Part shown: positions 1-64,000 of the stretch, piece by piece
Numbering within the stretch: position 1 is the stretch's first letter
Layout: each line of letters opens with the position of its first letter
Assembly (NCBI RefSeq): GCF_029194005.1
Contig: NZ_JARFVA010000006.1
Coordinates: forward strand, 1-64,000
DNA length: 64,000 nt
Direction: 5' to 3'
DNA from: Flagellimonas okinawensis
GTDB lineage: Bacteria > Bacteroidota > Bacteroidia > Flavobacteriales > Flavobacteriaceae
Made by a program: the position numbers and the translations under genes
The notes under the pieces: generated by a model
Database searches by the model: none
What the model was told of the DNA's origin: nothing
What the model saw: only the letters and a program-made list of their open reading frames with translations

Positions 1-32
1 AAGTCTAAGTGCTTTTTTTGTTAAAAAGCACC

Positions 33-1577
33 ATGGCGAACAAGCAGATAGACATGCGAAAAACAAAACTGATTTACAAACTGTACACCTCCGGCACTAG
101 CAAACGGAGGATAAGCCAGCAATTGGGCATATCCCGTGTCACAATCAGGAAGTACATCGAATTCTTCAAGCGCTACCGTTTTACGGCCTACGAGGTGGAG
201 AAGATGACCTTGGAGGAACTCCACAACCTTTTTAAGGACGGGCAAAAGCGCAAGAGCCAACGGTTGCTGACCTTAAGGCAGTACTTTCCCTATTTTGACA
301 AAGAGCTCCGCAAGACCGGGGTGACCAGGCAATTGTTGTGGGAGGAATATTATGCCAAGCACCCCGATGGCTTCAAGCTCTCACAGTTCAAGTATTGGTA
401 CGCCGAATGGCGCAAGGAAACCTCTCCGGTAATGCACATGGAGCACAAGGCCGGCGACAAGCTCTTTATAGACTTCACGGGAAAGAAACTCCATATCGTT
501 GACAGGGAGACCGGTGAACTGAAGGAACTGGAGGTGTTCGTGTGTATACTCGGCAGCAGCCAATACACTTATGTAGAGGCCTGTGCAAGCCAAAAACTGG
601 AGGACTTCATCCGCTGCACCGAGAACGCACTGTGGTTCTACGGCGGCGTACCAAAGGCCCTGGTGCCCGACAACCTTAAGTCGGCGGTCACCAAGAGCAG
701 CCGTTACGAGCCCAAGGTCAACGAGGTCTTCGCCGACTTTGCCGAACACTACGAAACGGCAGTACTGCCCACACGTACCTATAGGCCAAGGGACAAGGCC
801 ATAGTGGAGAACGCCGTGAAGATAATCTACACCAGGGTGTTCGCCCCTTTACGGAACCAGGTCTTCCATGGCATAACCGATATCAACATCGCGATAAGGG
901 AACTGTTGGAAAAACACAACGCAATGTCGTTCAGGGGAAGGGAATATTCCAGGCGTTCGCTTTTTATGGAAATCGAGAAGGGAGAACTGATGCCCCTGCC
1001 CGAGAAACGCTATGAGGTAAAACGATATGCCCAGGCCACCGTGCACAAGAACAGCCATATCTATTTTGGGAAGGACAAGCATTATTACAGCGTACCCTAC
1101 AGACATATAGGCAAACAGGTCAAGCTGGTCTATACCGACAACATCGTCGAGATCTACCATAAGCACGAAAGGTTCGCCGTACATACAAGGAGCAGGAAAA
1201 AATACGGCTATACCACCTTGGCCGACCATATGCCATCGCACCATCGTTTCGTAAGCGAGTGGAGCAGCGAAAGGTTCATCGATTGGGCGGGCAATATCGG
1301 CGGACACTGTAAAGGGTACATCATTGCCATCCTGGAGAAGAAGCAACACCCGGAACAATCCTACAAATCCTGTCTGGGGGTACTCCACCTTGCCAAAAAG
1401 TACGGAAGAGAACGTCTTGAGAATGCGTGCAAACGTGCCTCGGAATATGGTGCGTACAACTACAATATGGTCGAGCGCATCCTGAAAAAGGGATGGGACC
1501 AGATCGATGAAGGTATCGACGGGGATATGGAAATGCCCGAGCACAACAACATAAGAGGGGGGAAATACTACGAATAG
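33..1577 (+). CDS. istA: IS21 family transposase IstA
   Basis: IstA is the DDE-type transposase of IS21 elements and acts with the ATPase IstB on the element ends. The N-terminus contains an HTH (about residues 22-45, with QQLGISRVTIRKYI) followed by the RNase H-like catalytic region around residues 130-290, where DFTGKK and a conserved E in the AIVENAVK segment are visible. Length (about 514 aa) is normal for the family. I chose the ATG at 33. A GTG at position 9 would add only a low-complexity leader. istB follows 24 bases downstream. The reading frame is intact, so the element could still be active. Confidence 0.9.
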   Translation: MANKQIDMRKTKLIYKLYTSGTSKRRISQQLGISRVTIRKYIEFFKRYRFTAYEVEKMTLEELHNLFKDGQKRKSQRLLTLRQYFPYFDKELRKTGVTRQLLWEEYYAKHPDGFKLSQFKYWYAEWRKETSPVMHMEHKAGDKLFIDFTGKKLHIVDRETGELKELEVFVCILGSSQYTYVEACASQKLEDFIRCTENALWFYGGVPKALVPDNLKSAVTKSSRYEPKVNEVFADFAEHYETAVLPTRTYRPRDKAIVENAVKIIYTRVFAPLRNQVFHGITDINIAIRELLEKHNAMSFRGREYSRRSLFMEIEKGELMPLPEKRYEVKRYAQATVHKNSHIYFGKDKHYYSVPYRHIGKQVKLVYTDNIVEIYHKHERFAVHTRSRKKYGYTTLADHMPSHHRFVSEWSSERFIDWAGNIGGHCKGYIIAILEKKQHPEQSYKSCLGVLHLAKKYGRERLENACKRASEYGAYNYNMVERILKKGWDQIDEGIDGDMEMPEHNNIRGGKYYE

Positions 1578-1601
1578 GAACAATACTTAAAAACAGGACA
1601 T

Positions 1602-2339
1602 ATGAACGAAAAAACAATGCAATTGATGAAAGAAATGAGGCTCTATGGAATGCACAGGGCCTTTGCAACAACAATGGAAACCGGAGGTGCCGATACCGAC
1701 TATACCAATGACGAACTCATTGCCTATCTCGTCCAGAACGAATGGGACGACCGCCATAACCGTAGGATAGAGCGATTGACCAAGTCCGCAAGGTTCAGGT
1801 ATACGGCCGTCATGGAGGCCATCGACTACCGACCGTCGCGCCAACTGGACAAGAACCTGGTCCGGCGGCTCGGTTCCTGCGGGTTCATCCAAAAAAGGGA
1901 GAACATACTTATTACCGGTAGTACCGGCGTGGGCAAAAGTTACCTGGCATCGGCCATCGGCCACCAGGCCTGTACCATGGGATCAAAAACAATGTACTTC
2001 AATACCGCAAAGCTCTTTACCCTGCTCAAGACATCAAAGGCCGACGGTTCCTATCCAAAGCAGATAAGCAAACTTGAAAAACAGGACCTGCTCATCTTGG
2101 ATGACTTCGGCCTTAAGCCATTGGACAACATCAATAGGCATGCACTTATGGAGATCATCGAGGACAGGCACGGCAAAAAATCCACTATAATAGCATCACA
2201 ATTGCCCGTATCAAAGTGGCACGACATTATCGGGGAGAGAACACTGGCCGATGCCATCCTCGACCGTTTGGTGCATACAGCTCACAGAATAGATATAAAA
2301 GGAGAATCGATGAGAAGAAAATTAAAAAATAAAAACTAA
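1602..2339 (+). CDS. istB: IS21 transposition helper ATPase IstB
   Basis: AAA+ ATPase of the DnaC/IstB family (245 aa) that supports IstA-mediated transposition by target selection and immunity. A Walker A motif GSTGVGKS lies at about residues 105-112 and a Walker B-like LLILDDFG at about 161-168. An IstB-type C-terminal segment follows with S-Q-L-P-V and the ILDRLVH region. It is the second gene of the istAB operon. The frame is intact and of normal family length. Confidence 0.92.
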   Translation: MNEKTMQLMKEMRLYGMHRAFATTMETGGADTDYTNDELIAYLVQNEWDDRHNRRIERLTKSARFRYTAVMEAIDYRPSRQLDKNLVRRLGSCGFIQKRENILITGSTGVGKSYLASAIGHQACTMGSKTMYFNTAKLFTLLKTSKADGSYPKQISKLEKQDLLILDDFGLKPLDNINRHALMEIIEDRHGKKSTIIASQLPVSKWHDIIGERTLADAILDRLVHTAHRIDIKGESMRRKLKNKN

Positions 2340-2365
2340 GTTTAACCCAAGGATAGATCAAATCT

Positions 2366-2423
2366 GGGCAGTTCGTTTGCTATGGTCAGTTTTATCCGGC
2401 GAAGGTGGGTCAGTTTACCCGGC
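2366..2423. repeat. IS21 right-end multiple terminal repeats
   Basis: Two clear copies of a GGTCAGTTTNANCCGGC motif lie at 2384-2400 and 2408-2423, and a degenerate copy lies at 2366-2380. Tandem transposase-binding repeats near the ends are typical of IS21 elements, so this marks the right boundary of the element. Confidence 0.7.
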
Positions 2424-2667
2424 TTATCCACTGGTAGGACATAGAAAACCTTATATATTTCCCAAAAAGGCCTAACCAATATGCGTGGAGTGTCAAGTTT
2501 AATCGATTCCAGTTCTTATAAAAAAAATCAAAACCATCAATAAGTAATACTGTTATGAGCAATATTAATCCCCCACCAACAAATTCAGATTGAAGCGATT
2601 CTCCAATGTTATTACCGATTATGATAAGCACAAATGCCAATAAAATTTTTAGGACAAATCGCATCAT
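2410..2667 (-). CDS. small membrane protein, 3' end overwritten by the IS21 end
   Basis: An 85-aa reading frame with two hydrophobic segments (about residues 5-20 and 30-48) and no family I recognise. Its last roughly six codons are read out of the IS21 terminal repeats. The native C-terminus has therefore probably been lost, and the stop is supplied by the insertion. It lies directly upstream of the IS and downstream of a DUF2188 gene on the same strand. Function unknown. Confidence 0.5.
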   Translation of the reverse strand: MMRFVLKILLAFVLIIIGNNIGESLQSEFVGGGLILLITVLLIDGFDFFYKNWNRLNLTLHAYWLGLFGKYIRFSMSYQWISRVN

Positions 2668-2679
2668 CTAATCTCAGAT

Positions 2680-2901
2680 TTATCCTTTTGGTGGAAAATT
2701 GTCATTACCAAAACTATCCTTTTGTCTAATCTGACCTTTTGTGTTATGAACTAAAAGCTCTGATTTTTGATTAATTGCAATATCTCGTGCCACCTTGATT
2801 GCTTCCTTTTGAGTTGAAGTGACTTTGGTAGCTTTTTGATTTCCAGCTCCCTTGACCGCCCAACCATCACTGTGCGGGACAACATGTTGATTCTTTTTCA
2901 T
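2680..2901 (-). CDS. DUF2188 domain-containing protein
   Basis: A 73-aa basic protein matching the DUF2188 pattern: an N-terminal HVVPHSDGWAVKGAGN strand pair, a helix with AIKVARDIA, then LLVHNTKGQIRQKDSFGND. This is a small alpha/beta domain of unknown biochemical role, common on mobile elements and near stress genes. The gene is intact and of normal length. It lies 11 bases downstream of an S24 peptidase remnant on the same strand and may share its transcript. Confidence 0.8.
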   Translation of the reverse strand: MKKNQHVVPHSDGWAVKGAGNQKATKVTSTQKEAIKVARDIAINQKSELLVHNTKGQIRQKDSFGNDNFPPKG

Positions 2902-2912
2902 ATTTATAATTA

Positions 2913-3422
2913 TTAGATTTTTATTACGTTTTCTACAATACCTTGAATCTTAAAATCATTTGTCAACACGATGGGTTGATGAGTTGGGTTACTAGACTTT
3001 GGTTTTAAGGCAATCATACTTCCCAAATGATGAAACTCCTTTATAGTAGCTTCATCGTCAATGAGAGCAACTACCCGATCTCCATTTCTTGCTGTCTGTA
3101 CCTGTCTTATCAACACAAGATCTCCATCATCGATATCAGCTAAATTCATCGAATCACCAGATGCTCTTAGAATGAAATAGTTTTCATCCTTTTTGATAAG
3201 CTTAGTAGAAACAGGAATTTCTGCTTCAACATTTTCCTCAGCAAAAAGAGGATGACCACAAGCAACATTTCCCAAAACAGGAATGTTAGTAGTAAGTTCC
3301 ATTGATTCCTCGTTTTCACTTTTCCTAACCAGTTCTGGGATATTGAAAAAAACCAGACCAAACCCACCAATGCAATGTTGGAACTGCTCTTTCAGGAGAA
3401 TCCAAAAGAGGAAGAAGCACAA
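2913..3422 (-). CDS. LexA/UmuD-like S24 peptidase domain protein lacking its HTH (5'-truncated)
   Basis: The C-terminal two thirds is a LexA/UmuD autoprotease domain. A Cys-Gly self-cleavage site sits in GNVACGHPLF (about residues 48-57), with the nucleophile Ser in RASGDSMN and the Lys in the DDEATIKEF strand. Full LexA-type regulators carry a DNA-binding domain in front, and here it is absent. The first 22 residues run antisense to the neighbouring mobilization gene and look non-native. An internal ATG at 3302 would give a roughly 130-aa UmuD-like protein, but no umuC follows. I read it as a 5'-truncated LexA-like regulator, broken at the same point as the divergent bfmA fragment. Confidence 0.65.
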   Translation of the reverse strand: MCFFLFWILLKEQFQHCIGGFGLVFFNIPELVRKSENEESMELTTNIPVLGNVACGHPLFAEENVEAEIPVSTKLIKKDENYFILRASGDSMNLADIDDGDLVLIRQVQTARNGDRVVALIDDEATIKEFHHLGSMIALKPKSSNPTHQPIVLTNDFKIQGIVENVIKI

Positions 3423-3647
3423 GAAGAATTATTTGAATTTGAACAACAGGAATTGATTACAGAAAATGAGGAACTGAATCATTATCGAAATCGGTACGAA
3501 GAAGTTCAACAACAATTCCATTCCGTAAAATATGATTTAGAAAAAATCATTGATAAGACCACTTATGTTAAAAGCAGTTTTGGAGGTGGCTATTTAAAAC
3601 TGGATTTAAGCAAAGATGAATTTGAAAACATTAAACAAAAATTATAA
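3375..3647 (+). pseudogene. 3' fragment of a BfmA/BtgA-type mobilization accessory protein
   Basis: A 90-aa frame rich in Glu and Gln. Its C-terminus (YLKLDLSKDEFENIKQKL) resembles the end of the intact BfmA/BtgA-type protein at 26835-27419 (YLKINMGIGDFESLKHQLR). Both sit immediately 5' of a relaxase gene. The N-terminal ribbon-helix-helix-like half is missing. The frame is open upstream to about 3306 without a better start. It probably no longer works as a relaxosome factor. Confidence 0.65.
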
Positions 3648-4675
3648 TGTATATCACAGTAACCAAACAGACATTAGATGGCAATTATGCACAGAGCGTT
3701 TCCGATTTTGTCGCTTATCTCGAAAAAGAAAACGATGACAAATCCATTGATGAAATGGAACATTTTTTCAATCAGTATGGCGAAGAAATATCAGGTAAGG
3801 AAGTCATTAAAGAAATTGACGGAAATACGGCTAAACTCAAAAAGACCGAACCAAAGTTTTATTCCATTACAGTCAATCCGAGTGCTTATGAATTGAAGCG
3901 ATTGCAAAATCATTCCGAGGAACTGAAAAAGTACACCCGAGAATTGATGAAAGAGTACGCTAAATCTTTTAATCGGGAAATAAACGGACGAGCTGTTACT
4001 GTAGATGACATTATATACTATGCCAAAATTGAGCATCAGCGTACGTATAAGGGAACGGATAGGAAAATTCAGGAGAACCAACCTTATGCCACCAAGATAC
4101 TTCAAATTAAGAACGATATCCGGAAAATTAAAAGTGGCGAATTAGAAGGCAACATCAAAAAATTACAGCAAACGATGTCCCGATTGGAAAAAGAAGCACC
4201 ACATCAACAAGATGGAAAACGCATTGTTAGAGGGATGCCTAAAGAAGGCTCTCAAAGCCATATCCATATTATTGTGAGCAGAAAGGATATGTCCAATAAA
4301 TACAGTTTGTCCCCTGGTAGCAAGTACAAAGCTTCGGAAACCGTTTTTAATGGCAAACCTGTAAAACGTGGTTTTGATAGGGACAAATTCTTTAAGGCTT
4401 CTGAAAAAACGTTTGACACTCTATTTCAATACAAACGAAACTATGTTGAAACTTATAAGGCACGTAAAACATTCCTGAAAAATCCAAAGTTGTATTTCTC
4501 AATTCTTTCGGGATTGCCAACCAATGAAAAGGCAACTGCCTATAAAATACTTGCCAAATCTGGTGTACCCATAATGAATATTCCAACAAACAAAGTACAG
4601 TTGGCATTAAAGATAATCAACAAGTTTAAAAAAGGGATTGACCGAGCAATACAGTCGGGTTCTATTGGGATATGA
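3647..4675 (+). CDS. MobB-type relaxase (DUF5712-like mobilization protein)
   Basis: A 342-aa relaxase candidate that would nick oriT and lead transfer. The metal-binding motif H-h-H (HIHIIVSR) lies at residues 205-212, with a Tyr-rich DIIYYAKIEH segment near 121-130 and the conserved ASE..NGK.VKRGFDRD block around 230-250. It starts on the last base of the bfmA fragment, and its stop overlaps the coupling-protein start (ATGA at 4672). It is clearly homologous to the protein at 25807-26829. Such proteins are often misnamed after molybdenum-cofactor MobB, which this is not. Confidence 0.75.
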   Translation: MYITVTKQTLDGNYAQSVSDFVAYLEKENDDKSIDEMEHFFNQYGEEISGKEVIKEIDGNTAKLKKTEPKFYSITVNPSAYELKRLQNHSEELKKYTRELMKEYAKSFNREINGRAVTVDDIIYYAKIEHQRTYKGTDRKIQENQPYATKILQIKNDIRKIKSGELEGNIKKLQQTMSRLEKEAPHQQDGKRIVRGMPKEGSQSHIHIIVSRKDMSNKYSLSPGSKYKASETVFNGKPVKRGFDRDKFFKASEKTFDTLFQYKRNYVETYKARKTFLKNPKLYFSILSGLPTNEKATAYKILAKSGVPIMNIPTNKVQLALKIINKFKKGIDRAIQSGSIGI

Positions 4676-6117
4676 GTATGTCAATACCACATATCATCCT
4701 TTTTATTGTTGTTCCGGTATTGTTTGTCAGTACAGTTTTATATGTGTTTCTTCATCAAGAAGAGCCCAAAAACGGAGATAAGAAATATCAGGTACGCTTT
4801 AAACTTCGTCGTGGAAAATTTCAAATCGAAAATATCAAGCGAGGTGCATCGATTATTGGCTCTGCGGGAAGCGGTAAAACAGAAAGTGTTATCTATAATT
4901 TTTTACAGCATTTTAGTACCCATCAATTTTGTGGTATCATACACGATTACAAGGATTTTGAACTTACCGAAATTGCCTACCCATTATTTAAAGAAAAGGA
5001 TATTAAATTCTATACCATAGCTTTTGACCAAATCCATTATTGTGTAAACCCAATTACCCCAAGATATTTGCCCAATGAGGAAAGTGTGAATGAATTATCC
5101 AAGGTACTCATTGAAAATCTTTTGGAGTTCAACGAATCCAGTACAAACAGTACCACAAAATTCTTCAGTGATGCTGTTGAAGGTTTGATGGGTGGAATGA
5201 TTTGGAAACTAAAAACGTCCTATCCTCAATATTGCACCCTGCCCCATTTGATTGCTATTTTTCAATCGATGACTACCAAACAGTTGGTTACTTTTGTGAG
5301 CTCAAATATCACTTCCCGAAGTATGGCAAGTGCTTTTATCAACGGAATGGATTCTGACAAACAAACGGCAGGTGTGAAAAGCACATTGGCCAATGCCTTT
5401 AAAAAGATAGGTTCACAACAGTTGTTTATGGCTTTGTCAAAAGATGAAGTACCATTGAATATCAACAGCAAGGACAATCCTGCTGTTATCTGCATCGTGA
5501 ACCATCCCAAATATGAATCAGCTTACTCGCCTATCATCGCTGCAATTATGCACACAGTCATCAAGCAAATGAGCGTGAGAGGTCAACAGTCGTCATTTTT
5601 AATGATGGAAGAAGCCCCAACCATAAAGCTGCTTAATATGCACCGCATTCCCGCAACTTTAAGAAGCTATGATATTGCCACAATTTACGTGATGCAGGAT
5701 AAAATTCAGAATGATATGCTATATGGAGACAAAGCGAGTAAGGCTATTTTGAGCAATCTTTCCTATCAGTTTTTCGGCAAAGTTAATGACCCAGATACTG
5801 CAAAATATTATGAGCGTTTCTTTGAGATTGTTCGTAAGGAAACCACAAGTATAAATCGTGGACACAATCTAAATTTTGATACGAGAATTACCACAGGCGA
5901 AAAAGAAGTTTCTAAACGTAGAGCAGATGTTTTTTTCCGTTTGAAACAAGGCGAGTTTATAACTTTTGCTGATGGCAAAGATAAAAGAGTTCAATTTAAA
6001 CTACAAACGATTAAAAGAGAAATACCAAATCCTCATCAACATTTTACAACCGATGAATTAAAGCTCAATTTTGAACGGATTTATAGAGAGGCAAAATCTA
6101 TATTTAAGGTTAACTAA
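4672..6117 (+). CDS. type IV coupling protein (TraG/VirD4-like ATPase)
   Basis: A 481-aa inner-membrane ATPase that brings the relaxase-DNA complex to the transfer channel. One N-terminal membrane helix spans residues 7-27, Walker A GSAGSGKT covers 63-70, and a Walker B-like FLMMEEAPT lies near 309-317. A TraG/TraD C-terminal segment follows (LSYQFFGKVNDPDTAKYYE). Length fits the short single-helix T4CPs paired with Bacteroidota mobilization relaxases. Translation is coupled to the relaxase through a 4-base overlap. It is the only coupling protein in the window. Confidence 0.85.
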   Translation: MSMSIPHIILFIVVPVLFVSTVLYVFLHQEEPKNGDKKYQVRFKLRRGKFQIENIKRGASIIGSAGSGKTESVIYNFLQHFSTHQFCGIIHDYKDFELTEIAYPLFKEKDIKFYTIAFDQIHYCVNPITPRYLPNEESVNELSKVLIENLLEFNESSTNSTTKFFSDAVEGLMGGMIWKLKTSYPQYCTLPHLIAIFQSMTTKQLVTFVSSNITSRSMASAFINGMDSDKQTAGVKSTLANAFKKIGSQQLFMALSKDEVPLNINSKDNPAVICIVNHPKYESAYSPIIAAIMHTVIKQMSVRGQQSSFLMMEEAPTIKLLNMHRIPATLRSYDIATIYVMQDKIQNDMLYGDKASKAILSNLSYQFFGKVNDPDTAKYYERFFEIVRKETTSINRGHNLNFDTRITTGEKEVSKRRADVFFRLKQGEFITFADGKDKRVQFKLQTIKREIPNPHQHFTTDELKLNFERIYREAKSIFKVN

Positions 6118-6146
6118 AATTAGTAAATAAAGAACAACCATAGTTT

Positions 6147-6182
6147 TTGCACAACCTGTGCATCGATTAATTTGTATCTTTG
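6147..6182 (+). promoter_or_regulatory. putative Bacteroidota promoter of the metal-efflux operon
   Basis: TATCTTTG at 6175-6182 matches the Bacteroidota -7 consensus TAnnTTTG, and a TTG at 6147-6149 is a possible -33 element. The 25-base spacing is longer than usual. The implied start site falls within a few bases of the ATG at 6192, which would make the message nearly leaderless. Confidence 0.45.
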
Positions 6183-6191
6183 TCAAACTTT

Positions 6192-6587
6192 ATGAAAATA
6201 TTCTTTTCCATATCAATGTCTATTTTATTCTTTTTTCAGGGAATCAGCATTGATATGGACTTTTGTGGGCCAATTAAAGAAATTTCAAGCATTATTACCC
6301 ATTATCAAGACCATAAAGTTTATGGAGACTCTTTCCTTGAATACGTAGTCGAAGATTACATTGACAATGGTGCAAAAAATGAAGGGCATCATCATAACCC
6401 TGATAAGGAGAATACACCAATCCATTCCCATCAGCAATGTTGTCACCCTTTAGTGTTAATGATTGAGAACAACAATTTGGCTTTAATTAATCAATTAAAG
6501 TTTGAAGGAAAAAAACAGGTTAACTTACATAAAGTAAACTTCTCTTCCAGATATTTGGAATCGCTTTTCCAACCCCCTAAAGTATAA
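6192..6587 (+). CDS. small His/Cys-containing secreted protein heading the metal-efflux operon (DUF6660-like)
   Basis: About 131 aa with an N-terminal hydrophobic signal segment (residues 1-18). A His-rich stretch (GHHHNPDK, then HSHQQCCHP) could bind metal, and the tail SLFQPPKV resembles the DUF6660-type proteins that precede RND metal pumps in flavobacteria. I chose the ATG at 6192 rather than the TTG at 6180. A strong -7-like element sits just upstream. It is first in line before the RND pump, so a periplasmic metal-binding or sensing role is a reasonable guess but unproven. Confidence 0.6.
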   Translation: MKIFFSISMSILFFFQGISIDMDFCGPIKEISSIITHYQDHKVYGDSFLEYVVEDYIDNGAKNEGHHHNPDKENTPIHSHQQCCHPLVLMIENNNLALINQLKFEGKKQVNLHKVNFSSRYLESLFQPPKV

Positions 6588-6706
6588 TTCAGTTTTTTTT
6601 AAGGATAGCTATATCCTAACGTGATGCTTCTCAAGATAGGCATTGCTATATAAATGCGTTGCACCTATTCGCATCGTAAGTTTTAAACTGAATTAATACT
6701 TTTTCT

Positions 6707-9700
6707 ATGATTAACAAAATCATTTCATTTTCCATTAATAATAAATTTATTATTGGCTTATTTATAGTGGCACTTGTTGGTACGGGCATTTGGTCTATGG
6801 CCACTATAAACTTGGGTTCTGTACCCGATATAACAAACAACCAAGTACAGGTAATAACCGTGGCCCCAAACTTGGGGACAGAAGATATAGAACAATTTGT
6901 TACCTATCCCGTAGAATTGGCAATGGCCAATCTTCCTGACGTCATCGAGCTGCGTTCAGTATCCCGTTTTGGGCTGTCCGTGGTTACCATTGTTTTTAAG
7001 GACGAGGCAGGCACTTATCTGCCACGGCAATTGGTACAGGAGAAATTAACCGAAGTTGCCGGAGAAATCCCCGAAGGTTTTGGCACACCTTTTATGGCTC
7101 CCATAACAACAGGTCTGGGCGAAATTTTTCAATATACCTTAAAAGTAAAAGAAGGCTATGAAGACAAATATGATGCAATGGAGCTTCGCACCATCCAAGA
7201 TTGGATTGTAAAACGCCAAATGGCTTTAGTGCCAGGCGTAGTCGAGGTCAATGCCTTTGGAGGTTATGTAAAACAATACGAAGTTGCCATTAATCCTGAT
7301 AAACTAAAAAGTTTTGGCATTACAATGAATCAGGTATTTGAAGCTCTTAAAGTGAACAATGCCAATACCGGTGGTGCTTACATTGAAAAAAACCACCAAG
7401 CCAATTTTATCCGTGGCGAAGGGCTGGCTCGAAGTATCGCCGATTTGGAAAACACGGTTGTGACCACTCAAAATGGAAGCCCTGTCTTGGTAAGGGACGT
7501 TGCCGAAAAAGTGGGCTACGGAAACCAAGTGCGTTATGGTGCATTTACCCAAGACGGTCACGAATCTGTAGGCGGACAGATTTTGATGCTTAAAGGCGAA
7601 AGCCCTGGTACTGTGATAGAAAATGTACAAAACCGTATTGATGAAATACAAAAATCCTTGCCGGAAGGTGTTTATATAGCACCGTTTTTAAGTCGAAGTG
7701 AATTGATAGGAAGAACCACAAGTACAGTCGAGAAAAACCTTATTGAAGGTTCGCTGATTGTGATTTTTGTTTTGGTGCTATTGTTGGGAAGCTTCCGTGG
7801 TGGTTTGATTACAGCTTCGGTAATCCCATTATCACTGCTCTTCGCATTTATTTTGATGAAACAATTTGGGGTGTGGGCAAATTTAATGTCCTTGGGTGCA
7901 ATCGACTTTGGAATCATCGTGGATGGTGCGGTAATCATTGTTGAAGGAATGGTTTTTCATATCCATCAACGGATGAAAAAAACCACAACTGCCATAGGTC
8001 AGCCCGAAATGGATGAAATAGCCTACGAATCGGCAAGTACGATGATGAATTCGGCATTTTTCGGACAATTGATTATCCTTATTGTATTTACACCGATTCT
8101 CTTTTTGACTGGTGTGGAAGGAAAAATGTTCCGTCCAATGGCTTTTACCTTTGGATTTGCCGTTTTAGGAGCGATTATCCTTTGTCTTACTTACGTCCCA
8201 ATGATTTCGTCGATGTTCTTGAAACCAGCAAAGAACCAAAACGGTTGGTTTGCCAAGTTTGAAAATAAAATTGATAGGTTCAGTGATAAAATAATGTCTG
8301 GGCTAAATAGAGGATATGTACCGTTGCTCAATTTTGCACTTCGTTTTCGGGCTGGTGTCGTTATAGGCGCAGTTACCCTACTATTAATCGCAGGATTTAT
8401 CTTCAGCAACATGGGCGGCGAATTTATCCCAAAATTTGATGAGGGCGATATTGCGTTTCAAGCGTTGATAAAACCAGGTAGCAGTCTTACCGAGTCCATC
8501 GAGGCTTCAAAAAAACTTCAAAATTTAATCAATGAATTTCCAGAAGTAAAAACAGTAATTTCAAGAATTGGGGTTGCCGAAATCCCAACCGACCCAATGC
8601 CTATGGACATTGCGGATAGTTATATCATTCTTGAAAAAGATAAGAGCAAATGGACTTCAGCAGACAGCAAAGAAGAACTTATCGAAAAAATACAGGAAAA
8701 AATTTCAGTTGTTCCAGGCGTAAATTTCGTGTTTACCCAACCTGTAGAACTTCGTTTTAATGAATTATTGACGGGTGTCCGAGAAGATGTTGCCATTAAA
8801 CTATATGGGGAAGATTTGGGCGTTTTGGCAGACAAGGTACAGGAAATCGCTGCGGTCATTAGAACTGTACCCGGAGCGGCTGACCTCAATGTGGAAGCTA
8901 CAAGTGGCTTACCTCAAATGACGGTGGAATACAATCGCGCAAAAATGGCACAATACGGTGTAACCGTGGATAAATTGAATGATTATGTAAGTGCCGCCTT
9001 TGCAGGAGAAGAGGCAGGTGTAATTTTTGAAGGCGAAAAACGGTTCGATGTGGTTATCCGATTGGCAAAGGAATTTAGACAAGACATCAACAACCTTAAA
9101 AATCTTTATATCGATTTGCCAAATGGAGCGCAAGTACCATTAAAGGAAGTGGCGGAAATCAGTTATAAACCCGGACCAATGCAAATTTCAAGGGACAACA
9201 CGTCTCGTCGTATTTCGGTAGGTGTCAATGTCCGTGGACGCGATGTAAAATCGATGGTCGAGGAAATACAGCAAAAATTGGAAACACAAGTAAAATTGCC
9301 ACCTGGTTATTTTGTAACCTATGGAGGTTCGTTCGAAAACCTACAACGTGCTTCTGACCGATTGATGATTGTAGTGCCTATTGCACTTTTCTTAATATTC
9401 ATATTGCTTTATTTTGCCTTGAGTTCGTTCTCACAATCGGTAATGATTTATATGGCAGTGCCTTTGGCGGCCATTGGTGGCGTATTTGCTTTGTGGGTTC
9501 GTGGAATGCCATTTAGTATTTCCGCAGGCGTTGGTTTTATCGTGCTCTTTGGAGTTGCGGTTTTAAACGGATTGGTACTGATAAACAAATTCAATGAACT
9601 AAAAGAAAGTGGAATGACAGACTTAAAAAAACGAATATACGAAGCAACGCACGAACGCTTACGTCCAATTTTGCTGACGGCAACCGCGGCCATTATGGGC

Positions 9701-11122
9701 TTTATCCCTATGGCGGTTTCTACCTCTGGTGGTGCGGAAGTGCAAAGGCCTTTGGCAACAGTGGTTATCGGTGGTTTGATTACCGCAACGTTTTTGACGC
9801 TTGTGGTCCTTCCCGTATTATACTATTGGCTGGAATCCCGAAAAGAAAAGAAGGACAATGGTGGAGATGTAAGCTATATTAAAACATCACCCAGTATCGT
9901 AACCGTATTATTGATGGTTGGAGGTTTGATGGCTTCCGGGACTTCATTTGCCCAAGACACCAATCAAGATGGTACAATTCCAAAGACATTGACCGTTGAT
10001 GAGGCAATTGCTATGGCTAAACAGAATTATCCATCACTTAAAGAGAGCCAAGCTTTTATTGAACGGGAAAAGGCACTAAAGGGAACGAGTTTTGACCTTG
10101 GTAGCACTCAAGTTTTCACTGGCAAAGAAGAATATGGAAATAATCTTCCTGGAGTGCAGACAACCGTTGGTGTGCAACAGGGCAACATTGATTTGCTTTC
10201 CGGGTTTTCAAAATCGAAGTTTTACAAAGAGCGTATTGCCTTGGGAGAAAAGTTTTATGTGGCCAGTGAACAACAATTGGTGCGTAATGTGATGCAGGCG
10301 TATGACCAAATTAATTATTACAAGGCACAGTTGCGTTTTGCAGACCAATTGGACAGTATTTATGCCAATTTTAGAACCGCTGCCCAACTTCGGTATGATA
10401 CGGGAGAAACAGGTAAATTGGAATTTATTTCAGCCTCTTCCGAATTTCAACAGATTCAAGTATTAAGGCAACAGGCCTTTGATGATATTGAAATTGCCAA
10501 ACGTGCCTTAAAACAGTATTTGGGAACGGATGAATCCATTGAAACGATTAGTGAACCATACAAAACATTGGATTTTATGGCGACATTGGATTCCACTTCG
10601 GTGGCCAATAACCCAATGTTGCAATATGCGTTGCAAAATGCCGAAGTAAGCAAGGCAAACGTAGGTGTTGAGAAATCACAATTCCTGCCGAAATTCAGCT
10701 TATCGTATGGCAGACAGGTTGTGGATGAAGTGTCAGGCTTCAACACCTATCAGGCAGGTATTAGCATTCCGTTATGGTTTTTTCCCCAGAAGTCAAGGGT
10801 AAAGGCGGCCAAGGCAGACGCAATGGTAGCAGAGAATCAATATTTGGAACAAAAGGCGGTCACGGAAAGTCGTGTGTCGCAATTGACTAAATCCCTTGAA
10901 AAAACAAAGAAGATTTTGCAATATTACGAAGAAGGCGCACTACTCTTGGCAGAAGAACAAATTACCACCGCGCAATTGGCATCTAAAGAAGGCGAAATAG
11001 ATTACGTCAATTACATCACGATTCTCAACAGTGCCATCCGTATTAAACAAAACCATTTACAATACATCAATCAGTTTAACCAGCAGACCATTGATATGCA
11101 ATATCAATTGGGCAATTTATAA
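6707..11122 (+). CDS. CusA/CzcA heavy-metal RND transporter fused to a TolC-like outer-membrane factor
   Basis: A 1471-aa fusion. Residues 1 to about 1050 form a complete HME-type RND proton/metal antiporter. TM4 carries D400, D406 and E413 in the DFGIIVDGAV...E signature associated with divalent cations such as Zn, Co, Ni or Cd rather than Cu. From M1070 a second signal-like segment (MVGGLMASGTSFAQ) leads into a TolC/CzcC-type outer-membrane channel domain (about 1085-1471). Inner pump and outer channel are thus made as one chain, possibly processed near AQ at about 1083. The adaptor gene follows 16 bases downstream. Single-chain pump-channel proteins occur in Bacteroidota but are uncommon elsewhere. 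Confidence 0.9.
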   Translation: MINKIISFSINNKFIIGLFIVALVGTGIWSMATINLGSVPDITNNQVQVITVAPNLGTEDIEQFVTYPVELAMANLPDVIELRSVSRFGLSVVTIVFKDEAGTYLPRQLVQEKLTEVAGEIPEGFGTPFMAPITTGLGEIFQYTLKVKEGYEDKYDAMELRTIQDWIVKRQMALVPGVVEVNAFGGYVKQYEVAINPDKLKSFGITMNQVFEALKVNNANTGGAYIEKNHQANFIRGEGLARSIADLENTVVTTQNGSPVLVRDVAEKVGYGNQVRYGAFTQDGHESVGGQILMLKGESPGTVIENVQNRIDEIQKSLPEGVYIAPFLSRSELIGRTTSTVEKNLIEGSLIVIFVLVLLLGSFRGGLITASVIPLSLLFAFILMKQFGVWANLMSLGAIDFGIIVDGAVIIVEGMVFHIHQRMKKTTTAIGQPEMDEIAYESASTMMNSAFFGQLIILIVFTPILFLTGVEGKMFRPMAFTFGFAVLGAIILCLTYVPMISSMFLKPAKNQNGWFAKFENKIDRFSDKIMSGLNRGYVPLLNFALRFRAGVVIGAVTLLLIAGFIFSNMGGEFIPKFDEGDIAFQALIKPGSSLTESIEASKKLQNLINEFPEVKTVISRIGVAEIPTDPMPMDIADSYIILEKDKSKWTSADSKEELIEKIQEKISVVPGVNFVFTQPVELRFNELLTGVREDVAIKLYGEDLGVLADKVQEIAAVIRTVPGAADLNVEATSGLPQMTVEYNRAKMAQYGVTVDKLNDYVSAAFAGEEAGVIFEGEKRFDVVIRLAKEFRQDINNLKNLYIDLPNGAQVPLKEVAEISYKPGPMQISRDNTSRRISVGVNVRGRDVKSMVEEIQQKLETQVKLPPGYFVTYGGSFENLQRASDRLMIVVPIALFLIFILLYFALSSFSQSVMIYMAVPLAAIGGVFALWVRGMPFSISAGVGFIVLFGVAVLNGLVLINKFNELKESGMTDLKKRIYEATHERLRPILLTATAAIMGFIPMAVSTSGGAEVQRPLATVVIGGLITATFLTLVVLPVLYYWLESRKEKKDNGGDVSYIKTSPSIVTVLLMVGGLMASGTSFAQDTNQDGTIPKTLTVDEAIAMAKQNYPSLKESQAFIEREKALKGTSFDLGSTQVFTGKEEYGNNLPGVQTTVGVQQGNIDLLSGFSKSKFYKERIALGEKFYVASEQQLVRNVMQAYDQINYYKAQLRFADQLDSIYANFRTAAQLRYDTGETGKLEFISASSEFQQIQVLRQQAFDDIEIAKRALKQYLGTDESIETISEPYKTLDFMATLDSTSVANNPMLQYALQNAEVSKANVGVEKSQFLPKFSLSYGRQVVDEVSGFNTYQAGISIPLWFFPQKSRVKAAKADAMVAENQYLEQKAVTESRVSQLTKSLEKTKKILQYYEEGALLLAEEQITTAQLASKEGEIDYVNYITILNSAIRIKQNHLQYINQFNQQTIDMQYQLGNL

Positions 11123-11138
11123 CCTTAAAAAAAGAGAA

Positions 11139-12395
11139 ATGAAGAATATACTATTAGTAAGTACCGTATTATTTACACTTATGTTTATGAGTTGTAATGA
11201 TGCCCCAAAATCTGAACTTGGCCACAACGAAGCCGAAGGCGTATCAAAAACCAATGAAGCTGGAGAAGATGCACACGGCGAGGAAGGTCACAATGAAGGA
11301 GAAGAAGAAGGTCACAGCGAGGAAGAGGGCGTTGTGGAACTCACAAAGCAACAGGCCGAAACCATTGGTTTGGAAATGAAACCTCTGGAGGAACGCAATT
11401 TAGGGAACAACATTAAGGTAACAGGAACTCTGGAACTTTTCCCACAGGACAAGGCGAACATAAGCCCTTTTGTTGGTGGAAATGTGAGTTCCATAAAGGT
11501 AATACCCGGAGATAACGTAAAGAAAGGTCAGGTGCTGGCATATATAGAACACCCGGATATCATTGCAATGCAACAGGACTATCAGGAAAAAAATGACGAA
11601 CTGGTCTTTTTGAAACAGGATTTTGAACGCAAGCAGACCCTTTACGATAAAGGTGTGTCTTCGGGAAAGGAATTTCAGATGGCACAGTCAAAATTTCGTT
11701 CCACAACATCCAGTGTCAATGGTTTAAGGGCTCAATTGAGGTTGTTGGGGATTAATCCGGAAAAAGTGGCGGAAGGCCAAATATATTCCGCAGTTCCCAT
11801 TACCACGCCCATAAGTGGTTACGTGGACGAAGTAATGATAAGTTTGGGAGATTATGTTGGTACACAATCCAAAATGTTCTCGATAAGTGATAATTCAAAA
11901 ATTTATGTCAACTTCAAAGTCTATGAAAAGGACATAAAGCAAATCCAGAAAGGACAACAGATATATTTTTCCACGGCCTCTCACCCAGATGAACTGCTTA
12001 AGGCCACCGTTCGGTCTATAGGTAAAACCTTCAATACCGACCCAAAAGCTATAGAAGTTCTTGCCGATATAGAAAACAAGGATAAAAACCTTTTGCCAGG
12101 TATGTATGTGGAAGGGCGCATAGTGCAGGGCGAGAAAAAGGGTTTCGCCGTTCCGGAAGCCGCCATTATAAAGGAAGGCGAGCAATCCTTCATTTTCATA
12201 TTGGATGAAGATGAGGAAATGGAAGTAGGCAAAATGAAATTCAAAATGATACCCGTAACGGTTGGTATTACTGATTTAGGCTTTGTTGAAGTCAATCTGC
12301 CTGCCGAAGTTTCAAAGGATGCCAAAGTTGTCATAAACGGAGCTTATAACCTGTCTTCCGAGATGGTTAAAGGCGAACTGGAACACGGACATTAA
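11139..12395 (+). CDS. CusB/CzcB-type periplasmic adaptor lipoprotein
   Basis: A membrane-fusion protein (418 aa) that bridges the RND pump and the outer-membrane channel. The start at 11139 gives a lipoprotein signal with lipobox FMSC (residue 19 or so). A linker rich in His, Glu and Gly (about residues 25-62, several GHNE/GHSE units) follows and could hold metal. Lipoyl/hairpin and beta-barrel domains then follow, with the helical hairpin near DYQEKNDELVFLKQDFERKQ. It directly follows the RND-TolC fusion and completes the tripartite pump. Confidence 0.9.
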   Translation: MKNILLVSTVLFTLMFMSCNDAPKSELGHNEAEGVSKTNEAGEDAHGEEGHNEGEEEGHSEEEGVVELTKQQAETIGLEMKPLEERNLGNNIKVTGTLELFPQDKANISPFVGGNVSSIKVIPGDNVKKGQVLAYIEHPDIIAMQQDYQEKNDELVFLKQDFERKQTLYDKGVSSGKEFQMAQSKFRSTTSSVNGLRAQLRLLGINPEKVAEGQIYSAVPITTPISGYVDEVMISLGDYVGTQSKMFSISDNSKIYVNFKVYEKDIKQIQKGQQIYFSTASHPDELLKATVRSIGKTFNTDPKAIEVLADIENKDKNLLPGMYVEGRIVQGEKKGFAVPEAAIIKEGEQSFIFILDEDEEMEVGKMKFKMIPVTVGITDLGFVEVNLPAEVSKDAKVVINGAYNLSSEMVKGELEHGH

Positions 12396-12404
12396 TTCAA
12401 TAAT

Positions 12405-12476
12405 AATCAAAGATTTTGATTCCGAGTTTGTTTATCGTCTTAATTAGTTAGTTAAAAATTAGAAAACAGGCTCGGT
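12405..12476 (+). terminator. hairpins between the efflux adaptor and the PII-like gene
   Basis: AATCAAA (12405-12411) and TTTGATT (12415-12421) form a perfect 7-bp inverted repeat around GAT. A longer imperfect one pairs CCGAGTTTGTTT (12422-12433) with AAAACAGGCTCGG (about 12464-12476). No strong T run follows, so termination, attenuation or a regulator site are all possible. Confidence 0.3.
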
Positions 12477-12510
12477 TCAAAATCGATTAAAAATTTAAAA
12501 AATTCATAAT

Positions 12511-12849
12511 ATGAAGGAAATAAAAGCATTTATAAAACCGAACCGAATCCAAAGAGTCATTGAAGCACTTTCTGACAATGGATTTGAAAGTATGACCCTT
12601 TCAAATGGAGAAGGCACAGGAGCATTTAAGGCAAAAGGCGCAAGACCGTCGTTGGATTTTCGTATTACCGATAGTCCTGTAGTTAAGCTGGAATTGGTCT
12701 GTCAAAATGAGGAAGCCCAAGCTGCCATTGAAATAATTTTAAAAAATGGCAAAACGGAAGAACCTGGAGATGGTATTATCTATATAGCAAATATTGAGGA
12801 TGCCTTTCAAATTAAAACTGGAGAATCCTTAAAACGGTACGACCTATAA
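12511..12849 (+). CDS. PII-like protein of the metal-efflux-associated type (PII-NG-like)
   Basis: A 112-aa protein beginning MKEIKAFIKPNRIQRVIEAL, the characteristic first strand and helix of PII signalling proteins, with a PII fold throughout. The T-loop region is short and unlike GlnB (GEGTGAFKAKGARPS), so nitrogen control by uridylylation is unlikely. A PII new group encoded beside CusABC-type pumps is known in the literature, and this gene sits 115 bases after the efflux adaptor. A sensory or regulatory role in metal export is inferred from this context. Confidence 0.75.
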   Translation: MKEIKAFIKPNRIQRVIEALSDNGFESMTLSNGEGTGAFKAKGARPSLDFRITDSPVVKLELVCQNEEAQAAIEIILKNGKTEEPGDGIIYIANIEDAFQIKTGESLKRYDL

Positions 12850-12864
12850 AACACTTTGTTGTAA

Positions 12865-13287
12865 ATGGAAAAATTAGTTCAACTTCTGGAAAGCAAAGGG
12901 ATACGACCTACGGCTATGCGCTTGATGACTTATAAACGTTTGGCGGAATTAGAGGCGACCATAAGTCTTGGCGACTTGGAAAAGGATTTTAAGGTCAGTG
13001 AAAGAAGCACCCTATTTAGGACTATGAAAACATTTGAAGAAAAAGGTATTGTGCATCAAATTGAGGATGGTACGGGAATTATAAAATACGCCCTTTGCGA
13101 AGAAAATTGTGAATGCGAGGTCGGCAACGACCTTCATTTGCACTTTCATTGCAACAATTGTAATGAAACAGTCTGTTTAACAGAGCATAAAATCCCTCAC
13201 ATCAACTTGCCTGATGGCTATATCACGAAGGACATTAACTTGGTGGTAAAGGGTATCTGCGAAAAATGCAGTGGCAATTTGGATTAA
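12865..13287 (+). CDS. Fur-family transcriptional regulator (first copy)
   Basis: A 140-aa Fur/Zur/PerR-type repressor. The N-terminal winged helix (residues 1-75, with KVSERSTLFRTMKTFEEKGIVHQI) is followed by a dimer/metal domain with LHLHFHCNNC (about 92-101) and a second Cys pair CEKC near the end, giving a structural zinc site. It is coded 16 bases after the PII-like gene and upstream of the STAS-like and P-type ATPase genes, so it probably controls this metal island. The sensed metal cannot be told from sequence. Confidence 0.85.
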   Translation: MEKLVQLLESKGIRPTAMRLMTYKRLAELEATISLGDLEKDFKVSERSTLFRTMKTFEEKGIVHQIEDGTGIIKYALCEENCECEVGNDLHLHFHCNNCNETVCLTEHKIPHINLPDGYITKDINLVVKGICEKCSGNLD

Positions 13288-13331
13288 ACCTTTGGTTTTT
13301 AAATTCAATTATCATTTATAAATAATTAGCA

Positions 13332-13679
13332 ATGATAACAATCTATAAAAAAGAAGCTACGGTATATATGGTAGCAGAAAACAAGCTGGATGCCAAGGAT
13401 TATGAAAACTTGATACCGGTCTTAACAGAACACATAAATGCATATCAGGAAGTTTTCTGGTACATTGAAATGCAAAATTTTGAAGGCTGGACGGTAAGTG
13501 CCTATTGGAAGGGCATTGAATTAAACCTTCCGAATGAAAAGCATTTAAAGCGTGTTGCTTTGGTGGGTAGCGTTAAATGGCAAGAGCAATTTACCGAGGT
13601 ATTGCTTCCTTTTTCAGAAGCCCATATAAAATTTTATAAGACCGAAGAAAAAGACGATGCCAAAGAGTGGATAAAATAA
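13332..13679 (+). CDS. STAS/SEC14-like domain protein (SpoIIAA-like)
   Basis: A 115-aa soluble protein with the SpoIIAA/SEC14-like pattern: MVAENKLDAKDYENLIPVL, FWYIEMQNFEGWTVSAYW and the final VALVGSVKWQEQF block. Members of this family are often carried near cation pumps, but their activity is not settled. It lies 10 bases upstream of the P-type ATPase and is probably co-translated with it. Confidence 0.7.
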   Translation: MITIYKKEATVYMVAENKLDAKDYENLIPVLTEHINAYQEVFWYIEMQNFEGWTVSAYWKGIELNLPNEKHLKRVALVGSVKWQEQFTEVLLPFSEAHIKFYKTEEKDDAKEWIK

Positions 13680-13688
13680 AAATAAAAA

Positions 13689-16214
13689 ATGGAAAAACTA
13701 CAACTAAAAATACCGGTCATCCTTCCGCAAGTTCCTAACGAAAAAGATTCTTGTGTTGAAAGGCTTATTCAAAAACTACAAGCTAAAGAGGGCATCGAAA
13801 AAGTGCACATTGCCGATGCAAACGGAGCTGATGTGCCACAGCTCTGTTTTCATTATGACCCAGATATCATTTCCATTGACCGCATTCAATCCCTCGCCGA
13901 AAGTACTGGTGCCAAGATTACCGAAAAATACGGGCATTTGCTCATTGAAGTTAAAGGAATTAGACACACAAGACAGGCTCGTTCCATAGAGAAAAGCCTT
14001 TTGGCAATCAATGGAGTTTTGGAAGCTTCCGTTTCAGGCTCTGGAATGGTACGACTTGAATTTGATAAAAAGCAAACAAATTTTGATGAAATAAGTAAAC
14101 AAATTGAAAAAGAAGACCTTCAGATTCAAAGAAGTGCTTCAAACGAAAATGATTACACCAAAGCATCCAAAAAACAGGAGCGTTCAAAGAAGGAAGAGAC
14201 TAAAGAGCAAACTTCCACAGAGGGACACGAGCACAAAGAAGGCGAGACCCACGAGGAAGGAGAAGAGCACGCCCACGGTGGTATTTTCGGTAAAAATACG
14301 GAGCTCATTTTTTCCATTATCTGTGGGGCACTTCTCGGAATAGGTTTCGGCCTTTCCTATGTGGAATCCATCCCAGATTGGGTCAGTCTTACTTTATACA
14401 TTGGCGCTTACTTTTTCGGTGGTTTCTTTACGGCCAAGGAAGCAGTACAGACCGTTGCCAAAGGCGGTTTTGAAATTGACTTCTTAATGCTGGTTGCCGC
14501 CATTGGTGCAGCCATTCTGGGAGAATGGGCAGAAGGTGCATTGTTATTGTTCCTGTTTAGTTTGGGGCACGCCCTTGAACATTATGCAATGGAAAAGGCC
14601 CGAAAATCTATCGCAGCACTGGCAGATTTGGCACCAAAAACAGCCTTGCTGAAAAAAGATGACAAGACAGAAGAAGTCGGTATTGAAAAATTAATTATAG
14701 GCGATATCATTGTGGTCAAGCCCAACAGTAAAATATCTGCCGATGGTGTTGTGGTCAAAGGAAAAAGTAGTGTCAACCAAGCCCCTATTACCGGGGAAAG
14801 TGTACCGGTGGACAAAGTTCCCGTGGAGGATACTGCCAAGGACTATTCAGAGGATGATGAAATCAAAGACGAAAACCGCGTATTTTCTGGAACTATTAAT
14901 GGCAACAACACCCTTGAAATAAAGGTAATCAAAGAAGCAAAGGACTCTACGCTGTCCCGATTGGTAAAATTGGTCAACGAGGCACAGACCCAAAAATCGC
15001 CCACCCAGTTGCTTACCGATAAATTTGAAAGATATTTTGTGCCTTCCGTACTGGTATTGGTCGTGCTACTGCTCTTCGCTTTCTTGGTCATCGATGAACC
15101 CTTTAGCGATAGTTTTTACCGTGCAATGGCAGTATTGGTAGCCGCCAGTCCCTGTGCACTCGCCATTTCAACACCAAGTGCGGTATTAAGCGGTGTGGCA
15201 CGGGCAGCACGGGGCGGTGTTCTTATCAAAGGTGGGCGACCGCTTGAGGATTTAGGGGTCATTACCGCTTTGGCTTTTGATAAAACGGGCACGCTTACCG
15301 AAGGCAAGCCCAAACTTACCGAAGTAGTACCACTGGGGAATATTGAAGAAAATGAACTGTTAAAGATAGCCGTTGCCGTTGAAAACTTGAGCGACCACCC
15401 TTTGGCCAAAGCCGTCGTAAGGGATGGGAAAGAGCGTCTGAAAGGTACTGATATTACCGATGCGTCAGATTTGGAAGCGGTTCTCGGAAAAGGTATCAAA
15501 GCTTCTTTGGGCAAGGATAAAATCTATATTGGAAACCTTGACTTGTACGAAGACCTCGATGAAGCAAAACCATCCGAAGTTATATCGAATAAAGTAAAAG
15601 AACTTGAAGGTGGTGGAAATACCACAATGCTCATAAGAAGGAACAAAGAATATATAGGTATCATCGCCCTGATGGATACCCCACGGGAAGCGGCCAAGGA
15701 AACCCTTAAAAAATTAAAGGAAATCGGTATTAAGCGGATGATAATGCTAACTGGCGATAATCAAAAGGTTGCCGATGCCGTTGCTAAAGAAATTGGGTTG
15801 ACCGATGCCTGGGGAAGCCTGTTGCCAGAGGAAAAGGTAGATGCCATTAAAAAATTAAAAGAACAGGAATCCAAAGTCGCAATGGTAGGCGACGGTGTGA
15901 ACGATGCCCCTGCAATGGCAAACAGCACCGTAGGTATCGCAATGGGTGCAGCGGGCAGTGATGTGGCATTGGAAACAGCTGACATTGCCCTAATGGCCGA
16001 TAAACTGGAAACCCTGCCCTTTGCCATAGGTTTGAGCAGGAAGGCAAAGACCATTATCAAGCAAAACCTTTGGGTCAGCCTCGGTATTGTGGCATTGCTT
16101 ATCCCCTCAACCATTTTTGGGCTTGCCAATATCGGTATTGCGGTCGTCATCCACGAAGGCTCAACATTACTTGTGGTATTCAATGCCTTAAGGCTTTTGG
16201 CTTATAAAAAATAA
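13689..16214 (+). CDS. P1B-type heavy-metal-transporting ATPase (Zn/Cd/Pb-like)
   Basis: An 841-aa metal-exporting P-type ATPase. The membrane metal site SPC lies at residues 487-489, the phosphorylation motif DKTGT at 531-535 and the hinge GDGVND at 734-739. The SPC and GSDVALETAD pattern fits P1B-2 (Zn/Cd/Pb) pumps. The N-terminus holds two ferredoxin-like HMA folds without the usual CXXC. A His/Glu-rich linker at about 178-197 may serve as metal sensor instead. It follows the STAS-like gene and is followed by a second Fur regulator. Confidence 0.92.
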   Translation: MEKLQLKIPVILPQVPNEKDSCVERLIQKLQAKEGIEKVHIADANGADVPQLCFHYDPDIISIDRIQSLAESTGAKITEKYGHLLIEVKGIRHTRQARSIEKSLLAINGVLEASVSGSGMVRLEFDKKQTNFDEISKQIEKEDLQIQRSASNENDYTKASKKQERSKKEETKEQTSTEGHEHKEGETHEEGEEHAHGGIFGKNTELIFSIICGALLGIGFGLSYVESIPDWVSLTLYIGAYFFGGFFTAKEAVQTVAKGGFEIDFLMLVAAIGAAILGEWAEGALLLFLFSLGHALEHYAMEKARKSIAALADLAPKTALLKKDDKTEEVGIEKLIIGDIIVVKPNSKISADGVVVKGKSSVNQAPITGESVPVDKVPVEDTAKDYSEDDEIKDENRVFSGTINGNNTLEIKVIKEAKDSTLSRLVKLVNEAQTQKSPTQLLTDKFERYFVPSVLVLVVLLLFAFLVIDEPFSDSFYRAMAVLVAASPCALAISTPSAVLSGVARAARGGVLIKGGRPLEDLGVITALAFDKTGTLTEGKPKLTEVVPLGNIEENELLKIAVAVENLSDHPLAKAVVRDGKERLKGTDITDASDLEAVLGKGIKASLGKDKIYIGNLDLYEDLDEAKPSEVISNKVKELEGGGNTTMLIRRNKEYIGIIALMDTPREAAKETLKKLKEIGIKRMIMLTGDNQKVADAVAKEIGLTDAWGSLLPEEKVDAIKKLKEQESKVAMVGDGVNDAPAMANSTVGIAMGAAGSDVALETADIALMADKLETLPFAIGLSRKAKTIIKQNLWVSLGIVALLIPSTIFGLANIGIAVVIHEGSTLLVVFNALRLLAYKK

Positions 16215-16251
16215 ATTTAATAAAAAGGGTTGCTTTTGAATCAAGGTTAAA

Positions 16252-16689
16252 ATGACCAAAACGGAAAAAATATTATCAAATCACGGTATTCGCCCTACCC
16301 AAATGAGGTCGAAGATATACAAGTTCCTAAAAAGGAAACAAAGTGCCGTGTCCTTTTCCGATTTGAAAAAGGCCTTTGTTCAAAAGAGCGAAACCAATAA
16401 AACAGCAAACAGAACGACCTTTTATCGCAATCTCAAGATTTTTGAGGATAAAGGGTTGATTCATCAGATTAATGATGGGGTCGGAGTGGCAAAATATGCG
16501 ATTTCTGATGAAAATGCCAAAGCTAAATATGGTATAGATTTACATATGCACTTTCATTGTGTGGTTTGTACGAAAACCATCTGTTTACCGAATAAAATAT
16601 CGGAAGAGAGCTTGCCAAACGATTATGAAATAAACAATGTGAACCTTGTATTGAAAGGAGTATGTGAAAAATGCAGGAAAAAACAATAA
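16252..16689 (+). CDS. Fur-family transcriptional regulator (second copy)
   Basis: A 145-aa Fur-family protein, a distant paralogue of the one at 12865-13287. It has a winged helix with NRTTFYRNLKIFEDKGLIHQI, a metal domain with DLHMHFHCVVC and a final CEKC pair. It lies 37 bases after the P1B ATPase, and its 3' end overlaps the small downstream gene by 19 bases. Two Fur-like regulators in one island suggest separate control of the RND and ATPase/CDF arms, or responses to different metals. Confidence 0.85.
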   Translation: MTKTEKILSNHGIRPTQMRSKIYKFLKRKQSAVSFSDLKKAFVQKSETNKTANRTTFYRNLKIFEDKGLIHQINDGVGVAKYAISDENAKAKYGIDLHMHFHCVVCTKTICLPNKISEESLPNDYEINNVNLVLKGVCEKCRKKQ

Positions 16690-16940
16690 GGATGAAAAAG
16701 CTTCAGCAATTGACCAAGGAAATTAACGAATTAACTTTGAGAATTGAACAGGACTATCCTGAACTATACCAATATCTCGATGAAAACCCTATTACCATTC
16801 CTGATTGCGAAACACCCGAGATTTCGGTCAACTCGTTCGTGGACTATTTGGATAACCTGAAGTCACTCTTGGAAAGGTATATAGAGTCGCATAAACAAAT
16901 GAAGCACTTGAGGACAATTAATTCAGTAGTATATAAATGA
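16671..16940 (+). CDS. small uncharacterised protein in the metal island
   Basis: An 89-aa (or 82-aa if started at the ATG at 16692) acidic, helical protein with coiled-coil potential at the start (LTKEINELTLRIEQDYPELYQYL). No family is recognised and no Cys pair is present. It overlaps the upstream Fur gene by 19 bases and the downstream CDF gene by 4 (ATGA), so it is tightly coupled in translation. Role unknown. Confidence 0.65.
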   Translation: MQEKTIRMKKLQQLTKEINELTLRIEQDYPELYQYLDENPITIPDCETPEISVNSFVDYLDNLKSLLERYIESHKQMKHLRTINSVVYK

Positions 16941-17728
16941 ACAAGAGCACTTTTAAAATCAGTAAAATGGACTGCCCTTCAGAAGAGCAGATGATTCGGA
17001 TGAAGTTGGAGTCTTATGCCGAAGTAAAATATTTGGACTTTGATATTCCCAACAGAAAATTGGAAGTATATCACGTGGACGATATCAAGGCGATACAAAT
17101 GTCTATAGCGAGCTTAAAACTTGGGGATTCCTTTGAGGGAACCACAGAAGCCGAACCACCCGTAATGGAAGACCAATCCAAACAAAAAAGAATCCTTTGG
17201 TGGGTCTTGGGCATCAACTTTGGCTTTTTCGTTATCGAAATGACCACTGGTTGGATATCTGGCTCAATGGGACTTATAGCAGATTCGTTGGATATGCTGG
17301 CAGATTCCATCGTATATGCGCTAAGCCTATTCGCGGTAGGCGGTGCCATTTCCAGAAAAAAGAAGGTCGCAAAATTCAGCGGATACTTTCAGATGGCATT
17401 GGCAACACTTGGGTTTGTAGAGGTTTTGCGAAGGTTTTTCAGCGATACCGAAACACCTTTGTTCCAATGGATGATTATCGTTTCGATTTTCGCATTGGTA
17501 GGTAATTTGATATCGCTCTGGCTTATCAACAAAACCAAGAGCAAAGAAGCCCATATGCAGGCAAGTGCCATTTTTACGTCCAATGATATCATTGTTAACG
17601 GTGGTGTTATAGCAGCAGGGATACTGGTTTATTTTCTGAATAGTAAATGGCCCGATTTAGTAATTGGCGGCATCGTTTTCACGTTTGTGATGCGTGGTGC
17701 AATAAGAATTTTAAAATTGTCGAAGTAG
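16937..17728 (+). CDS. cation diffusion facilitator with N-terminal HMA-like domain
   Basis: A 263-aa cation/proton antiporter. Residues 1-75 form a HMA-like domain with a single Cys in KMDCPSEEQ. Six hydrophobic segments follow, with the metal-site motif ADSLDMLAD in TM2 and TSNDIIVNGGV in TM5. The usual C-terminal cytoplasmic domain is absent. Fusion of an HMA-like domain to a short CDF is known in Bacteroidota annotation. It is the last gene of the + strand metal island, coupled to the preceding small gene. Confidence 0.85.
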   Translation: MNKSTFKISKMDCPSEEQMIRMKLESYAEVKYLDFDIPNRKLEVYHVDDIKAIQMSIASLKLGDSFEGTTEAEPPVMEDQSKQKRILWWVLGINFGFFVIEMTTGWISGSMGLIADSLDMLADSIVYALSLFAVGGAISRKKKVAKFSGYFQMALATLGFVEVLRRFFSDTETPLFQWMIIVSIFALVGNLISLWLINKTKSKEAHMQASAIFTSNDIIVNGGVIAAGILVYFLNSKWPDLVIGGIVFTFVMRGAIRILKLSK

Positions 17729-17812
17729 CTTAGATTGCAGAAGATGAATTGGAAATAGTATAAAAGAATGTCTCAAAATAGAAGAAATAGAAGAAAGAAA
17801 AAAAATCGGAAA

Positions 17813-18427
17813 TCATCGAATACCGATCAAGTACCACATCAATTTATCTTCTTTCAGAAGTAACGGTTTCACTTTATGCATTTTGGGCTTATTCCCAAAC
17901 CTCCCGTATTCAACTTCGATGATTTTTTTGGCTGAAATGGCCTTTAACAGATCTATTATAAATTCTATTCCTGCGATAGGGGGATGTATTTCTGGTTCAA
18001 GTAAGTTTTTTAATCGAAACAGTTCTTTTCTTTCATGAGATATGTTCGAGCTGTCGATTACTTTTTTCATCGCCTGTGATATATCTTTAAAAATAGGGTA
18101 ATCCCTATATTGATTGATTGTTTTCACATAAAATAATAGTGCGTCAATTTCACCATCCTTCAATTCTAGTGTAGCAAAAATCTCTTTCGGAATACCTGTA
18201 CTAAACCATTTTTTCACTTTTTCGTCCTTTTCAATCCCAAGACTTCTTCCAAAAATTGTATGATCATCTCTCAAATCTTCAAGGTCTTTTTGAATGGTTC
18301 TATAAGCAACCTCAATTCCACTATTTAAACAGGCCTCATGAATATATTTAGAAGAAAAACTACCCTCTCGGCTTAAAATTTTCAGAATAATTCTGTATCT
18401 CTTCAGTGCTTTCTGATTATCTGGCAT
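17813..18427 (-). CDS. WYL-domain transcriptional regulator, 3'-truncated
   Basis: A 204-aa protein with an N-terminal winged HTH (residues 1-60, AYRTIQKDLEDLRDDH) and the start of a WYL ligand-sensing domain (KIIEVEYGRFG...KPLLLKEDKLMWYLIGIR). WYL regulators normally run past 300 aa. Here the frame stops right after the WYL signature, where sequence changes towards the end of the metal island. Its ATG overlaps the stop of the DUF2779 gene (TAATG), so the two were one operon. WYL regulators commonly control defence genes. This one may be inactive. Confidence 0.75.
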   Translation of the reverse strand: MPDNQKALKRYRIILKILSREGSFSSKYIHEACLNSGIEVAYRTIQKDLEDLRDDHTIFGRSLGIEKDEKVKKWFSTGIPKEIFATLELKDGEIDALLFYVKTINQYRDYPIFKDISQAMKKVIDSSNISHERKELFRLKNLLEPEIHPPIAGIEFIIDLLKAISAKKIIEVEYGRFGNKPKMHKVKPLLLKEDKLMWYLIGIR

Positions 18428-20385
18428 TATTTGATGATTTCTCTAAAATGTTCATAAAGCATTACCATGGCTAAAGTATCCAATTCACAATACTTTAATA
18501 GAGCAGATGTTATTTCATCAACTTCGGCCTTGGTCATATCAGTATATTGCAGTTTCCCATAGGCTGTCAAAGCTGCACCGCCATCGTTGATTTCCTCTAT
18601 CTCTGAGATTGATTTTTCAATTTCTTCTTCAGTCCAATTATCGAATACAGGTGGTAAACCTTTGTAGGGGTTGATTATTTTTTCTTGGTTCTTCCGCAAC
18701 CAAATAAATTCATCAGGAAAATTTTTGGAGGTTAATGAAATTTGCTGAATAGGTTTTGAATACTTTTCTTGTAAAAAGCCACTATTATTCAGGGCTGCTG
18801 GCAACAAATCTTTTAAAGAATTTGAACCTTTTGTTAATGGGTTGAAATAGAAGTTTTTTGCCACAACCCAAAGATCTACCATATCCCTATCTCCGCTCCA
18901 TTTTTTAGCACTATTTCCAGTGGAATGCGAAATACTCTCAATAAATTCAATCAAAGGAATTTTGTCCTTTTCATCTGACTCCAATAATTGAGAATGGATA
19001 GCATTTAAAATGGTGTTTTCGTGATTATGGAATCTAAAAATGGTTCCATAATCGTTTTCTAGTGCTTTTTTTAATTCCCGTATAAAATCAAAATTTGGAA
19101 AGTATGCTGCTTGATTACAAATGAATTCGGTGGCATGCTCAATTTTCCCATCTTCATAGTATTTATGATGAGAAAATTGGAAAGCAATCTGTTCATAGGG
19201 TTTCCTTCCTTTAGAAAAAGGTAAAGCTGCTGTACATGTCTCAAAGTCTATGAAATGTAATGGAAATATCCATTTATCCACTTCCTCTTTAAGTCCGTGT
19301 TTGTCTACATAAATAGTTGAATCATCACTAATTGCTTTTTCAATTTGGATCCAAGCCCTTTCACTATCGGATAATTTTCCCACCCCTTCCTTTAACCCTA
19401 TCGATTCCTGACTTAATTTTTCCCCAAAAATCAATTCGCTTTGAAATAATTTGATGGATTTGGTCCAGTGGATACCCCGAATATCGAATAAGTTAAGTTT
19501 GCTAAAGTCGCCTTCCTTCCAATTATGTTGTTTTACAAAACATTCCTTAAAACCCGACAATAGGCCACTGTCCACATCCGCCTTAAACTCACACTTGTTA
19601 CAAGTCATGTATGAAGTTGGAAAATTCCTATATTCATCCTTAAGATATGCTTGTTTATAATCTTCAATACTATCTTGAAAACTCAAACCATCATTATAGA
19701 TAAATTTCCCGCTTTCAATCCCTGATACTATATCTGTAACCTCAAGTTTATCAAGAATAGGTGATCCTAACTCATCTTTCGATTTTACAAGAACTTTTAC
19801 ACCAGTTCTATTGTCCGTTAGTTTTGTAAGTCTGAAAAATTGGTTTAGACCATCAATTGATGCTTTTTTGGACTTATCTGCCATCATAATGTAACATTTA
19901 ATTTCCCATACTGGGAAACACAGTTGCATTACATGTTTTTGAAAAGCTACATCAAATAGATAAGGTTTCCAATCACTAATTAATCTACCTGTTTTTCCAA
20001 TGAAAATATTTTCATCTTCTGGATTAAAAGACTTGGATTTGACTTCTACCAATTGTATGGAATTTCCTCTCTTGACTAAAATATCTGTTCTAATGAAAAG
20101 ACCATCATGAAGAAATGCGGCTTCATATATCGTTACATTTTCCTTTTTAAGCAATTCTTTTGTATGCTCCCAATGTTTCTTATAATCCCAATCCTCGCCC
20201 TCTAAAAGATGGCCACTAGGATAATAAAGTCTTGCAAGTTCTTCAACTTGAAATCCTCCCTTGGCAAGTGCCTCTAAAAAAGGATTATCATCTTTCTGAT
20301 TGGCATATTCTTTTTTACCTACATAAAATAATTTATTGGGACATTCTAGACCTAACTTAAATTTAGATTTTGTCAATACTCTCAT
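18427..20385 (-). CDS. DUF2779 protein: Cas4/RecB-like Fe-S nuclease fused to a DnaQ-like exonuclease
   Basis: A 652-aa protein from the ATG at 20385. An upstream start would add 39 poorly coding residues. The N-terminal half has a PD-(D/E)XK core (E88, D101, E114-x-K116) and four Cys (C15, C262, C265, C282) in the C...CxxC...C arrangement of Cas4/AddB-type Fe-S nucleases. The C-terminal DUF2779 half shows a DEDD exonuclease pattern (D380-F-E382, D504, Y632...D636). Two nuclease heads on one chain suggest DNA or RNA processing. It forms an operon with the WYL regulator. The biological role is not established, and phage defence is a guess from context. Confidence 0.7.
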   Translation of the reverse strand: MRVLTKSKFKLGLECPNKLFYVGKKEYANQKDDNPFLEALAKGGFQVEELARLYYPSGHLLEGEDWDYKKHWEHTKELLKKENVTIYEAAFLHDGLFIRTDILVKRGNSIQLVEVKSKSFNPEDENIFIGKTGRLISDWKPYLFDVAFQKHVMQLCFPVWEIKCYIMMADKSKKASIDGLNQFFRLTKLTDNRTGVKVLVKSKDELGSPILDKLEVTDIVSGIESGKFIYNDGLSFQDSIEDYKQAYLKDEYRNFPTSYMTCNKCEFKADVDSGLLSGFKECFVKQHNWKEGDFSKLNLFDIRGIHWTKSIKLFQSELIFGEKLSQESIGLKEGVGKLSDSERAWIQIEKAISDDSTIYVDKHGLKEEVDKWIFPLHFIDFETCTAALPFSKGRKPYEQIAFQFSHHKYYEDGKIEHATEFICNQAAYFPNFDFIRELKKALENDYGTIFRFHNHENTILNAIHSQLLESDEKDKIPLIEFIESISHSTGNSAKKWSGDRDMVDLWVVAKNFYFNPLTKGSNSLKDLLPAALNNSGFLQEKYSKPIQQISLTSKNFPDEFIWLRKNQEKIINPYKGLPPVFDNWTEEEIEKSISEIEEINDGGAALTAYGKLQYTDMTKAEVDEITSALLKYCELDTLAMVMLYEHFREIIK

Positions 20386-20739
20386 TGAGATGTGTATCTT
20401 TAAAATTATGACTGAACTTTTGAGGGGAATTTCAAGGTACAAAAAATTAACAATCAGTTGATTACAGAAATCCGTAATACTGCTTAATTTATAAATCTTC
20501 AATCAACAATACTTTCTGATCATCATCATCTGCTATATTATTCTTTCTTGAGATACACATTGCATGTAGATATATAGTGTGGAAGAACAAGAAGGCCTTT
20601 ACCTAGTAACGCCATTTAAAGTTGACTTCTAAACTAACACAAAAATTTTACTTTCATGACTTAAGCGTATCCGTCCGTCCAAGTGCATCTTTTCTAAACC
20701 CTCTGTGGGTTATAATTTAGCTTTCTAAATATAATCAAA
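20386..20739. other. intergenic region with the IS66 left end
   Basis: This 354-base gap holds the presumed promoter region of the - strand DUF2779 gene on its left. The left inverted repeat of the IS66 element starts at 20661 on its right. I see no further gene in it. Confidence 0.5.
20661..20677 (+). repeat. IS66 left terminal inverted repeat
   Basis: A 17-base end that matches the complement of 23446-23462 at 16 of 17 positions. Confidence 0.8.
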
Positions 20740-21009
20740 ATGACCCGATCTTCAATTGCCACAGAAATGCGTGAGCTGGTCAATAGCTATTATGAATCAG
20801 GACAGAGCCAATCGGTTTTTGCCCGTGCCCATGGAATCAGCAAAGGAAAACTCTGCTATTGGCTCCAGAAGTTTCCCAGGGAGGGGGTTGCCAAACCAAC
20901 AAAAAGTAATTTTGTTCCTTTATCGGCGACCCATTCTTCCCGGCCAACATCCTCCCGGAGTATGTACATCCGGTTGGGCAACGGTGTAGAAATCGAAATT
21001 CCCCTGTAA
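20740..21009 (+). CDS. tnpA: IS66 accessory protein TnpA
   Basis: An 89-aa small DNA-binding protein of IS66 elements with an HTH (SQSVFARAHGISKGKLCYWLQKF). Its stop overlaps the tnpB start (TAATG), as expected for the translationally coupled tnpABC set. It is intact and of normal length. Confidence 0.85.
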   Translation: MTRSSIATEMRELVNSYYESGQSQSVFARAHGISKGKLCYWLQKFPREGVAKPTKSNFVPLSATHSSRPTSSRSMYIRLGNGVEIEIPL

Positions 21010-21362
21010 TGTTCGCTTTAAGTTCCTCCCTGAATTACCAATTATATCTTCCCGGTACCGATATGCGGAAGAGCTTTGACGGATTATGTGGTCTGGCCCT
21101 TGGAGAATTGGGACATAGTCCCCTGGATGGTTCGGTCTATATCTTTATCAATAAAGCCCGCAATAAGGTCAAGTTGCTGCATTGGCAGTCCGGAGGCTTT
21201 GTTTTGTATTACAAGCGCTTGGAGGGAGGCACCTTTGAGTTGCCAAAATACGATGCATCCGTGGGTGTGCTCCAGTTGGATTACACCCAACTGGTGATGC
21301 TCATCGACGGGGTGGCCATCACCAATATTGCCCGAAGAAAACGCTATGAAAAAGCCTGCTGA
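21009..21362 (+). CDS. tnpB: IS66 Orf2-like protein TnpB
   Basis: A 117-aa protein with the IS66 Orf2 pattern: PGTDMRKSFDGLCGLA near the start, then VYIFINKARNKVKLLHW and GFVLYYKRLEGGTFELP. It is required for transposition together with TnpC. It is intact and sits between tnpA and tnpC. Confidence 0.92.
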   Translation: MFALSSSLNYQLYLPGTDMRKSFDGLCGLALGELGHSPLDGSVYIFINKARNKVKLLHWQSGGFVLYYKRLEGGTFELPKYDASVGVLQLDYTQLVMLIDGVAITNIARRKRYEKAC

Positions 21363-21404
21363 ATACTGGTGTATTTTTAACAAGGGTAGTATTTTAGCTA
21401 TCCG

Positions 21405-22880
21405 ATGACCTATCAGGAGCTACAGAGAGAAAACCGGCAACTTAGAGCGTCCAATGGAGCCTTCAAGGAGAAGATCTCCGCTTTGGAGGTACAACTCGGG
21501 CAACTCTACAAACTGATCCAGGGCTTTAAATCGGAACGTTTTATTCCTGAGATCTTGGAGGAGCAACTATCGCTTTTTTCCGAAAACGCAGATAAGACCG
21601 GGCAAGTGGCCATTCCTAAAGAGACCATCACCTATACCCGGGAAAAACAAAAACACCCTGGGCGCGGTAGTTTGCCGGAACACCTTCCGGTACGGGAAGT
21701 AATTCTTGAACCGGAAGAAGATGTAAGCACCCTGAAAAAGATTGGCCAGGAAGTCAGTGAAACTCTGGAATACACCCCGGCCAGTCTGGTCAAAAGACGG
21801 ACCATTCGTCCTAAATACGCCAGAAAAGACCAGCAAGGGGTGGTCATCGCGCCACTTCCCACACGTCCTATCGAAAAATCCATTGCCGAGGCCTGTTTAT
21901 TGGCCTATATCCTGGTAAGCAAGTATATTGACCACTTGCCGTTCTATCGTCAGATCCAGCGTTTTAAACGGGAGTTTGGCTGGGAACCCGCTTCCAGTAC
22001 CTTGAGTGACTGGATGTCGGGTTGTTGCCGATTACTGGAACCCCTCTACAATACCTTAAAGCGGAAAATCCTCGAAGACGGGTACATCCAGGCCGACGAA
22101 AGTCCGATCAAGGTATTGGACAGTGATAAAAAAGGCAGTACACATCAAGGGTATCAATGGGTCTATCATGACCCCTTGCGAAAACTGGTGCTCTTTGATT
22201 ACCGCAAAGGACGCGGGCAACATGGCCCCAAGGAACTCCTTGACGGGTACAAGGGTTACGTCCAATGTGATGGATATAGTGTGTATGATAAAATCGGCGT
22301 AGATCCGGACATTGCCATGGCGGGCTGCCTTGTGCATGCCAGGCGAAAATTTGTGGATGCCCGGGACCAGGATAAAGCAAGGGCAGAAAAAGCATTGGCT
22401 TTATTTAGTGAAATTTATAGCCGGGAACGGGCGATCAAAGAAACAGCGGCCGGGGATGCCGAAATGCGCAAAGAACTAAGGCTGCAAAAGGTGCTGCCGC
22501 TACTTCAAGAGGTCAAGACCTGGATACAGGAAGAGCAATTTAAGGTGTTGCCCAAAAGTGCCATGGGAAAAGCAATGACGTATTTTTTAAATCAATACCC
22601 CAAGTTCGAGGTGATCTTTGAGGATGGCAGAATCGAACTTGACAACAACCTTATCGAGAATGCCATTCGTCCGCTGGCCCTTGGCCGAAAAAACTTCTTG
22701 TTCGCAGGCTCCCACAAGGCTGCACAAGATGCGGCCATGTTATATTCCTTTTTCGGTAGTTGTAAAATGCAAGGCATTGACCCTCAAGAGTGGTTAGAGG
22801 ACACACTCCAAAAAATACCTGATCACAACATCCAAAAACTAGAGGAATTATTGCCAGGGTACCGTGCAGACAAACCATAA
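21405..22880 (+). CDS. tnpC: IS66 transposase TnpC
   Basis: A 491-aa DDE transposase. An N-terminal coiled coil (residues 1-45) is followed by a zinc-binding/HTH region and the catalytic domain, in which ADESPIKVLD, CDGYSVYD and DNNLIENAIRPLALGRKNFLF (the E block) are visible. The C-terminus carries the IS66 C-terminal module. It is full length with no frameshift, so the element may be active. Confidence 0.93.
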   Translation: MTYQELQRENRQLRASNGAFKEKISALEVQLGQLYKLIQGFKSERFIPEILEEQLSLFSENADKTGQVAIPKETITYTREKQKHPGRGSLPEHLPVREVILEPEEDVSTLKKIGQEVSETLEYTPASLVKRRTIRPKYARKDQQGVVIAPLPTRPIEKSIAEACLLAYILVSKYIDHLPFYRQIQRFKREFGWEPASSTLSDWMSGCCRLLEPLYNTLKRKILEDGYIQADESPIKVLDSDKKGSTHQGYQWVYHDPLRKLVLFDYRKGRGQHGPKELLDGYKGYVQCDGYSVYDKIGVDPDIAMAGCLVHARRKFVDARDQDKARAEKALALFSEIYSRERAIKETAAGDAEMRKELRLQKVLPLLQEVKTWIQEEQFKVLPKSAMGKAMTYFLNQYPKFEVIFEDGRIELDNNLIENAIRPLALGRKNFLFAGSHKAAQDAAMLYSFFGSCKMQGIDPQEWLEDTLQKIPDHNIQKLEELLPGYRADKP

Positions 22881-22891
22881 AAGATAAAACA

Positions 22892-23395
22892 ATGACCAAA
22901 GACCAAGTTAAAGAAAGACAAAAACACCTTCTGGAACTTACCGGGGCCTTTTGCGCCCAGAAACTTGATGGGGAATATTTTGAACTCTGCGAAAAGCTCA
23001 TCAAAAAAATGGGCAGAAAAAGGGAAGTCCCATTTAAAAGGGGAAAACTGGAAATATGGGCTGCTGCGGTAATACAGTCCATAGGTTCCATCAACTTCCT
23101 GTTCGATAAATCCTTTGAACCCTATATCCCTTCCAAGGAAATCCACGATTATTTTGGTACAAAGCCTACAACAGTATCCAATAAAGCCAGGGTCATAAAA
23201 GAAATGTTCGATATGTGGCATTTCAGCCCAGAGTTCTCTACTTCCAGAATGGAAAAAGACAACCCTTTTAACAATATGGTCATGGTTGATGATCTTATCC
23301 TCCCTATTGACTCCCTCCCTGAAGATATGCAACAAATGGTACGTCAGGCAAGGGCTGAAGGCAAAGACATTAGCTTTACCACAAAACAGGGATGA
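22892..23395 (+). CDS. DUF6398 protein carried inside the IS66 element
   Basis: A 167-aa protein matching the DUF6398 family: GRKREVPFKRGKLEIWAAAVIQSIGSINFLFDKSFEP, then an HTH-like YFGTKPTTVSNKARVIKEMFDM. It starts 11 bases after the tnpC stop and ends 50 bases before the right inverted repeat, so it is transcribed with the transposase genes. The HTH-like helices suggest nucleic-acid binding. Its role is unknown and no metal-binding or nuclease motif is visible. Confidence 0.75.
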   Translation: MTKDQVKERQKHLLELTGAFCAQKLDGEYFELCEKLIKKMGRKREVPFKRGKLEIWAAAVIQSIGSINFLFDKSFEPYIPSKEIHDYFGTKPTTVSNKARVIKEMFDMWHFSPEFSTSRMEKDNPFNNMVMVDDLILPIDSLPEDMQQMVRQARAEGKDISFTTKQG

Positions 23396-23445
23396 TTAAT
23401 CTCCCCAGAAAAATGGGCTAAACCCAGATATGAGGTGTAGTTGCT

Positions 23446-23462
23446 CGGACGGATACACTTAA
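23446..23462 (-). repeat. IS66 right terminal inverted repeat
   Basis: Near-complement of the left end (16 of 17 positions). The remaining sequence to 23756 is AT-rich. It shows only an 8-bp inverted repeat (23473-23480 with 23516-23523) and no recognisable gene. Confidence 0.8.
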
Positions 23463-23756
23463 GCCAAATATTGGATGGTTCAAATTTTCAGTTTTTAGTG
23501 GTCTCAACCATCCGAACCACCCAATAAAAGGAAGTATCGAACACTCGAAAAAAAATGATTTTATTGAATATTAAAAGGCAAATCCTGAATAGGTAAAGGG
23601 AAAAGGATATTTGTATTAAAAGGCTTTACTATACTAAACATTATTTAGAGAATAGTGTAAAGAAAAATTAGATTCCTATCCTTTATAAGATAAATAACCC
23701 TAAATTAAAATCGGACTAACGTGGTAGCTCTAAAAGATTAGAATTTTGCAAGCAAA

Positions 23757-24419
23757 TTAGTAATACTTGATTCTCCAATCAAGTTGTTGCCTATCTACAA
23801 AGTCTGGCAATACTACTTTTGAGGGAAGGTGCTCATAGTTCTCCTTTCTATTAGCCTCACTTGTGAGTTTTATTTCTCCAGAAGGAAGTATTTTAAGATG
23901 ATTTGAATCAAATAGAGTATGTATGTCCGCCCTCATACATATTCCATTAAATATATTATCATCCCCTTTATGTTTGATTGGTTTGATATGGGCCGCTTCA
24001 AGAACATTTTCTAGTCTTACACCAGTAACTAAACATGTTGATTGGTATGCCTCCATAATCATTTTTCTGAATTGATTTTGATAGGGCCTTTCAAGTACTT
24101 CTCTTACTACTTTTTTCCTTTCGATATTGGCAGGTATTTGAGAACTGCGAATAATCCTTTCTATCCTGTCCAATTCGGTTTCATTCGTTTCAATTGCAAA
24201 CAACTCGTCTATTTCACTAAGCGAAATATTAGATAAGAAGTATTCATCTTTTAAGTTCGAACCTCTTGAAATACTATTACAAAATCCATAATTAGTCAAA
24301 TACAGCAAGAATTCCCTAGCCATTCTTTTATCATTAGATTCAGGTGCGCAGTCCGGCCATTCGCTCAAGTCTAATTCACCATTCCTGAACAAGTAAATAG
24401 CTTCGATATACTCATCCAT
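23757..24419 (-). CDS. HNH endonuclease-type protein, 5'-truncated
   Basis: A 220-aa frame with a C-terminal HNH nuclease domain (CLVTG..., EAAHIKPIKHKG, NGICMRADIHTLFD), of the type found in restriction-like proteins. The first ATG is at 24419, but protein-like sequence continues in frame upstream (GSFEAYITPEELIRIIIPL) to about 24570 with no ATG, GTG or TTG. The true start has therefore been lost. The break coincides with the start of the divergent fragment at 24548. The product may be unexpressed or shortened. It could be an orphan restriction endonuclease. Confidence 0.7.
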   Translation of the reverse strand: MDEYIEAIYLFRNGELDLSEWPDCAPESNDKRMAREFLLYLTNYGFCNSISRGSNLKDEYFLSNISLSEIDELFAIETNETELDRIERIIRSSQIPANIERKKVVREVLERPYQNQFRKMIMEAYQSTCLVTGVRLENVLEAAHIKPIKHKGDDNIFNGICMRADIHTLFDSNHLKILPSGEIKLTSEANRKENYEHLPSKVVLPDFVDRQQLDWRIKYY

Positions 24420-24547
24420 TTGACCATTATCTCCAGCTAAAGGAATAATAATCCTAATTAATTCTTCTGGTGTAATATATGCTTCAAAAGAGCCTAGCCT
24501 TTCTTCTAAAGAGCTTAGAATTTCTAGTATAATTTCAAAAGGTTTAA

Positions 24548-25645
24548 ATGAAAGTCCGACCTTATCCTGAAAACAATATCACCGATTATGTGAAAGATGT
24601 TTACCTAAAACTCGAATCGAATACACAAGAATCCGAGGAGGGATTATTAAAACTCATCAATAATCCCAAAATTCCCACTTACTTAAAAGAAGATATTGTT
24701 GCGCATTCAACCACCAAAGTTGACTCATTTTCAAAATTGGATGAACCATCTGAATTGATGAATTTTCTTTTGGACACTTCTAATATCCAAGCTAATTGGG
24801 CAATTGTAATAGATGTTTTTGAAAAGAATGAAGCAACGTTCCCCGAACCATTGAATCAGTTTTTAAATTATGAGGAGAATTGTGATCAATTAAGCAGAGA
24901 AACCTTGATAGGCAAAACGGACGGATACAAGGAGTTCAGAATTGCCTTTTTACTAAACGATAAAATTGAAGATACTTTATATCAGAATTACCTAAATGCA
25001 TTTCCCTACACTTATAAGGATTTAAACTTTGAATCTTTATCAAAAAGAAAAGTTCAATCATTGGTTGAACAGCAAAAAATCGCTTTTACCCCTACCAATT
25101 ATAACAAGCTAAAATCAAAATTTCCCGATCTTCACCTACATCTTTCATTAAATAACATGACTGATTTTTTTGAAAATTATGCTGCCATTGCGAATGTCAT
25201 TTTAGAGGAAGATTTGATTGGATTCCTGGAGAATCAAAAACTTAGTGATTCAAACAAAATCAAATTACTAGAACGATATGATATTGACAATCATATAATT
25301 GAACCTGTGTCACTTACACTAATCGGCAACCTTTTATTAAAGCATCCAGTTTTAAAATTATCAACTGAAAATCTCAAAAGTGTCTTATTAAAATCAAATT
25401 TGTCGCAAGTGCAAAGGATAGAGTTGTACTTGAGGCAGCCAACTTTATTTGACAATGAATTCATCAGTAACTTCCTCAATATTTTAGGAGGTGAGTTCCC
25501 AAAATTGAATAAAAAAGGCCCTATGCCAAGTTTCGAAAACCGGCCTGTTTTAATTTCATTTTTCCAGTATTTGAAGAAAATCGGTAAAATCTCAAAAGTC
25601 AAATCAAATGGCGAGGGCATAATGGTCACCACTTTTAGAAACTGA
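24548..25645 (+). pseudogene. C-terminal fragment of a large uncharacterised protein
   Basis: A 365-aa frame, helical and repetitive, without a recognisable catalytic motif. A stop codon sits directly before its ATG, and its opening residues (PYPENNITDYVKDVYLKL) read like the middle of a protein. I take it as the 3' remnant of a large multidomain protein, possibly a KAP/STAND-type ATPase such as the YobI-like family. That assignment is a weak guess from the tail. It is truncated at the same junction as the divergent HNH gene. Confidence 0.5.
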
Positions 25646-25806
25646 TATGTAAGTTACCCTTAAAACCGAACTGTTTGAATGTAGAACAATAATAAACCCA
25701 AATCTTACCCCCAACTTTTGCGCATGGATCCTGTCGGGTTTTTGTAGCGTTCCGGTAGATAAGCGTAAAGCAAAAACACGATAGGGCGCAACCTACTTTT
25801 TGGACT

Positions 25807-26829
25807 TCAGTAGCCCATATCCTCACCAGTGCCCCTAGCTTTATTGATACCCCTTCCAAGTGCCTTGATGATCTTGGCCGCCATTTGTACTTTATTGGTC
25901 GGAATACTTGGAGCTTTGACCCCCATTGTCTTTAGTAGTTTAAAGGCCATGTCCTTTTCCTTGGTGGGCAGTCCCATCACCTTGGCAAAGAACTTCCCCG
26001 GTTCCTTGGAATGGGCCTTTCTCCCAACATAGGATTCCACATAGTTTCTCTTGAACCCTGTTGTCCTGTCAAAGGTCTTTTCGGCAGCTTGGTAAAAACT
26101 GTCCCTATCAAAACCTCTCTTGACCGTCTTTCCGTTAAGCTCCACTTCGGATGCCCTGTGCTTGGCCATCGGGGAAAGGGTGTATGTGTTCGTTACGTCC
26201 CTTCTGCTCACTATGATATGGATATGGGTCTGTGGCCCTTCTTTTTGCATTCCGGCTGCCACCAATTGTCCGTTCTGTTTGTGTGGGGCCAATCTTTCTT
26301 GCTCCTTGATCCTATTTTCAAGTTCTTTGACATTCCCGATGGATTCTCCCCGTTCCACTTTTCGTATCTCGTTCCTGAGCCTTGCTATTTCCCCTCGGTA
26401 TGGAGCATTTTCCTGAACCTGCCTGTCAAATCCCCTATAGGTGCGTTCATGCTCTATCTTGGCATAGTATTTCAAGTTCTCGGCCTTGACCTCTTGGTTA
26501 CGATGGAAACTCTTGGCATAGTCCTCCATCAACTTCCTTGTGTATTCCCTCAGCAGATTTGGGTCATTGCCTATGGCCTTCAGTTCCCTTTGGTTGGGAC
26601 TGACCACTATGGAATAGAATTTTGGGTCTTTCTGCCTTAATTTGGCCGTATTGGCATCTATTTCATCGATGACCGTTTGAGGGCTTACGCTGTCTTTTTC
26701 TTGGTCAAAGAATTCCTGCCTAAGTTCGGGCGACCTATCCTCGTTTTCCTTTTCCAGATAGTCCACATAGTTCCCTACACTGGAGTTATAGGTACTGCCC
26801 ATTTTCTGTGCTGAGATGGTAAGGTACAT
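25807..26829 (-). CDS. MobB-type relaxase, second copy
   Basis: A 340-aa relaxase homologous along its whole length to the one at 3647-4675. It has the HIHIIVSR motif at residues 202-209, the YYAKIEHERTY segment at 121-131 and the VKRGFDRDSF block. It lies 5 bases after the BfmA-type gene and is probably translated with it. Unlike the first cassette it has no coupling-protein gene downstream. Within about 160 bases the sequence meets the converging fragment from 24548. Transfer would need a T4CP in trans. Confidence 0.75.
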   Translation of the reverse strand: MYLTISAQKMGSTYNSSVGNYVDYLEKENEDRSPELRQEFFDQEKDSVSPQTVIDEIDANTAKLRQKDPKFYSIVVSPNQRELKAIGNDPNLLREYTRKLMEDYAKSFHRNQEVKAENLKYYAKIEHERTYRGFDRQVQENAPYRGEIARLRNEIRKVERGESIGNVKELENRIKEQERLAPHKQNGQLVAAGMQKEGPQTHIHIIVSRRDVTNTYTLSPMAKHRASEVELNGKTVKRGFDRDSFYQAAEKTFDRTTGFKRNYVESYVGRKAHSKEPGKFFAKVMGLPTKEKDMAFKLLKTMGVKAPSIPTNKVQMAAKIIKALGRGINKARGTGEDMGY

Positions 26830-26834
26830 GGGCG

Positions 26835-27419
26835 TTATCTTAATTGATGTTTCAAGCTTTCAAAATCCCCGATACCCATATTGATTTTCAGATATGGCTT
26901 ACCCATCATCGGCTCCACCTTTTCCACATTGTCGATGATTTCAGTACAACGCTTTTTATATACTTTGAATTCTTGCAACATTCTATCATGCTCTGTTTTC
27001 GGAACGGTGTTTCTTGGCTCCAAAAAATCCATCCGCTCTTCCTGTATCTTGACAGGTTCACGTTTAGGTTTCCTCTCATCCTTTACATAGGCCTCGTAAA
27101 GAATGAGCATCATTTCATAGGTGGGCCGGATACTTGTCTTTTCCATGTTCTTGATAATGGCGATGAGCCTATCAAATTTTTTCATCATTTGACGCTCCAG
27201 TTTTTTGATACTTTCAAGGATGACCTTTGTTCCCTCTCCAAAAGGATCAAGGTTGTTCTCCTTGAAGTATTGTATCATTCCATCCAATACCTCACTATGG
27301 GACTTTTTGAACTTTTTGGAATAACTTCTAAAGCGTGTGGCCGTTTCTTTCTTTACGGTGATATTGGAATAACCGCCTGTCCCTTTCTTTGTTCTATCAT
27401 TTGTTTTTTGTTTTTCCAT
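26835..27419 (-). CDS. BfmA/BtgA-type mobilization accessory protein
   Basis: A 194-aa intact relaxosome protein. The basic N-terminus (residues 15-60, ITVKKETATRFRSYSKKFKKSHSEVLDGMIQYF) looks like a ribbon-helix-helix DNA-binding domain. A helical, coiled-coil C-terminal half follows. BfmA/BtgA proteins bind oriT and assist the relaxase. An oriT-like hairpin region lies 190-250 bases upstream, and the relaxase gene follows. It is the full-length counterpart of the fragment at 3375-3647. Confidence 0.75.
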   Translation of the reverse strand: MEKQKTNDRTKKGTGGYSNITVKKETATRFRSYSKKFKKSHSEVLDGMIQYFKENNLDPFGEGTKVILESIKKLERQMMKKFDRLIAIIKNMEKTSIRPTYEMMLILYEAYVKDERKPKREPVKIQEERMDFLEPRNTVPKTEHDRMLQEFKVYKKRCTEIIDNVEKVEPMMGKPYLKINMGIGDFESLKHQLR

Positions 27420-27882
27420 AGGTGCGATTTTGTTTTTTAGTGAATTTGCGTCAATTTTTTCGTCAAAAATCTCCAGTGTTTATAGGGCTTCCCAAGGGGT
27501 TTACTGTAGATTTGGGAAAAGTCTACTGTAGTCCCTGATTTTGTACAGTATTCCAAAATCTTCTCAATTAACTGGTTTTCAACTTGTTGAAGACCCGAAA
27601 ACAACCGTGATGGCGCAATTTGCGCATCACCCTCTTGCTATTCCTTCGTCCCGCAAGCGGGACCGAATAAATACAGCATGATTGAAAATCAGCTGCCCCA
27701 TAAATATCCTCTGGTTTGTACGGATTTTTGGAAAGTCAAATCAAAAAGGAAAACCCGTACTATTGAATATTATACTTCAATGATATAAAGATAAGATTTT
27801 TAATACCTAAAAATGGTTTACCGAGAAATAACGCATAAATGTCCTCTATCAGCGTTCATATTATATCCTAAATAACTTTTTG
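27420..27882. other. candidate oriT region upstream of the mobilization cassette
   Basis: This 463-base non-coding stretch separates the bfmA-relaxase operon from the + strand genes. It contains an imperfect inverted repeat at 27608-27629 (TGATGGCGCAA with TTTGCGCATCA) and a perfect 7-bp hairpin at 27648-27663 (GTCCCGC AA GCGGGAC). The two are 18 bases apart. Such hairpins just upstream of a relaxosome gene are typical for oriT. The nick site cannot be assigned. Confidence 0.5.
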
Positions 27883-28272
27883 ATGGACAAACCTTCAACT
27901 TTCATTTATACAGGACTTTTTATTATCGTTCTTGGATTGGGTGACGACAAGGGTCGTTTAATCCCAAACGAATATGTTTGGATTTTAGGTGGCTTGGGAT
28001 TGATTTATGGGATATTCCTTCAATTAAAACAGGAGGGTAAAATTTTTCCTGCCAACACTGAATGGAAATTTGACATAAGAAAACTACCTTCCAAAGCCTA
28101 TATTATCATCGGAGTTGGGTTATTAAAAATGAATCGCTACATAGATGTTGTCGACCAATATCTGGAATTAAATATTATTGCTACCATTGTTGGTGCTTTG
28201 ATAATGCTATACGGGTTGAGCATCTTCTTTCGAGAGAAACGCATAAAAAAAGAAAGTGGGAATATTGAATAA
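27883..28272 (+). CDS. uncharacterised membrane protein
   Basis: A 129-aa protein with about four hydrophobic segments (near residues 6-20, 30-47, 66-80 and 92-112). No family is recognised. The ATG at 27883 is preferred to the TTG just before it. It starts a short + strand series of unknown genes. Confidence 0.55.
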   Translation: MDKPSTFIYTGLFIIVLGLGDDKGRLIPNEYVWILGGLGLIYGIFLQLKQEGKIFPANTEWKFDIRKLPSKAYIIIGVGLLKMNRYIDVVDQYLELNIIATIVGALIMLYGLSIFFREKRIKKESGNIE

Positions 28273-28288
28273 CCCAATCTGAAAAATT

Positions 28289-28489
28289 ATGAATAAAATA
28301 CTTTACCGGGTATTAGCTTCTATTTTTGGTCTCTTTTCGTTAGGTGCAATGTCAGAAACCTATCGAATAATGACTTCTACTGACCCCGATATTGCAACAG
28401 AAAGAATCTATCTAGCAATAATGTCTTTCACATTTATGATTGGTTTGTTGCTTGCAACAAGATACTATTGGAACAAATCAAAAAAATAA
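28289..28489 (+). CDS. small two-helix membrane protein
   Basis: A 66-aa protein with two hydrophobic segments (residues 4-22 and 41-60). It lies 16 bases after the previous membrane-protein gene, and its stop directly abuts the ATG of the next gene. Function unknown. Confidence 0.5.
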   Translation: MNKILYRVLASIFGLFSLGAMSETYRIMTSTDPDIATERIYLAIMSFTFMIGLLLATRYYWNKSKK

Positions 28490-29347
28490 ATGGGATACGA
28501 ATTAAACATCCAGCGGGAATCTGACCAATCCAAATTGACCAAGGAAGAATGGATGGCTTATATTACATCTGATGATGAATTTGAGAAGATTGAAAAATTC
28601 TCGGCAGAAATCAAGCAAGGAAAACTCCTAACCATTCCAACTCCGAATGCCGGATTATGGAAAATGGGGAAAAGAGAGGTCCCTTTTACATTTGATGAAA
28701 AGTATGGTTGGATCAGCGTAAAGAATCCTGATGAATTGATCATTAAAAAAATGGTATCAATTGCAAAAGCCCTTGATGCAATTGTCCTCGGAGAAGAAGG
28801 AGAGCAATATGATGAAGATAATTTAGAGGGAAAGCAAAAAAAAGTCCGAAATCGTAGAAAATGGTGGGGATTCTGGAAAAGGAAATCACGACCGAAAAGA
28901 CTAAAAGTGGATTTAGAAAATGACCTAAATTTAGGTGACTGCTTTTCTTCTCAAAATAGGGATTTTGATATTGGACTCATATTGTATGAAATATACCAAG
29001 GAATTGGCGGTAAATATTATTCATTCGCTCCAATTTTGCTGGATAATTCAAAAGACTCGATTGATAGATTCAAATACGGCCACATCAAATTTCACCCAAA
29101 TTTAGGTTCGGGAAAACTTGGAATACCTGGCATTGGTATAATGAGTCAAGAAAAATTAGAAGAACTTTTGGCTACCTATCATAAGACTGGCAAATTAATT
29201 TTTAAAAGACCAATACCAAGATCAACAAGCAATTCATATTTACTGGATTTCAAAGAATCCTCAGTAGCTAAGTTTGTGGAAGAACTTGAATGGAATTTTA
29301 CAGAAGATCAGAGAAAAAAGATACCTGTTCAAAAACTTATTAAATAA
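28490..29347 (+). CDS. uncharacterised protein with an immunity-protein-like N-terminus
   Basis: A 285-aa soluble protein. The opening MGYELNIQRESDQSKLTKEEW followed by a conserved GLWKMGKREVPFTFDEKYGWISVKNPD block resembles small proteins of the immunity-like type often linked to polymorphic toxins. A basic Trp-rich stretch (RRKWWGFWKRK) sits near residue 122. It abuts the upstream 66-aa gene. No catalytic motif is seen, and the immunity role is inference only. Confidence 0.5.
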   Translation: MGYELNIQRESDQSKLTKEEWMAYITSDDEFEKIEKFSAEIKQGKLLTIPTPNAGLWKMGKREVPFTFDEKYGWISVKNPDELIIKKMVSIAKALDAIVLGEEGEQYDEDNLEGKQKKVRNRRKWWGFWKRKSRPKRLKVDLENDLNLGDCFSSQNRDFDIGLILYEIYQGIGGKYYSFAPILLDNSKDSIDRFKYGHIKFHPNLGSGKLGIPGIGIMSQEKLEELLATYHKTGKLIFKRPIPRSTSNSYLLDFKESSVAKFVEELEWNFTEDQRKKIPVQKLIK

Positions 29348-29387
29348 TAATGATATAATTGATTATATCTAATTCATTTTAAACTCC

Positions 29388-30065
29388 ATGTTCAAATTTT
29401 TAAAGAAAAATAAAAATGCTAACGCAGTGGAAGAGATGAATCTCATTGATATACCTTTTAAAACTACCAAGAAAAACATACACACTTTCTTTAAATCAAT
29501 TCGAAACCATCAAAATGATATGGTAAAGGCAATTGTGATCAACAATAAAGATTTTGTACTCCTAACAAGACCGGACCTACCAAAAAAGGATAATGATCAA
29601 ACAGGGCTTCAAGTTTCATTCAAAGTTGAAAATTTTGAAATTGCTGAATTTCTTATACAACAAGGTGCTGATTTGAATCATATCGCCGAAACGATTGATG
29701 AATGGAACATGCCCGTACTGCATGAATGTATAAGGGCTGTCATTTTTCAAAGCCTTACATTGAAAAAGAACACTGACAGTTTCGAGAAAGCCTTCGGGCT
29801 TTTGAAATTAATGTTGGAAAGAGGTGCTGACCCAAATGGAATTGACTCCTATGGCAACAGTTGCCTTATGAGAGCTTTTCTGGATTCTCGACAAATGATC
29901 GACCATCCAAATTTCAACGAAAATTCTGGCGTTGTTGAACAATTAAAAAGAGTTTTTGATTTATTAATAGAAAAAGGTGCGGACAAAGAGTATTCAAATG
30001 AGAAAAGAGAAAAGGTAGTCGAAAGAATTAAGGCTTTTGAATATGAAAAGTATAACTGGTTATAA
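29388..30065 (+). CDS. ankyrin-repeat protein
   Basis: A 225-aa protein with at least three ankyrin-type units (AEFLIQQGADLNHIAE, LKLMLERGADPNGID, FDLLIEKGADKEYSN). Such proteins bind other proteins and, on accessory islands, often serve as immunity or inhibitor proteins. It lies 40 bases after the immunity-like gene on the same strand. Partner unknown. Confidence 0.7.
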   Translation: MFKFLKKNKNANAVEEMNLIDIPFKTTKKNIHTFFKSIRNHQNDMVKAIVINNKDFVLLTRPDLPKKDNDQTGLQVSFKVENFEIAEFLIQQGADLNHIAETIDEWNMPVLHECIRAVIFQSLTLKKNTDSFEKAFGLLKLMLERGADPNGIDSYGNSCLMRAFLDSRQMIDHPNFNENSGVVEQLKRVFDLLIEKGADKEYSNEKREKVVERIKAFEYEKYNWL

Positions 30066-30270
30066 AAAATTGACCAAGTAACTGCAACAACAAAAAGTCG
30101 GTGTAAGCACCCCCTAGATCAGCCACTATTTAGGTTTTACAAAATAGTACTTTTCTGTATAATTGGTTCCAAGCTTTAAATTAAGGATTTTGTCCGTTTG
30201 GTTGAAGGCGATTTAATTAAAATTGGTAATGCCAAGGTGAACAATTCAGGATTTTATTTATTGTTAAAAG

Positions 30271-30933
30271 TTATAATCTCACTCCGTGAATGGGACAAAA
30301 GTTCCAATTTCCTTTCATACTGGCTCCATCCTTGGGACATACTTTAGGCGGTAATAATGCCACCAAAGGCAATGAGTAGTCAAAATTTATATTAGAATGC
30401 TTAATCGTAAACTTGCCATTTTTTCTTTCATCGAGTATGTTCTTTCCGTCTCGATCTTTAACTGAGAAAAAGTAAAAATGTAATCCTGCTCCCATTTGTC
30501 CAATAATTTGAGAAAATAACGGTTTTAAGGAGCTGGAAAATGATTTGGCTTCATCAGAAATATTCGATTCTGGAATTGGTTTGAAAATGGAGCCGTTTTG
30601 TGTTTGAATTGATATGGTTTTTCGAAGTTCTGTTTCAGTGGTGAAATTCATGGTCCCATTGGCATTTACATCCAAATCCAATGCGCCAACCACAACATAG
30701 TCTTTAAATGCGAATTCTATTTGAGAAAGTGCTTCCTTTGATACTTGAGGACTATCATCCAGCACAACCTTCCAATAAGATGTAGGAATCCAAAAGGCCA
30801 GGGACATATTATTTTCTTGCTTTTGCCATTTTTGAATTTCCCTAATAAACTCTGTTAAATCAATTTTGCCATTAGATTGTCCAAAGGATTTAAAACTCAA
30901 TAAAACAAAGAGGGAAATGTATATTTTTTTCAT
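30271..30933 (-). CDS. secreted protein with a C-terminal Cys-rich (zinc-ribbon-like) motif
   Basis: About 220 aa with a signal peptide (MKKIYISLFVLLSFKSFGQ). I chose the ATG at 30933 because it places the signal peptide at the N-terminus. The tail CPKDGASMKGNWNFCPIHG has two Cys-Pro pairs in a zinc-ribbon-like spacing. No other domain is recognised. It is flanked by other - strand uncharacterised genes. Confidence 0.55.
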   Translation of the reverse strand: MKKIYISLFVLLSFKSFGQSNGKIDLTEFIREIQKWQKQENNMSLAFWIPTSYWKVVLDDSPQVSKEALSQIEFAFKDYVVVGALDLDVNANGTMNFTTETELRKTISIQTQNGSIFKPIPESNISDEAKSFSSSLKPLFSQIIGQMGAGLHFYFFSVKDRDGKNILDERKNGKFTIKHSNINFDYSLPLVALLPPKVCPKDGASMKGNWNFCPIHGVRL

Positions 30934-31054
30934 ATCATAAAGTTCGACCAATCAGTGATAATCACTGGCAATATTCAAGTGTAACGGAAGGTACTGGTAA
31001 ATATTCTCCATATAGGGTTAAATATTTCAATTAGCATTTGTCCACAATAGTATT

Positions 31055-31657
31055 TTATTTTGTCCGTAAATCTATAATTTCTTTAAAAATCATAAAAGAG
31101 AATGATTTTTCAGTTGGAACTCGATACGCTCCTTTTGCATTCATTATGTAGGCACTAATCGCAGTCATTTCCCAACCATCATATTCATCTGCATACCACT
31201 TTCTTTTTGTCAAAGGTTCGAGTTTATTTTGAATTCCATATTCTTTTACTTTTAGAATGTCAGTTTTGATTCCATCTTCAAGATGTGGATTTGCCCAAGA
31301 CCATAGCCAAGTTTTACTTATTTTAGAAATTGAACCAACTTCCTCATATTTAATTTTAATTTTTACTGTATCACCATCAGAAAAAGTTAAGTAGCCAGTC
31401 TCTTGGTCGTAATACCATTTTTCGTATTTACCAAGTCCATATTTTTCTTCCATCAACTTTTGTTGATTTGTCAAATACTCATATGAGTCCTTGCTTAATT
31501 TTTCGAATGGGTCAGTAATTTTTGGTTGGCTCAAATTTTGTTCATCTATTTGGATTTTGGTTTTTTCTTTTTTGTTATTGTCAGAATTTTTATTGAAGCA
31601 AGAAAATAATTCCATTGTTAGAATTCCAATTATGATTAAGGTTAGCGATTTTCTCAT
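31055..31657 (-). CDS. DUF6882-like lipoprotein
   Basis: A 200-aa protein with a lipoprotein signal (lipobox LFSC near residue 20). A WLWSWANPHLEDG block is characteristic of DUF6882-type proteins, and WEMTAISAYIMNAKGAYRVP follows. Proteins of this type are common in immunity and accessory islands, but their activity is unknown. It probably sits on the inner face of the outer membrane or at the inner membrane. Confidence 0.55.
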   Translation of the reverse strand: MRKSLTLIIIGILTMELFSCFNKNSDNNKKEKTKIQIDEQNLSQPKITDPFEKLSKDSYEYLTNQQKLMEEKYGLGKYEKWYYDQETGYLTFSDGDTVKIKIKYEEVGSISKISKTWLWSWANPHLEDGIKTDILKVKEYGIQNKLEPLTKRKWYADEYDGWEMTAISAYIMNAKGAYRVPTEKSFSFMIFKEIIDLRTK

Positions 31658-31785
31658 ATTGAAGGTAACGGTTTGGTTATCAACAGGAAAACTTTAAAAG
31701 TTACTTTCCTACCAGCCGAGCCGAAAGTTAGCTCATATTTTTATTTTTTCGTTTTAGCACTGTCCGCCCGCTAGCTTTTGATTTT

Positions 31786-32514
31786 TTAGTTGCCACATTT
31801 TATTTTTTCAATTCCGTATCGTTTGTAATTTTCGCTAAAGTCTATGTCTTCTGGAGCTAAAACCCCATGTGTTCCATCCCAAAGCGAGTCGGTATATGCA
31901 ATTCCCAATTCAGATTTATAAGCTGTTGGTCGTTCTATTTTACCTGCTATTTTACAATTCAAAACATCTCCAATTTGGTCAATATATTTTTCAATTTCCA
32001 TCAATTCAGACTTTTCAATCAAATTTGTCTTAATGTGTATTGTTACTGCTTGGTCAATGTATGGATTGTCGCTTTTTGTCAAATTCTGATTTTCAACTGT
32101 TATGAAGATTAGTGGGTTTGCTCCATTTTTATGGCAATAGCTTCTTGTCGGAAAAGCAATTTCTGTATCAAAAAAAGTCCAACCCTTTTCGTTGACATAT
32201 TTAGTAGTCCATTTTTCATTGTTTTTCTCATTCCAAATCATTCTCCCAAATCTTAAAGCTCCTTTATTGTAGGAAACAAATTGATCGTCTTTGGCATAGG
32301 TTATAGGTATACTCTGTTCTGATTTTATAAATGGAGTCTCTGGAGATAGGCCAATAATTGGCTGCAAAAGAGGAATGCATTTTTTCCAGTTTTCCCAGTC
32401 CCAAATTGGTTTCTTAACGGAAAGTCCAAATAAATAATAACTGTAATACTTTTCAGCGTTTTTGTCCTTAATCTTTCCTTTTACTTTATTTATTATGTCT
32501 CTTACGAAGTCCAT
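31786..32514 (-). CDS. uncharacterised cytoplasmic protein
   Basis: A 242-aa soluble protein with no signal peptide or membrane segment. It is Trp- and Tyr-rich in the first third (PIWDWENWKKCIPLLQP) and ends with AYTDSLWDGTHGVLAPEDIDF. I do not recognise the family. It lies with other orphan genes between the second mobilization cassette and the integrase region. Confidence 0.5.
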   Translation of the reverse strand: MDFVRDIINKVKGKIKDKNAEKYYSYYLFGLSVKKPIWDWENWKKCIPLLQPIIGLSPETPFIKSEQSIPITYAKDDQFVSYNKGALRFGRMIWNEKNNEKWTTKYVNEKGWTFFDTEIAFPTRSYCHKNGANPLIFITVENQNLTKSDNPYIDQAVTIHIKTNLIEKSELMEIEKYIDQIGDVLNCKIAGKIERPTAYKSELGIAYTDSLWDGTHGVLAPEDIDFSENYKRYGIEKIKCGN

Positions 32515-32617
32515 TTTTAAGGTTCAGGCTAACTCGATTATAAGGATGTAAAATACATCTATAAACTCCTAAAATGGAATAAAATCGATGAATTTGATCA
32601 ATTCTTACTGGAAAGCT

Positions 32618-32715
32618 TTACTTGCCGTCCATTTTTTCAACCAATATCCTCATATCTTCTCCTACTTTCTTTTCCAAGACCCTTGCATAAATTTGGGTGG
32701 TAGTTAGTTTGGATA
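32618..32715 (-). pseudogene. 3' remnant of a second tyrosine integrase
   Basis: On the - strand the sequence reads KLTTTQIYARVLEKKV followed by about 14 further codons and a stop. It matches the C-terminal active-site segment of the integrase at 34697-35947 (KLSTTQIYARVVESKI). It keeps the catalytic Tyr but nothing upstream. A HEPN gene starts to be read just beyond the break. The fragment is too short to work and marks an earlier integration or deletion event. Confidence 0.7.
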
Positions 32716-32720
32716 TAACA

Positions 32721-33767
32721 TTAAGGACTTGTCTCCTTTAACGGTAACAATTCTATTGCCAATTGCAGTACCTCAACTATATTGTAATCGAAGCCGTTTA
32801 CATGAAGGGGCGGCTCCACGTCCTCCTGTAGACAGGTAACGCCCAACAACAGCAGTGACCTTGCTTTGCACAGCATCTCGAAGCTGTTGTCGAATTCAAG
32901 CCTGCGCACATAGGGCTCCGCTGTTGTACGATGTGTATTGGGCGTTTCCAAATCTAGTTCTTCCTTATGATTGAAAATGCCATTATCGATATTACGTTTG
33001 AATATGGAAAGCTCCCGATGGAACAGGGTCTTTATGTCCTTGGTGAACAATGACAATTTTTGGGACAGCTGTTCCAGTTCATTTTTGGTAATTGTGTAGC
33101 TATGAGTATAGCGGGCAGATGAATAGGCATCCTCCAATAGGTCGAGCAATTTACTGTCCATATCGGATTCCATTTGGAACGTGCCACCGAGCTTGTCCAA
33201 CATTTTCAATACATAGCCTTGATGGTTCTTGATGCTATGGCATATCTTTATCCTCCCGCAGATGAAACGTTCCAATATCCTATAGCCCTGTTCAAAGGTC
33301 TGGTGCAGCATAAAGGCACTCTGGGGAAGGTTTCCCAATTCCCTAAAATAACTGGCTCCCTTCCTAAAGGATTTCATTCGGGCCATGTTCCGTTTGAATT
33401 CCCTTTTGGCCGTTTCGTGAAGCTTGGTCGGCTCCATGTCAGGAAGGATTATTGGGGAGTTGCCCCCTTCATTTTTGTACACAATGCTGTCCCTATTGCA
33501 GTTGTTCAAAAAGTACAAGTTGCCCTCTTGGGCTTCCTTTCGTGCATAATTGGTTGCAAAGACACTGTAGCCAACATCGGGGTAAGGTATCATTATGGCA
33601 TCTATAACGGGCCGAACCTGTTCGGGAAAGTCCCTTTGGGACGGTCTTGCCAGAATGTCCAGCCGATGTTTAAACACATGCCCATCCCCACCCCTGTTCA
33701 GGTGGATGCAGTCAATTTCCAGCTCATGGGTTATTTTGTCGATGATGAGTCGGTCTGTTGTTTTCAT
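32721..33767 (-). CDS. HEPN-domain protein
   Basis: A 348-aa protein. A HEPN helical domain occupies about residues 125-200 (ASYFRELGNLPQSAFMLHQTFEQGYRILERFICGR is the characteristic region). It includes R172-x4-H177 (RIKICH), which fits the RX4-6H motif of HEPN RNases. The N-terminal 120 residues and the C-terminal helical third are unassigned. Similar proteins recur beside integrases in Bacteroidota elements. Whether it is an active RNase toxin is open. Confidence 0.65.
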   Translation of the reverse strand: MKTTDRLIIDKITHELEIDCIHLNRGGDGHVFKHRLDILARPSQRDFPEQVRPVIDAIMIPYPDVGYSVFATNYARKEAQEGNLYFLNNCNRDSIVYKNEGGNSPIILPDMEPTKLHETAKREFKRNMARMKSFRKGASYFRELGNLPQSAFMLHQTFEQGYRILERFICGRIKICHSIKNHQGYVLKMLDKLGGTFQMESDMDSKLLDLLEDAYSSARYTHSYTITKNELEQLSQKLSLFTKDIKTLFHRELSIFKRNIDNGIFNHKEELDLETPNTHRTTAEPYVRRLEFDNSFEMLCKARSLLLLGVTCLQEDVEPPLHVNGFDYNIVEVLQLAIELLPLKETSP

Positions 33768-33797
33768 AGGTATATTATTTAGTCATGGCGAGGGTGG

Positions 33798-34115
33798 TCA
33801 ATACAGGTCTATCAAGTCATCTATCTTTGTTATAGGGACTGACTCCCTGACCCTTTCCCTAAAGGATGACCGCTCCCATATAGTGCCATTTTTGCCATTT
33901 AATACCAATTCAAAATCGTCCAGTCTGGATCGTAACATGGTGACCATTCCATCAGGAATGTCCATTTCGTGGATGTCATTTTTTTTGTTGTCCATCCTGA
34001 GCAATAGATATTTGGCGTTTACACTGTTCCTTGAAAAGATTGCCCATTCAAAATATCTTACAATCGCAATAGGCTCTTGTCCATTAAGCAATTCTTTAAT
34101 CCGTTCGGTTTCCAT
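33798..34115 (-). CDS. small uncharacterised protein upstream of the HEPN gene
   Basis: A 105-aa soluble protein (METERIKELLNGQEPIAIVRYFEWAIF..., ending ITKIDDLIDLY). No known motif is seen. It lies 30 bases upstream of the HEPN gene on the same strand, so the two are likely cotranscribed. An antitoxin or partner role is possible but unsupported. Confidence 0.5.
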   Translation of the reverse strand: METERIKELLNGQEPIAIVRYFEWAIFSRNSVNAKYLLLRMDNKKNDIHEMDIPDGMVTMLRSRLDDFELVLNGKNGTIWERSSFRERVRESVPITKIDDLIDLY

Positions 34116-34246
34116 TTTTCTCCGATGATATGGGATAAAGGAAGCAATGGAATATCATGTACCGAAACAGAATGTCATGTATAGCACCATGGGAGGGTTG
34201 TATTTTACGGATGCACAGTATTATTAAAAAATCCTATATTTACGTA

Positions 34247-34630
34247 ATGGAAACAGCTACCAAAAACAACCACATAGGAAGGAAGATAGGCCGCATCAGG
34301 GAACTGAGGGGTATGAAACAAGAGGCCCTTGCCATGGAGTTGGGCATCAGCCAACAGGCCATTTCAAACATTGAACAATCAGAGACCATCGAGGATACAA
34401 AATTGGAGGAAATTGCCAAGGCCTTGGGAGTAACGCCTGAAGCCATTGAAAACTTTTCGGAAGAAGCTGTTTTCAACATCATAAACAACACTTTTAAAGA
34501 TAACAGTTCAAACAACAACAATTACCTGTGTACCATAAATCCCTTGGAAAAAATCATTGAACTTTATGAACGTCTAGTCCAAGCTGAAAAGGATAAAGTC
34601 GCTTATTTGGAGCAACAGTTGAAAAAATAA
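34247..34630 (+). CDS. XRE-family HTH regulator
   Basis: A 127-aa regulator from the ATG at 34247. Residues 8-65 form a Cro/C1-type HTH (RIRELRGMKQEALAMELGISQQAISNIEQSE), followed by a linker and a C-terminal coiled coil (LYERLVQAEKDKVAYLEQQLKK). It is divergent from the 105-aa/HEPN pair and may control it. A TATATTTA element about 10 bases upstream resembles the -7 consensus. Confidence 0.85.
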   Translation: METATKNNHIGRKIGRIRELRGMKQEALAMELGISQQAISNIEQSETIEDTKLEEIAKALGVTPEAIENFSEEAVFNIINNTFKDNSSNNNNYLCTINPLEKIIELYERLVQAEKDKVAYLEQQLKK

Positions 34631-34696
34631 AGAATTCAAATCTAAATATTGAATTTTATAGTAAAAAGGAGCAAATACCATTGCTCCTTCTTTGTT

Positions 34697-35947
34697 TCAT
34701 GTAACTGCACTTTTTTTGGTTGCCTTTTCCTTGAACCTGATCAAAAGATTGCCAATGTCCTCACTTATCTTGGATTCAACGACCCTGGCATAAATCTGTG
34801 TGGTGGACAGTTTGGTATGCCCGAGAAGTTTCGAGACTGTTTCGATGGGTACACCATTTGACAGCATCACTGTTGTGGCAAAGGTATGTCTTGCTACATG
34901 AAAGGTCAGGTTTTTATCGATGTCGCAAGAGTCCGCTATCTCCTTTAAATAGGCATTGGTCTTTTGATTGGAACTAATGGGCAACAAGCCTTCTTTGTTT
35001 TCCATTTCCGGACATTGCATATACTTTTCCAAAATTTCCCGTGCCTTTGGGAGCAATGGGACTTTAACTGGCTTGTCCGTTTTTTCACGCTTGGTACTTA
35101 TCCAATGGTTTCCGTCGATCCCCTTTACAATATTGTCACTGTTCAGCTCCTTCACATCCACATAGGAAAGGCCTGTATAGCATGAGAATACAAAACAGTC
35201 CCTTATCCTCTCCAAACGTTCGTTGCCCATTTCAGCGCTTTCCAATTGCTCCAGTTCCTCTTCGTCCAGAAACTGCCTATCATATTTGTTATATTTCAAC
35301 TGGAACTGGTTGAACGGGTTCTTGTCCATCCATTCCAATTTGACGGCAAGGTTGAGCATCTTCTTGAACCTTTCCAGATGTTTCATTACCCCATTGTTGC
35401 CCAATAAGAGCCTTTTCTTTGAATCTCTGTAATTGCGCAAAAAATGTTCAAAATCCGTGACAAAGGCATAGTTCAACTGTTTGAGACGGACATCATTGAC
35501 CTTTCTTTTCTTGGCTAAAAACCTGTGCAGGTACTTTTCCGTTGTATAATAGTTCTTCATAGTCCCTTTTTTCAGGACAATTGACATATTCTCATTATGG
35601 TACTTGATAAGTTCCCTTAAGGTCTTGCTGTTGTCATCCTCGCCTAGATAACGGGACTTGATAGCATCAGATGAAACGACCCTGTTCTCTTCCAAAAGTT
35701 CCTTATGGCAGTCCAATAGTTCTCCATAAACGCTGTCCAGATAGGCGTTCAATGCTCTGATCCTCTGTGAACCTCCCCTGCCCCGGTTCCGTGAATTGTC
35801 CCACTCCTTGGAGGGAATATTTCTCTTTAGGCTGATCTCGGCCCGTTGGCCGTCCACAGTTATGCGGACATAGATGGATAATTGGTTTGGGACGCTCCTT
35901 GATTTTCTGGTAAAGAAAATTACGGTGAAAGTGTGTTTTGATTTCAT
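34697..35947 (-). CDS. tyrosine recombinase / integrase of the IntDOT-like type
   Basis: A 416-aa site-specific recombinase. It has an N-terminal arm-binding domain, a SAM-like core-binding domain (about 105-215) and a catalytic domain with H350-x2-R353, H377 and the nucleophile Y386 (TTQIYARV). At the place of the first catalytic Arg it has Ser261 (CYTGLSYVDV). The same substitution is known for IntDOT of CTnDOT, so it need not be inactivating. It probably moves the element that ends at the att-like sequence 214 bases upstream. Confidence 0.9.
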   Translation of the reverse strand: MKSKHTFTVIFFTRKSRSVPNQLSIYVRITVDGQRAEISLKRNIPSKEWDNSRNRGRGGSQRIRALNAYLDSVYGELLDCHKELLEENRVVSSDAIKSRYLGEDDNSKTLRELIKYHNENMSIVLKKGTMKNYYTTEKYLHRFLAKKRKVNDVRLKQLNYAFVTDFEHFLRNYRDSKKRLLLGNNGVMKHLERFKKMLNLAVKLEWMDKNPFNQFQLKYNKYDRQFLDEEELEQLESAEMGNERLERIRDCFVFSCYTGLSYVDVKELNSDNIVKGIDGNHWISTKREKTDKPVKVPLLPKAREILEKYMQCPEMENKEGLLPISSNQKTNAYLKEIADSCDIDKNLTFHVARHTFATTVMLSNGVPIETVSKLLGHTKLSTTQIYARVVESKISEDIGNLLIRFKEKATKKSAVT

Positions 35948-36105
35948 TTTCCATGACTTTGGTTAAACAATTAATTGTAAAGACGAAAGTCAAATCGTAC
36001 TCTAAAGTCCTTTCAAGTTAGTACATTCCGGATTAATCGTTGTACACCGAATTGCACACCTTTTATTTGGTTTTAAATGAAATCAAATGAATGCATAAAA
36101 AACAA

Positions 36106-36139
36106 AAAACACTGAAAATCAAATGATTAACAGTGTTTT
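36106..36139. terminator. hairpin between the integrase and the att remnant
   Basis: AAAACACTG (36106-36114) and CAGTGTTTT (36131-36139) form a perfect 9-bp stem with a 16-base loop and flanking A/T runs. This fits a bidirectional terminator or protein-binding site. A second small stem (ACCTA...TAGGT) lies at about 36147-36160. Confidence 0.5.
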
Positions 36140-36160
36140 GTTGTGACCTATTTCTAGGTT

Positions 36161-36185
36161 CGTCGGGGTGGCAGGATTTAAACTC
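36161..36185 (-). other. att-like remnant resembling a tRNA 3' end
   Basis: On the - strand the sequence reads AAATCCTGCCACCCCGACG, like the T-arm and acceptor end of a tRNA gene. The sequence to its right does not fold into the rest of a tRNA, because the 5' half of the T stem is missing. Integrative elements often use tRNA 3' ends. The position close to an integrase supports a core attachment site. Confidence 0.5.
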
Positions 36186-36321
36186 CAAAACCAATCCGTT
36201 CTATACCAGTATTTTAAGTCTTAATTTTCGTAAATAGGACATCAATTAAGACATCAACGAGAGCGTTTTACGCTTTCTATAGTACAAATTTAGCCAAATG
36301 ATTTCAAATAATATCATATGG

Positions 36322-37884
36322 CTATTTTTTGTTCGGCAGTTCCGCTGCGTTCTTACCTTTCATTCTACCACCGACCAAATCTCCCAAGAATTTTGTAAAT
36401 GGCGCTATATTCTGCCTTACACTGGCCTCTTCCAATGCTTGCATATATTCATCGCGCTTTTCCACGGGAATTACGGTCCACGGATAGCCTCCGGAGGCTA
36501 GCATGGCGTTCATAAGAAATCTGCCCATACGACCGTTACCATCCATATACGGGTGGATAAAAACAAAGACAAAGTGGCCCAGTACGGCACGTACGGAAGC
36601 CTCAGGCTCTTCCTCCAGCAATTCAAATAGGATGGGCATGGCATCGCGCATGGCATCCACATTTAGGGGAACGTGTTTGGAATTACCGATGTACACCTGG
36701 TTATTGCGGTAACCGGAAAGGTCGGAAGCCTTCAACAGGCCTGCCACCACACTTGGGTCGAACAACTGCCTGTACCATGCGGCATGGTCTTTATCGATTT
36801 GTGTTCCCGAATTTGCTCCTTCCAATATGGCTTTGATGCTCTGCTTTACGGATTGGAAAGCCTGATAATACCCTCGGGCTGCCATGGCATCCCTTTGTTT
36901 CCTATCCCCTTCATTTTCCTCGGTGTCCCATTCCCCTGAACTCACTTTTTGAATCAACTCAGGCGTCACCCGATAACGTTCAATGGACAGTGAATGATAG
37001 GCATCCGTTATGTATATATCGTCCACGTCCTTCATATAAGATTCGTGGTCGGTCTGTATGCCGAGGGCTTTCGGGAAATTGGCCATTACTGCTTCACGCA
37101 TCTGCTGCCATATAAGGCGTATGCGATTAGCATAGGGAGAACGTTCCCTTGCCGACAATTTTAATTCCAACCTGGTATCAAAGGGGTCTTCCTCCCGGAT
37201 GTCATAATCAGCCTGTTTGAAGGTTTCCATAATCTGGTCGGCTATTCTGTCACGTTGAATGTTACGAAAAGCCCCGGCCAATCGGCCAGCCAAGGTGGTA
37301 TGGCCATTTTCCAGTAGTATGGGCAGCAATTCCGAAGCATCCCGAATCAGGGACAATGTGGTACGGGCATCGATGGCATTACTTGTATATACTGTTGCTC
37401 CTGCATAAATCAGGGAGGCCTGTAAATTATACATGCGGATGCCTTCTTCTACTAATGTCTGTTCTGAAGGAGGGATATCGGTTTTCAGATTGAACAGGGA
37501 GGTGTTATGTGGCAATGGCGTAGGTTTGTTGTTGCCCTTGGGCGACCGTATAAGCAATTGCTGCGGTACCGATCGGTTTCCGGCATGAAATAACAAAGAT
37601 TGGTCTGCCGAAAGCGACCAATCGTCTCCATATTTTCGGTTAAGAAACCGTGCTATAAATTCCCAATATGAGCTATACCAGGCTGTGGTCTCACCATCTT
37701 TCCCGTTGGGGTCTGTGGCAATATACCATCCTTTAGTGACTTCCTTTAAAAAGCCGTTCTTGACAAGTAGTTGACGGTGCTTTACATTCGGGATATCATC
37801 AGTATGAATTCCTACTATACCTTGGTCTTGTATTCCTTTCAGAAAGGTAAGGGCCTCTGCGAATCTTTCCCTTGGAGTTGCCAT
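36322..37884 (-). CDS. Fic-family protein with an N-terminal AbiEi-like winged helix
   Basis: A 520-aa protein. Residues 1-60 look like the AbiEi-type antitoxin winged HTH (VKHRQLLVKNGFLKEVTKGWYIATDP). The Fic domain lies in the C-terminal third, with the full catalytic motif HPYMDGNGRMGR at 444-455. An inhibitory-helix-like S298-x3-E302 is followed by R instead of the usual G/N. Fic enzymes AMPylate protein targets using ATP. Fusing the DNA-binding half of an abortive-infection antitoxin to a Fic enzyme suggests a self-regulating toxin-antitoxin-like protein. A ladder of palindromes lies just upstream. Confidence 0.85.
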   Translation of the reverse strand: MATPRERFAEALTFLKGIQDQGIVGIHTDDIPNVKHRQLLVKNGFLKEVTKGWYIATDPNGKDGETTAWYSSYWEFIARFLNRKYGDDWSLSADQSLLFHAGNRSVPQQLLIRSPKGNNKPTPLPHNTSLFNLKTDIPPSEQTLVEEGIRMYNLQASLIYAGATVYTSNAIDARTTLSLIRDASELLPILLENGHTTLAGRLAGAFRNIQRDRIADQIMETFKQADYDIREEDPFDTRLELKLSARERSPYANRIRLIWQQMREAVMANFPKALGIQTDHESYMKDVDDIYITDAYHSLSIERYRVTPELIQKVSSGEWDTEENEGDRKQRDAMAARGYYQAFQSVKQSIKAILEGANSGTQIDKDHAAWYRQLFDPSVVAGLLKASDLSGYRNNQVYIGNSKHVPLNVDAMRDAMPILFELLEEEPEASVRAVLGHFVFVFIHPYMDGNGRMGRFLMNAMLASGGYPWTVIPVEKRDEYMQALEEASVRQNIAPFTKFLGDLVGGRMKGKNAAELPNKK

Positions 37885-37917
37885 GTCGTTGAATTTACTT
37901 TTTTAATCTTTGCTTTC

Positions 37918-38013
37918 GGGCTAAAATTAGCTTTTTCTATCGTGCTAATATTAGCAAAAACAAATGTACTAAAATTAGTAAACATAATCGTGTAAAAATT
38001 AGTAAATGTGCTT
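37918..38013 (-). promoter_or_regulatory. four-site operator ladder upstream of the Fic gene
   Basis: Four 12-bp palindromic or near-palindromic sites lie at 37920-37931 (GCTAAAATTAGC), 37944-37955 (GCTAATATTAGC), 37968-37979 (ACTAAAATTAGT) and 37992-38003 (GTAAAAATTAGT). Their centres are exactly 24 bases apart. The first begins 36 bases from the Fic start codon, and TAATTTTA within it could be the -7 element. Autorepression by the fused winged helix is the simplest reading. Confidence 0.75.
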
Positions 38014-38137
38014 TACTGTATTTTGGAAACACAAAACATAATGGCTCAATTTTGTCAATACATCCCTTCCACGTTTCTTCTTGGAAATGCTCTTTTATAT
38101 TTTACGCTTGATACTTACCATGATTTGAACAATCTTA

Positions 38138-38172
38138 TTTTGTAACATATTCAGGAAATATTTGTTACAAAA
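38138..38172 (-). terminator. hairpin downstream of the tra operon
   Basis: TTTTGTAACA (38138-38147) pairs with TGTTACAAAA (38163-38172) in a perfect 10-bp stem with a 15-base loop. It lies about 25 bases beyond the traN stop. No T run follows, so termination strength is uncertain. Confidence 0.45.
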
Positions 38173-38197
38173 AGAGTAAGTGTTGAAATAAGAAAGA

Positions 38198-38992
38198 TTA
38201 TAACCTAGTCTCCAAAATCACTTTCCTGCTCCCGTTCAGTTCCTTCAGCTCAAGCATCATCTTTTCGTTATCTCCCAAGACGAATTTTGGAAGCACGTAC
38301 ACGAAACGCTGGCTTTGCCCATTGGTAATGGAATATGGTATTTTATGTTTGTAAATAGCCTTTTGCAGTAATCGTTGATAAGAGGCTTTGCGTTTGTTGT
38401 TACCATTGGTACGGTACACATTGAGATAGTCGATTTCAAAATCGATTCCGGATTTGTTCCTGACCTCTATGACCAGATACACTTCTGAAACGTCATTGGC
38501 CATTTTCTGCAACTGTAACCGGATTCCTTTTTTGCGTTTTACGGCAATGGTTTCAGAACCGGATCTGAGCAAATATTCACTTGCCCTTTCAAAATAAGCG
38601 GTTCTGTCCTTATTGGAAGTGGTGTTTTCAGCTTTGGATATTTCCATTACGGGACTTTCATTGCCGATGCTTTCATCTTTATAGATGAAGTAGTTCAGCT
38701 TGGGGAGTTTGTCGGAATACTTCAAAATATAGGAATATACCTTTCCGTCACTGGTAACGGCCAAAAGATTGCTTTCGGTTCCTGGTTTAGCCTGTAACAG
38801 CCCGAAATACTGTTCCTTTTCACGATTGTAGGTAAACACAAAATGTGAAGCTCCCGTAATACCTTGTCGAATAGGATTAGGAAAGAACAAAGCAACGTTC
38901 TTTTGGTCATTGGCATAAATGGTGTCCAATGATTTTTGTGCCTGTATGGACATTGTAAAGGTCAATAGCAGTAATGTAAGATATGTTTTCAT
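38198..38992 (-). CDS. traN: conjugative transposon protein TraN (DUF4138)
   Basis: A 264-aa periplasmic protein with a signal peptide (MKTYLTLLLLTFTMSIQAQ). It follows the TraN/DUF4138 pattern, including VSEVYLVIEVRNKSGIDFEIDYLNVYR and KHKIPYSITNGQSQRFVYVLPKF. TraN is a VirB9-like core component of the Bacteroidota conjugation channel. It is the last gene of the operon. traO, traP and traQ do not follow. Confidence 0.85.
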   Translation of the reverse strand: MKTYLTLLLLTFTMSIQAQKSLDTIYANDQKNVALFFPNPIRQGITGASHFVFTYNREKEQYFGLLQAKPGTESNLLAVTSDGKVYSYILKYSDKLPKLNYFIYKDESIGNESPVMEISKAENTTSNKDRTAYFERASEYLLRSGSETIAVKRKKGIRLQLQKMANDVSEVYLVIEVRNKSGIDFEIDYLNVYRTNGNNKRKASYQRLLQKAIYKHKIPYSITNGQSQRFVYVLPKFVLGDNEKMMLELKELNGSRKVILETRL

Positions 38993-39002
38993 AATAGTAA
39001 GA

Positions 39003-39980
39003 TTAATAGTTACCCATCATGGGTTTTCCTTGAAACTTGGTTTTGGATATTTTTAAAATGAGCCTGTAGTTATCGGTTATAGTAACCTTTACGTTTTTAT
39101 GGTTTCTCTGGAAAATCTTTTTAAACCCGCTTACCTGTGGCACACCAGCAATGTTGATATCGTCCATCATATCGCCAACAATTTCATTGGTAACTTCAGC
39201 TCTGAAACTGTTCTCCACATAAATTCCCTCGCTACCGTCCTGATAGTCATGAGCCCTTAATTTTACGGGTTGATGGTCGATGTTCTCAATATCGATAATG
39301 GCTCGATTGGGCTTAAAGCTGACAAATCCATAAATGGGCGTATTCCTCGAATAACGCTGCCCGTAAATGGTGGCATCCTTTAGGAGCCGCATCTGTAGGC
39401 GATAATTGTTCTTGACTGTCTGCGTGCCATCCACACGGACGTATATGAACGTGTCCGTATTTTTTGCGTTCAAATCGTCATTCTCAATGGGATGGGAAGC
39501 AAAAAAGAGCTGGTGCTCCAAAGCACGTTCCTTGACCTCGACTTCGGTTTCCTGTTCATTAATGACATCGATAGTGTCCCTTTTCTCCTCAATAGTCGGT
39601 TTCGATGGCCTGTACCTCGGATTGATATTTTGATAGGATTGTTCCGAATATTTTATCTGCCCTTGTTGGTAGATACTGTCCACCAATCGCATCTTTTCCT
39701 TGTCCAACAAATCCGGGTCATAAATGCCCGTGGAATCCAACAGCCGTTCATCATAAATACTTGGTGCGTTGGTTTCCCTAACTTCTTTTAAATCGTTCAG
39801 GGCATCCAATTTGGAATCGTACTGCTTTTGGTCGTCCTCCAGTTCCGGCACGGGAACCTGGTTGTTTTCCAAAGTCGGTTCTTCATCCTCTCCCAATACC
39901 AGCATGGCATAGCTACCTATAAAAAGTAGGATGCATACCAGTACAATGGAAAAGATGATTTTGTTTTTTTCTACTTTCAT
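39003..39980 (-). CDS. traM: conjugative transposon protein TraM
   Basis: A 325-aa inner-membrane-anchored protein with one helix at residues 8-28, a long charged linker and a C-terminal VirB10-like periplasmic domain (DATIYGQRYSRNTPIYGFVSF, GIYVENSFRAEVTNEIVGDMMDDINI). TraM works with TraN as the channel scaffold. It lies 10 bases upstream of traN in the transfer operon. Confidence 0.85.
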   Translation of the reverse strand: MKVEKNKIIFSIVLVCILLFIGSYAMLVLGEDEEPTLENNQVPVPELEDDQKQYDSKLDALNDLKEVRETNAPSIYDERLLDSTGIYDPDLLDKEKMRLVDSIYQQGQIKYSEQSYQNINPRYRPSKPTIEEKRDTIDVINEQETEVEVKERALEHQLFFASHPIENDDLNAKNTDTFIYVRVDGTQTVKNNYRLQMRLLKDATIYGQRYSRNTPIYGFVSFKPNRAIIDIENIDHQPVKLRAHDYQDGSEGIYVENSFRAEVTNEIVGDMMDDINIAGVPQVSGFKKIFQRNHKNVKVTITDNYRLILKISKTKFQGKPMMGNY

Positions 39981-39992
39981 ATTATCTGAATT

Positions 39993-40607
39993 TTATTGTT
40001 CATCATTGATTTTTCGTAAGCTGCTTTCAAAAAAATTGGTAATCAACAATCCGTGAGTATTGTTCGGAAAGTTCCTATCCACCTTGATAAGGTTCCCCGT
40101 TGTGATAAGCTCGTAGGTATCGGTTACGGAACCCCGATTGATTTCAAAAACGGTCCTGGTCTCAAACTTGTGGGGTTCGTTTTCGATATCCACTTTGGAT
40201 TCGATACTCAACACTTTTTGCACCAATGAATACTGTAACAAACGGTTATAGACCCCATCGGCCTTTTTCTGGTGGTACAGGGCATCCACCGAGCTATTGC
40301 CCAACCACAGCGCCTTTTCCAGATTTCTTTCGTAATTGCTCGCATCAATGTTGTAGAAGTAGGTGTGGAACAGCTCCAGATGCGCCAATGCCTCCACGTT
40401 TAAATTTTCATTTTGTAAAACTAATTTCAAGGGAATCACGCTACCGTCCGAATTGACCACAAATGCACTGCCCACGGTCTCCTTGTGCAGTTTGATGACC
40501 ATGAGTACAGAAACAATACAGGTAAGCACAGCTCCAATAACGACCGTCAAAACAATAAAGCGGTTCAGCTTTAGGATGTCGTATATATTTTTATAAGGTG
40601 TTTTCAT
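39993..40607 (-). CDS. traK: conjugative transposon protein TraK
   Basis: A 204-aa VirB8-like component with a membrane helix at about residues 18-40 and a periplasmic domain. It contains the family block NLNVEALAHLELFHTYFYNIDASNYERNLEKALWLG. The ATG at 40607 (MKTPYKNIYDILKLNR) is the family-like start. A longer reading frame would overlap traJ. It lies between traJ and traM. Confidence 0.87.
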   Translation of the reverse strand: MKTPYKNIYDILKLNRFIVLTVVIGAVLTCIVSVLMVIKLHKETVGSAFVVNSDGSVIPLKLVLQNENLNVEALAHLELFHTYFYNIDASNYERNLEKALWLGNSSVDALYHQKKADGVYNRLLQYSLVQKVLSIESKVDIENEPHKFETRTVFEINRGSVTDTYELITTGNLIKVDRNFPNNTHGLLITNFFESSLRKINDEQ

Positions 40608-40647
40608 ATAGTAATTAATTTTCATTTGCCTAATGTGCCTTAGGCAC

Positions 40648-41493
40648 TTATCCACCAGTGAAGAGTTTAAGGGTGAACGAGATGGCCCTACGGTACAGTT
40701 TAAACTTCAGGAATACGATAAACCCGATGGAGCCCAATTGCAGCAACGGGGCAAAAAAGCTGCTCCCCCAATCCGTTCCGAACAGGTTGCTCCAAAAATT
40801 GGTGTTGATTTCGGTGTAAAGGTTGTTCACGAATACATTCACCAAAAAGAAGGCTGGTACCAACATATAGACCCCGGAATAGAGCTTAAAGAAATTGTAC
40901 GCTAGCGACCTGAACTTTTCAAATACGGCCAGACTGATGACCAACGGAAAAAACGCCTGCATGATGCCCAACAAGAAAAACCGCTCCGCCAAGAACAAGG
41001 GATAGATGAACAAATCCAACAACCATAGGAATACCCCAATGATAAAGGCCAGCATTTTCATCCCGAACAAAGGGGTGACCAGAGCCTCGTAAAGCATGGC
41101 CATCGCTTTTTTGGCGGCTTCCAGGGCACCCACATCCTGTTCGATGTCTATATCCTGCATCTGCAACGGGAGGAGTGCCGGAGCCGTGTCCCGGTATTGG
41201 GTCTCGATGGCCACCAAAATGGCATCAAAAACGCCCAATACCTGTGTAGAAAAAATGACTAAAATGACCACTGCAAAGTTCTTCGCCAATTCCGCAGGTG
41301 TCAATCCCCAAGTATAGCCCTCATTGTTCGCTACGCCCTCGTTGTATTTTTTCAGGATATTGACCAAGAAGAACAGTACCGCAAGGGCCTTCATACCCCC
41401 AATGGTATATTGCGAAAAGGCACTATTTTTTATGGTTTGAAAAATAGTGTCCACATATTCCAGTCCTATGCCCAAAAAAATACCCGACATCAA
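40648..41493 (-). CDS. traJ: conjugative transposon protein TraJ
   Basis: A 281-aa polytopic inner-membrane protein, VirB6-like, with roughly six to seven hydrophobic segments. Typical blocks are GGMKALAVLFFLVNILKKYNEG and FGMKMLAFIIGVFLWLLDLFIYPLFL. Its start overlaps the stop of traI by 4 bases. Length is close to that of the family. Confidence 0.85.
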   Translation of the reverse strand: MMSGIFLGIGLEYVDTIFQTIKNSAFSQYTIGGMKALAVLFFLVNILKKYNEGVANNEGYTWGLTPAELAKNFAVVILVIFSTQVLGVFDAILVAIETQYRDTAPALLPLQMQDIDIEQDVGALEAAKKAMAMLYEALVTPLFGMKMLAFIIGVFLWLLDLFIYPLFLAERFFLLGIMQAFFPLVISLAVFEKFRSLAYNFFKLYSGVYMLVPAFFLVNVFVNNLYTEINTNFWSNLFGTDWGSSFFAPLLQLGSIGFIVFLKFKLYRRAISFTLKLFTGG

Positions 41494-42080
41494 TAATTGG
41501 TTTCGCGGTTATTGATTTTATGTTGTATTTCCCGAAAAGCGATAATCTCCCGATAACGTTTGGTCTTGGCCTCGATTTCCGCTACCATTTCCTTGGATTC
41601 CAGTTCCTTTTCCTTGAGGACTGCCGCACGTTCGGCATCGGTCATTTTCATATTGTCACTGGACAGGATCTGGTCAATATATTCCATGGCCGCAATGGAA
41701 TTTTCCAAAATGGCATCAAAGGAATCCGATATACGGGTAACTTCATCGGGCTTGATAAACGGGGAATTCAGGATGTCCCTTAAATCGCCCTGCATCACTT
41801 GGTACAGGCGTTGGTTGTTCTCGGCAAGTTCCTTGACCGCCTTCAACTGTTTGATGACATTGTTGACCTTATCGATGTTCTCCTTTTGCTGTTTGAGAAA
41901 CTTGACGGTCTGCATCAGGTTGCTGGTCTGTTTAGCAGATTCGACCAACGATTTCATAAAGGAAATAAAGTTGGTGTTGTCATACACAGGCATCCCCTGG
42001 GCCGTAGCACGGGTGCCAGTGGCACTCACAAGTATGAGCAATGTTGCGGATAAGATTGTTTTTTTGATTTTGTTCTTCAT
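41490..42080 (-). CDS. traI: conjugative transposon protein TraI (DUF4141)
   Basis: A 196-aa exported, helical protein with a signal peptide (cleavage after ATAQ near residue 28). Long heptad-rich helices follow (QTVKFLKQQKENIDKVNNVIKQLKAVKELAENNQRL begins near 58). It is VirB5-like by position in the Bacteroidota transfer operon and is coupled to traJ by overlap. It is not related to the TraI relaxase of F plasmids. Confidence 0.8.
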   Translation of the reverse strand: MKNKIKKTILSATLLILVSATGTRATAQGMPVYDNTNFISFMKSLVESAKQTSNLMQTVKFLKQQKENIDKVNNVIKQLKAVKELAENNQRLYQVMQGDLRDILNSPFIKPDEVTRISDSFDAILENSIAAMEYIDQILSSDNMKMTDAERAAVLKEKELESKEMVAEIEAKTKRYREIIAFREIQHKINNRETNY

Positions 42081-42104
42081 TTGTTTGTGTTTTAAAAGTG
42101 AATA

Positions 42105-44531
42105 TTATTGTGATTCTTGCAAGAAGCGACCAATGGACGTTTCCATATCGTTTGTTTCGTTATAAATGGCCATTATGGACTCGTTTTCCTGTCCATCGGT
42201 GAGGTAAGCTGCAAAGACCTCGGGCGGTACTTCCAATCGGAAAATGTTGCTTTCCTTGCCAATTTTGATGAACATTTCGGTGTACTTTCTGTCCCCGGTC
42301 AAATTGTTCCGGATGGATTTGAGTTGGTTCAGGTCGTGACTGGAGAGGTTCAACCTCTTCTTTAATTCTTCATATCCCTTTTCATTGCGGAGGCTGTAAA
42401 TGACCTGTGTATTTTCAAGGATGCTTGCCGATGTGGAATTGTTGGGCAGTTGGTTAATCGACTGGAGGATGATGCCAATGGCGCCGTTCTGTTTACGGAT
42501 GGCCTGATAGTAGAATTCTACGCTTTCCAACACGTTGCCGAATTTCAATTGTTTCGCAAACTCATCAAAAAGGATAATGCCTTTTTCGGCCTTGTTTCTC
42601 CAAATGGTGCGTTGGATGGCCGACTTGATGAGCTTCAGCATCACCGAAAGGATTTCCTTGTTATCCTTCACTTCGTCCAGTTCAAAGACAATCAGCCGTT
42701 TGTCCTCGATTTTATAGGTCTGGTCTTCGTTGACATTGAACAGGAAACTGTACAGCCCGCCATCGACATACTCTGAAAGGATGTGAAGAAAATCATAGAT
42801 ATTGAAATGCTGTCCCTGGATATGCAGCTCTTCCAAAAGGCTGTCCTTCTTTGCATCGATGAATCGGTACAGATTTTCCAAAGAATGGGTACTGTTGCTA
42901 TTTTGTAAATAGTAATGTCTCAATACTTTTTTAACAGCCACTTCCTCGGCTTTGGTCGTTGCCTTTCCTGATGCTAGAAGCTCCAAAATAAAAATGGCCA
43001 AATCCTCCAATCGCTCCGGTGTCAAATCATCGGTATTGGAGATGTAAAAAGGGTTGATGCCCAGGTTTTTCCCTTGCTCGTATCGAAGTATGATATGTTT
43101 ATCAGGATAGAGTTTGGCGAACTTGGCATAAGAACCTCCCAAGTCAATCACCACTAATCGAACGCCACTTTCAAAATATTGACGTAAGATGTTGTTCGCT
43201 AAAAAGGATTTGCCCTCGCCCGTTGGGGCAAAAATGGCAAAGTTCCTAGCCTTGATGCGTTTCTTCTTTTCATCCCATACATCCTTTAGCACGGGAATAT
43301 TATGTTGCCTGTCATTAAAGATGATACCCGTGGCATCGGACTGATAGCTGGTATTGTTAATGTACAGGCAAAGGGCGTGCTTTAAATCGGTGACGTATAA
43401 ATCCTCATTTGAAAAATTTGAGGTATGGCAGCAATAGGAGTTCAGAAAATAGTTTTTGCGTTCCTCGCCTTTTGGGTAGTATGGCACGATGTCCAGTTCC
43501 TTAAACTCGGTCTTGATTTTAGAAGCGATTCTCTCTAACAATGCTTCATCTCTGTCCCAAAAGATGATATTTATGTGTCCACGAATAATCCGTGAACTAT
43601 CGTCCTCATTGATTTTGCCAACGATGTCTTCAATCTTTTTTAAGATGACTTTGTTCTGTGTGCCGAAATTGGAACTCTTTTTAAGTTCCTCGATTTTCTT
43701 GTCGAGCAGTTTTCGCCATTTATGCTTGTCGTCCAGATAGATGATTTGGTTGACAATGTGGTTCTCATTGAGGTCCAGCCCCAATCCATCGATAAATCCC
43801 TGATGGAACACAAAATCGTCCGAAGTAAATTTATCATTGGTTTTACTGCTCTGTACCACATCGCCAAAGCACAGCTCGCTGTTGACGGCCAATACATCAA
43901 AATGGTTTTCTCCGATTTCAATGTTGGATTTCCCACCACGACGGGCAGGCTTCAATTGAATATCGGTATCGAAACCCTCATTGAACCCGTTAAAGTAAGC
44001 GTTGGTAAGCTCTAATATTTCGTACTCTTTTAATGGGGTAAGGGACACCCTTCGGCTATTGTTGACAAAGGAAACGGCATCGTTTACCGAAGCGATGAAC
44101 TCCTGCACGGTATGGTCCATTTGTCTGTGGATGCCCTTTTCGCCCTTACGGAACGGGTTGGTAAACTTGGCAGTGTTCAATGCCTTGTTATATGGAAGAA
44201 CAAAGAACAGGTAGCAATGATGTTGTAGATAGCTACGCCCCTTAAAATAGTCATGGGTCGCCTTTTGAAGAAAGGTATCATTGGGCAACCCGTTCGCCGA
44301 ATAATGGTTTTTTTGGTAAATGTCCTGTTTGTGGATGATCGTAGCCACAGGCAACGATTTAAACGCCTGAAACCACGAACCGTGTATGTCCTCAAAATCC
44401 TTTTCCGAAAGGGAATAGATTTCAGGGTTGTCCACTTGGTAGCCCAAGACCACATTGCCATTGTTGGCAAAGTTGATATGGCCTTGGATGTCCAAAATGG
44501 GATGGTATGCCGATAGGTTAATTTTCTTCAT
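42105..44531 (-). CDS. traG: conjugation ATPase TraG (VirB4-like)
   Basis: An 808-aa ATPase that powers assembly of the conjugation channel. The Walker A motif PTGEGKS ends near residue 442, and a Walker B-like KGIILFDEFAKQL lies in the C-terminal third, followed by ILQSINQLPNNS. The N-terminal 400 residues are the usual VirB4/TraG recruitment domain. It overlaps the traF stop by 14 bases. It is full length with no frameshift. Confidence 0.92.
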   Translation of the reverse strand: MKKINLSAYHPILDIQGHINFANNGNVVLGYQVDNPEIYSLSEKDFEDIHGSWFQAFKSLPVATIIHKQDIYQKNHYSANGLPNDTFLQKATHDYFKGRSYLQHHCYLFFVLPYNKALNTAKFTNPFRKGEKGIHRQMDHTVQEFIASVNDAVSFVNNSRRVSLTPLKEYEILELTNAYFNGFNEGFDTDIQLKPARRGGKSNIEIGENHFDVLAVNSELCFGDVVQSSKTNDKFTSDDFVFHQGFIDGLGLDLNENHIVNQIIYLDDKHKWRKLLDKKIEELKKSSNFGTQNKVILKKIEDIVGKINEDDSSRIIRGHINIIFWDRDEALLERIASKIKTEFKELDIVPYYPKGEERKNYFLNSYCCHTSNFSNEDLYVTDLKHALCLYINNTSYQSDATGIIFNDRQHNIPVLKDVWDEKKKRIKARNFAIFAPTGEGKSFLANNILRQYFESGVRLVVIDLGGSYAKFAKLYPDKHIILRYEQGKNLGINPFYISNTDDLTPERLEDLAIFILELLASGKATTKAEEVAVKKVLRHYYLQNSNSTHSLENLYRFIDAKKDSLLEELHIQGQHFNIYDFLHILSEYVDGGLYSFLFNVNEDQTYKIEDKRLIVFELDEVKDNKEILSVMLKLIKSAIQRTIWRNKAEKGIILFDEFAKQLKFGNVLESVEFYYQAIRKQNGAIGIILQSINQLPNNSTSASILENTQVIYSLRNEKGYEELKKRLNLSSHDLNQLKSIRNNLTGDRKYTEMFIKIGKESNIFRLEVPPEVFAAYLTDGQENESIMAIYNETNDMETSIGRFLQESQ

Positions 44532-44802
44532 AATTCAAGCGACTGCCTTTTTTATTGCTGATTGTTTGTGGGAATACTTTTTTGATGTGCATCAAAGCAG
44601 GGTTTTTGGTAAGGTGGGTCAGCACTGCATATAATGTCCCGTTCCATAGGAATACGGAAATGATGACCGAAAAACTGAACGAAAAGATGATGAACAATAA
44701 AGAGCCGATAACGGATGTCATCATCAGGGCGAATAGGGATATGGGCAATCCCATAATTACCGCTCGCTTACGAATGTTTTTATAGACCTCGAACCGCTTC
44801 AT
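44518..44802 (-). CDS. traF: conjugative transposon protein TraF (DUF4133)
   Basis: A 94-aa small membrane protein with two adjacent hydrophobic segments (residues 16-60), a VirB3-like architecture. Its stop lies inside the start of traG and its start abuts the traE stop, the usual traE-F-G order. Confidence 0.85.
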   Translation of the reverse strand: MKRFEVYKNIRKRAVIMGLPISLFALMMTSVIGSLLFIIFSFSFSVIISVFLWNGTLYAVLTHLTKNPALMHIKKVFPQTISNKKGSRLNYEEN

Positions 44803-45089
44803 TAAACCACGATTCCGATTAGGTAGGTGAAGATGCCCACTACGGCTCCGGCAATCAGTACAAAGACCAGTACTCGGGTAATCCCTTTTTTCAAATCGGC
44901 ATTTTCACCAAAGAAATGTCCCGCATTGAACAGGAACCCGATTAGGAAGATGACCCCGAGGATTATTGGGAAAATGGCACGGATGGTATCGGAAACATCG
45001 TTGACGGAATCTTCGATGCCCCCGATTTGGGCAAAGGTTGTACTTGAAATGAACAGCGAAAGAATAGTTACATACAATGATTTTTTCAT
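44802..45089 (-). CDS. traE: conjugative transposon protein TraE (DUF4134)
   Basis: A 95-aa protein with a signal peptide (cleavage after TFA near residue 20) and two hydrophobic helices, a VirB2-like pilin candidate. It is the first gene of the - strand tra operon in this window. traA to traD are not found upstream. Confidence 0.85.
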   Translation of the reverse strand: MKKSLYVTILSLFISSTTFAQIGGIEDSVNDVSDTIRAIFPIILGVIFLIGFLFNAGHFFGENADLKKGITRVLVFVLIAGAVVGIFTYLIGIVV

Positions 45090-45150
45090 AATGAAATCGA
45101 TTTAAAATTTGCTTGATTTTGATATTCGAAAAATACTGTATATTGTAATT

Positions 45151-45175
45151 CAAATAATTGATAATCAATTATTTG
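45151..45175. promoter_or_regulatory. 25-bp perfect palindrome between traE and the amidase gene
   Basis: CAAATAATTGAT (45151-45162) and ATCAATTATTTG (45164-45175) are exact reverse complements around one A. Each outer arm ends in TTATTTG read outward, a plausible -33 element for each divergent direction. It sits 62 bases from the traE start and 80 bases from the amidase start, so it probably binds a dimeric regulator. Confidence 0.6.
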
Positions 45176-45254
45176 TGAATAAAATAAATTTTGAGTCCGT
45201 TTGTTTTTGTTTGATGCGAATTGGCATCAAATCGTATGGAAATCTGAAAAGCCT

Positions 45255-45917
45255 ATGTTGATAACTCTAAAATTTTGGAAGTGGTCGGGCTTCAAAAACG
45301 TCAGTTTTTGGGTTTTGCTACTAAAATTCTGCTTTGTTTTCGGTCAGCAAAAAACGATTGTCATCGACCCCGGACACGGTGGAATCGATTCCGGTGCAAT
45401 AGGTATAAATGATGTATTGGAAAAAGATGTGGTTTTGTATGTTGCCAAGGAAATTATAGGACTTAACAAAACCCTTTTTGATGATAGGTTTGCTATCTAT
45501 TTGAGCCGATATACCGATACCTTGGTTCCCCTAAAAGATAGGGGTCGATTGGTCAGGGCACTCAAAGCGGATGTTTTTTTATCCTTACACTGCAATGCCT
45601 CTTCCAAAACTTCTCAAGGAATGGAAGTTTATGTCCATACTTCCAAAGAGGAAGAAAATCATATCAAGGCATCCATTGCCATAGGGCTTTCCATTTTAAA
45701 GGAAAGTACAGGAAAGCTTGGTTTTAAGCAACGGGGCGTGAAGATTGCCAATTTTCAGGTACTCAGGGAGACTGTTGTGTATTGCCCAACGGTACTTGTT
45801 GAAATGGGGTTTATGACCCATGCCGATGAAGCGGATTATTATTTGAATCCAAAAAATATCAGGGCTATGGCGTTGGCGATTTTAATGGGGTTGTATAACT
45901 ATTTTAATGCTGGATGA
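45255..45917 (+). CDS. N-acetylmuramoyl-L-alanine amidase (Amidase_3), conjugation-associated
   Basis: A 220-aa zinc amidase that cleaves peptidoglycan, here likely to open the wall for the transfer apparatus. The start at 45255 gives an N-terminal hydrophobic export segment. Zinc ligands and catalytic residues are visible in DPGHGGIDSGAIG, E of LEKDVVL, SLHCNAS and VEMGFM. It is divergent from traE across the palindrome. Phage lysin origin is unlikely because of the tra context. Confidence 0.85.
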   Translation: MLITLKFWKWSGFKNVSFWVLLLKFCFVFGQQKTIVIDPGHGGIDSGAIGINDVLEKDVVLYVAKEIIGLNKTLFDDRFAIYLSRYTDTLVPLKDRGRLVRALKADVFLSLHCNASSKTSQGMEVYVHTSKEEENHIKASIAIGLSILKESTGKLGFKQRGVKIANFQVLRETVVYCPTVLVEMGFMTHADEADYYLNPKNIRAMALAILMGLYNYFNAG

Positions 45918-46006
45918 TGAAGGAGTTTTTTGTTGAGATTATAGAGTGTTTAAAGGAGGTAATGGTATGTTTTTTTAAAATGCTTACATCAATGTTTAAT
46001 TGAATG

Positions 46007-46468
46007 TCATTGTGAATTTTGCTTTAATTGGATTAATTTTTTTCCATTAAAATGTCCAATGTAGAAACCTTTTCGACCAACAATTACCATCAAAAGAAAA
46101 TCCTCATTAATCAAGTTTTTTTTGAATTGATTTTTTATCATTTTTATATCTGTACTTGACGGAGTAGGATAGTCTTCGGGATGGGTATGCCATTCGCCAA
46201 TATAAATGGTTTTACCAAGACTGTTTAAAAATTCATAATTAATGAATAATTGTGCTGATTTTTTATCTCTATGAAAGCTATATCTATAGCTCTTATCAAA
46301 TAATGTGGGTGTAGTGGCCTTTGTAACAAGAATTTTATTGTTTTCCAAGCGTTTTCCTAAGAGTATGCCCCCCTTCTCATGTTTATTGCCAGTTTGTTTA
46401 AAATGACTGAATACATTCAGAACTCCTTCATCAAAAATCACATTAATATTTACATCGGAATATGTCAT
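46007..46468 (-). CDS. cap3: CBASS Cap3: JAB/JAMM-type deconjugase
   Basis: A 153-aa metalloprotease-like protein with the complete JAMM motif: E31 (HEKGGIL) and H94-x-H96-x7-S104-x2-D107 (HTHPEDYPTPSSTD). In type II CBASS, Cap3 removes the CD-NTase from conjugated targets, opposing Cap2. It is the last gene of the operon and overlaps cap2 by 4 bases. Confidence 0.88.
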   Translation of the reverse strand: MTYSDVNINVIFDEGVLNVFSHFKQTGNKHEKGGILLGKRLENNKILVTKATTPTLFDKSYRYSFHRDKKSAQLFINYEFLNSLGKTIYIGEWHTHPEDYPTPSSTDIKMIKNQFKKNLINEDFLLMVIVGRKGFYIGHFNGKKLIQLKQNSQ

Positions 46469-48261
46469 AAAGTGTTATTGATTAGGGAATATTTCTCGTA
46501 TGAATCTTTTGCTAAGGTCACATTTAGTTTTTTTGCTATATCTATATCGCCAATCCAAGAATAGAACAGGCTCTGATTATTGCTATTTTCGATGACTTCA
46601 ACTATTTTGAGATAAGCAGCGGATAAAAAAAGGGACAAATGAGCAGATGAATATGGAGAATAAGTAGCCTGACAACCACTTTCTTTAAGCATGAATAAAT
46701 CTCTTTTTTTCTCATACTCTTCGGGTGAAATTATAGAAAATCTGTATTTGTAGATATCAGAAAATAAGTCATCCAACTTGGGGAGATTTTCTGGATGGAG
46801 GTAGAGTAATTGAGCACCAATCAAGTAGGGTTCGACCCAAAGAATAAAAACAGGTTTTTTTAACTCGCCCTTTTGTAACTCTGTTATAAACCATTTTTCA
46901 AGATTCAGTTTTCCCAAACATAGAAACATATAATCCTGTGCATTGACTTTTCGTTTATTTTGGTTATAAAAATCAAATATTGACGATTCACTAAATTGAA
47001 TCTTCTGACTTGGAAGTTTATGTTTTAAGTAGGTTTTTAATGCAAGTGCTTTGTTTTGATTTAAGTAGTGAAACCCTAGTAAATGGCGTTTAATGTTTTC
47101 TGAACTTAGTTTGTCATTATCAATAAGGGCAAATTCAGGGTTATTAAGATTATTAAGAAGACCCACTAGATTTGAGCCAACACTCCCAATACCAGCTACA
47201 AGAAACTTATAGTTCTTTGGTGTTTGGACTTCAGATGCAGTTCTTCTAATTAATCTTTGTTCACTAAGGCTGTCAGAAGAGAAACGTTTAACATTCTTTT
47301 TATGACCAGGTAAACCTTTATTGAACGTAATATTATAAGGTGTTAGTTTGCTCTGACGGAATCCTTTTATTTTAAAGTCTATGTCGGGATAGCTCCATCC
47401 AAAATATTTTTTTTCATCATTGATAGTCTTTCCAAAGACTAAAATTCTAACTGGACTTTTATTAAAGTAATCTTTAAAGTTTTTTTGATTCTCTTCCTTA
47501 ATAAATTCAAGACTTTCAAAGCAACTAATGGTAAAAGGCGGTCTAGTAAGTCGTGTTTCATCCTTAACAAAAAACACCTCATATTCTTTTGTAGAGTAAT
47601 CTTGACTTTCAAAATACTGTTGGTAAGGTTGAATTAAATCTTCTTCTTTATTGTAAAGGATGCCAGCTAATGTTTTGTCTTTTTTTGATGACTTAATACT
47701 ATAAGTGAGTAAGTGTAGAGAATTATAGTTTTTTGGTTCTTTACCTATAACGGAATAAATAGATTCACTTAGTAATTTATCTTTATGATTTCCCGATGTA
47801 TTCCAATAAGCCACGAATTCATCTTCAAAATCTTCAAAATTTTCACCTTTCAAACCTTCAATCAAAGTTTTTTTTGCTTTACTAAGTTGGTCTATTAGAA
47901 TTCCCGTAGGGTTTGATTGGTCTACAATTACAAATTCATCGTATACACATACATCGTTTCTCAAAAATGAAGAATGAGGTATGTATCCTAATTTCTCAAA
48001 ATCATTTTTATCGTAATATATTTTTGCAGGCTCTAATGGAAATAATGAACTTAAAGCAATATACATGGTAAGTTCATCAATAATCCATACTGATTTTACA
48101 TTGTCATATAATCCGGTTTTTACCTCCCAGACTTCACAATAATCACCGGACTCTAGAAAGTTAGCATCTTTCGGATTGTCAAGTACAGTGATTTCGTCAT
48201 CGCTGATGCTTGCTAACTTTGTATATGCATCTTTTCGTATTTGCTCAAAACAATCTGACAT
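46465..48261 (-). CDS. cap2: CBASS Cap2: E1/E2 fusion that conjugates the CD-NTase
   Basis: A 598-aa ubiquitin-transfer-like protein. The N-terminal E2-like domain has candidate catalytic Cys105 (IPHSS...NDVCVYDEF). The C-terminal ThiF/E1 domain carries the adenylation loop AGIGSVGS (residues 356-363) and catalytic Cys530 in ESGCQATYSPY. In characterised type II CBASS systems this enzyme joins the CD-NTase C-terminus to target proteins and primes it. Its start touches the stop of the CD-NTase gene. Confidence 0.88.
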   Translation of the reverse strand: MSDCFEQIRKDAYTKLASISDDEITVLDNPKDANFLESGDYCEVWEVKTGLYDNVKSVWIIDELTMYIALSSLFPLEPAKIYYDKNDFEKLGYIPHSSFLRNDVCVYDEFVIVDQSNPTGILIDQLSKAKKTLIEGLKGENFEDFEDEFVAYWNTSGNHKDKLLSESIYSVIGKEPKNYNSLHLLTYSIKSSKKDKTLAGILYNKEEDLIQPYQQYFESQDYSTKEYEVFFVKDETRLTRPPFTISCFESLEFIKEENQKNFKDYFNKSPVRILVFGKTINDEKKYFGWSYPDIDFKIKGFRQSKLTPYNITFNKGLPGHKKNVKRFSSDSLSEQRLIRRTASEVQTPKNYKFLVAGIGSVGSNLVGLLNNLNNPEFALIDNDKLSSENIKRHLLGFHYLNQNKALALKTYLKHKLPSQKIQFSESSIFDFYNQNKRKVNAQDYMFLCLGKLNLEKWFITELQKGELKKPVFILWVEPYLIGAQLLYLHPENLPKLDDLFSDIYKYRFSIISPEEYEKKRDLFMLKESGCQATYSPYSSAHLSLFLSAAYLKIVEVIENSNNQSLFYSWIGDIDIAKKLNVTLAKDSYEKYSLINNTL

Positions 48262-49259
48262 TAAGCACTTGTAGCATTAACATTAATCACCGCTGGTGCA
48301 GCATATGATTTTGATTCACTTTTAGATGAATCTTCTACATTAGCGCAAGCAAACCTGTCCCCAAGATATTTTTGCCATTTTTTACATCCTTCTTTTGGAT
48401 TGCTATGAGCTATAGCAGCATTACCAGCATCTATAAGCTTAGATAATCTGTCCATAAAATGAGTTTCACTATACTTTTGAAGCAAGTCCTCTCCTTTCTT
48501 TGTTGTAGGCCGCTCACATTTAAAATCATCTTCTAATTCTGATTGAATTGCTTCCAAAGTATCTCTGAAAGAAATATCATCACGGTCATTTGATACATAG
48601 TGATTTGTAGCAAGAATGGCAAATATCAAGCCACTTGGCATTTTTGTGCTAAAGGATTTGTTTTGCTTGTCTCCCCAGGCTTTTAAATAACGAACTAACC
48701 TCTTCAATTGGTCATTTGCCCGGCCATTAAACCATTTATAAAATTCCCTCGGGTCACTATCCGTAAAGCCTTCGGATTTATGCGCAAGCTGCGGAATAGT
48801 TTTTTCGCCGCCTGATTCTTTTTCTTTAAAGTATATGGGTAAGTCAATATTGTGGCCATCAGAATACAAAACACGAATACAAGTATTTTTTTTGATAGCT
48901 CCTTTTGAAGTGTGATCCTTAACGGCATCATAAATCCAATTGTGATAGGTTGTCACTGATTTTCTATTGTCTATTTCATCAATAAAATAAACGCCATCAT
49001 CCAAATCATAAGGGTATAAAGTTTTCTCGTTACCATCATCATCGGTCTCGTATGTTGGAAGAGGATTGACAATTATATGCATCATAAAAGACCCTTGAGC
49101 AGAATATTTAGGTCTGGTCTCATTCTCCTTATTGTTCTTGAAATAGTCTGTTATTTTTTTTCTTAAAGCATCTCTATTTTTCCTAAGCTCATCCTTTTTA
49201 GAAGAATCTAATGAAATAGTCGTATTAAATTCAATGAATTGTTCGTGATTATTTGCCAT
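48261..49259 (-). CDS. CBASS CD-NTase (cGAS/DncV-like nucleotidyltransferase)
   Basis: A 332-aa enzyme that makes a cyclic nucleotide signal on phage infection. The core has GSF at 56-58, the metal-binding pair D85-x-D87 in YPYDLDDGVYF and a likely third Asp, D139 (HNIDLPIY). The flexible tail ends in ...NVNATSA with a terminal Ala, as expected for a Cap2 substrate. It resembles the DncV-like branch by its DDGVYF motif, but the product cannot be deduced. It is flanked by cap15 and cap2. Confidence 0.9.
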   Translation of the reverse strand: MANNHEQFIEFNTTISLDSSKKDELRKNRDALRKKITDYFKNNKENETRPKYSAQGSFMMHIIVNPLPTYETDDDGNEKTLYPYDLDDGVYFIDEIDNRKSVTTYHNWIYDAVKDHTSKGAIKKNTCIRVLYSDGHNIDLPIYFKEKESGGEKTIPQLAHKSEGFTDSDPREFYKWFNGRANDQLKRLVRYLKAWGDKQNKSFSTKMPSGLIFAILATNHYVSNDRDDISFRDTLEAIQSELEDDFKCERPTTKKGEDLLQKYSETHFMDRLSKLIDAGNAAIAHSNPKEGCKKWQKYLGDRFACANVEDSSKSESKSYAAPAVINVNATSA

Positions 49260-49260
49260 C

Positions 49261-49914
49261 TTATATATGTTTTAATTCTTTTGTTTGAAAATCTACGCTA
49301 ATGGTTCCTCCATTACCTTTTGAAAGACTGTTCTTGGAAAAATAGCCTCCTTCCAGTCTTTTTATCTCACCTTCCTTTTTAAGGGTCAGTGTGTTAAACC
49401 CATCTTTTATTGGGATTGAACTGTCACTACTTCCTTTATTCTGATAATAAAAAAGTAATTGATATAGACCGTTATCTTTTCGGATTAAATCTTCAACAAT
49501 ACTTTCAGATTTAGTTTGTGTACTTGATATCTTATTTCCATTTTCGTCTTCATCCCAGAAGTAACAATTAACCTTTATATCTGAAGTGGTCTGATAAATT
49601 ATAAGTTTGCAATGCTTGTGTCCTAACACACCTTGATAATTGTATTTTACCATTCCTTTATAAGTACCTCTAATCAATGGTACTTTTATAAGTAGCTGCC
49701 ATAAAAATGGTACTTTATGTAAATGTTTGTTTATTAGCCAAAAAACGAGAGCAAGTAATGCAGTTGCAGGATAGAACCTATAATATTCGAAGTTATAAGC
49801 TTTCAATAAATTGATTATTTCTCTTATCAATGCTTCAGAACCTATATAAAGAAGTATTACGAGTAATATCAGCTTAGATTCATTGTAATATTTAAAGTTA
49901 AAATCTGATTTCAT
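49261..49914 (-). CDS. cap15: CBASS effector Cap15 (2TM plus beta-barrel)
   Basis: A 217-aa effector with two N-terminal membrane helices (about residues 13-33 and 46-62) and a beta-strand-rich domain (about 80-217; GTYKGMVKYNYQG and IKVNCYFWDED). This is the S-2TMbeta architecture of Cap15, which binds the cyclic nucleotide in its barrel and disrupts the inner membrane. It is first in the operon. It and the CD-NTase are only 1 base apart. Confidence 0.82.
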   Translation of the reverse strand: MKSDFNFKYYNESKLILLVILLYIGSEALIREIINLLKAYNFEYYRFYPATALLALVFWLINKHLHKVPFLWQLLIKVPLIRGTYKGMVKYNYQGVLGHKHCKLIIYQTTSDIKVNCYFWDEDENGNKISSTQTKSESIVEDLIRKDNGLYQLLFYYQNKGSSDSSIPIKDGFNTLTLKKEGEIKRLEGGYFSKNSLSKGNGGTISVDFQTKELKHI

Positions 49915-50013
49915 ATATCTTTATTGTAAAGTGTTCAGTATCAAAAAGCAATCCATTTTTAGAAAAAATTAACAATCATATTTTTATTGCTAATATTAAG
50001 ACACAATGTCATT

Positions 50014-50051
50014 TAATCAAGGCGACACCTTTTAAGAAGTCGCCATGATTA
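50014..50051 (-). terminator. hairpin after the small membrane gene upstream of CBASS
   Basis: TAATCA-A-GGCGAC (50014-50026) pairs with GTCGCC-A-TGATTA (50039-50051), a 12-bp stem with one A/A mismatch and a 12-base loop. It lies 6 bases past the stop of the 51-aa gene and ahead of the CBASS promoter region. It lacks a clear T run. Confidence 0.5.
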
Positions 50052-50056
50052 AGCTT

Positions 50057-50212
50057 CTAGTTAGATTGCTCCAACAATGCAGCTATTCCACTAATAACAA
50101 CAAGAGTTGCTATACCAAAGATGATGGTTTTGGCCACATCTCCATGCACATTGACACAATTGCCTTTATGGCATACTCTTAGCACTCCTTTAGAGAAATT
50201 AATACTATTCAT
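50057..50212 (-). CDS. 51-aa single-helix membrane protein upstream of CBASS
   Basis: A short frame from ATG at 50212 to a stop at 50057-50059. It encodes a basic N-terminal segment with two Cys (VCHKGNCVNV) and one hydrophobic helix (TIIFGIATLVVISGIAALL, residues 29-47). It lies about 140 bases upstream of cap15 on the same strand and ends in a hairpin. No family is recognised. It could be a CBASS accessory factor or an unrelated microprotein. Confidence 0.45.
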   Translation of the reverse strand: MNSINFSKGVLRVCHKGNCVNVHGDVAKTIIFGIATLVVISGIAALLEQSN

Positions 50213-50355
50213 AAACTGAACTTTAAGGTTAAACAATCTCCATTCAGAGCTGTGGAGTTCCGCTCATTTTTTCACGCCATTTTCTTAAAGACTTTTGTTG
50301 CATCATATTCTTTATATTGGGCCTTCAATCTTAGTATGCTTGTTTCGTTAACTTT

Positions 50356-50380
50356 TTTGCCACTCGATGGCAAATTTTTT
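50356..50380 (+). terminator. intrinsic-terminator-like hairpin in front of the sigma-like gene
   Basis: TTTGCCA (50356-50362) and TGGCAAA (50368-50374) form a perfect 7-bp stem with a 5-base loop, followed by six T (50375-50380). It points along the + strand and ends 38 bases before the ATG at 50419. No + strand gene ends upstream. It could therefore be an attenuator in the leader, the end of a small RNA or an operator. Confidence 0.55.
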
Positions 50381-50418
50381 AAATCTGCAAGCATATTATT
50401 ACTAGAACATCAATTGAT

Positions 50419-51012
50419 ATGGATAAATCGAGCAAAGAGGTGGCCGATGTATTTAATAGTTATACCATTGACCAATTAAACGACCTCGTTTTAAGAATGA
50501 GAGCCTTTGCCAAGCAAAGACTTGGCGATTATGGCGATAATCATGAGGGGCAACAAAAGTTAGATTTTGTTTTCAATGTTTTCCAAAAAGCACTTACCGA
50601 TATAAGGAAGTGGGATAAGGACAAATGTAATTTTGAGAACTTTCTTTTTGGGGTTCTAAAAAGCGAAATAAGTGCGTATCACGAAAAAGCAAAAAGACGA
50701 AAGCCACCGGGAGAAGAGGATGAAAACGACGAATCCTATATTCTCGATATACCAGTATACTCGGAGGAAGTTGGCTTCGACGACCTATCATTTGATGAAA
50801 TTGACAACAAAAAACTAAAAGAAAACTATGTTACGTTACTTAAAGACTCGGGAGCATCTGATTTGGAGATGCTAATATTTGAATGTTGGTGTGAAAACAT
50901 CTACAAACCGAACGAGATTTCGGCTTTTTTGGAAGTAGATATCACAGAGGTTTATAATGCCGTTAAAAGGCTTGAGAGAAGAAAAGGCAAACTTAACAGT
51001 CAAGTAAAATGA
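50419..51012 (+). CDS. RNA polymerase sigma-factor-like protein
   Basis: A 197-aa protein with the layout of a small sigma-70 factor. A region-2-like helix bundle (about 35-95, DFVFNVFQKALTDIRKWDKDKCNFENFLFGVLKSEI) is followed by an acidic linker (PPGEEDENDESYILDIP). A region-4-like HTH covers about 150-192 (PNEISAFLEVDITEVYNAVKRLERRKGKL). It overlaps the next gene by 4 bases. It is divergent from the CBASS operon, with about 500 bases between them. It may direct CBASS or its own promoter. Direct evidence is lacking. Confidence 0.65.
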   Translation: MDKSSKEVADVFNSYTIDQLNDLVLRMRAFAKQRLGDYGDNHEGQQKLDFVFNVFQKALTDIRKWDKDKCNFENFLFGVLKSEISAYHEKAKRRKPPGEEDENDESYILDIPVYSEEVGFDDLSFDEIDNKKLKENYVTLLKDSGASDLEMLIFECWCENIYKPNEISAFLEVDITEVYNAVKRLERRKGKLNSQVK

Positions 51013-51410
51013 GCAACTTAAAAAACAAAATAGATAAGGGAATTACAGAATTTTATTTGAATTCCGATATTGAATTGATAAAAAAGTCCTTAGAGGAAGA
51101 TGGTGTAGATGTAACTAAGGAAAGTACGGAAATATCCAATTTTTTGAAGCGATTGAAGTTTACCCAAAACGCAGTGGCAACTCAGGAAAATGACCAAGCA
51201 TTGATTGCGAGGATAGTTGAAAAATTTCAAGATGCAATCAATAAGAATATAGAGAAGCCTATTGCCACCCTTATAAGTTTAGTAGAAACAAAACAAATGT
51301 CTGTACAATTTAGAAACTTGGACAAGTTAACCCCGGATGAAATAAAGGAAATTATCAAAGGGAAAAATCTGGTTGACCTGATGGATGAATTAGACAATGA
51401 AGAATCATAG
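51009..51410 (+). CDS. uncharacterised middle gene of the sigma/ImmA triad
   Basis: A 133-aa acidic, mostly helical soluble protein with no membrane segment and no known motif. It is translationally coupled on both sides: 4-base overlap with the sigma-like gene and 14-base overlap with the ImmA/IrrE gene. By position it could be an anti-sigma factor or the protease substrate. That is inference. Confidence 0.6.
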   Translation: MSNLKNKIDKGITEFYLNSDIELIKKSLEEDGVDVTKESTEISNFLKRLKFTQNAVATQENDQALIARIVEKFQDAINKNIEKPIATLISLVETKQMSVQFRNLDKLTPDEIKEIIKGKNLVDLMDELDNEES

Positions 51411-52206
51411 ATATAATAAAGGCTCTTTAGAAGCAAAAAACCTACTTGAGCAATATGGCTTTGAAAGTCTTTTGGACTTTCCCCTAGAATTGTTTGCAAG
51501 TGGTCTTGGAGCAACCGTTATCGAAAAGCCTTTGGTAAATTCTGATGGACGAATCATATTTGGGAAAAAACACACTATAATTGAAATAAACCAGGATATC
51601 GAATTTGATCAAAAAAAACGGTTCACATTAGCACACGAAATTGGACATTTTGTGCTTCATAAAGGTATTGATATTCATAACGATACTGAAGCAACTACAT
51701 CGTGGTTCAATAATAAGGAAAAACAGGCAAAAAATGGTCGTGTTGAATATGAGGCTAACCAATTCGCTTCCGAATTGCTGATGCCAAGTACACTCTTTTA
51801 TGAAAAACAAAAGGGTAAAAAATTTTCCCCTCAATTACTAAGGGATTTGGCTATTTTTTTCAAGACGAGTATTACATCAATAGCCTTTAAGTATTTTGAA
51901 TTGGGAGACCACCCAATTTGTCTTTTTCACTCGCATAACAAAACTGTAAGTTACTGGAAATGGCCCGAAGGTTATCCTCATTTCATTGTTGATAGAACTA
52001 AACTAGAACCACCGGAGGATTCAGTGGCGATGGAGTTTTTTGAAAAAGGAAAAATATATGCTAAGCATCAATCTAAACAGCAGATTTGGAAATCTACTTG
52101 GTTTGATTTGAAAAACTGGGAAGATGATAATGATTTTAACTTTTTTGAGTATTGTATTATTTCAAGCGCCCATAATTCTGTATTGAGTGTTGTATGGGAA
52201 GAATAA
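51397..52206 (+). CDS. ImmA/IrrE-family metallopeptidase
   Basis: A 269-aa zinc protease with HEIGH at residues 80-84 (TLAHEIGHFVLH) and a third ligand in EYEANQFASELLMP (E119). These are typical of ImmA/IrrE/CapP-like proteases that cleave regulators on damage or infection signals. The C-terminal 110 residues may be a sensor domain. It is the last gene of the overlapping triad divergent to CBASS. In some CBASS loci, CapP of this family cleaves the repressor CapH. No CapH-like gene is seen here. Confidence 0.8.
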   Translation: MKNHRYNKGSLEAKNLLEQYGFESLLDFPLELFASGLGATVIEKPLVNSDGRIIFGKKHTIIEINQDIEFDQKKRFTLAHEIGHFVLHKGIDIHNDTEATTSWFNNKEKQAKNGRVEYEANQFASELLMPSTLFYEKQKGKKFSPQLLRDLAIFFKTSITSIAFKYFELGDHPICLFHSHNKTVSYWKWPEGYPHFIVDRTKLEPPEDSVAMEFFEKGKIYAKHQSKQQIWKSTWFDLKNWEDDNDFNFFEYCIISSAHNSVLSVVWEE

Positions 52207-52317
52207 TTTTATAGCCAATTAAACTGTTTATTTTCTATAAATCTTATGGTAAAAAGACCTTAAAAATTCGTAAATTAAAGCTAAATCCAGATCAAGGAAC
52301 CTCTACTGTAAATCGCA

Positions 52318-52742
52318 ATGAAAGCACTGGCCATTTTCTTTTTAAACGTGTTCCAAAATATTCTGGGTTTGACCATTGGTGGGCTTGCCAGAAATAAAGC
52401 CACGCGAAATTCTTATAGATCTTTATCCAATGTCGATAAGGTAAAATACCTTGAAAAGAGAAGGCAGCAACAAGGCTATCAAAAGGGATGGCTTTATCAT
52501 AGATGCAGGGAAGAAGGGTTGATGGATGCGTACAAAAATTATTTGGGTTTTATTCTCCAAGTGAAACTGATGCTACTAAATTCCGCTTCGGTAAGTACAA
52601 AGGGCAATATGTGGAGGATATTTGGGAAAGTGATAGGGAATACATCAATTGGCTTTCTGACCAGGAATGGCTAGCTGAATATATAGACGAAAATGATATG
52701 ATCCACGAATTACTTCACATGGAAGAAGAGCACAAAAATTGA
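52318..52742 (+). CDS. small protein split across two frames (frameshift, possibly programmed)
   Basis: Frame 1 from the ATG at 52318 gives a hydrophobic N-terminus and KYLEKRRQQQGYQKGWLYHRCREEGLMDAYKNYLGF. A -1 shift is then needed to continue as YSPSETD...FRFGKYKGQYVEDIW...DREYINWLSDQEWL to the stop at 52742. The second part resembles the C-terminal DNA-binding-like module of exodeoxyribonuclease X-type proteins. The switch point contains GGGTTTT (52545-52551) in the X-XXY-YYZ register. Together they make an approximately 141-aa product. Sequencing error or mutation is equally possible. Confidence 0.5.
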
Positions 52743-53405
52743 CTATCCTCTTTTGTCAACAGACTTGGCATCAAAACTTATCAAGTTGAACATTTGCCGC
52801 ATCCTTGAACGTACCCGATTCCCATACCTTTCTTCCAGTTCTTGGGCATTAAGGTTGGTGGTGGCGTGGGTCTGGATGTTATGGTTCAAGAACAGCTCAT
52901 AACGGGATAATAGTATTTCGCCCAAAACATTGCAGTCTTTCCCGAAATGTCGTCCGGTAGGTTCTACACCCAAGTCGTCAAAGCAGTAGAACTTTTTTTC
53001 TCCATAATCCTCAATGATTTTATAGCCGATATTGTTAAAGGCAAAGGCAATATTCCGGGTGGGGATGACCTCATAAGGTTTGCGGTGGGGTACAATATGT
53101 CGCAATAGTTTCATCAGACTGGTCTTACCGCAACCCACGGGGCCGGAAAGCAAAATACCCTTATGGATATCGATACCAAGATTTTTGCAATTCGTTTCGT
53201 CCTTGATATAATAATTGCACAGCTTAAAGAGTATGTTTCGGTCTTCCTCATAAATCCTGAATTTCTTGCCAAGGAGCAATTTCCCTTTGGCATTGAGATA
53301 AACAAGCATTTTATCAAAATCGTAAATGATTTCATTGTTCAGGAATGTTCCCAAGGTATATTGAACACTACCCTCTATGATGATATGTGGTTTAAGGGAA
53401 CTCAT
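52743..53405 (-). CDS. DnaC/IstB-like ATPase of the element's replication module
   Basis: A 220-aa AAA+ ATPase with Walker A GPVGCGKTS (about residues 88-96), Walker B FYCFDDLG (about 138-145) and a DnaC-like C-terminus with LNAQELEERYGNRVRSRMRQM. It probably loads a helicase during replication of the excised element. It overlaps the upstream gene by 4 bases and converges with the frameshifted gene. Confidence 0.75.
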   Translation of the reverse strand: MSSLKPHIIIEGSVQYTLGTFLNNEIIYDFDKMLVYLNAKGKLLLGKKFRIYEEDRNILFKLCNYYIKDETNCKNLGIDIHKGILLSGPVGCGKTSLMKLLRHIVPHRKPYEVIPTRNIAFAFNNIGYKIIEDYGEKKFYCFDDLGVEPTGRHFGKDCNVLGEILLSRYELFLNHNIQTHATTNLNAQELEERYGNRVRSRMRQMFNLISFDAKSVDKRG

Positions 53406-54088
53406 AGAGGCTCACTATAATTTTTGTTGGAACTTGTTTTGAGGTTGTCCGTATTTTGGCTAACCGTTATCACCGTTTTTTCCGTTTTGAGCACGTCGGC
53501 TTTTAACATCCAGTTACGGGCGGTGGCCTGCCAATCAATGATTTTTGTTTTGCCGCCTACTTTCCAGCCGATGCCCTGGTAATGGTTGTAGAATTTTTTG
53601 GCCTCCAGTTCCGGCCAATTTTCTTTTTGAAAAAAATCGATGACCTCGTTTTCACTTTTGGGCTGGTCAAGTTTATTCCCGTTTGTATTGTTTATTACTG
53701 TTTGTATATGTTTGTTTATAGATACCACCGCTTGTCCAAAGCTTGTCCCAATATTGGTAGGGTTTGGGTACAGAGCTTGTCCATCACTTGTCCCAAAATT
53801 GAACATCTTGATTTTGCTGCCATGAAAGGGATTGTGGGAAGGCTCGTATACCAGGTATTTCCAATGGTGCAGCTCTTTGATGCAGCGGTGGTAGGTGGTT
53901 TTTGAACCGATTTTTGAAAACTGCATCACTTCTTCCCGGTTGATATGGAAATTATCGGGGAAGTGGTAATTGTTCCACAACTGAAACAAGGCCACGTACA
54001 GACTGATATGTGTGGGGTTTAAACGGCCGTCTTTCGAGAATTGCAGAAATACGGCGTTCAGGTGTTTTATGTAATTTACGTCTTGCAT
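53402..54088 (-). CDS. replication/primosome-like protein of the element
   Basis: A 228-aa protein with an N-terminal winged-helix-like domain (residues 25-95, NREEVMQFSKIGSKTTYHRCIKELHHWKYLVYEPS). A C-terminal module (about 150-200) contains VIDFFQKENWPELEAKKFYNHYQGIGWKVGGK...IDWQATARNWM, which resembles the DnaD-type segment of small replication proteins in Bacteroidota elements. It is paired with the DnaC-like ATPase by a 4-base overlap. It could instead be an element regulator. Confidence 0.65.
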   Translation of the reverse strand: MQDVNYIKHLNAVFLQFSKDGRLNPTHISLYVALFQLWNNYHFPDNFHINREEVMQFSKIGSKTTYHRCIKELHHWKYLVYEPSHNPFHGSKIKMFNFGTSDGQALYPNPTNIGTSFGQAVVSINKHIQTVINNTNGNKLDQPKSENEVIDFFQKENWPELEAKKFYNHYQGIGWKVGGKTKIIDWQATARNWMLKADVLKTEKTVITVSQNTDNLKTSSNKNYSEPL

Positions 54089-54116
54089 AATATTTTTAGG
54101 GAAATAAAGCCAACCC

Positions 54117-54157
54117 GCCAGCTGGCACCTTCGTTAAAACAGTCCACTGGACTGTTT
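54117..54157. repeat. two adjacent palindromes between the replication and excisionase-like genes
   Basis: GCCAGCTGGC (54117-54126) is a perfect 10-bp palindrome. AAACAGTCCA (54137-54146) and TGGACTGTTT (54148-54157) form a perfect 10-bp inverted repeat around C. They could be terminators, regulator sites or an origin element. Confidence 0.5.
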
Positions 54158-54198
54158 CTTTGCACTCGGCCCTATAATTAATCTGTTCCAAAGAGGCG

Positions 54199-54477
54199 TT
54201 AAAATTTGTTATGGATTTTGTTCTTTTCCATCACGCTGATAATCTCCTCGTAGTCATAATAGAGTACGCCACCCACTTTGGTGTAGGGCAATGTGCCATT
54301 GATTCTTAGGTTCTGTAAGGTGCCGGAAGAGATTCCCAAAAGCTCTTTTACCTCTGGGGATTTAAGCCATCTTTTATAGGAATGACCAGAGTGGTTGCCC
54401 AATAGTTCTTTAATGTTGTCCAAGAGTTCGAGTTTGAACTCCTGAAGGTCTTCGGTGGTAATGATTGTTTCTGCCAT
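54199..54477 (-). CDS. excisionase-like HTH_17 DNA-binding protein
   Basis: A 92-aa protein with a helical N-terminus and a MerR-like winged HTH (about residues 38-88, KSPEVKELLGISSGTLQNLRINGTLPYTKVGGVLYYDYEEI). Such proteins are excision or control factors (Xis-like) of Bacteroidota integrative elements. It is upstream of the replication pair and downstream of rteC, the usual neighbourhood. Confidence 0.8.
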   Translation of the reverse strand: MAETIITTEDLQEFKLELLDNIKELLGNHSGHSYKRWLKSPEVKELLGISSGTLQNLRINGTLPYTKVGGVLYYDYEEIISVMEKNKIHNKF

Positions 54478-54716
54478 TTGTAAAACGATTTTAGAAAAGC
54501 AAAGCCGCCAAGTTGTTTTGATTTTTAAATGACGACTTTGCGTTGATTTGACTTTCGTTCTACAAAATTGATGGAGTTTAATGGGAATTTATCAGAGTCT
54601 AAACCCAGTTGGGGAAGATTTTAACACATATAAGTTTTGGTGTGCTTTGGTATGATTTGGTGCTCAATTCAAACGCTCAAACGCTTAAAGTGTCAATAAA
54701 ATTATAGGAAGTTTAA

Positions 54717-54745
54717 AAAACCGAGTGCAATCCAAACTCGGTTTT
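54717..54745 (-). terminator. intrinsic terminator of rteC
   Basis: AAAACCGAGT (54717-54726) pairs with ACTCGGTTTT (54736-54745) in a 10-bp stem with a 9-base loop. On the - strand a T run follows. It begins at the rteC stop codon. Confidence 0.75.
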
Positions 54746-55578
54746 CAGGAATTGGACAAATCGTCCTCGTCTTTCATTTTCTGAAGGAGCTTTTGCCCGG
54801 TTTCTTCAAAAAACTTTATAGGTGAACCTTTACGTGCCTTCAAATCTTGGTAAGTACGGGTGGGATTTCCTTTTTTGACATTCAAAAATTCACAGAAGGC
54901 ATCAATTGCATTGTTAATTCCAACATTCCCATTGTTGAAATATCCCATCTCCTGGCAACCGTACAGCATTTCCACTAAAGCGGCATAGCTCCCAGTCCAT
55001 TTGAGTTTGCTGTTTCCGGTTTTGTTATTGGTGTTGGTCAATTCTTCCTTTTTTTGCTTTAGGTAATTGGCATACATGGCGAGTCCTTTTATCCGTGCCC
55101 AGATTTCATCATGGGAGGTGTTGAATATCGAATCCTTATAGTAAGGATAACTTTTAACAACGGGGTTGTTGTTTAAATTTTTACGTGTGAAATAATGTTC
55201 ATCAAAATGGTCATATCCTTGTTCCATGTAGAGTAAAAACTCCGTATGCCTACCAAAGAACTGGTTGACCTTTTTGGTTTGTTTGTCAAGAAATGAGAGC
55301 TGTCTCTTGACATTGGATTTGGGTATGCGAAGTTCGCAGGAACGGATTTCTGTATAATAGATAAGATATTTCATAGGTATACACTTGATACCTTTGAAAA
55401 AACTTATTTCATTCTTGATTGAATCAAAACCAAAATTTGTTACTTGCTCCTTGAACAGGTCCAAAGCCCAAGATGAAATTTGAATACAGGCATTTGCCTT
55501 TTTCAATTCGGTTTGAGTTGTACCTTCTATCCCTGCTATTTTTTCATTGAATTCGTTAATAATATTGACATAAAACAT
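54745..55578 (-). CDS. rteC: RteC-family regulator of conjugative element transfer
   Basis: A 277-aa protein matching RteC: the EIRSCELRIPKSNVKRQLSFLDKQTKKVNQFF and EFLLYMEQGYDHFDEHYFTRKN blocks. The C-terminal KWTGSYAALVEMLYGCQEMGYFNNG...FCEFLNVKKGNPTRTYQDLKARKGSPIKFF is the DNA-binding part. In CTnDOT, RteC activates the excision operon. rteA and rteB are not seen here. A proline dehydrogenase gene lies 45 bases upstream on the same strand. Confidence 0.88.
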   Translation of the reverse strand: MFYVNIINEFNEKIAGIEGTTQTELKKANACIQISSWALDLFKEQVTNFGFDSIKNEISFFKGIKCIPMKYLIYYTEIRSCELRIPKSNVKRQLSFLDKQTKKVNQFFGRHTEFLLYMEQGYDHFDEHYFTRKNLNNNPVVKSYPYYKDSIFNTSHDEIWARIKGLAMYANYLKQKKEELTNTNNKTGNSKLKWTGSYAALVEMLYGCQEMGYFNNGNVGINNAIDAFCEFLNVKKGNPTRTYQDLKARKGSPIKFFEETGQKLLQKMKDEDDLSNS

Positions 55579-55623
55579 ATTCTCATAGTAATTTTATTAT
55601 TGTTTAAGGGAGAAATATGTTGG

Positions 55624-56823
55624 TTAATTGTTTTTGAAATTAGCTGTATTATTTTTAAGGTTTTTTCTTCTTTCTTTTTCTTTCTTAATTATTTGAAGTT
55701 CTCTTGAAGTTTGGCCAACAACAGAGGTGTTTTCTTCAGCTCTTCTAATTAAATAGGGCATGACGTCTTTCACAGGCCCAAATGGGAGATATTTTGCCAC
55801 ATTATAACCGGTATTTGATAAATTATAACTTATATGATCGCTCATGCCATACAATTGACCATACCAAACCCTTTTATCGTTATTATCAAGGCCATTTTCC
55901 TTTAATAGTTCCATCAGTAAGTATGAACTATTTTCGTTATGTGTGCCTAAGAAAAATTCTATATCGCCTAAGTTGTTCATCATATATTTTAGGCAATCAT
56001 TAAAAAGTTTGTCAGTAGCACTTTTATTTATACATATCGGATCCTTGTACCCATATTTTAAAGCTCGCTCTCGTTCCTTTTCCATATAAGCTCCCCGAAC
56101 TAATTTTATTCCAATCTTAAACTTTTGATGCCTTGCCTTTTCCAATAGTTCTTTTAAATAATCAAGCCTATCCCAACGGTAGGCCTGTAGGGTATTAAAA
56201 ACAATCACACGATCTTTGTTGTATCTTTTCATCATTTCCTCAACAAGAGTATCGGCAGCATCTTGCATCCAACTTTCTTCAGCATCAATTAAAACAGGGA
56301 TATTATAGGAATGGGCCTTATCACAAACTTCTATATATCTTTTTCTAATTTCTCCCCATTCTATCTTTTCCCTATCACTTAATGAAGTTCCTGCACTGAG
56401 TTTTTTGTAGATTTCGAATCTTCCGAAACCTGTTGGTTTAAAAACGACGAATGGAATAGCTTCATTATCTTTTGCATACTCCAAGGTGCTCAATGTTTTC
56501 TGTACAGCATAGTCAAACTGTACTTCTTCTTCTTTACCCTCGGCGGAATAATCTAAAACCGAATAAACTTTTTTCGCATACATTTTTTTAATAATGGGAA
56601 GGCAGTCACTCTCATTTATGCCGCCACAGAAATGGTCAAAAACTGTAGTTCTAATTAATTTTTCAACTGGCATGTTTGTTTTTAAGGCAAACTTTGTAAT
56701 GGCAGTACCAATTTTAACCAAGGGTTCTTTTTTTATCAATGAGAATAAAAAATATGACCTTGAAATTTCCTCGTCTGATTTTAATTCCAAGGCTATTTCT
56801 GTATTTTCAAATATTCTTTCCAT
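55624..56823 (-). CDS. proline dehydrogenase
   Basis: A 399-aa FAD-dependent enzyme that oxidises L-proline to pyrroline-5-carboxylate. It has the PRODH barrel with VFNTLQAYRWDRLDYL, KLVRGAYMEKERERA, FLGTHNENS and the substrate-binding RRAEENTSV near the C-terminus. It is the last gene of an approximately 8-kb catabolic cluster whose P5C dehydrogenase is encoded 2.2 kb upstream. Its basic tail (KKEKERRKNLKNN) is ordinary for Bacteroidota homologues. Confidence 0.9.
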   Translation of the reverse strand: MERIFENTEIALELKSDEEISRSYFLFSLIKKEPLVKIGTAITKFALKTNMPVEKLIRTTVFDHFCGGINESDCLPIIKKMYAKKVYSVLDYSAEGKEEEVQFDYAVQKTLSTLEYAKDNEAIPFVVFKPTGFGRFEIYKKLSAGTSLSDREKIEWGEIRKRYIEVCDKAHSYNIPVLIDAEESWMQDAADTLVEEMMKRYNKDRVIVFNTLQAYRWDRLDYLKELLEKARHQKFKIGIKLVRGAYMEKERERALKYGYKDPICINKSATDKLFNDCLKYMMNNLGDIEFFLGTHNENSSYLLMELLKENGLDNNDKRVWYGQLYGMSDHISYNLSNTGYNVAKYLPFGPVKDVMPYLIRRAEENTSVVGQTSRELQIIKKEKERRKNLKNNTANFKNN

Positions 56824-58050
56824 TTATGCTTTATAGGATAATGTTCTCTTTTTAAACAATAAGCTCAGAATGGAATAGAAAAAGCCAGAAACAACTATAC
56901 CTAGAATATTTTTTACATCAGATTCAAATAAGAAAACGATACTAACCCCTGCGAGCCAAGAGATAATTCCAATCCAGCCAAAAGACATATTGGTTTTGTT
57001 CTCGGTTGTTTTTCCAAAGTAATAATCAGCAATAATAACTCCTGCTATTGGAGGTATCATAGCGGAAAGAACTACAGCAACCTGAACAAACTTGTCCAGA
57101 ATGCCTATAACGCCCAACAAAGTTCCAATTAACCCAACTGCTAAAGTTGTGTGCGGCCTATACTTTTCGGATAAATGAAAAGTACTATTTAAGCCTAATC
57201 CTCCTGAGTAGGCACTCATAACATTTGAAGTCCATGTAACTAAAATAAGAATAGACATGGCCATTATAGGGTATCCTATCTGGGCAAAAATATCTACAAT
57301 GTCATGAGTTCCCTTTATAATGGCCAATATAGCTCCAATGGTTAAAAAGGCCACTGCTGCCGGAAGCATGCCTACCACGGATCCTACAACAGCAGTTTTT
57401 GGGGTTTTTGCAAAACGATTGTAATCAGGGGAAATTACACCCCCTACAGCGATTAAGCCAACGACAATGCCCATGCCCTTTATCAAGGACATTTTTTGTT
57501 GTGGAACATATTGTAAAATCTGATCAAAGGAAACTCCTTCTAAGGTCACAATAAGACTGTAGATGATTAGTATTAAAATACATGGCACCGCTATATAGTT
57601 TAACCACTTAACGTATTTAAAACCGAAAACGGCAGTCAATACCATTATGATGCCCCATAATAAAGAGGATGCTTCCACAGAGAAATGAACATTGAATGCC
57701 TCTTCCATTACTTTTGAAAAAGAAACTCCAGCTATGTTGGTTTGTACCCCAAACCAGACCATTGAGGCAACACCAATAATAAGCCCAACTATAACTTTTG
57801 CCCCTGTTTCCCCGAAAGAACGTTGAGCCAATTCTACTGCGTTAAATCGAAATTGAACAGCTTTTATACTTAATAGCGATAAAAAAACGAGTACAAATGA
57901 ATAGCCTAAAACGGCAACTATAATTGCCTCAAAAAGAGACATAGAACTAATTAAAGTACTGCCTATTAAAAGAGCTGGCAAACTTGCTATGCATCCGAAC
58001 CAAATGCCCGCTATGCTATACCATGATTCGTTATTTTGTGTATTTTCCAT
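56824..58050 (-). CDS. NCS1-family permease (cytosine/purine-type transporter)
   Basis: A 408-aa inner-membrane transporter with about 12 hydrophobic segments and the NCS1 features GIWFGCIASLPALLIG at the start and VSPDYNRFAKTPKTA mid-protein. NCS1 carriers move nucleobases, hydantoins or related compounds by H+ or Na+ symport. Context suggests the substrate is an imino acid or a hydantoin-like precursor degraded by the neighbours. The stop directly abuts the PRODH start. Confidence 0.8.
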   Translation of the reverse strand: MENTQNNESWYSIAGIWFGCIASLPALLIGSTLISSMSLFEAIIVAVLGYSFVLVFLSLLSIKAVQFRFNAVELAQRSFGETGAKVIVGLIIGVASMVWFGVQTNIAGVSFSKVMEEAFNVHFSVEASSLLWGIIMVLTAVFGFKYVKWLNYIAVPCILILIIYSLIVTLEGVSFDQILQYVPQQKMSLIKGMGIVVGLIAVGGVISPDYNRFAKTPKTAVVGSVVGMLPAAVAFLTIGAILAIIKGTHDIVDIFAQIGYPIMAMSILILVTWTSNVMSAYSGGLGLNSTFHLSEKYRPHTTLAVGLIGTLLGVIGILDKFVQVAVVLSAMIPPIAGVIIADYYFGKTTENKTNMSFGWIGIISWLAGVSIVFLFESDVKNILGIVVSGFFYSILSLLFKKRTLSYKA

Positions 58051-58062
58051 AATTTGAATTCT

Positions 58063-59025
58063 CTATTTTTTATTTGTGTATTTATCATAAACTAATTTTG
58101 CTATCACCAAATCCTCAATTGCCATCCCTGTACACTTAAATAGTGTGTTTTCCTCATCTGAATTCCTTTTCGATAAATTGTCTATACATAGGAATCTTAA
58201 ATCACCTTTGATATCAGATTTATTGATTTTGTTCTCTTTTAGAGCTTTCACCAGTTCTCCTGCATGTTTTAAGGTAACATCAAAATTATCTGTATAAATA
58301 GAACAGGCGGCAACAACATCTTCGCTCACTTCGTGCATGTCTTCAGCGTATGACCCTGCCAAATCAAAATGTTGACCGCTTGAGACATGCTCTTTAGTTA
58401 AAATTGGATCATGCGAGGATGTAATACAACTTATGATGTCCATTTCTCTTACAATCGGAACAAAATCTTCAACAGCCTCAACCTTTACCGAACAATCATC
58501 CAATGCCTCAACTACTTGCTTGGATTTTTTATAATTCCGACCCCATAGATAAATAGTGGTGATGTTTTGTTTCGAAGCATAGGCCTGGATATAAAAAGGC
58601 GAAAGCGTGCCATTTCCAATTATTAATATTTTTGAGGCCTGTTTTTTCGCCAAAAAACTTGATGCCAATACAGAAGTGGCAGCGGTCCGAATATTTGTAA
58701 TCAATTTGGCATCCATGACTACCAATGGCAAGCCATTTTCCGCATTAAAAAGCATATACAGTCCATTGAGATAAGGTATTTTAGGGTTGTTCAATTTACT
58801 ATTGTTGGGTGTAGCAGTAATGAGTTTTACCCCAAAATAGCTTTCGTTGTCCCATGAAGGCATGAACAATAAAGTATTATCTTCACTGCTGTTAGTGCTT
58901 TTGTAATTGTATGACTGTTTTGGAGGACATTGAATTGTATTTAATCCAAAAGCCATTTCCAAAGCTTCAACAAGCTCTGGATAATTAATATTCTCCTTAA
59001 TAAATTCATTTGAAATCCAATTCAT
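58063..59025 (-). CDS. ornithine cyclodeaminase / mu-crystallin family protein
   Basis: A 320-aa NAD(P)-dependent enzyme with the N-terminal substrate lobe (PKQSYNYK..., FGVKLITATPNN) and a Rossmann fold (ILIIGNGTLSPFYIQAY). R112-like NIRTAATSVLAS and a C-terminal IEDLVIAKLVYDKY complete the pattern. Family members deaminate ornithine to proline or reduce cyclic imino acids (pyrroline-2-carboxylate reductase). Beside PRODH and P5C dehydrogenase, either reaction would feed proline into this pathway. Confidence 0.8.
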   Translation of the reverse strand: MNWISNEFIKENINYPELVEALEMAFGLNTIQCPPKQSYNYKSTNSSEDNTLLFMPSWDNESYFGVKLITATPNNSKLNNPKIPYLNGLYMLFNAENGLPLVVMDAKLITNIRTAATSVLASSFLAKKQASKILIIGNGTLSPFYIQAYASKQNITTIYLWGRNYKKSKQVVEALDDCSVKVEAVEDFVPIVREMDIISCITSSHDPILTKEHVSSGQHFDLAGSYAEDMHEVSEDVVAACSIYTDNFDVTLKHAGELVKALKENKINKSDIKGDLRFLCIDNLSKRNSDEENTLFKCTGMAIEDLVIAKLVYDKYTNKK

Positions 59026-59036
59026 GTTCTTTATGA

Positions 59037-60662
59037 CTATCCTAAAAAGGGATATCTGTAATTTTTAGGTGGAAAGAATGTTTCTTTTATTGTTCTATTG
59101 CTTACCCATCTTAATAAATTCCATATTGAACCAGCTTTGTCATTTGTTCCTGATGCACGGGCACCGCCAAAGGGTTGTTGACCTACAACCGCTCCAGTAG
59201 GTTTGTCATTTATATAGAAATTTCCAGCTGCATTCTCTAATTTCTTAGTAGCTGCATCGATGACATAGCGATCGCCACTGAAAATGGCACCAGTTAGGGC
59301 ATATTCACCAGTTTGATCTACCAAATCTAAAACCGATTCCCAATCTTCGTCTTCAAACACATAAATGGTTATAATTGGACCAAATAATTCAGTACACATG
59401 GTTTCGTATAAAGGATTGGTGGTTACAATTACAGTTGGCTCAATAAAATAGCCCTTGGAATCGTCATATCCGCCGCCTATAATTATTTCAGCATCGACAT
59501 CTTTCCTAGCTTGTTCTATATAACCAGAAAGCTTTGTGAATGCTCTTTTATCAATAACCGCATTAATGAAATTGGAAGGGTCCTCTGGACTCCCCATTTT
59601 GAAAGAATTGATATCTTCCAGTATATGCGTTCTAACATCGTTCCATAGACTTTTAGGGATATAGGCTCTTGAAGCCGCACTACATTTTTGACCTTGGTAT
59701 TCAAAAGCACCTCTTGAAATTGCGGTGGCAACTTCTTGCGCATTTGCTGTTGGGTGTGCCCATATAAAGTCTTTTCCCCCAGTTTCTCCCACAATTCTGG
59801 GATACGTTTTATAGTTGTTTATATTATCACCAATAGTTTTCCAAAAACTATTAAATACGGGGGTGGAACCTGTAAAGTGAATTCCAGCAAGATTAGGGCT
59901 ATTAAGCAAAACATCGGAAATCATACTGGAACTACCAGTTACCATATTTATGACTCCATCGGGCAATCCAGCCTCTTTAAATAGTTCCATAATTACATTG
60001 GCCGAGTATATTTGGCTAGATGCAGGTTTCCAGATAACAACGTTGCCCATTAATGCTGCTGAAGCTGGTAAGTTTCCCGCTATTGCGGTAAAATTGAAAG
60101 GTGTTATAGCGTACACAAAGCCTTCTAAAGGTCGATACTCCATTCTGTTCCAAACACCAGCAGATGACAATGGCTGATTACTGTATATATCGGACATAAA
60201 TTGAACGTTGAAACGCAGAAAATCGATAAGTTCACAAGCTGAATCAATTTCGGCTTGGTATACATTTTTAGACTGGGCTATCATTGTCGCTGCATTTAGC
60301 CTATATCTATACGGACCAGCCAATAATTCGGCAGCTTTCAAAAAAATTGAAGCTCTTTGTTCCCATGAAATTTTGGCCCATTTCACACGTGCCTCTGCTG
60401 CTTTTTGTATAGCTAGTTCTATATGTTGCTTTTCGGCTTGATGATATTGGCCGATGCGATGTTTATTATCATGGGGAGGGTATATCCCTATTGTATTACC
60501 AGTTCTTATTTCCCCACCGCCTATATAAAAAGGAATGTCAACTTCTTGGTTGTACATTTCCTTGTAAGCTTCTAATACCAACTGTCTCTCTTCTGAATTG
60601 GGAGCATAGCTTTTAACTTTTTCGTTAATCGCTTGAGGAACATTAAAAGATCCTTTAGTCAT
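59037..60662 (-). CDS. pruA: L-glutamate gamma-semialdehyde (P5C) dehydrogenase
   Basis: A 541-aa ALDH-superfamily enzyme that oxidises glutamate semialdehyde to glutamate, completing proline breakdown. The catalytic Cys lies in EYQGQKCSAASRAY, the general base Glu in VGETGGKD and the NAD-binding segment in FTGSTPVFNSFW. The C-terminal QQPFGGARASGTNDKAGS is typical of the P5CDH group. It is 11 bases upstream of the cyclodeaminase gene. Confidence 0.92.
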   Translation of the reverse strand: MTKGSFNVPQAINEKVKSYAPNSEERQLVLEAYKEMYNQEVDIPFYIGGGEIRTGNTIGIYPPHDNKHRIGQYHQAEKQHIELAIQKAAEARVKWAKISWEQRASIFLKAAELLAGPYRYRLNAATMIAQSKNVYQAEIDSACELIDFLRFNVQFMSDIYSNQPLSSAGVWNRMEYRPLEGFVYAITPFNFTAIAGNLPASAALMGNVVIWKPASSQIYSANVIMELFKEAGLPDGVINMVTGSSSMISDVLLNSPNLAGIHFTGSTPVFNSFWKTIGDNINNYKTYPRIVGETGGKDFIWAHPTANAQEVATAISRGAFEYQGQKCSAASRAYIPKSLWNDVRTHILEDINSFKMGSPEDPSNFINAVIDKRAFTKLSGYIEQARKDVDAEIIIGGGYDDSKGYFIEPTVIVTTNPLYETMCTELFGPIITIYVFEDEDWESVLDLVDQTGEYALTGAIFSGDRYVIDAATKKLENAAGNFYINDKPTGAVVGQQPFGGARASGTNDKAGSIWNLLRWVSNRTIKETFFPPKNYRYPFLG

Positions 60663-60691
60663 GATTTTATTATTCTATCTAGATTATTCGT

Positions 60692-61678
60692 TTAAACTTT
60701 TATTACTATTTTACCTTTTTGTTTATTGGAGAGCATGTATTGATAGGCTTCAACCGTATCTTGAAAATCAAAAACTTTATCTACCAATGGTTTAAGCCGT
60801 CCTTCCTTAATTCTTTTAAGTACATAATCCGTCCCTTCTTTTAGTTCTTTTCTATCTATAACATGGTTGAACAAGGAATAAGCGTAGAGCGTAGCATTAT
60901 TTCTTACCAAATCAAGCAATGGAAATGTTGGGAATTCACCGCTTAACAATCCATAAATAGCCGCAGAGCCTCCAAAGGAAAGTAGTGGCATATACTGTTT
61001 AATAAATTCGGTATTACCAATGGGATCAAAAGAAAATTTGATTCCTTGGTCCCTCACAATTTCTTTTAGTTTTTCATTTGTGTTTTCCTCATTGGTTACA
61101 ATTACATGATCTGTTCCAAGTTCGTAAAGAAACTTTTTCTTTGCTTGCGTTCGCGTTGAGCCAATTACAATAGCTCCTGCATCTTTGGCCAATTTTAGTG
61201 CGCCTTGTCCGGCAGTACCAGAAGTTGCCGGAATAAAAACGCAATCTCCTTTTTTAACATTTCCCAATTTAAACAGGGCATAATAGGCCGTGAGATATTG
61301 CATCCAAAACGAAGTGGCTTCTTCTACTTCATAATTATCGGGAACTTTGGTTAAATACATTTCCGGAACTGTAGCATACTCACCTTGAACGCCATACTTT
61401 TGAGTATAAAAAGGAATAGAGGTTACTTTATCGCCTTTTTTGAATTTGGTGACATTGGGACCTACTTCAACAACCTCTCCCGTAGCTTCTGAACCAATGC
61501 GAGAAGGAAAAATAGGTTGAGTATAATGCATCCCATTAATAAATAAAATATCTGCTTGGTTTAATGAGAAGGCTTCTACCTTGAACAGAACTTCATCATT
61601 TTTTGGTTGTTGTATATCTACATTATCAAACTGTAAGACTTCAGGTCCTCCAATTTTATGGAATCTAATTGCTTTCAT
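60692..61678 (-). CDS. zinc-independent MDR oxidoreductase (quinone reductase-like)
   Basis: A 328-aa medium-chain dehydrogenase/reductase. It has a GroES-like N-terminal domain (GPEVLQFDNV, RIGSEATGEVVEVG) and a Rossmann domain with GTAGQGALKLAKDAGA. The usual zinc ligands are absent, so a quinone/enone reductase-like activity is likely. It overlaps the upstream cupin gene by 4 bases. Its substrate within the imino-acid cluster is unknown. Confidence 0.8.
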   Translation of the reverse strand: MKAIRFHKIGGPEVLQFDNVDIQQPKNDEVLFKVEAFSLNQADILFINGMHYTQPIFPSRIGSEATGEVVEVGPNVTKFKKGDKVTSIPFYTQKYGVQGEYATVPEMYLTKVPDNYEVEEATSFWMQYLTAYYALFKLGNVKKGDCVFIPATSGTAGQGALKLAKDAGAIVIGSTRTQAKKKFLYELGTDHVIVTNEENTNEKLKEIVRDQGIKFSFDPIGNTEFIKQYMPLLSFGGSAAIYGLLSGEFPTFPLLDLVRNNATLYAYSLFNHVIDRKELKEGTDYVLKRIKEGRLKPLVDKVFDFQDTVEAYQYMLSNKQKGKIVIKV

Positions 61679-62001
61679 ACTTTTTGGTTCAAAACATATA
61701 TAAGCCTTGTATCTTCTAGGACATTACCAGCCTGCAGTTCAAGCGCATTAATGTATACTACAGTTCCTTTTTTGAGATATCCTGCCACTGAGCCATCTTC
61801 GTTTAGCATTTCTATACAACCTTCTGTTACAATAGAGACTTCGTTAAATGGATGACGTGAAAATCCTTTCTCAGGGATACGAGAACCCTTTTTTAAGTAG
61901 ACAGTCCCAAAGGTGGTTAATACTCCAGCATTTTCATGAGTTAATAATTCATTGTTATAATAATCTTTTGGGTCTGGGTATATAATTTCTTTTAATATCA
62001 T
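61675..62001 (-). CDS. cupin-domain protein
   Basis: A 108-aa single-domain cupin (GSRIPEKGFSRHPFNEVSIVTEGCIEML, then VYINALELQAGNVLEDTRLIYVL). The first cupin motif keeps one His (SRHPFNE) but the second is weak, so metal binding is doubtful. It is translated with the MDR gene. A decayed relative lies directly upstream. Confidence 0.72.
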   Translation of the reverse strand: MILKEIIYPDPKDYYNNELLTHENAGVLTTFGTVYLKKGSRIPEKGFSRHPFNEVSIVTEGCIEMLNEDGSVAGYLKKGTVVYINALELQAGNVLEDTRLIYVLNQKV

Positions 62002-62031
62002 TTTATTAATATTGATGAGTTAATATAGATT

Positions 62032-62330
62032 TTACCTTTCGGGAAAAACTTCTTTTTTAAACATTATATAAATTAGCTTTGTATCTACTAAAATATACCC
62101 TGCATGCCCCTCTCTTTTATTTATCTTAAAAACATCACCAAACTTTAAAACAATCTTCTCTTTTAGTTTGTCTTCAAGAATGCATACTATTTTTACTTCT
62201 TAATACCTGGTATAGTCACTATCAAAAGGTATTCGAGCATTTTTTTTTAAAGGTGGCACCAAATTGGAGTTTCCAATCACCTTCATAATGTTTTAGTAAT
62301 TCCATTAGATAATCTTCTTAGGAACCAGAT
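62032..62330 (-). pseudogene. decayed cupin gene copy
   Basis: On the - strand the sequence can be aligned by eye to the downstream cupin. ELLKHYEGDWKLQFGATFKK matches its ELLTHENAG...FGTVYLKK. After a shift in a run of nine A the frame continues ARIPFDSDYTRY, meets a TAA, and goes on EVKIVCILED...FGDVF...GHAGYILVDTKLIYIMF. One frameshift and at least one stop break the gene. It looks like an old tandem duplicate. Confidence 0.7.
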
Positions 62331-62374
62331 GGGCAACTAAGTCTCGATAATACCAAAGGAATTATATTCTTCCT

Positions 62375-63172
62375 TTATTTGACAATTATTCTATTCCCAA
62401 AAACAAATTCTTCCTTAAAAAGTCCGAATTGCTCAATATCGGCACATGGAGGTGCTTCACAGCTCCATTTTCTAGAAGGTTTCCATCCAAAATTTCTTTT
62501 CAAATACGCGGCTTGTTCGGCTTGTTTTAATGACGCAAGAGAGGGGTCAATAACAGGAACTTGTAATTTTTCTTGAATTTTTTCGTAAAAGCCAAATTCT
62601 AATGTGCAACCAAGAATTATTGACTCGGCATGGTCTTCTTTTACCGCCATTTCAGCAGCCTTAAATAATTTACTAGCTGTTATATCATGATCTTTTTGAA
62701 ATTCGCAAACATTCATTTCTACACTTCTAAAAGAAGCCAAGTGCTCTCCATAACCATATTCTTTAATTGTAGAGTGCATTTCATGCTCCCACTTCGTTTG
62801 ACCTATGATTACGGAAAACTTATTTGATAATTTTAATGCAATCTCTATCGATGAATGAGAGGGGCCAACAACAACCATGTCCCCGGAAATTTCTCTTGCA
62901 TCCAATAGAAAAGGGTCATAAAAGCAACCAATAATCAGGGCGTCAAAACCTTCTTTAGAAGCCTGACGGGTTGCCTTAATCAATTCAGTTGCTATCAGAG
63001 CATTATATGTTCTGTATTCTAAATTGTCCATTAACCCAACACGTGAGGACATTGAGGTAACATGCACTTCAGTATTGGAAAACTTATTTTCCTTAATCAT
63101 TTCCGCAAAAATTGTGTCATATGCACTAAATCCGATTGGAGATAGGTACATGATCTTTAATGTGTCTTTCAT
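62375..63172 (-). CDS. Asp/Glu racemase (hydantoin racemase) superfamily protein
   Basis: A 265-aa racemase-type enzyme with the two catalytic Cys in IIGCFYDPF (about residue 83) and IILGCTLEFG (about 193). It resembles hydantoin/Asp-Glu racemases or related lyases that act on an acidic alpha-carbon. In this cluster it may interconvert D- and L-forms of an imino or amino acid before PRODH. The C-terminus is longer than in most (SRKWSCEAPPCADIEQFG), with extra Cys. Confidence 0.8.
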   Translation of the reverse strand: MKDTLKIMYLSPIGFSAYDTIFAEMIKENKFSNTEVHVTSMSSRVGLMDNLEYRTYNALIATELIKATRQASKEGFDALIIGCFYDPFLLDAREISGDMVVVGPSHSSIEIALKLSNKFSVIIGQTKWEHEMHSTIKEYGYGEHLASFRSVEMNVCEFQKDHDITASKLFKAAEMAVKEDHAESIILGCTLEFGFYEKIQEKLQVPVIDPSLASLKQAEQAAYLKRNFGWKPSRKWSCEAPPCADIEQFGLFKEEFVFGNRIIVK

Positions 63173-63210
63173 AATTAATTCTATTTTGGCAATTGTTTTA
63201 TTTAATCTGT

Positions 63211-64000
63211 TTAATTCATAATCTGTTCAATTTCACTTATCTCTTTAGGAATGTATTCGCCAATAAGATTGCTTCCGGAACGAGTTATAACATACTCATC
63301 TTCAATTCTTACTCCTCCAAAATCTAAGTACGATTCGATAGTGGGGAAATTCAAAAAGGGAGCACATTCCACATTATTCGATTTCCATTCATGGAATAAT
63401 TCTGGAATAAAATAAATCCCGGGTTCTACAGTAATGGTGAACCCTTCTTTTAGTCTTTTTCCTAGTCTTAATGACTTTAAACCAAATTGTTCAGATTTTA
63501 AAACCTCAGTATCATAGCCCACATTATTTTCTCCTAAGCTTTCCATATCGTGGACATCCAAGCCTATCATATGTCCCAATCCGTGAGGAAAAAACAATGC
63601 ATGAGCCCCAGTAGCTACTGCATCCTTAACATCCCCTTTCATTAAACCCAAATCTTTTAATCCCTCAGCTAATTTGTAACATGCAGCTAAATGAACATCC
63701 CTATAAAGCACATTGGGTTCCAGCATTTCTATTGCCCTTTTTTGGGCATCTAGTACAATTTGATAGATTTCTTTTTGTTTTGCACTAAACTTTCCTGAAA
63801 CAGGAATAGTTCTTGTGATGTCACCTGCATATCCTGAACTTGATAATCCGCCGAAATCACCCAATAGCAGTTGACCTCTTCGAAGCTCATTTGTATAATT
63901 AATATTGTGTAAAATTTGACCTTGAATCGAAACTATAGGAGGGTAAGCTGTTCTGCCTCCAGCACTAATTGCCGAACTTTCCAAAGCTCCAACTAAGTCT
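63211..64000 (-). CDS. M24-family metallopeptidase (Xaa-Pro aminopeptidase/prolidase-like), partial
   Basis: The C-terminal 260 or so residues of a pita-bread-fold peptidase. It has metal ligands D and D in LLGDFGGLSSSGYAGDITRT, H in FFPHGLGHMIGLDVHD, E in VEPGIYF and E in GGVRIEDEYV. The gene runs off the window end and the reading frame is open to base 64000, so its N-terminal creatinase-like domain is not seen. Cleavage of X-Pro bonds would supply proline to the genes downstream. Confidence 0.88.
   Translation of the reverse strand, partial: DLVGALESSAISAGGRTAYPPIVSIQGQILHNINYTNELRRGQLLLGDFGGLSSSGYAGDITRTIPVSGKFSAKQKEIYQIVLDAQKRAIEMLEPNVLYRDVHLAACYKLAEGLKDLGLMKGDVKDAVATGAHALFFPHGLGHMIGLDVHDMESLGENNVGYDTEVLKSEQFGLKSLRLGKRLKEGFTITVEPGIYFIPELFHEWKSNNVECAPFLNFPTIESYLDFGGVRIEDEYVITRSGSNLIGEYIPKEISEIEQIMN

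Follow-up and report, generated by a model that had tools for sequence, protein, structure and literature searches.

A mobile AbiEi-like/Fic fusion gene accompanied by head-to-tail 23-24-bp repeats in Bacteroidota and Pseudomonadota: a probable self-regulated single-protein module

The window, i.e., the whole stretch of 64,000 nucleotides analyzed in this study (Flagellimonas okinawensis, contig NZ_JARFVA010000006.1), contained a gene encoding an AbiEi-like N-terminal half fused to a Fic enzyme, and four head-to-tail 24-bp repeats were found directly upstream of it (Table 1). This ladder was conserved in, and specific to, the AbiEi-Fic family in Bacteroidota and Pseudomonadota, and the gene and its array moved as a unit on ICEs and plasmids. 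Taken together, the gene and ladder probably constitute a mobile single-protein module, in which a self-inhibited Fic enzyme represses its own expression through the AbiEi-like half.

Table 1. Features of the AbiEi-Fic locus and the gene upstream of it (positions in the window)
Feature	Position	Strand	Basis
AbiEi-like/Fic fusion gene, solitary, 520 aa	36322..37884	-	ORF; Pfam Fic E 6e-11, above gathering cut-off
Fic catalytic motif HPYMDGNGRMGR	codons 444-455, 36520..36555	-	sequence, alignment of relatives
Inhibitory-helix motif (S/T)xxxE, SLSIER, with R at the canonical G/N place	codons 298-303, 36976..36993	-	alignment
AbiEi-like N-terminal half, winged helix and NTase-like domain (predicted)	codons 1-229, 37198..37884	-	AF2 model, fold matches
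Predicted winged helix	codons 1-60, 37705..37884	-	block pLDDT 84-91, secondary structure
Four head-to-tail 24-bp units (37983-38006, 37959-37982, 37935-37958, 37911-37934)	37911..38006	-	repeat scoring
TACATTTG in the second unit, matching TAnnTTTG	37961..37968	-	match to consensus
TraN-like conjugation gene, next gene upstream	38198..38992	-	DUF4138 above cut-off; NCBIfam TraN 80.6 bits, below cut-off 164.1

The ladder ended 26 bp ahead of the ATG and sat between the Fic gene and the TraN-like gene. The original prediction had placed four 12-bp palindromes at an exact 24-bp pitch directly upstream of the gene. The pitch was borne out by a period-24 score of 26.1, which was reached by none of 1000 dinucleotide shuffles (largest, 11.1) and, among the 579 tiles of the window, by two overlapping tiles only, both over the ladder. 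The palindromes (centered at 37925.5, 37949.5, 37973.5, and 37997.5) stood only in part, with 10, 12, 10, and 4 palindromic positions of 12: one was perfect, two had a mismatched central pair, and the fourth did not qualify as a palindrome. Four direct repeats describe the ladder better than four palindromes do.

Relatives were obtained from a scan of genome contigs (41 loci, 40 of them related over almost the full length; Bacteroidota) and from a plasmid collection (150 records matched, 75 covered over at least 80%). For each gene, the 330 bp upstream was scored for head-to-tail arrays at each period from 17 to 40 (24 periods). The question of whether homologues carry the repeats, raised with the original prediction, was answered strongly in the affirmative. 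Of the 63 loci of the first set, 62 had their best score at a period of 23 or 24; this set included the window (L001) and the identical L005 and left out L071 and L073 (the same genes as L067 and L066); the exception, L066, was a broken copy. The same held for all 12 loci added from plasmids of Alpha-, Beta-, and Gammaproteobacteria, four of which had gene starts set by hand (L075 and L085 by a narrow margin), and for 16 of 16 testable loci in a later set that was scored before reading (a 17th, L098, had 67 bp of upstream sequence and was untestable). Five loci without a matched N-terminus (L062, L063, L065, L070, and L072) are excluded from these counts. Against shuffled sequences (30 for each locus, with period 24 as the sole period scored), 61 of the 63 loci beat every shuffle; one of the 30 reached the score of L042, and all 30 reached that of L066. 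Weak arrays were found in L042, L023, L075, and L085, and the broken copy L066 had none. Near-copies were common, and a threshold of 88% N-terminal identity left 51 of the 88 usable loci.

Upstream regions of other genes served as controls. A period of 23 or 24 was best in 11 of 179 upstream regions drawn from the same, partly redundant loci (L005-L044); scores exceeded 12 in five of these regions, including one at period 23 (15.6), and repeats as such are thus not unique to the AbiEi-Fic family. For other Fic genes from the genome of the window and related ones (first ATG of the ORF taken, near-duplicates included, and 2 of 30 dropped as they lacked a motif-bearing ORF), 23 or 24 was best in 1 of 28, with a score of 7.0. 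Another of these controls, L128, was best at 22 and scored 11.0 at 23-24.

The arrays contained 2 to 11 units per locus within the scanned 330 bp, and the unit sequences were lineage-specific. Examples from Bacteroidota are TTTACTAATTTTAGTACA... for the clade of the window and TAACAAAGTT... for one other clade; Pseudoalteromonas has repeats of AAACCTATAAATGATATGACATTA, and the units of rhizobial plasmids contain ...AAATTAGTGT.... A second family member in the genome of the window, with 58% identity, shared the 24-bp pitch but not the unit sequences. The pitch was 23 bp, not 24, in L036, L037, L039, L040, L057-L061, L074, L082, L084, L092, and L102, which is the site size of AbiEi.

The orientation of the units was analyzed in 51 loci. 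On average, a unit was 0.74 identical to its closest partner in the same direction and 0.54 to the closest stretch of the array in reverse complement; the control with merely reversed units gave 0.58. Same-direction resemblance exceeded reverse-complement resemblance in 51 of 51 loci. Since the units had been picked for direct similarity, the value of 0.74 is flattered, and the inverted value against the control is the fairer comparison; inverted units did not rise above this control, and L049 alone exceeded it by more than 0.08. Palindromy over 39 loci averaged 0.51 against 0.50 in column-shuffled units, with p at most 0.05 in five loci (L005, L013, L031, L076, and L077), where about two are expected by chance. 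The clearest case was the sequence of the window itself (L005; p 0.000). An inverted or palindromic operator, as originally proposed, was therefore rejected as a conserved element of the family. In eight loci, end units with a poor fit were left out of the palindrome and covariation tests, and the array registers of L057 and L060 were set by a typed motif.

The consensus of the Bacteroidota -7 box is TAnnTTTG. The match to this box inside the second unit suggests that the ladder may overlap the promoter. By raw count, 16 of 39 loci had a match to TAnnTTTG at most 220 bp upstream. A scan for sigma-70 promoters and terminators yielded nothing above chance. Two whole-genome scans for a regulon elsewhere gave 18 matches, ladder included, against 24 for a reversed-pattern control, and 13 matches (four in the ladder) against 12; neither count was conspicuous beside its control.

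The AbiEi-type character of the N-terminal domain, which had been proposed from sequence alone, gained support from the predicted fold, including an NTase-like second domain. Residues 1-245 were modeled with AF2 from 28 sequences (mean pLDDT 73, pTM 0.62), and the winged helix was the part with pLDDT 84-91, with wing strands predicted at 46-50 and 53-56; the helix at about residues 34-42 may be named the recognition helix from the usual winged-helix layout. The top fold match was Rv2827c (1zel; Z 8.8, rmsd 6.5, 225 residues aligned), followed by a mitoribosome chain (Z 7.3, 69 residues) and by AbiEi of S. agalactiae (6y8q; Z 6.9, rmsd 5.7, 164 aligned). Other winged helices and NTases matched single domains at Z 5-6.5, and just two proteins among the 50 matches listed, both of the AbiEi family, spanned both domains. 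The high rmsd values are expected if the two domains are set at a different angle. A Z near 7 alone is weak, and these matches support, rather than prove, an AbiEi fold consisting of a winged helix and an NTase-like domain. No match to an AbiEi model was found in Pfam for 24 full-length members or seven N-terminal halves, nor in NCBIfam for the window protein. The N-terminal half occurred in 79 plasmid records; because 52 of the 60 matches listed lay on Fic family genes and eight on unannotated or hypothetical ones, these 60 included no clear case of a free-standing N-terminal half. Two short genomic copies, L068 and L069, look like truncated members.

Pfam PF02661 identified the C-terminal half as Fic with 43.4 bits (cut-off 24), and the Fic domain was matched in all 24 aligned relatives. 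SoFic and FICD, which are class II Fic proteins, ranked among the top matches to this half, both by fold and by sequence. The full-length model was poor (pLDDT 61); its C-terminal part matched FICD and SoFic at Z 12-14, and 1zel and 6y8q were also matched, at Z 6.2 and 5.5. Class II Fic proteins carry (S/T)xxxE(G/N) ahead of the Fic core, and SLSIE aligned with the place of the FICD glutamate motif. S298 and E302 were invariant in 24 of 24 aligned members, and R303 was present in at least 90%. Directly after the inhibitory glutamate, the clade of the window has R. Several distant Bacteroidota and the five members from Pseudomonadota that were examined (L046-L050) have G in this place, and L035 and L056 have Q and K, respectively. 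As predicted, the catalytic motif was intact: HPYMDGNGRMGR has Y for F and keeps the remaining fixed positions of HPFx[D/E]GNGRxxR, the wording given for the Fic AMP-transferase motif in PMC5675462. We infer that the Fic half is a class-II-like AMP-transferase, the basal activity of which may be low in view of the invariant inhibitory glutamate. Broken copies with various break points were found (L012, L041, L044, L065/L072, L066/L073, and L067/L071), and such varied breakage might fit a costly or toxic gene, or assembly errors.

The gene was solitary, without a recurrent partner gene. No neighbor family occurred in more than four of 37 loci when ATG-initiated ORFs of at least 70 aa were counted in the fetched flanks (some ended by the contig), a count to which a shorter partner is invisible. 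In DNA comparisons of the window with eight of 40 loci, seven shared the gene and ladder and little more (similarity 83.5-90.7%), with similarity stopping at 36162-36320 on one side and 38007-38171 on the other. The eighth, from Allomuricauda aurea (L005), was identical over 6728 bp, including the tra genes, to the end of the compared stretch; on the opposite side, identity stopped at 36157. This identity ends at CCTGCCACCCCGACGAACC (window 36157; L005 6728), which looks like a tRNA 3' end or an attachment core. ARAGORN found no tRNA in the window, and no second copy of CCTGCCACCCCGACGAACC was found in the genome. Past CCTGCCACCCCGACGAACC, a different integrase (48% identical) comes next in L005.

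The distribution of the family was patchy. Relatives were present in 20 of 395 Bacteroidota genomes at E at most 1e-30 and, within the order, in 5 of 395 genomes at E at most 1e-60, the genome of the window being included in both counts; with L049 as the query, they were found in 13 of 398 genomes in the phylum of an Agrobacterium genome. Forty-two of the 79 plasmids with the N-terminal half were typed conjugative. A tra gene was the next gene upstream in the window and in four of 17 annotated plasmid loci (L079, L080, L081, and L084, the first three closely related), an 18th plasmid locus being without annotation; siting beside tra genes is recurrent, not general. Two pattern-based scans of viral contigs found no relative, and phage records matched the Fic part only (four records, 15-16% of the query). 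The ladder DNA used as a query against plasmids gave no match. Additionally, CBASS-like defense genes were observed beyond TraG in the window (46465-49259). One encodes a cyclase of the cGAS type (48261-49259), which scored 225 bits with NCBIfam NF041078 (cut-off 150); the product of the other (46465-48261) is Cap2/ThiF-like and stayed under its cut-offs. For a protein near the integrase (32721-33767), a match to HEPN fell short of the threshold (19.7 bits, cut-off 22).

Concerning the working of the module, the AbiEi-like half would bind its own ladder. Since the units follow each other head-to-tail, one chain may occupy each 23-24-bp unit in the same order, which would place a row of chains over the promoter, and the bound chains would repress it; their loading may be cooperative, as originally suggested from the spacing. 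The Fic half would be restrained by the inhibitory glutamate (SLSIE-R/G), and probably also by low expression. On entry into a repressor-free cell, or upon failure of repression or inhibition, the active Fic enzyme might modify a host protein and slow growth. A one-protein toxin-antitoxin is a hypothesis for the module as a whole, and a role in defense, also raised with the original prediction, is at most conjectural. A bolder version of the toxin-antitoxin hypothesis, which we consider improbable, assigns the antitoxin role to the ladder itself: chains bound head-to-tail would be kept inactive by their arrangement, and autorepression would hold their number near that of the units. Loss of the element would remove the ladder as well, free active Fic, and penalize the cell. 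If true, this would be a one-gene addiction module with an operator array doing the work of an antitoxin.

Several other readings of the same locus were weighed. The least likely of all is that the repeats act as a structured mRNA leader rather than in DNA. The leader of the window does fold better than shuffles (z -3.8), probably because its units are partly palindromic; of 10 other chosen family leaders, however, nine had z above -1 and one -2.1, and an RNA leader was rejected as a feature of the family. It is also unlikely that some other protein encoded by the host element, such as a replication initiator or conjugation regulator, binds the ladder, which would then stand before the Fic gene incidentally. 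Plasmid replication origins typically carry iteron-like direct repeats, and some copies lie near rep/par genes (L048 and L077). However, the ladder accompanies the gene in unrelated chromosome, ICE, and plasmid settings without a widely shared neighbor, is missing upstream of 27 of the 28 other Fic genes, and is rare before other genes.

A less probable reading than the self-repressing module, yet the most serious of its competitors, takes the protein mainly as a transcription factor, the Fic half of which regulates the element, e.g., by adding a modification to a conjugation or replication protein or removing one from it, and is not toxic. The recurrent tra-adjacent siting is in line with it, as is the invariant inhibitory glutamate, with which basal activity may be low. 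This siting is nevertheless that of a minority, and growth-inhibiting Fic toxins also sit there: VbhT and BtrFicT are located directly downstream of conjugation (T4SS) genes, as stated for VbhTA and BtrFicTA in PMC5675462. The autorepressed, self-inhibited Fic module remains our preferred reading.

This module resembles known systems in part. According to PMC7319586, AbiEi and Rv2827c, antitoxins of type IV toxin-antitoxin systems, bind two and four 23-bp inverted repeats, respectively, and each represses its own promoter. The AbiEi-Fic protein shares with them the predicted N-terminal fold and the 23-bp site size, and autorepression, shown for these antitoxins, is proposed here for the fusion. 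Their sites are inverted repeats with 3 or 13 bp separating the two members of a pair, whereas direct repeats abutting at 23-24 bp were found in place of a 23-bp inverted-repeat operator in the AbiEi-Fic family; furthermore, their toxin is a separate DUF1814 (AbiEii) protein, and here a Fic enzyme is on the same chain (same source). CccR of Yersinia pseudotuberculosis offers a working precedent, as this Fic protein AMPylates FtsZ and is the repressor of its own gene (PMC9755527). It likewise combines Fic and a DNA-binding domain on one protein and has the inhibitory motif SxxxEG (S59-ARIEG). In contrast to the AbiEi-Fic protein, its HTH is C-terminal, so that the domain order is reversed between the two, and the passages of PMC9755527 available do not describe it as AbiEi-like; its operator consists of two 10-bp inverted repeats 26 bp apart, unlike the direct repeats before the AbiEi-Fic gene. 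CccR is also secreted by the T6SS (PMC9755527).

FicTA and VbhTA are Fic toxin systems on mobile elements, some directly downstream of conjugation genes, with a separate antitoxin gene according to PMC5675462; no such gene was found among ORFs of at least 70 aa in the 37 loci, and the AbiEi-Fic protein has the inhibitory motif on the same chain. The Fic core with a preceding inhibitory motif is seen in SoFic and FICD (3zcn and 6i7j) as in the AbiEi-Fic protein; neither of the two, to our knowledge, has an AbiEi-like N-terminal half. In the open full-text literature (subscription papers and preprints being outside the scope), we found no description of an AbiEi-Fic fusion or of a 24-bp direct-repeat array before Fic genes among the matches listed, as judged by the title and start of the abstract. 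The joining of a Fic enzyme to an AbiEi-like half that probably regulates its own gene, together with operators arrayed head-to-tail, is probably new. It brings two well-studied parts, AbiEi-type DNA binding and a Fic enzyme, onto one chain with an unusual operator layout, and offers a compact one-gene module for studying how a Fic enzyme stays silent.

The layout was kept over two phyla to about 30% protein identity despite large changes in operator sequence, and the approximately 50 distinct protein-operator pairs form a natural set for studying site choice by winged helices. Array similarity dropped with protein similarity (Spearman 0.52, 51 loci), as expected if array and protein travel together; shared descent alone could yield such co-divergence. 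The change in the units could not be traced to the recognition helix. In 27 loci, the left part of the unit showed a covariation peak at residues 25-36 (partial 0.38), the other unit parts peaking elsewhere, and this peak was absent in 51 loci (0.10 at 23-34; largest value, 0.17 at 221-230). In addition, the betaproteobacterial L085, with about 29% identity to the N-terminal half of the window protein, and the Bacteroidota members L067 and L057 share the unit core TAACAAAGTT or AACAAAGT and resemble each other in the helix region (GV[VI]...[PE]A.R..L). The shared core and helix region are a possible lead toward a recognition code.
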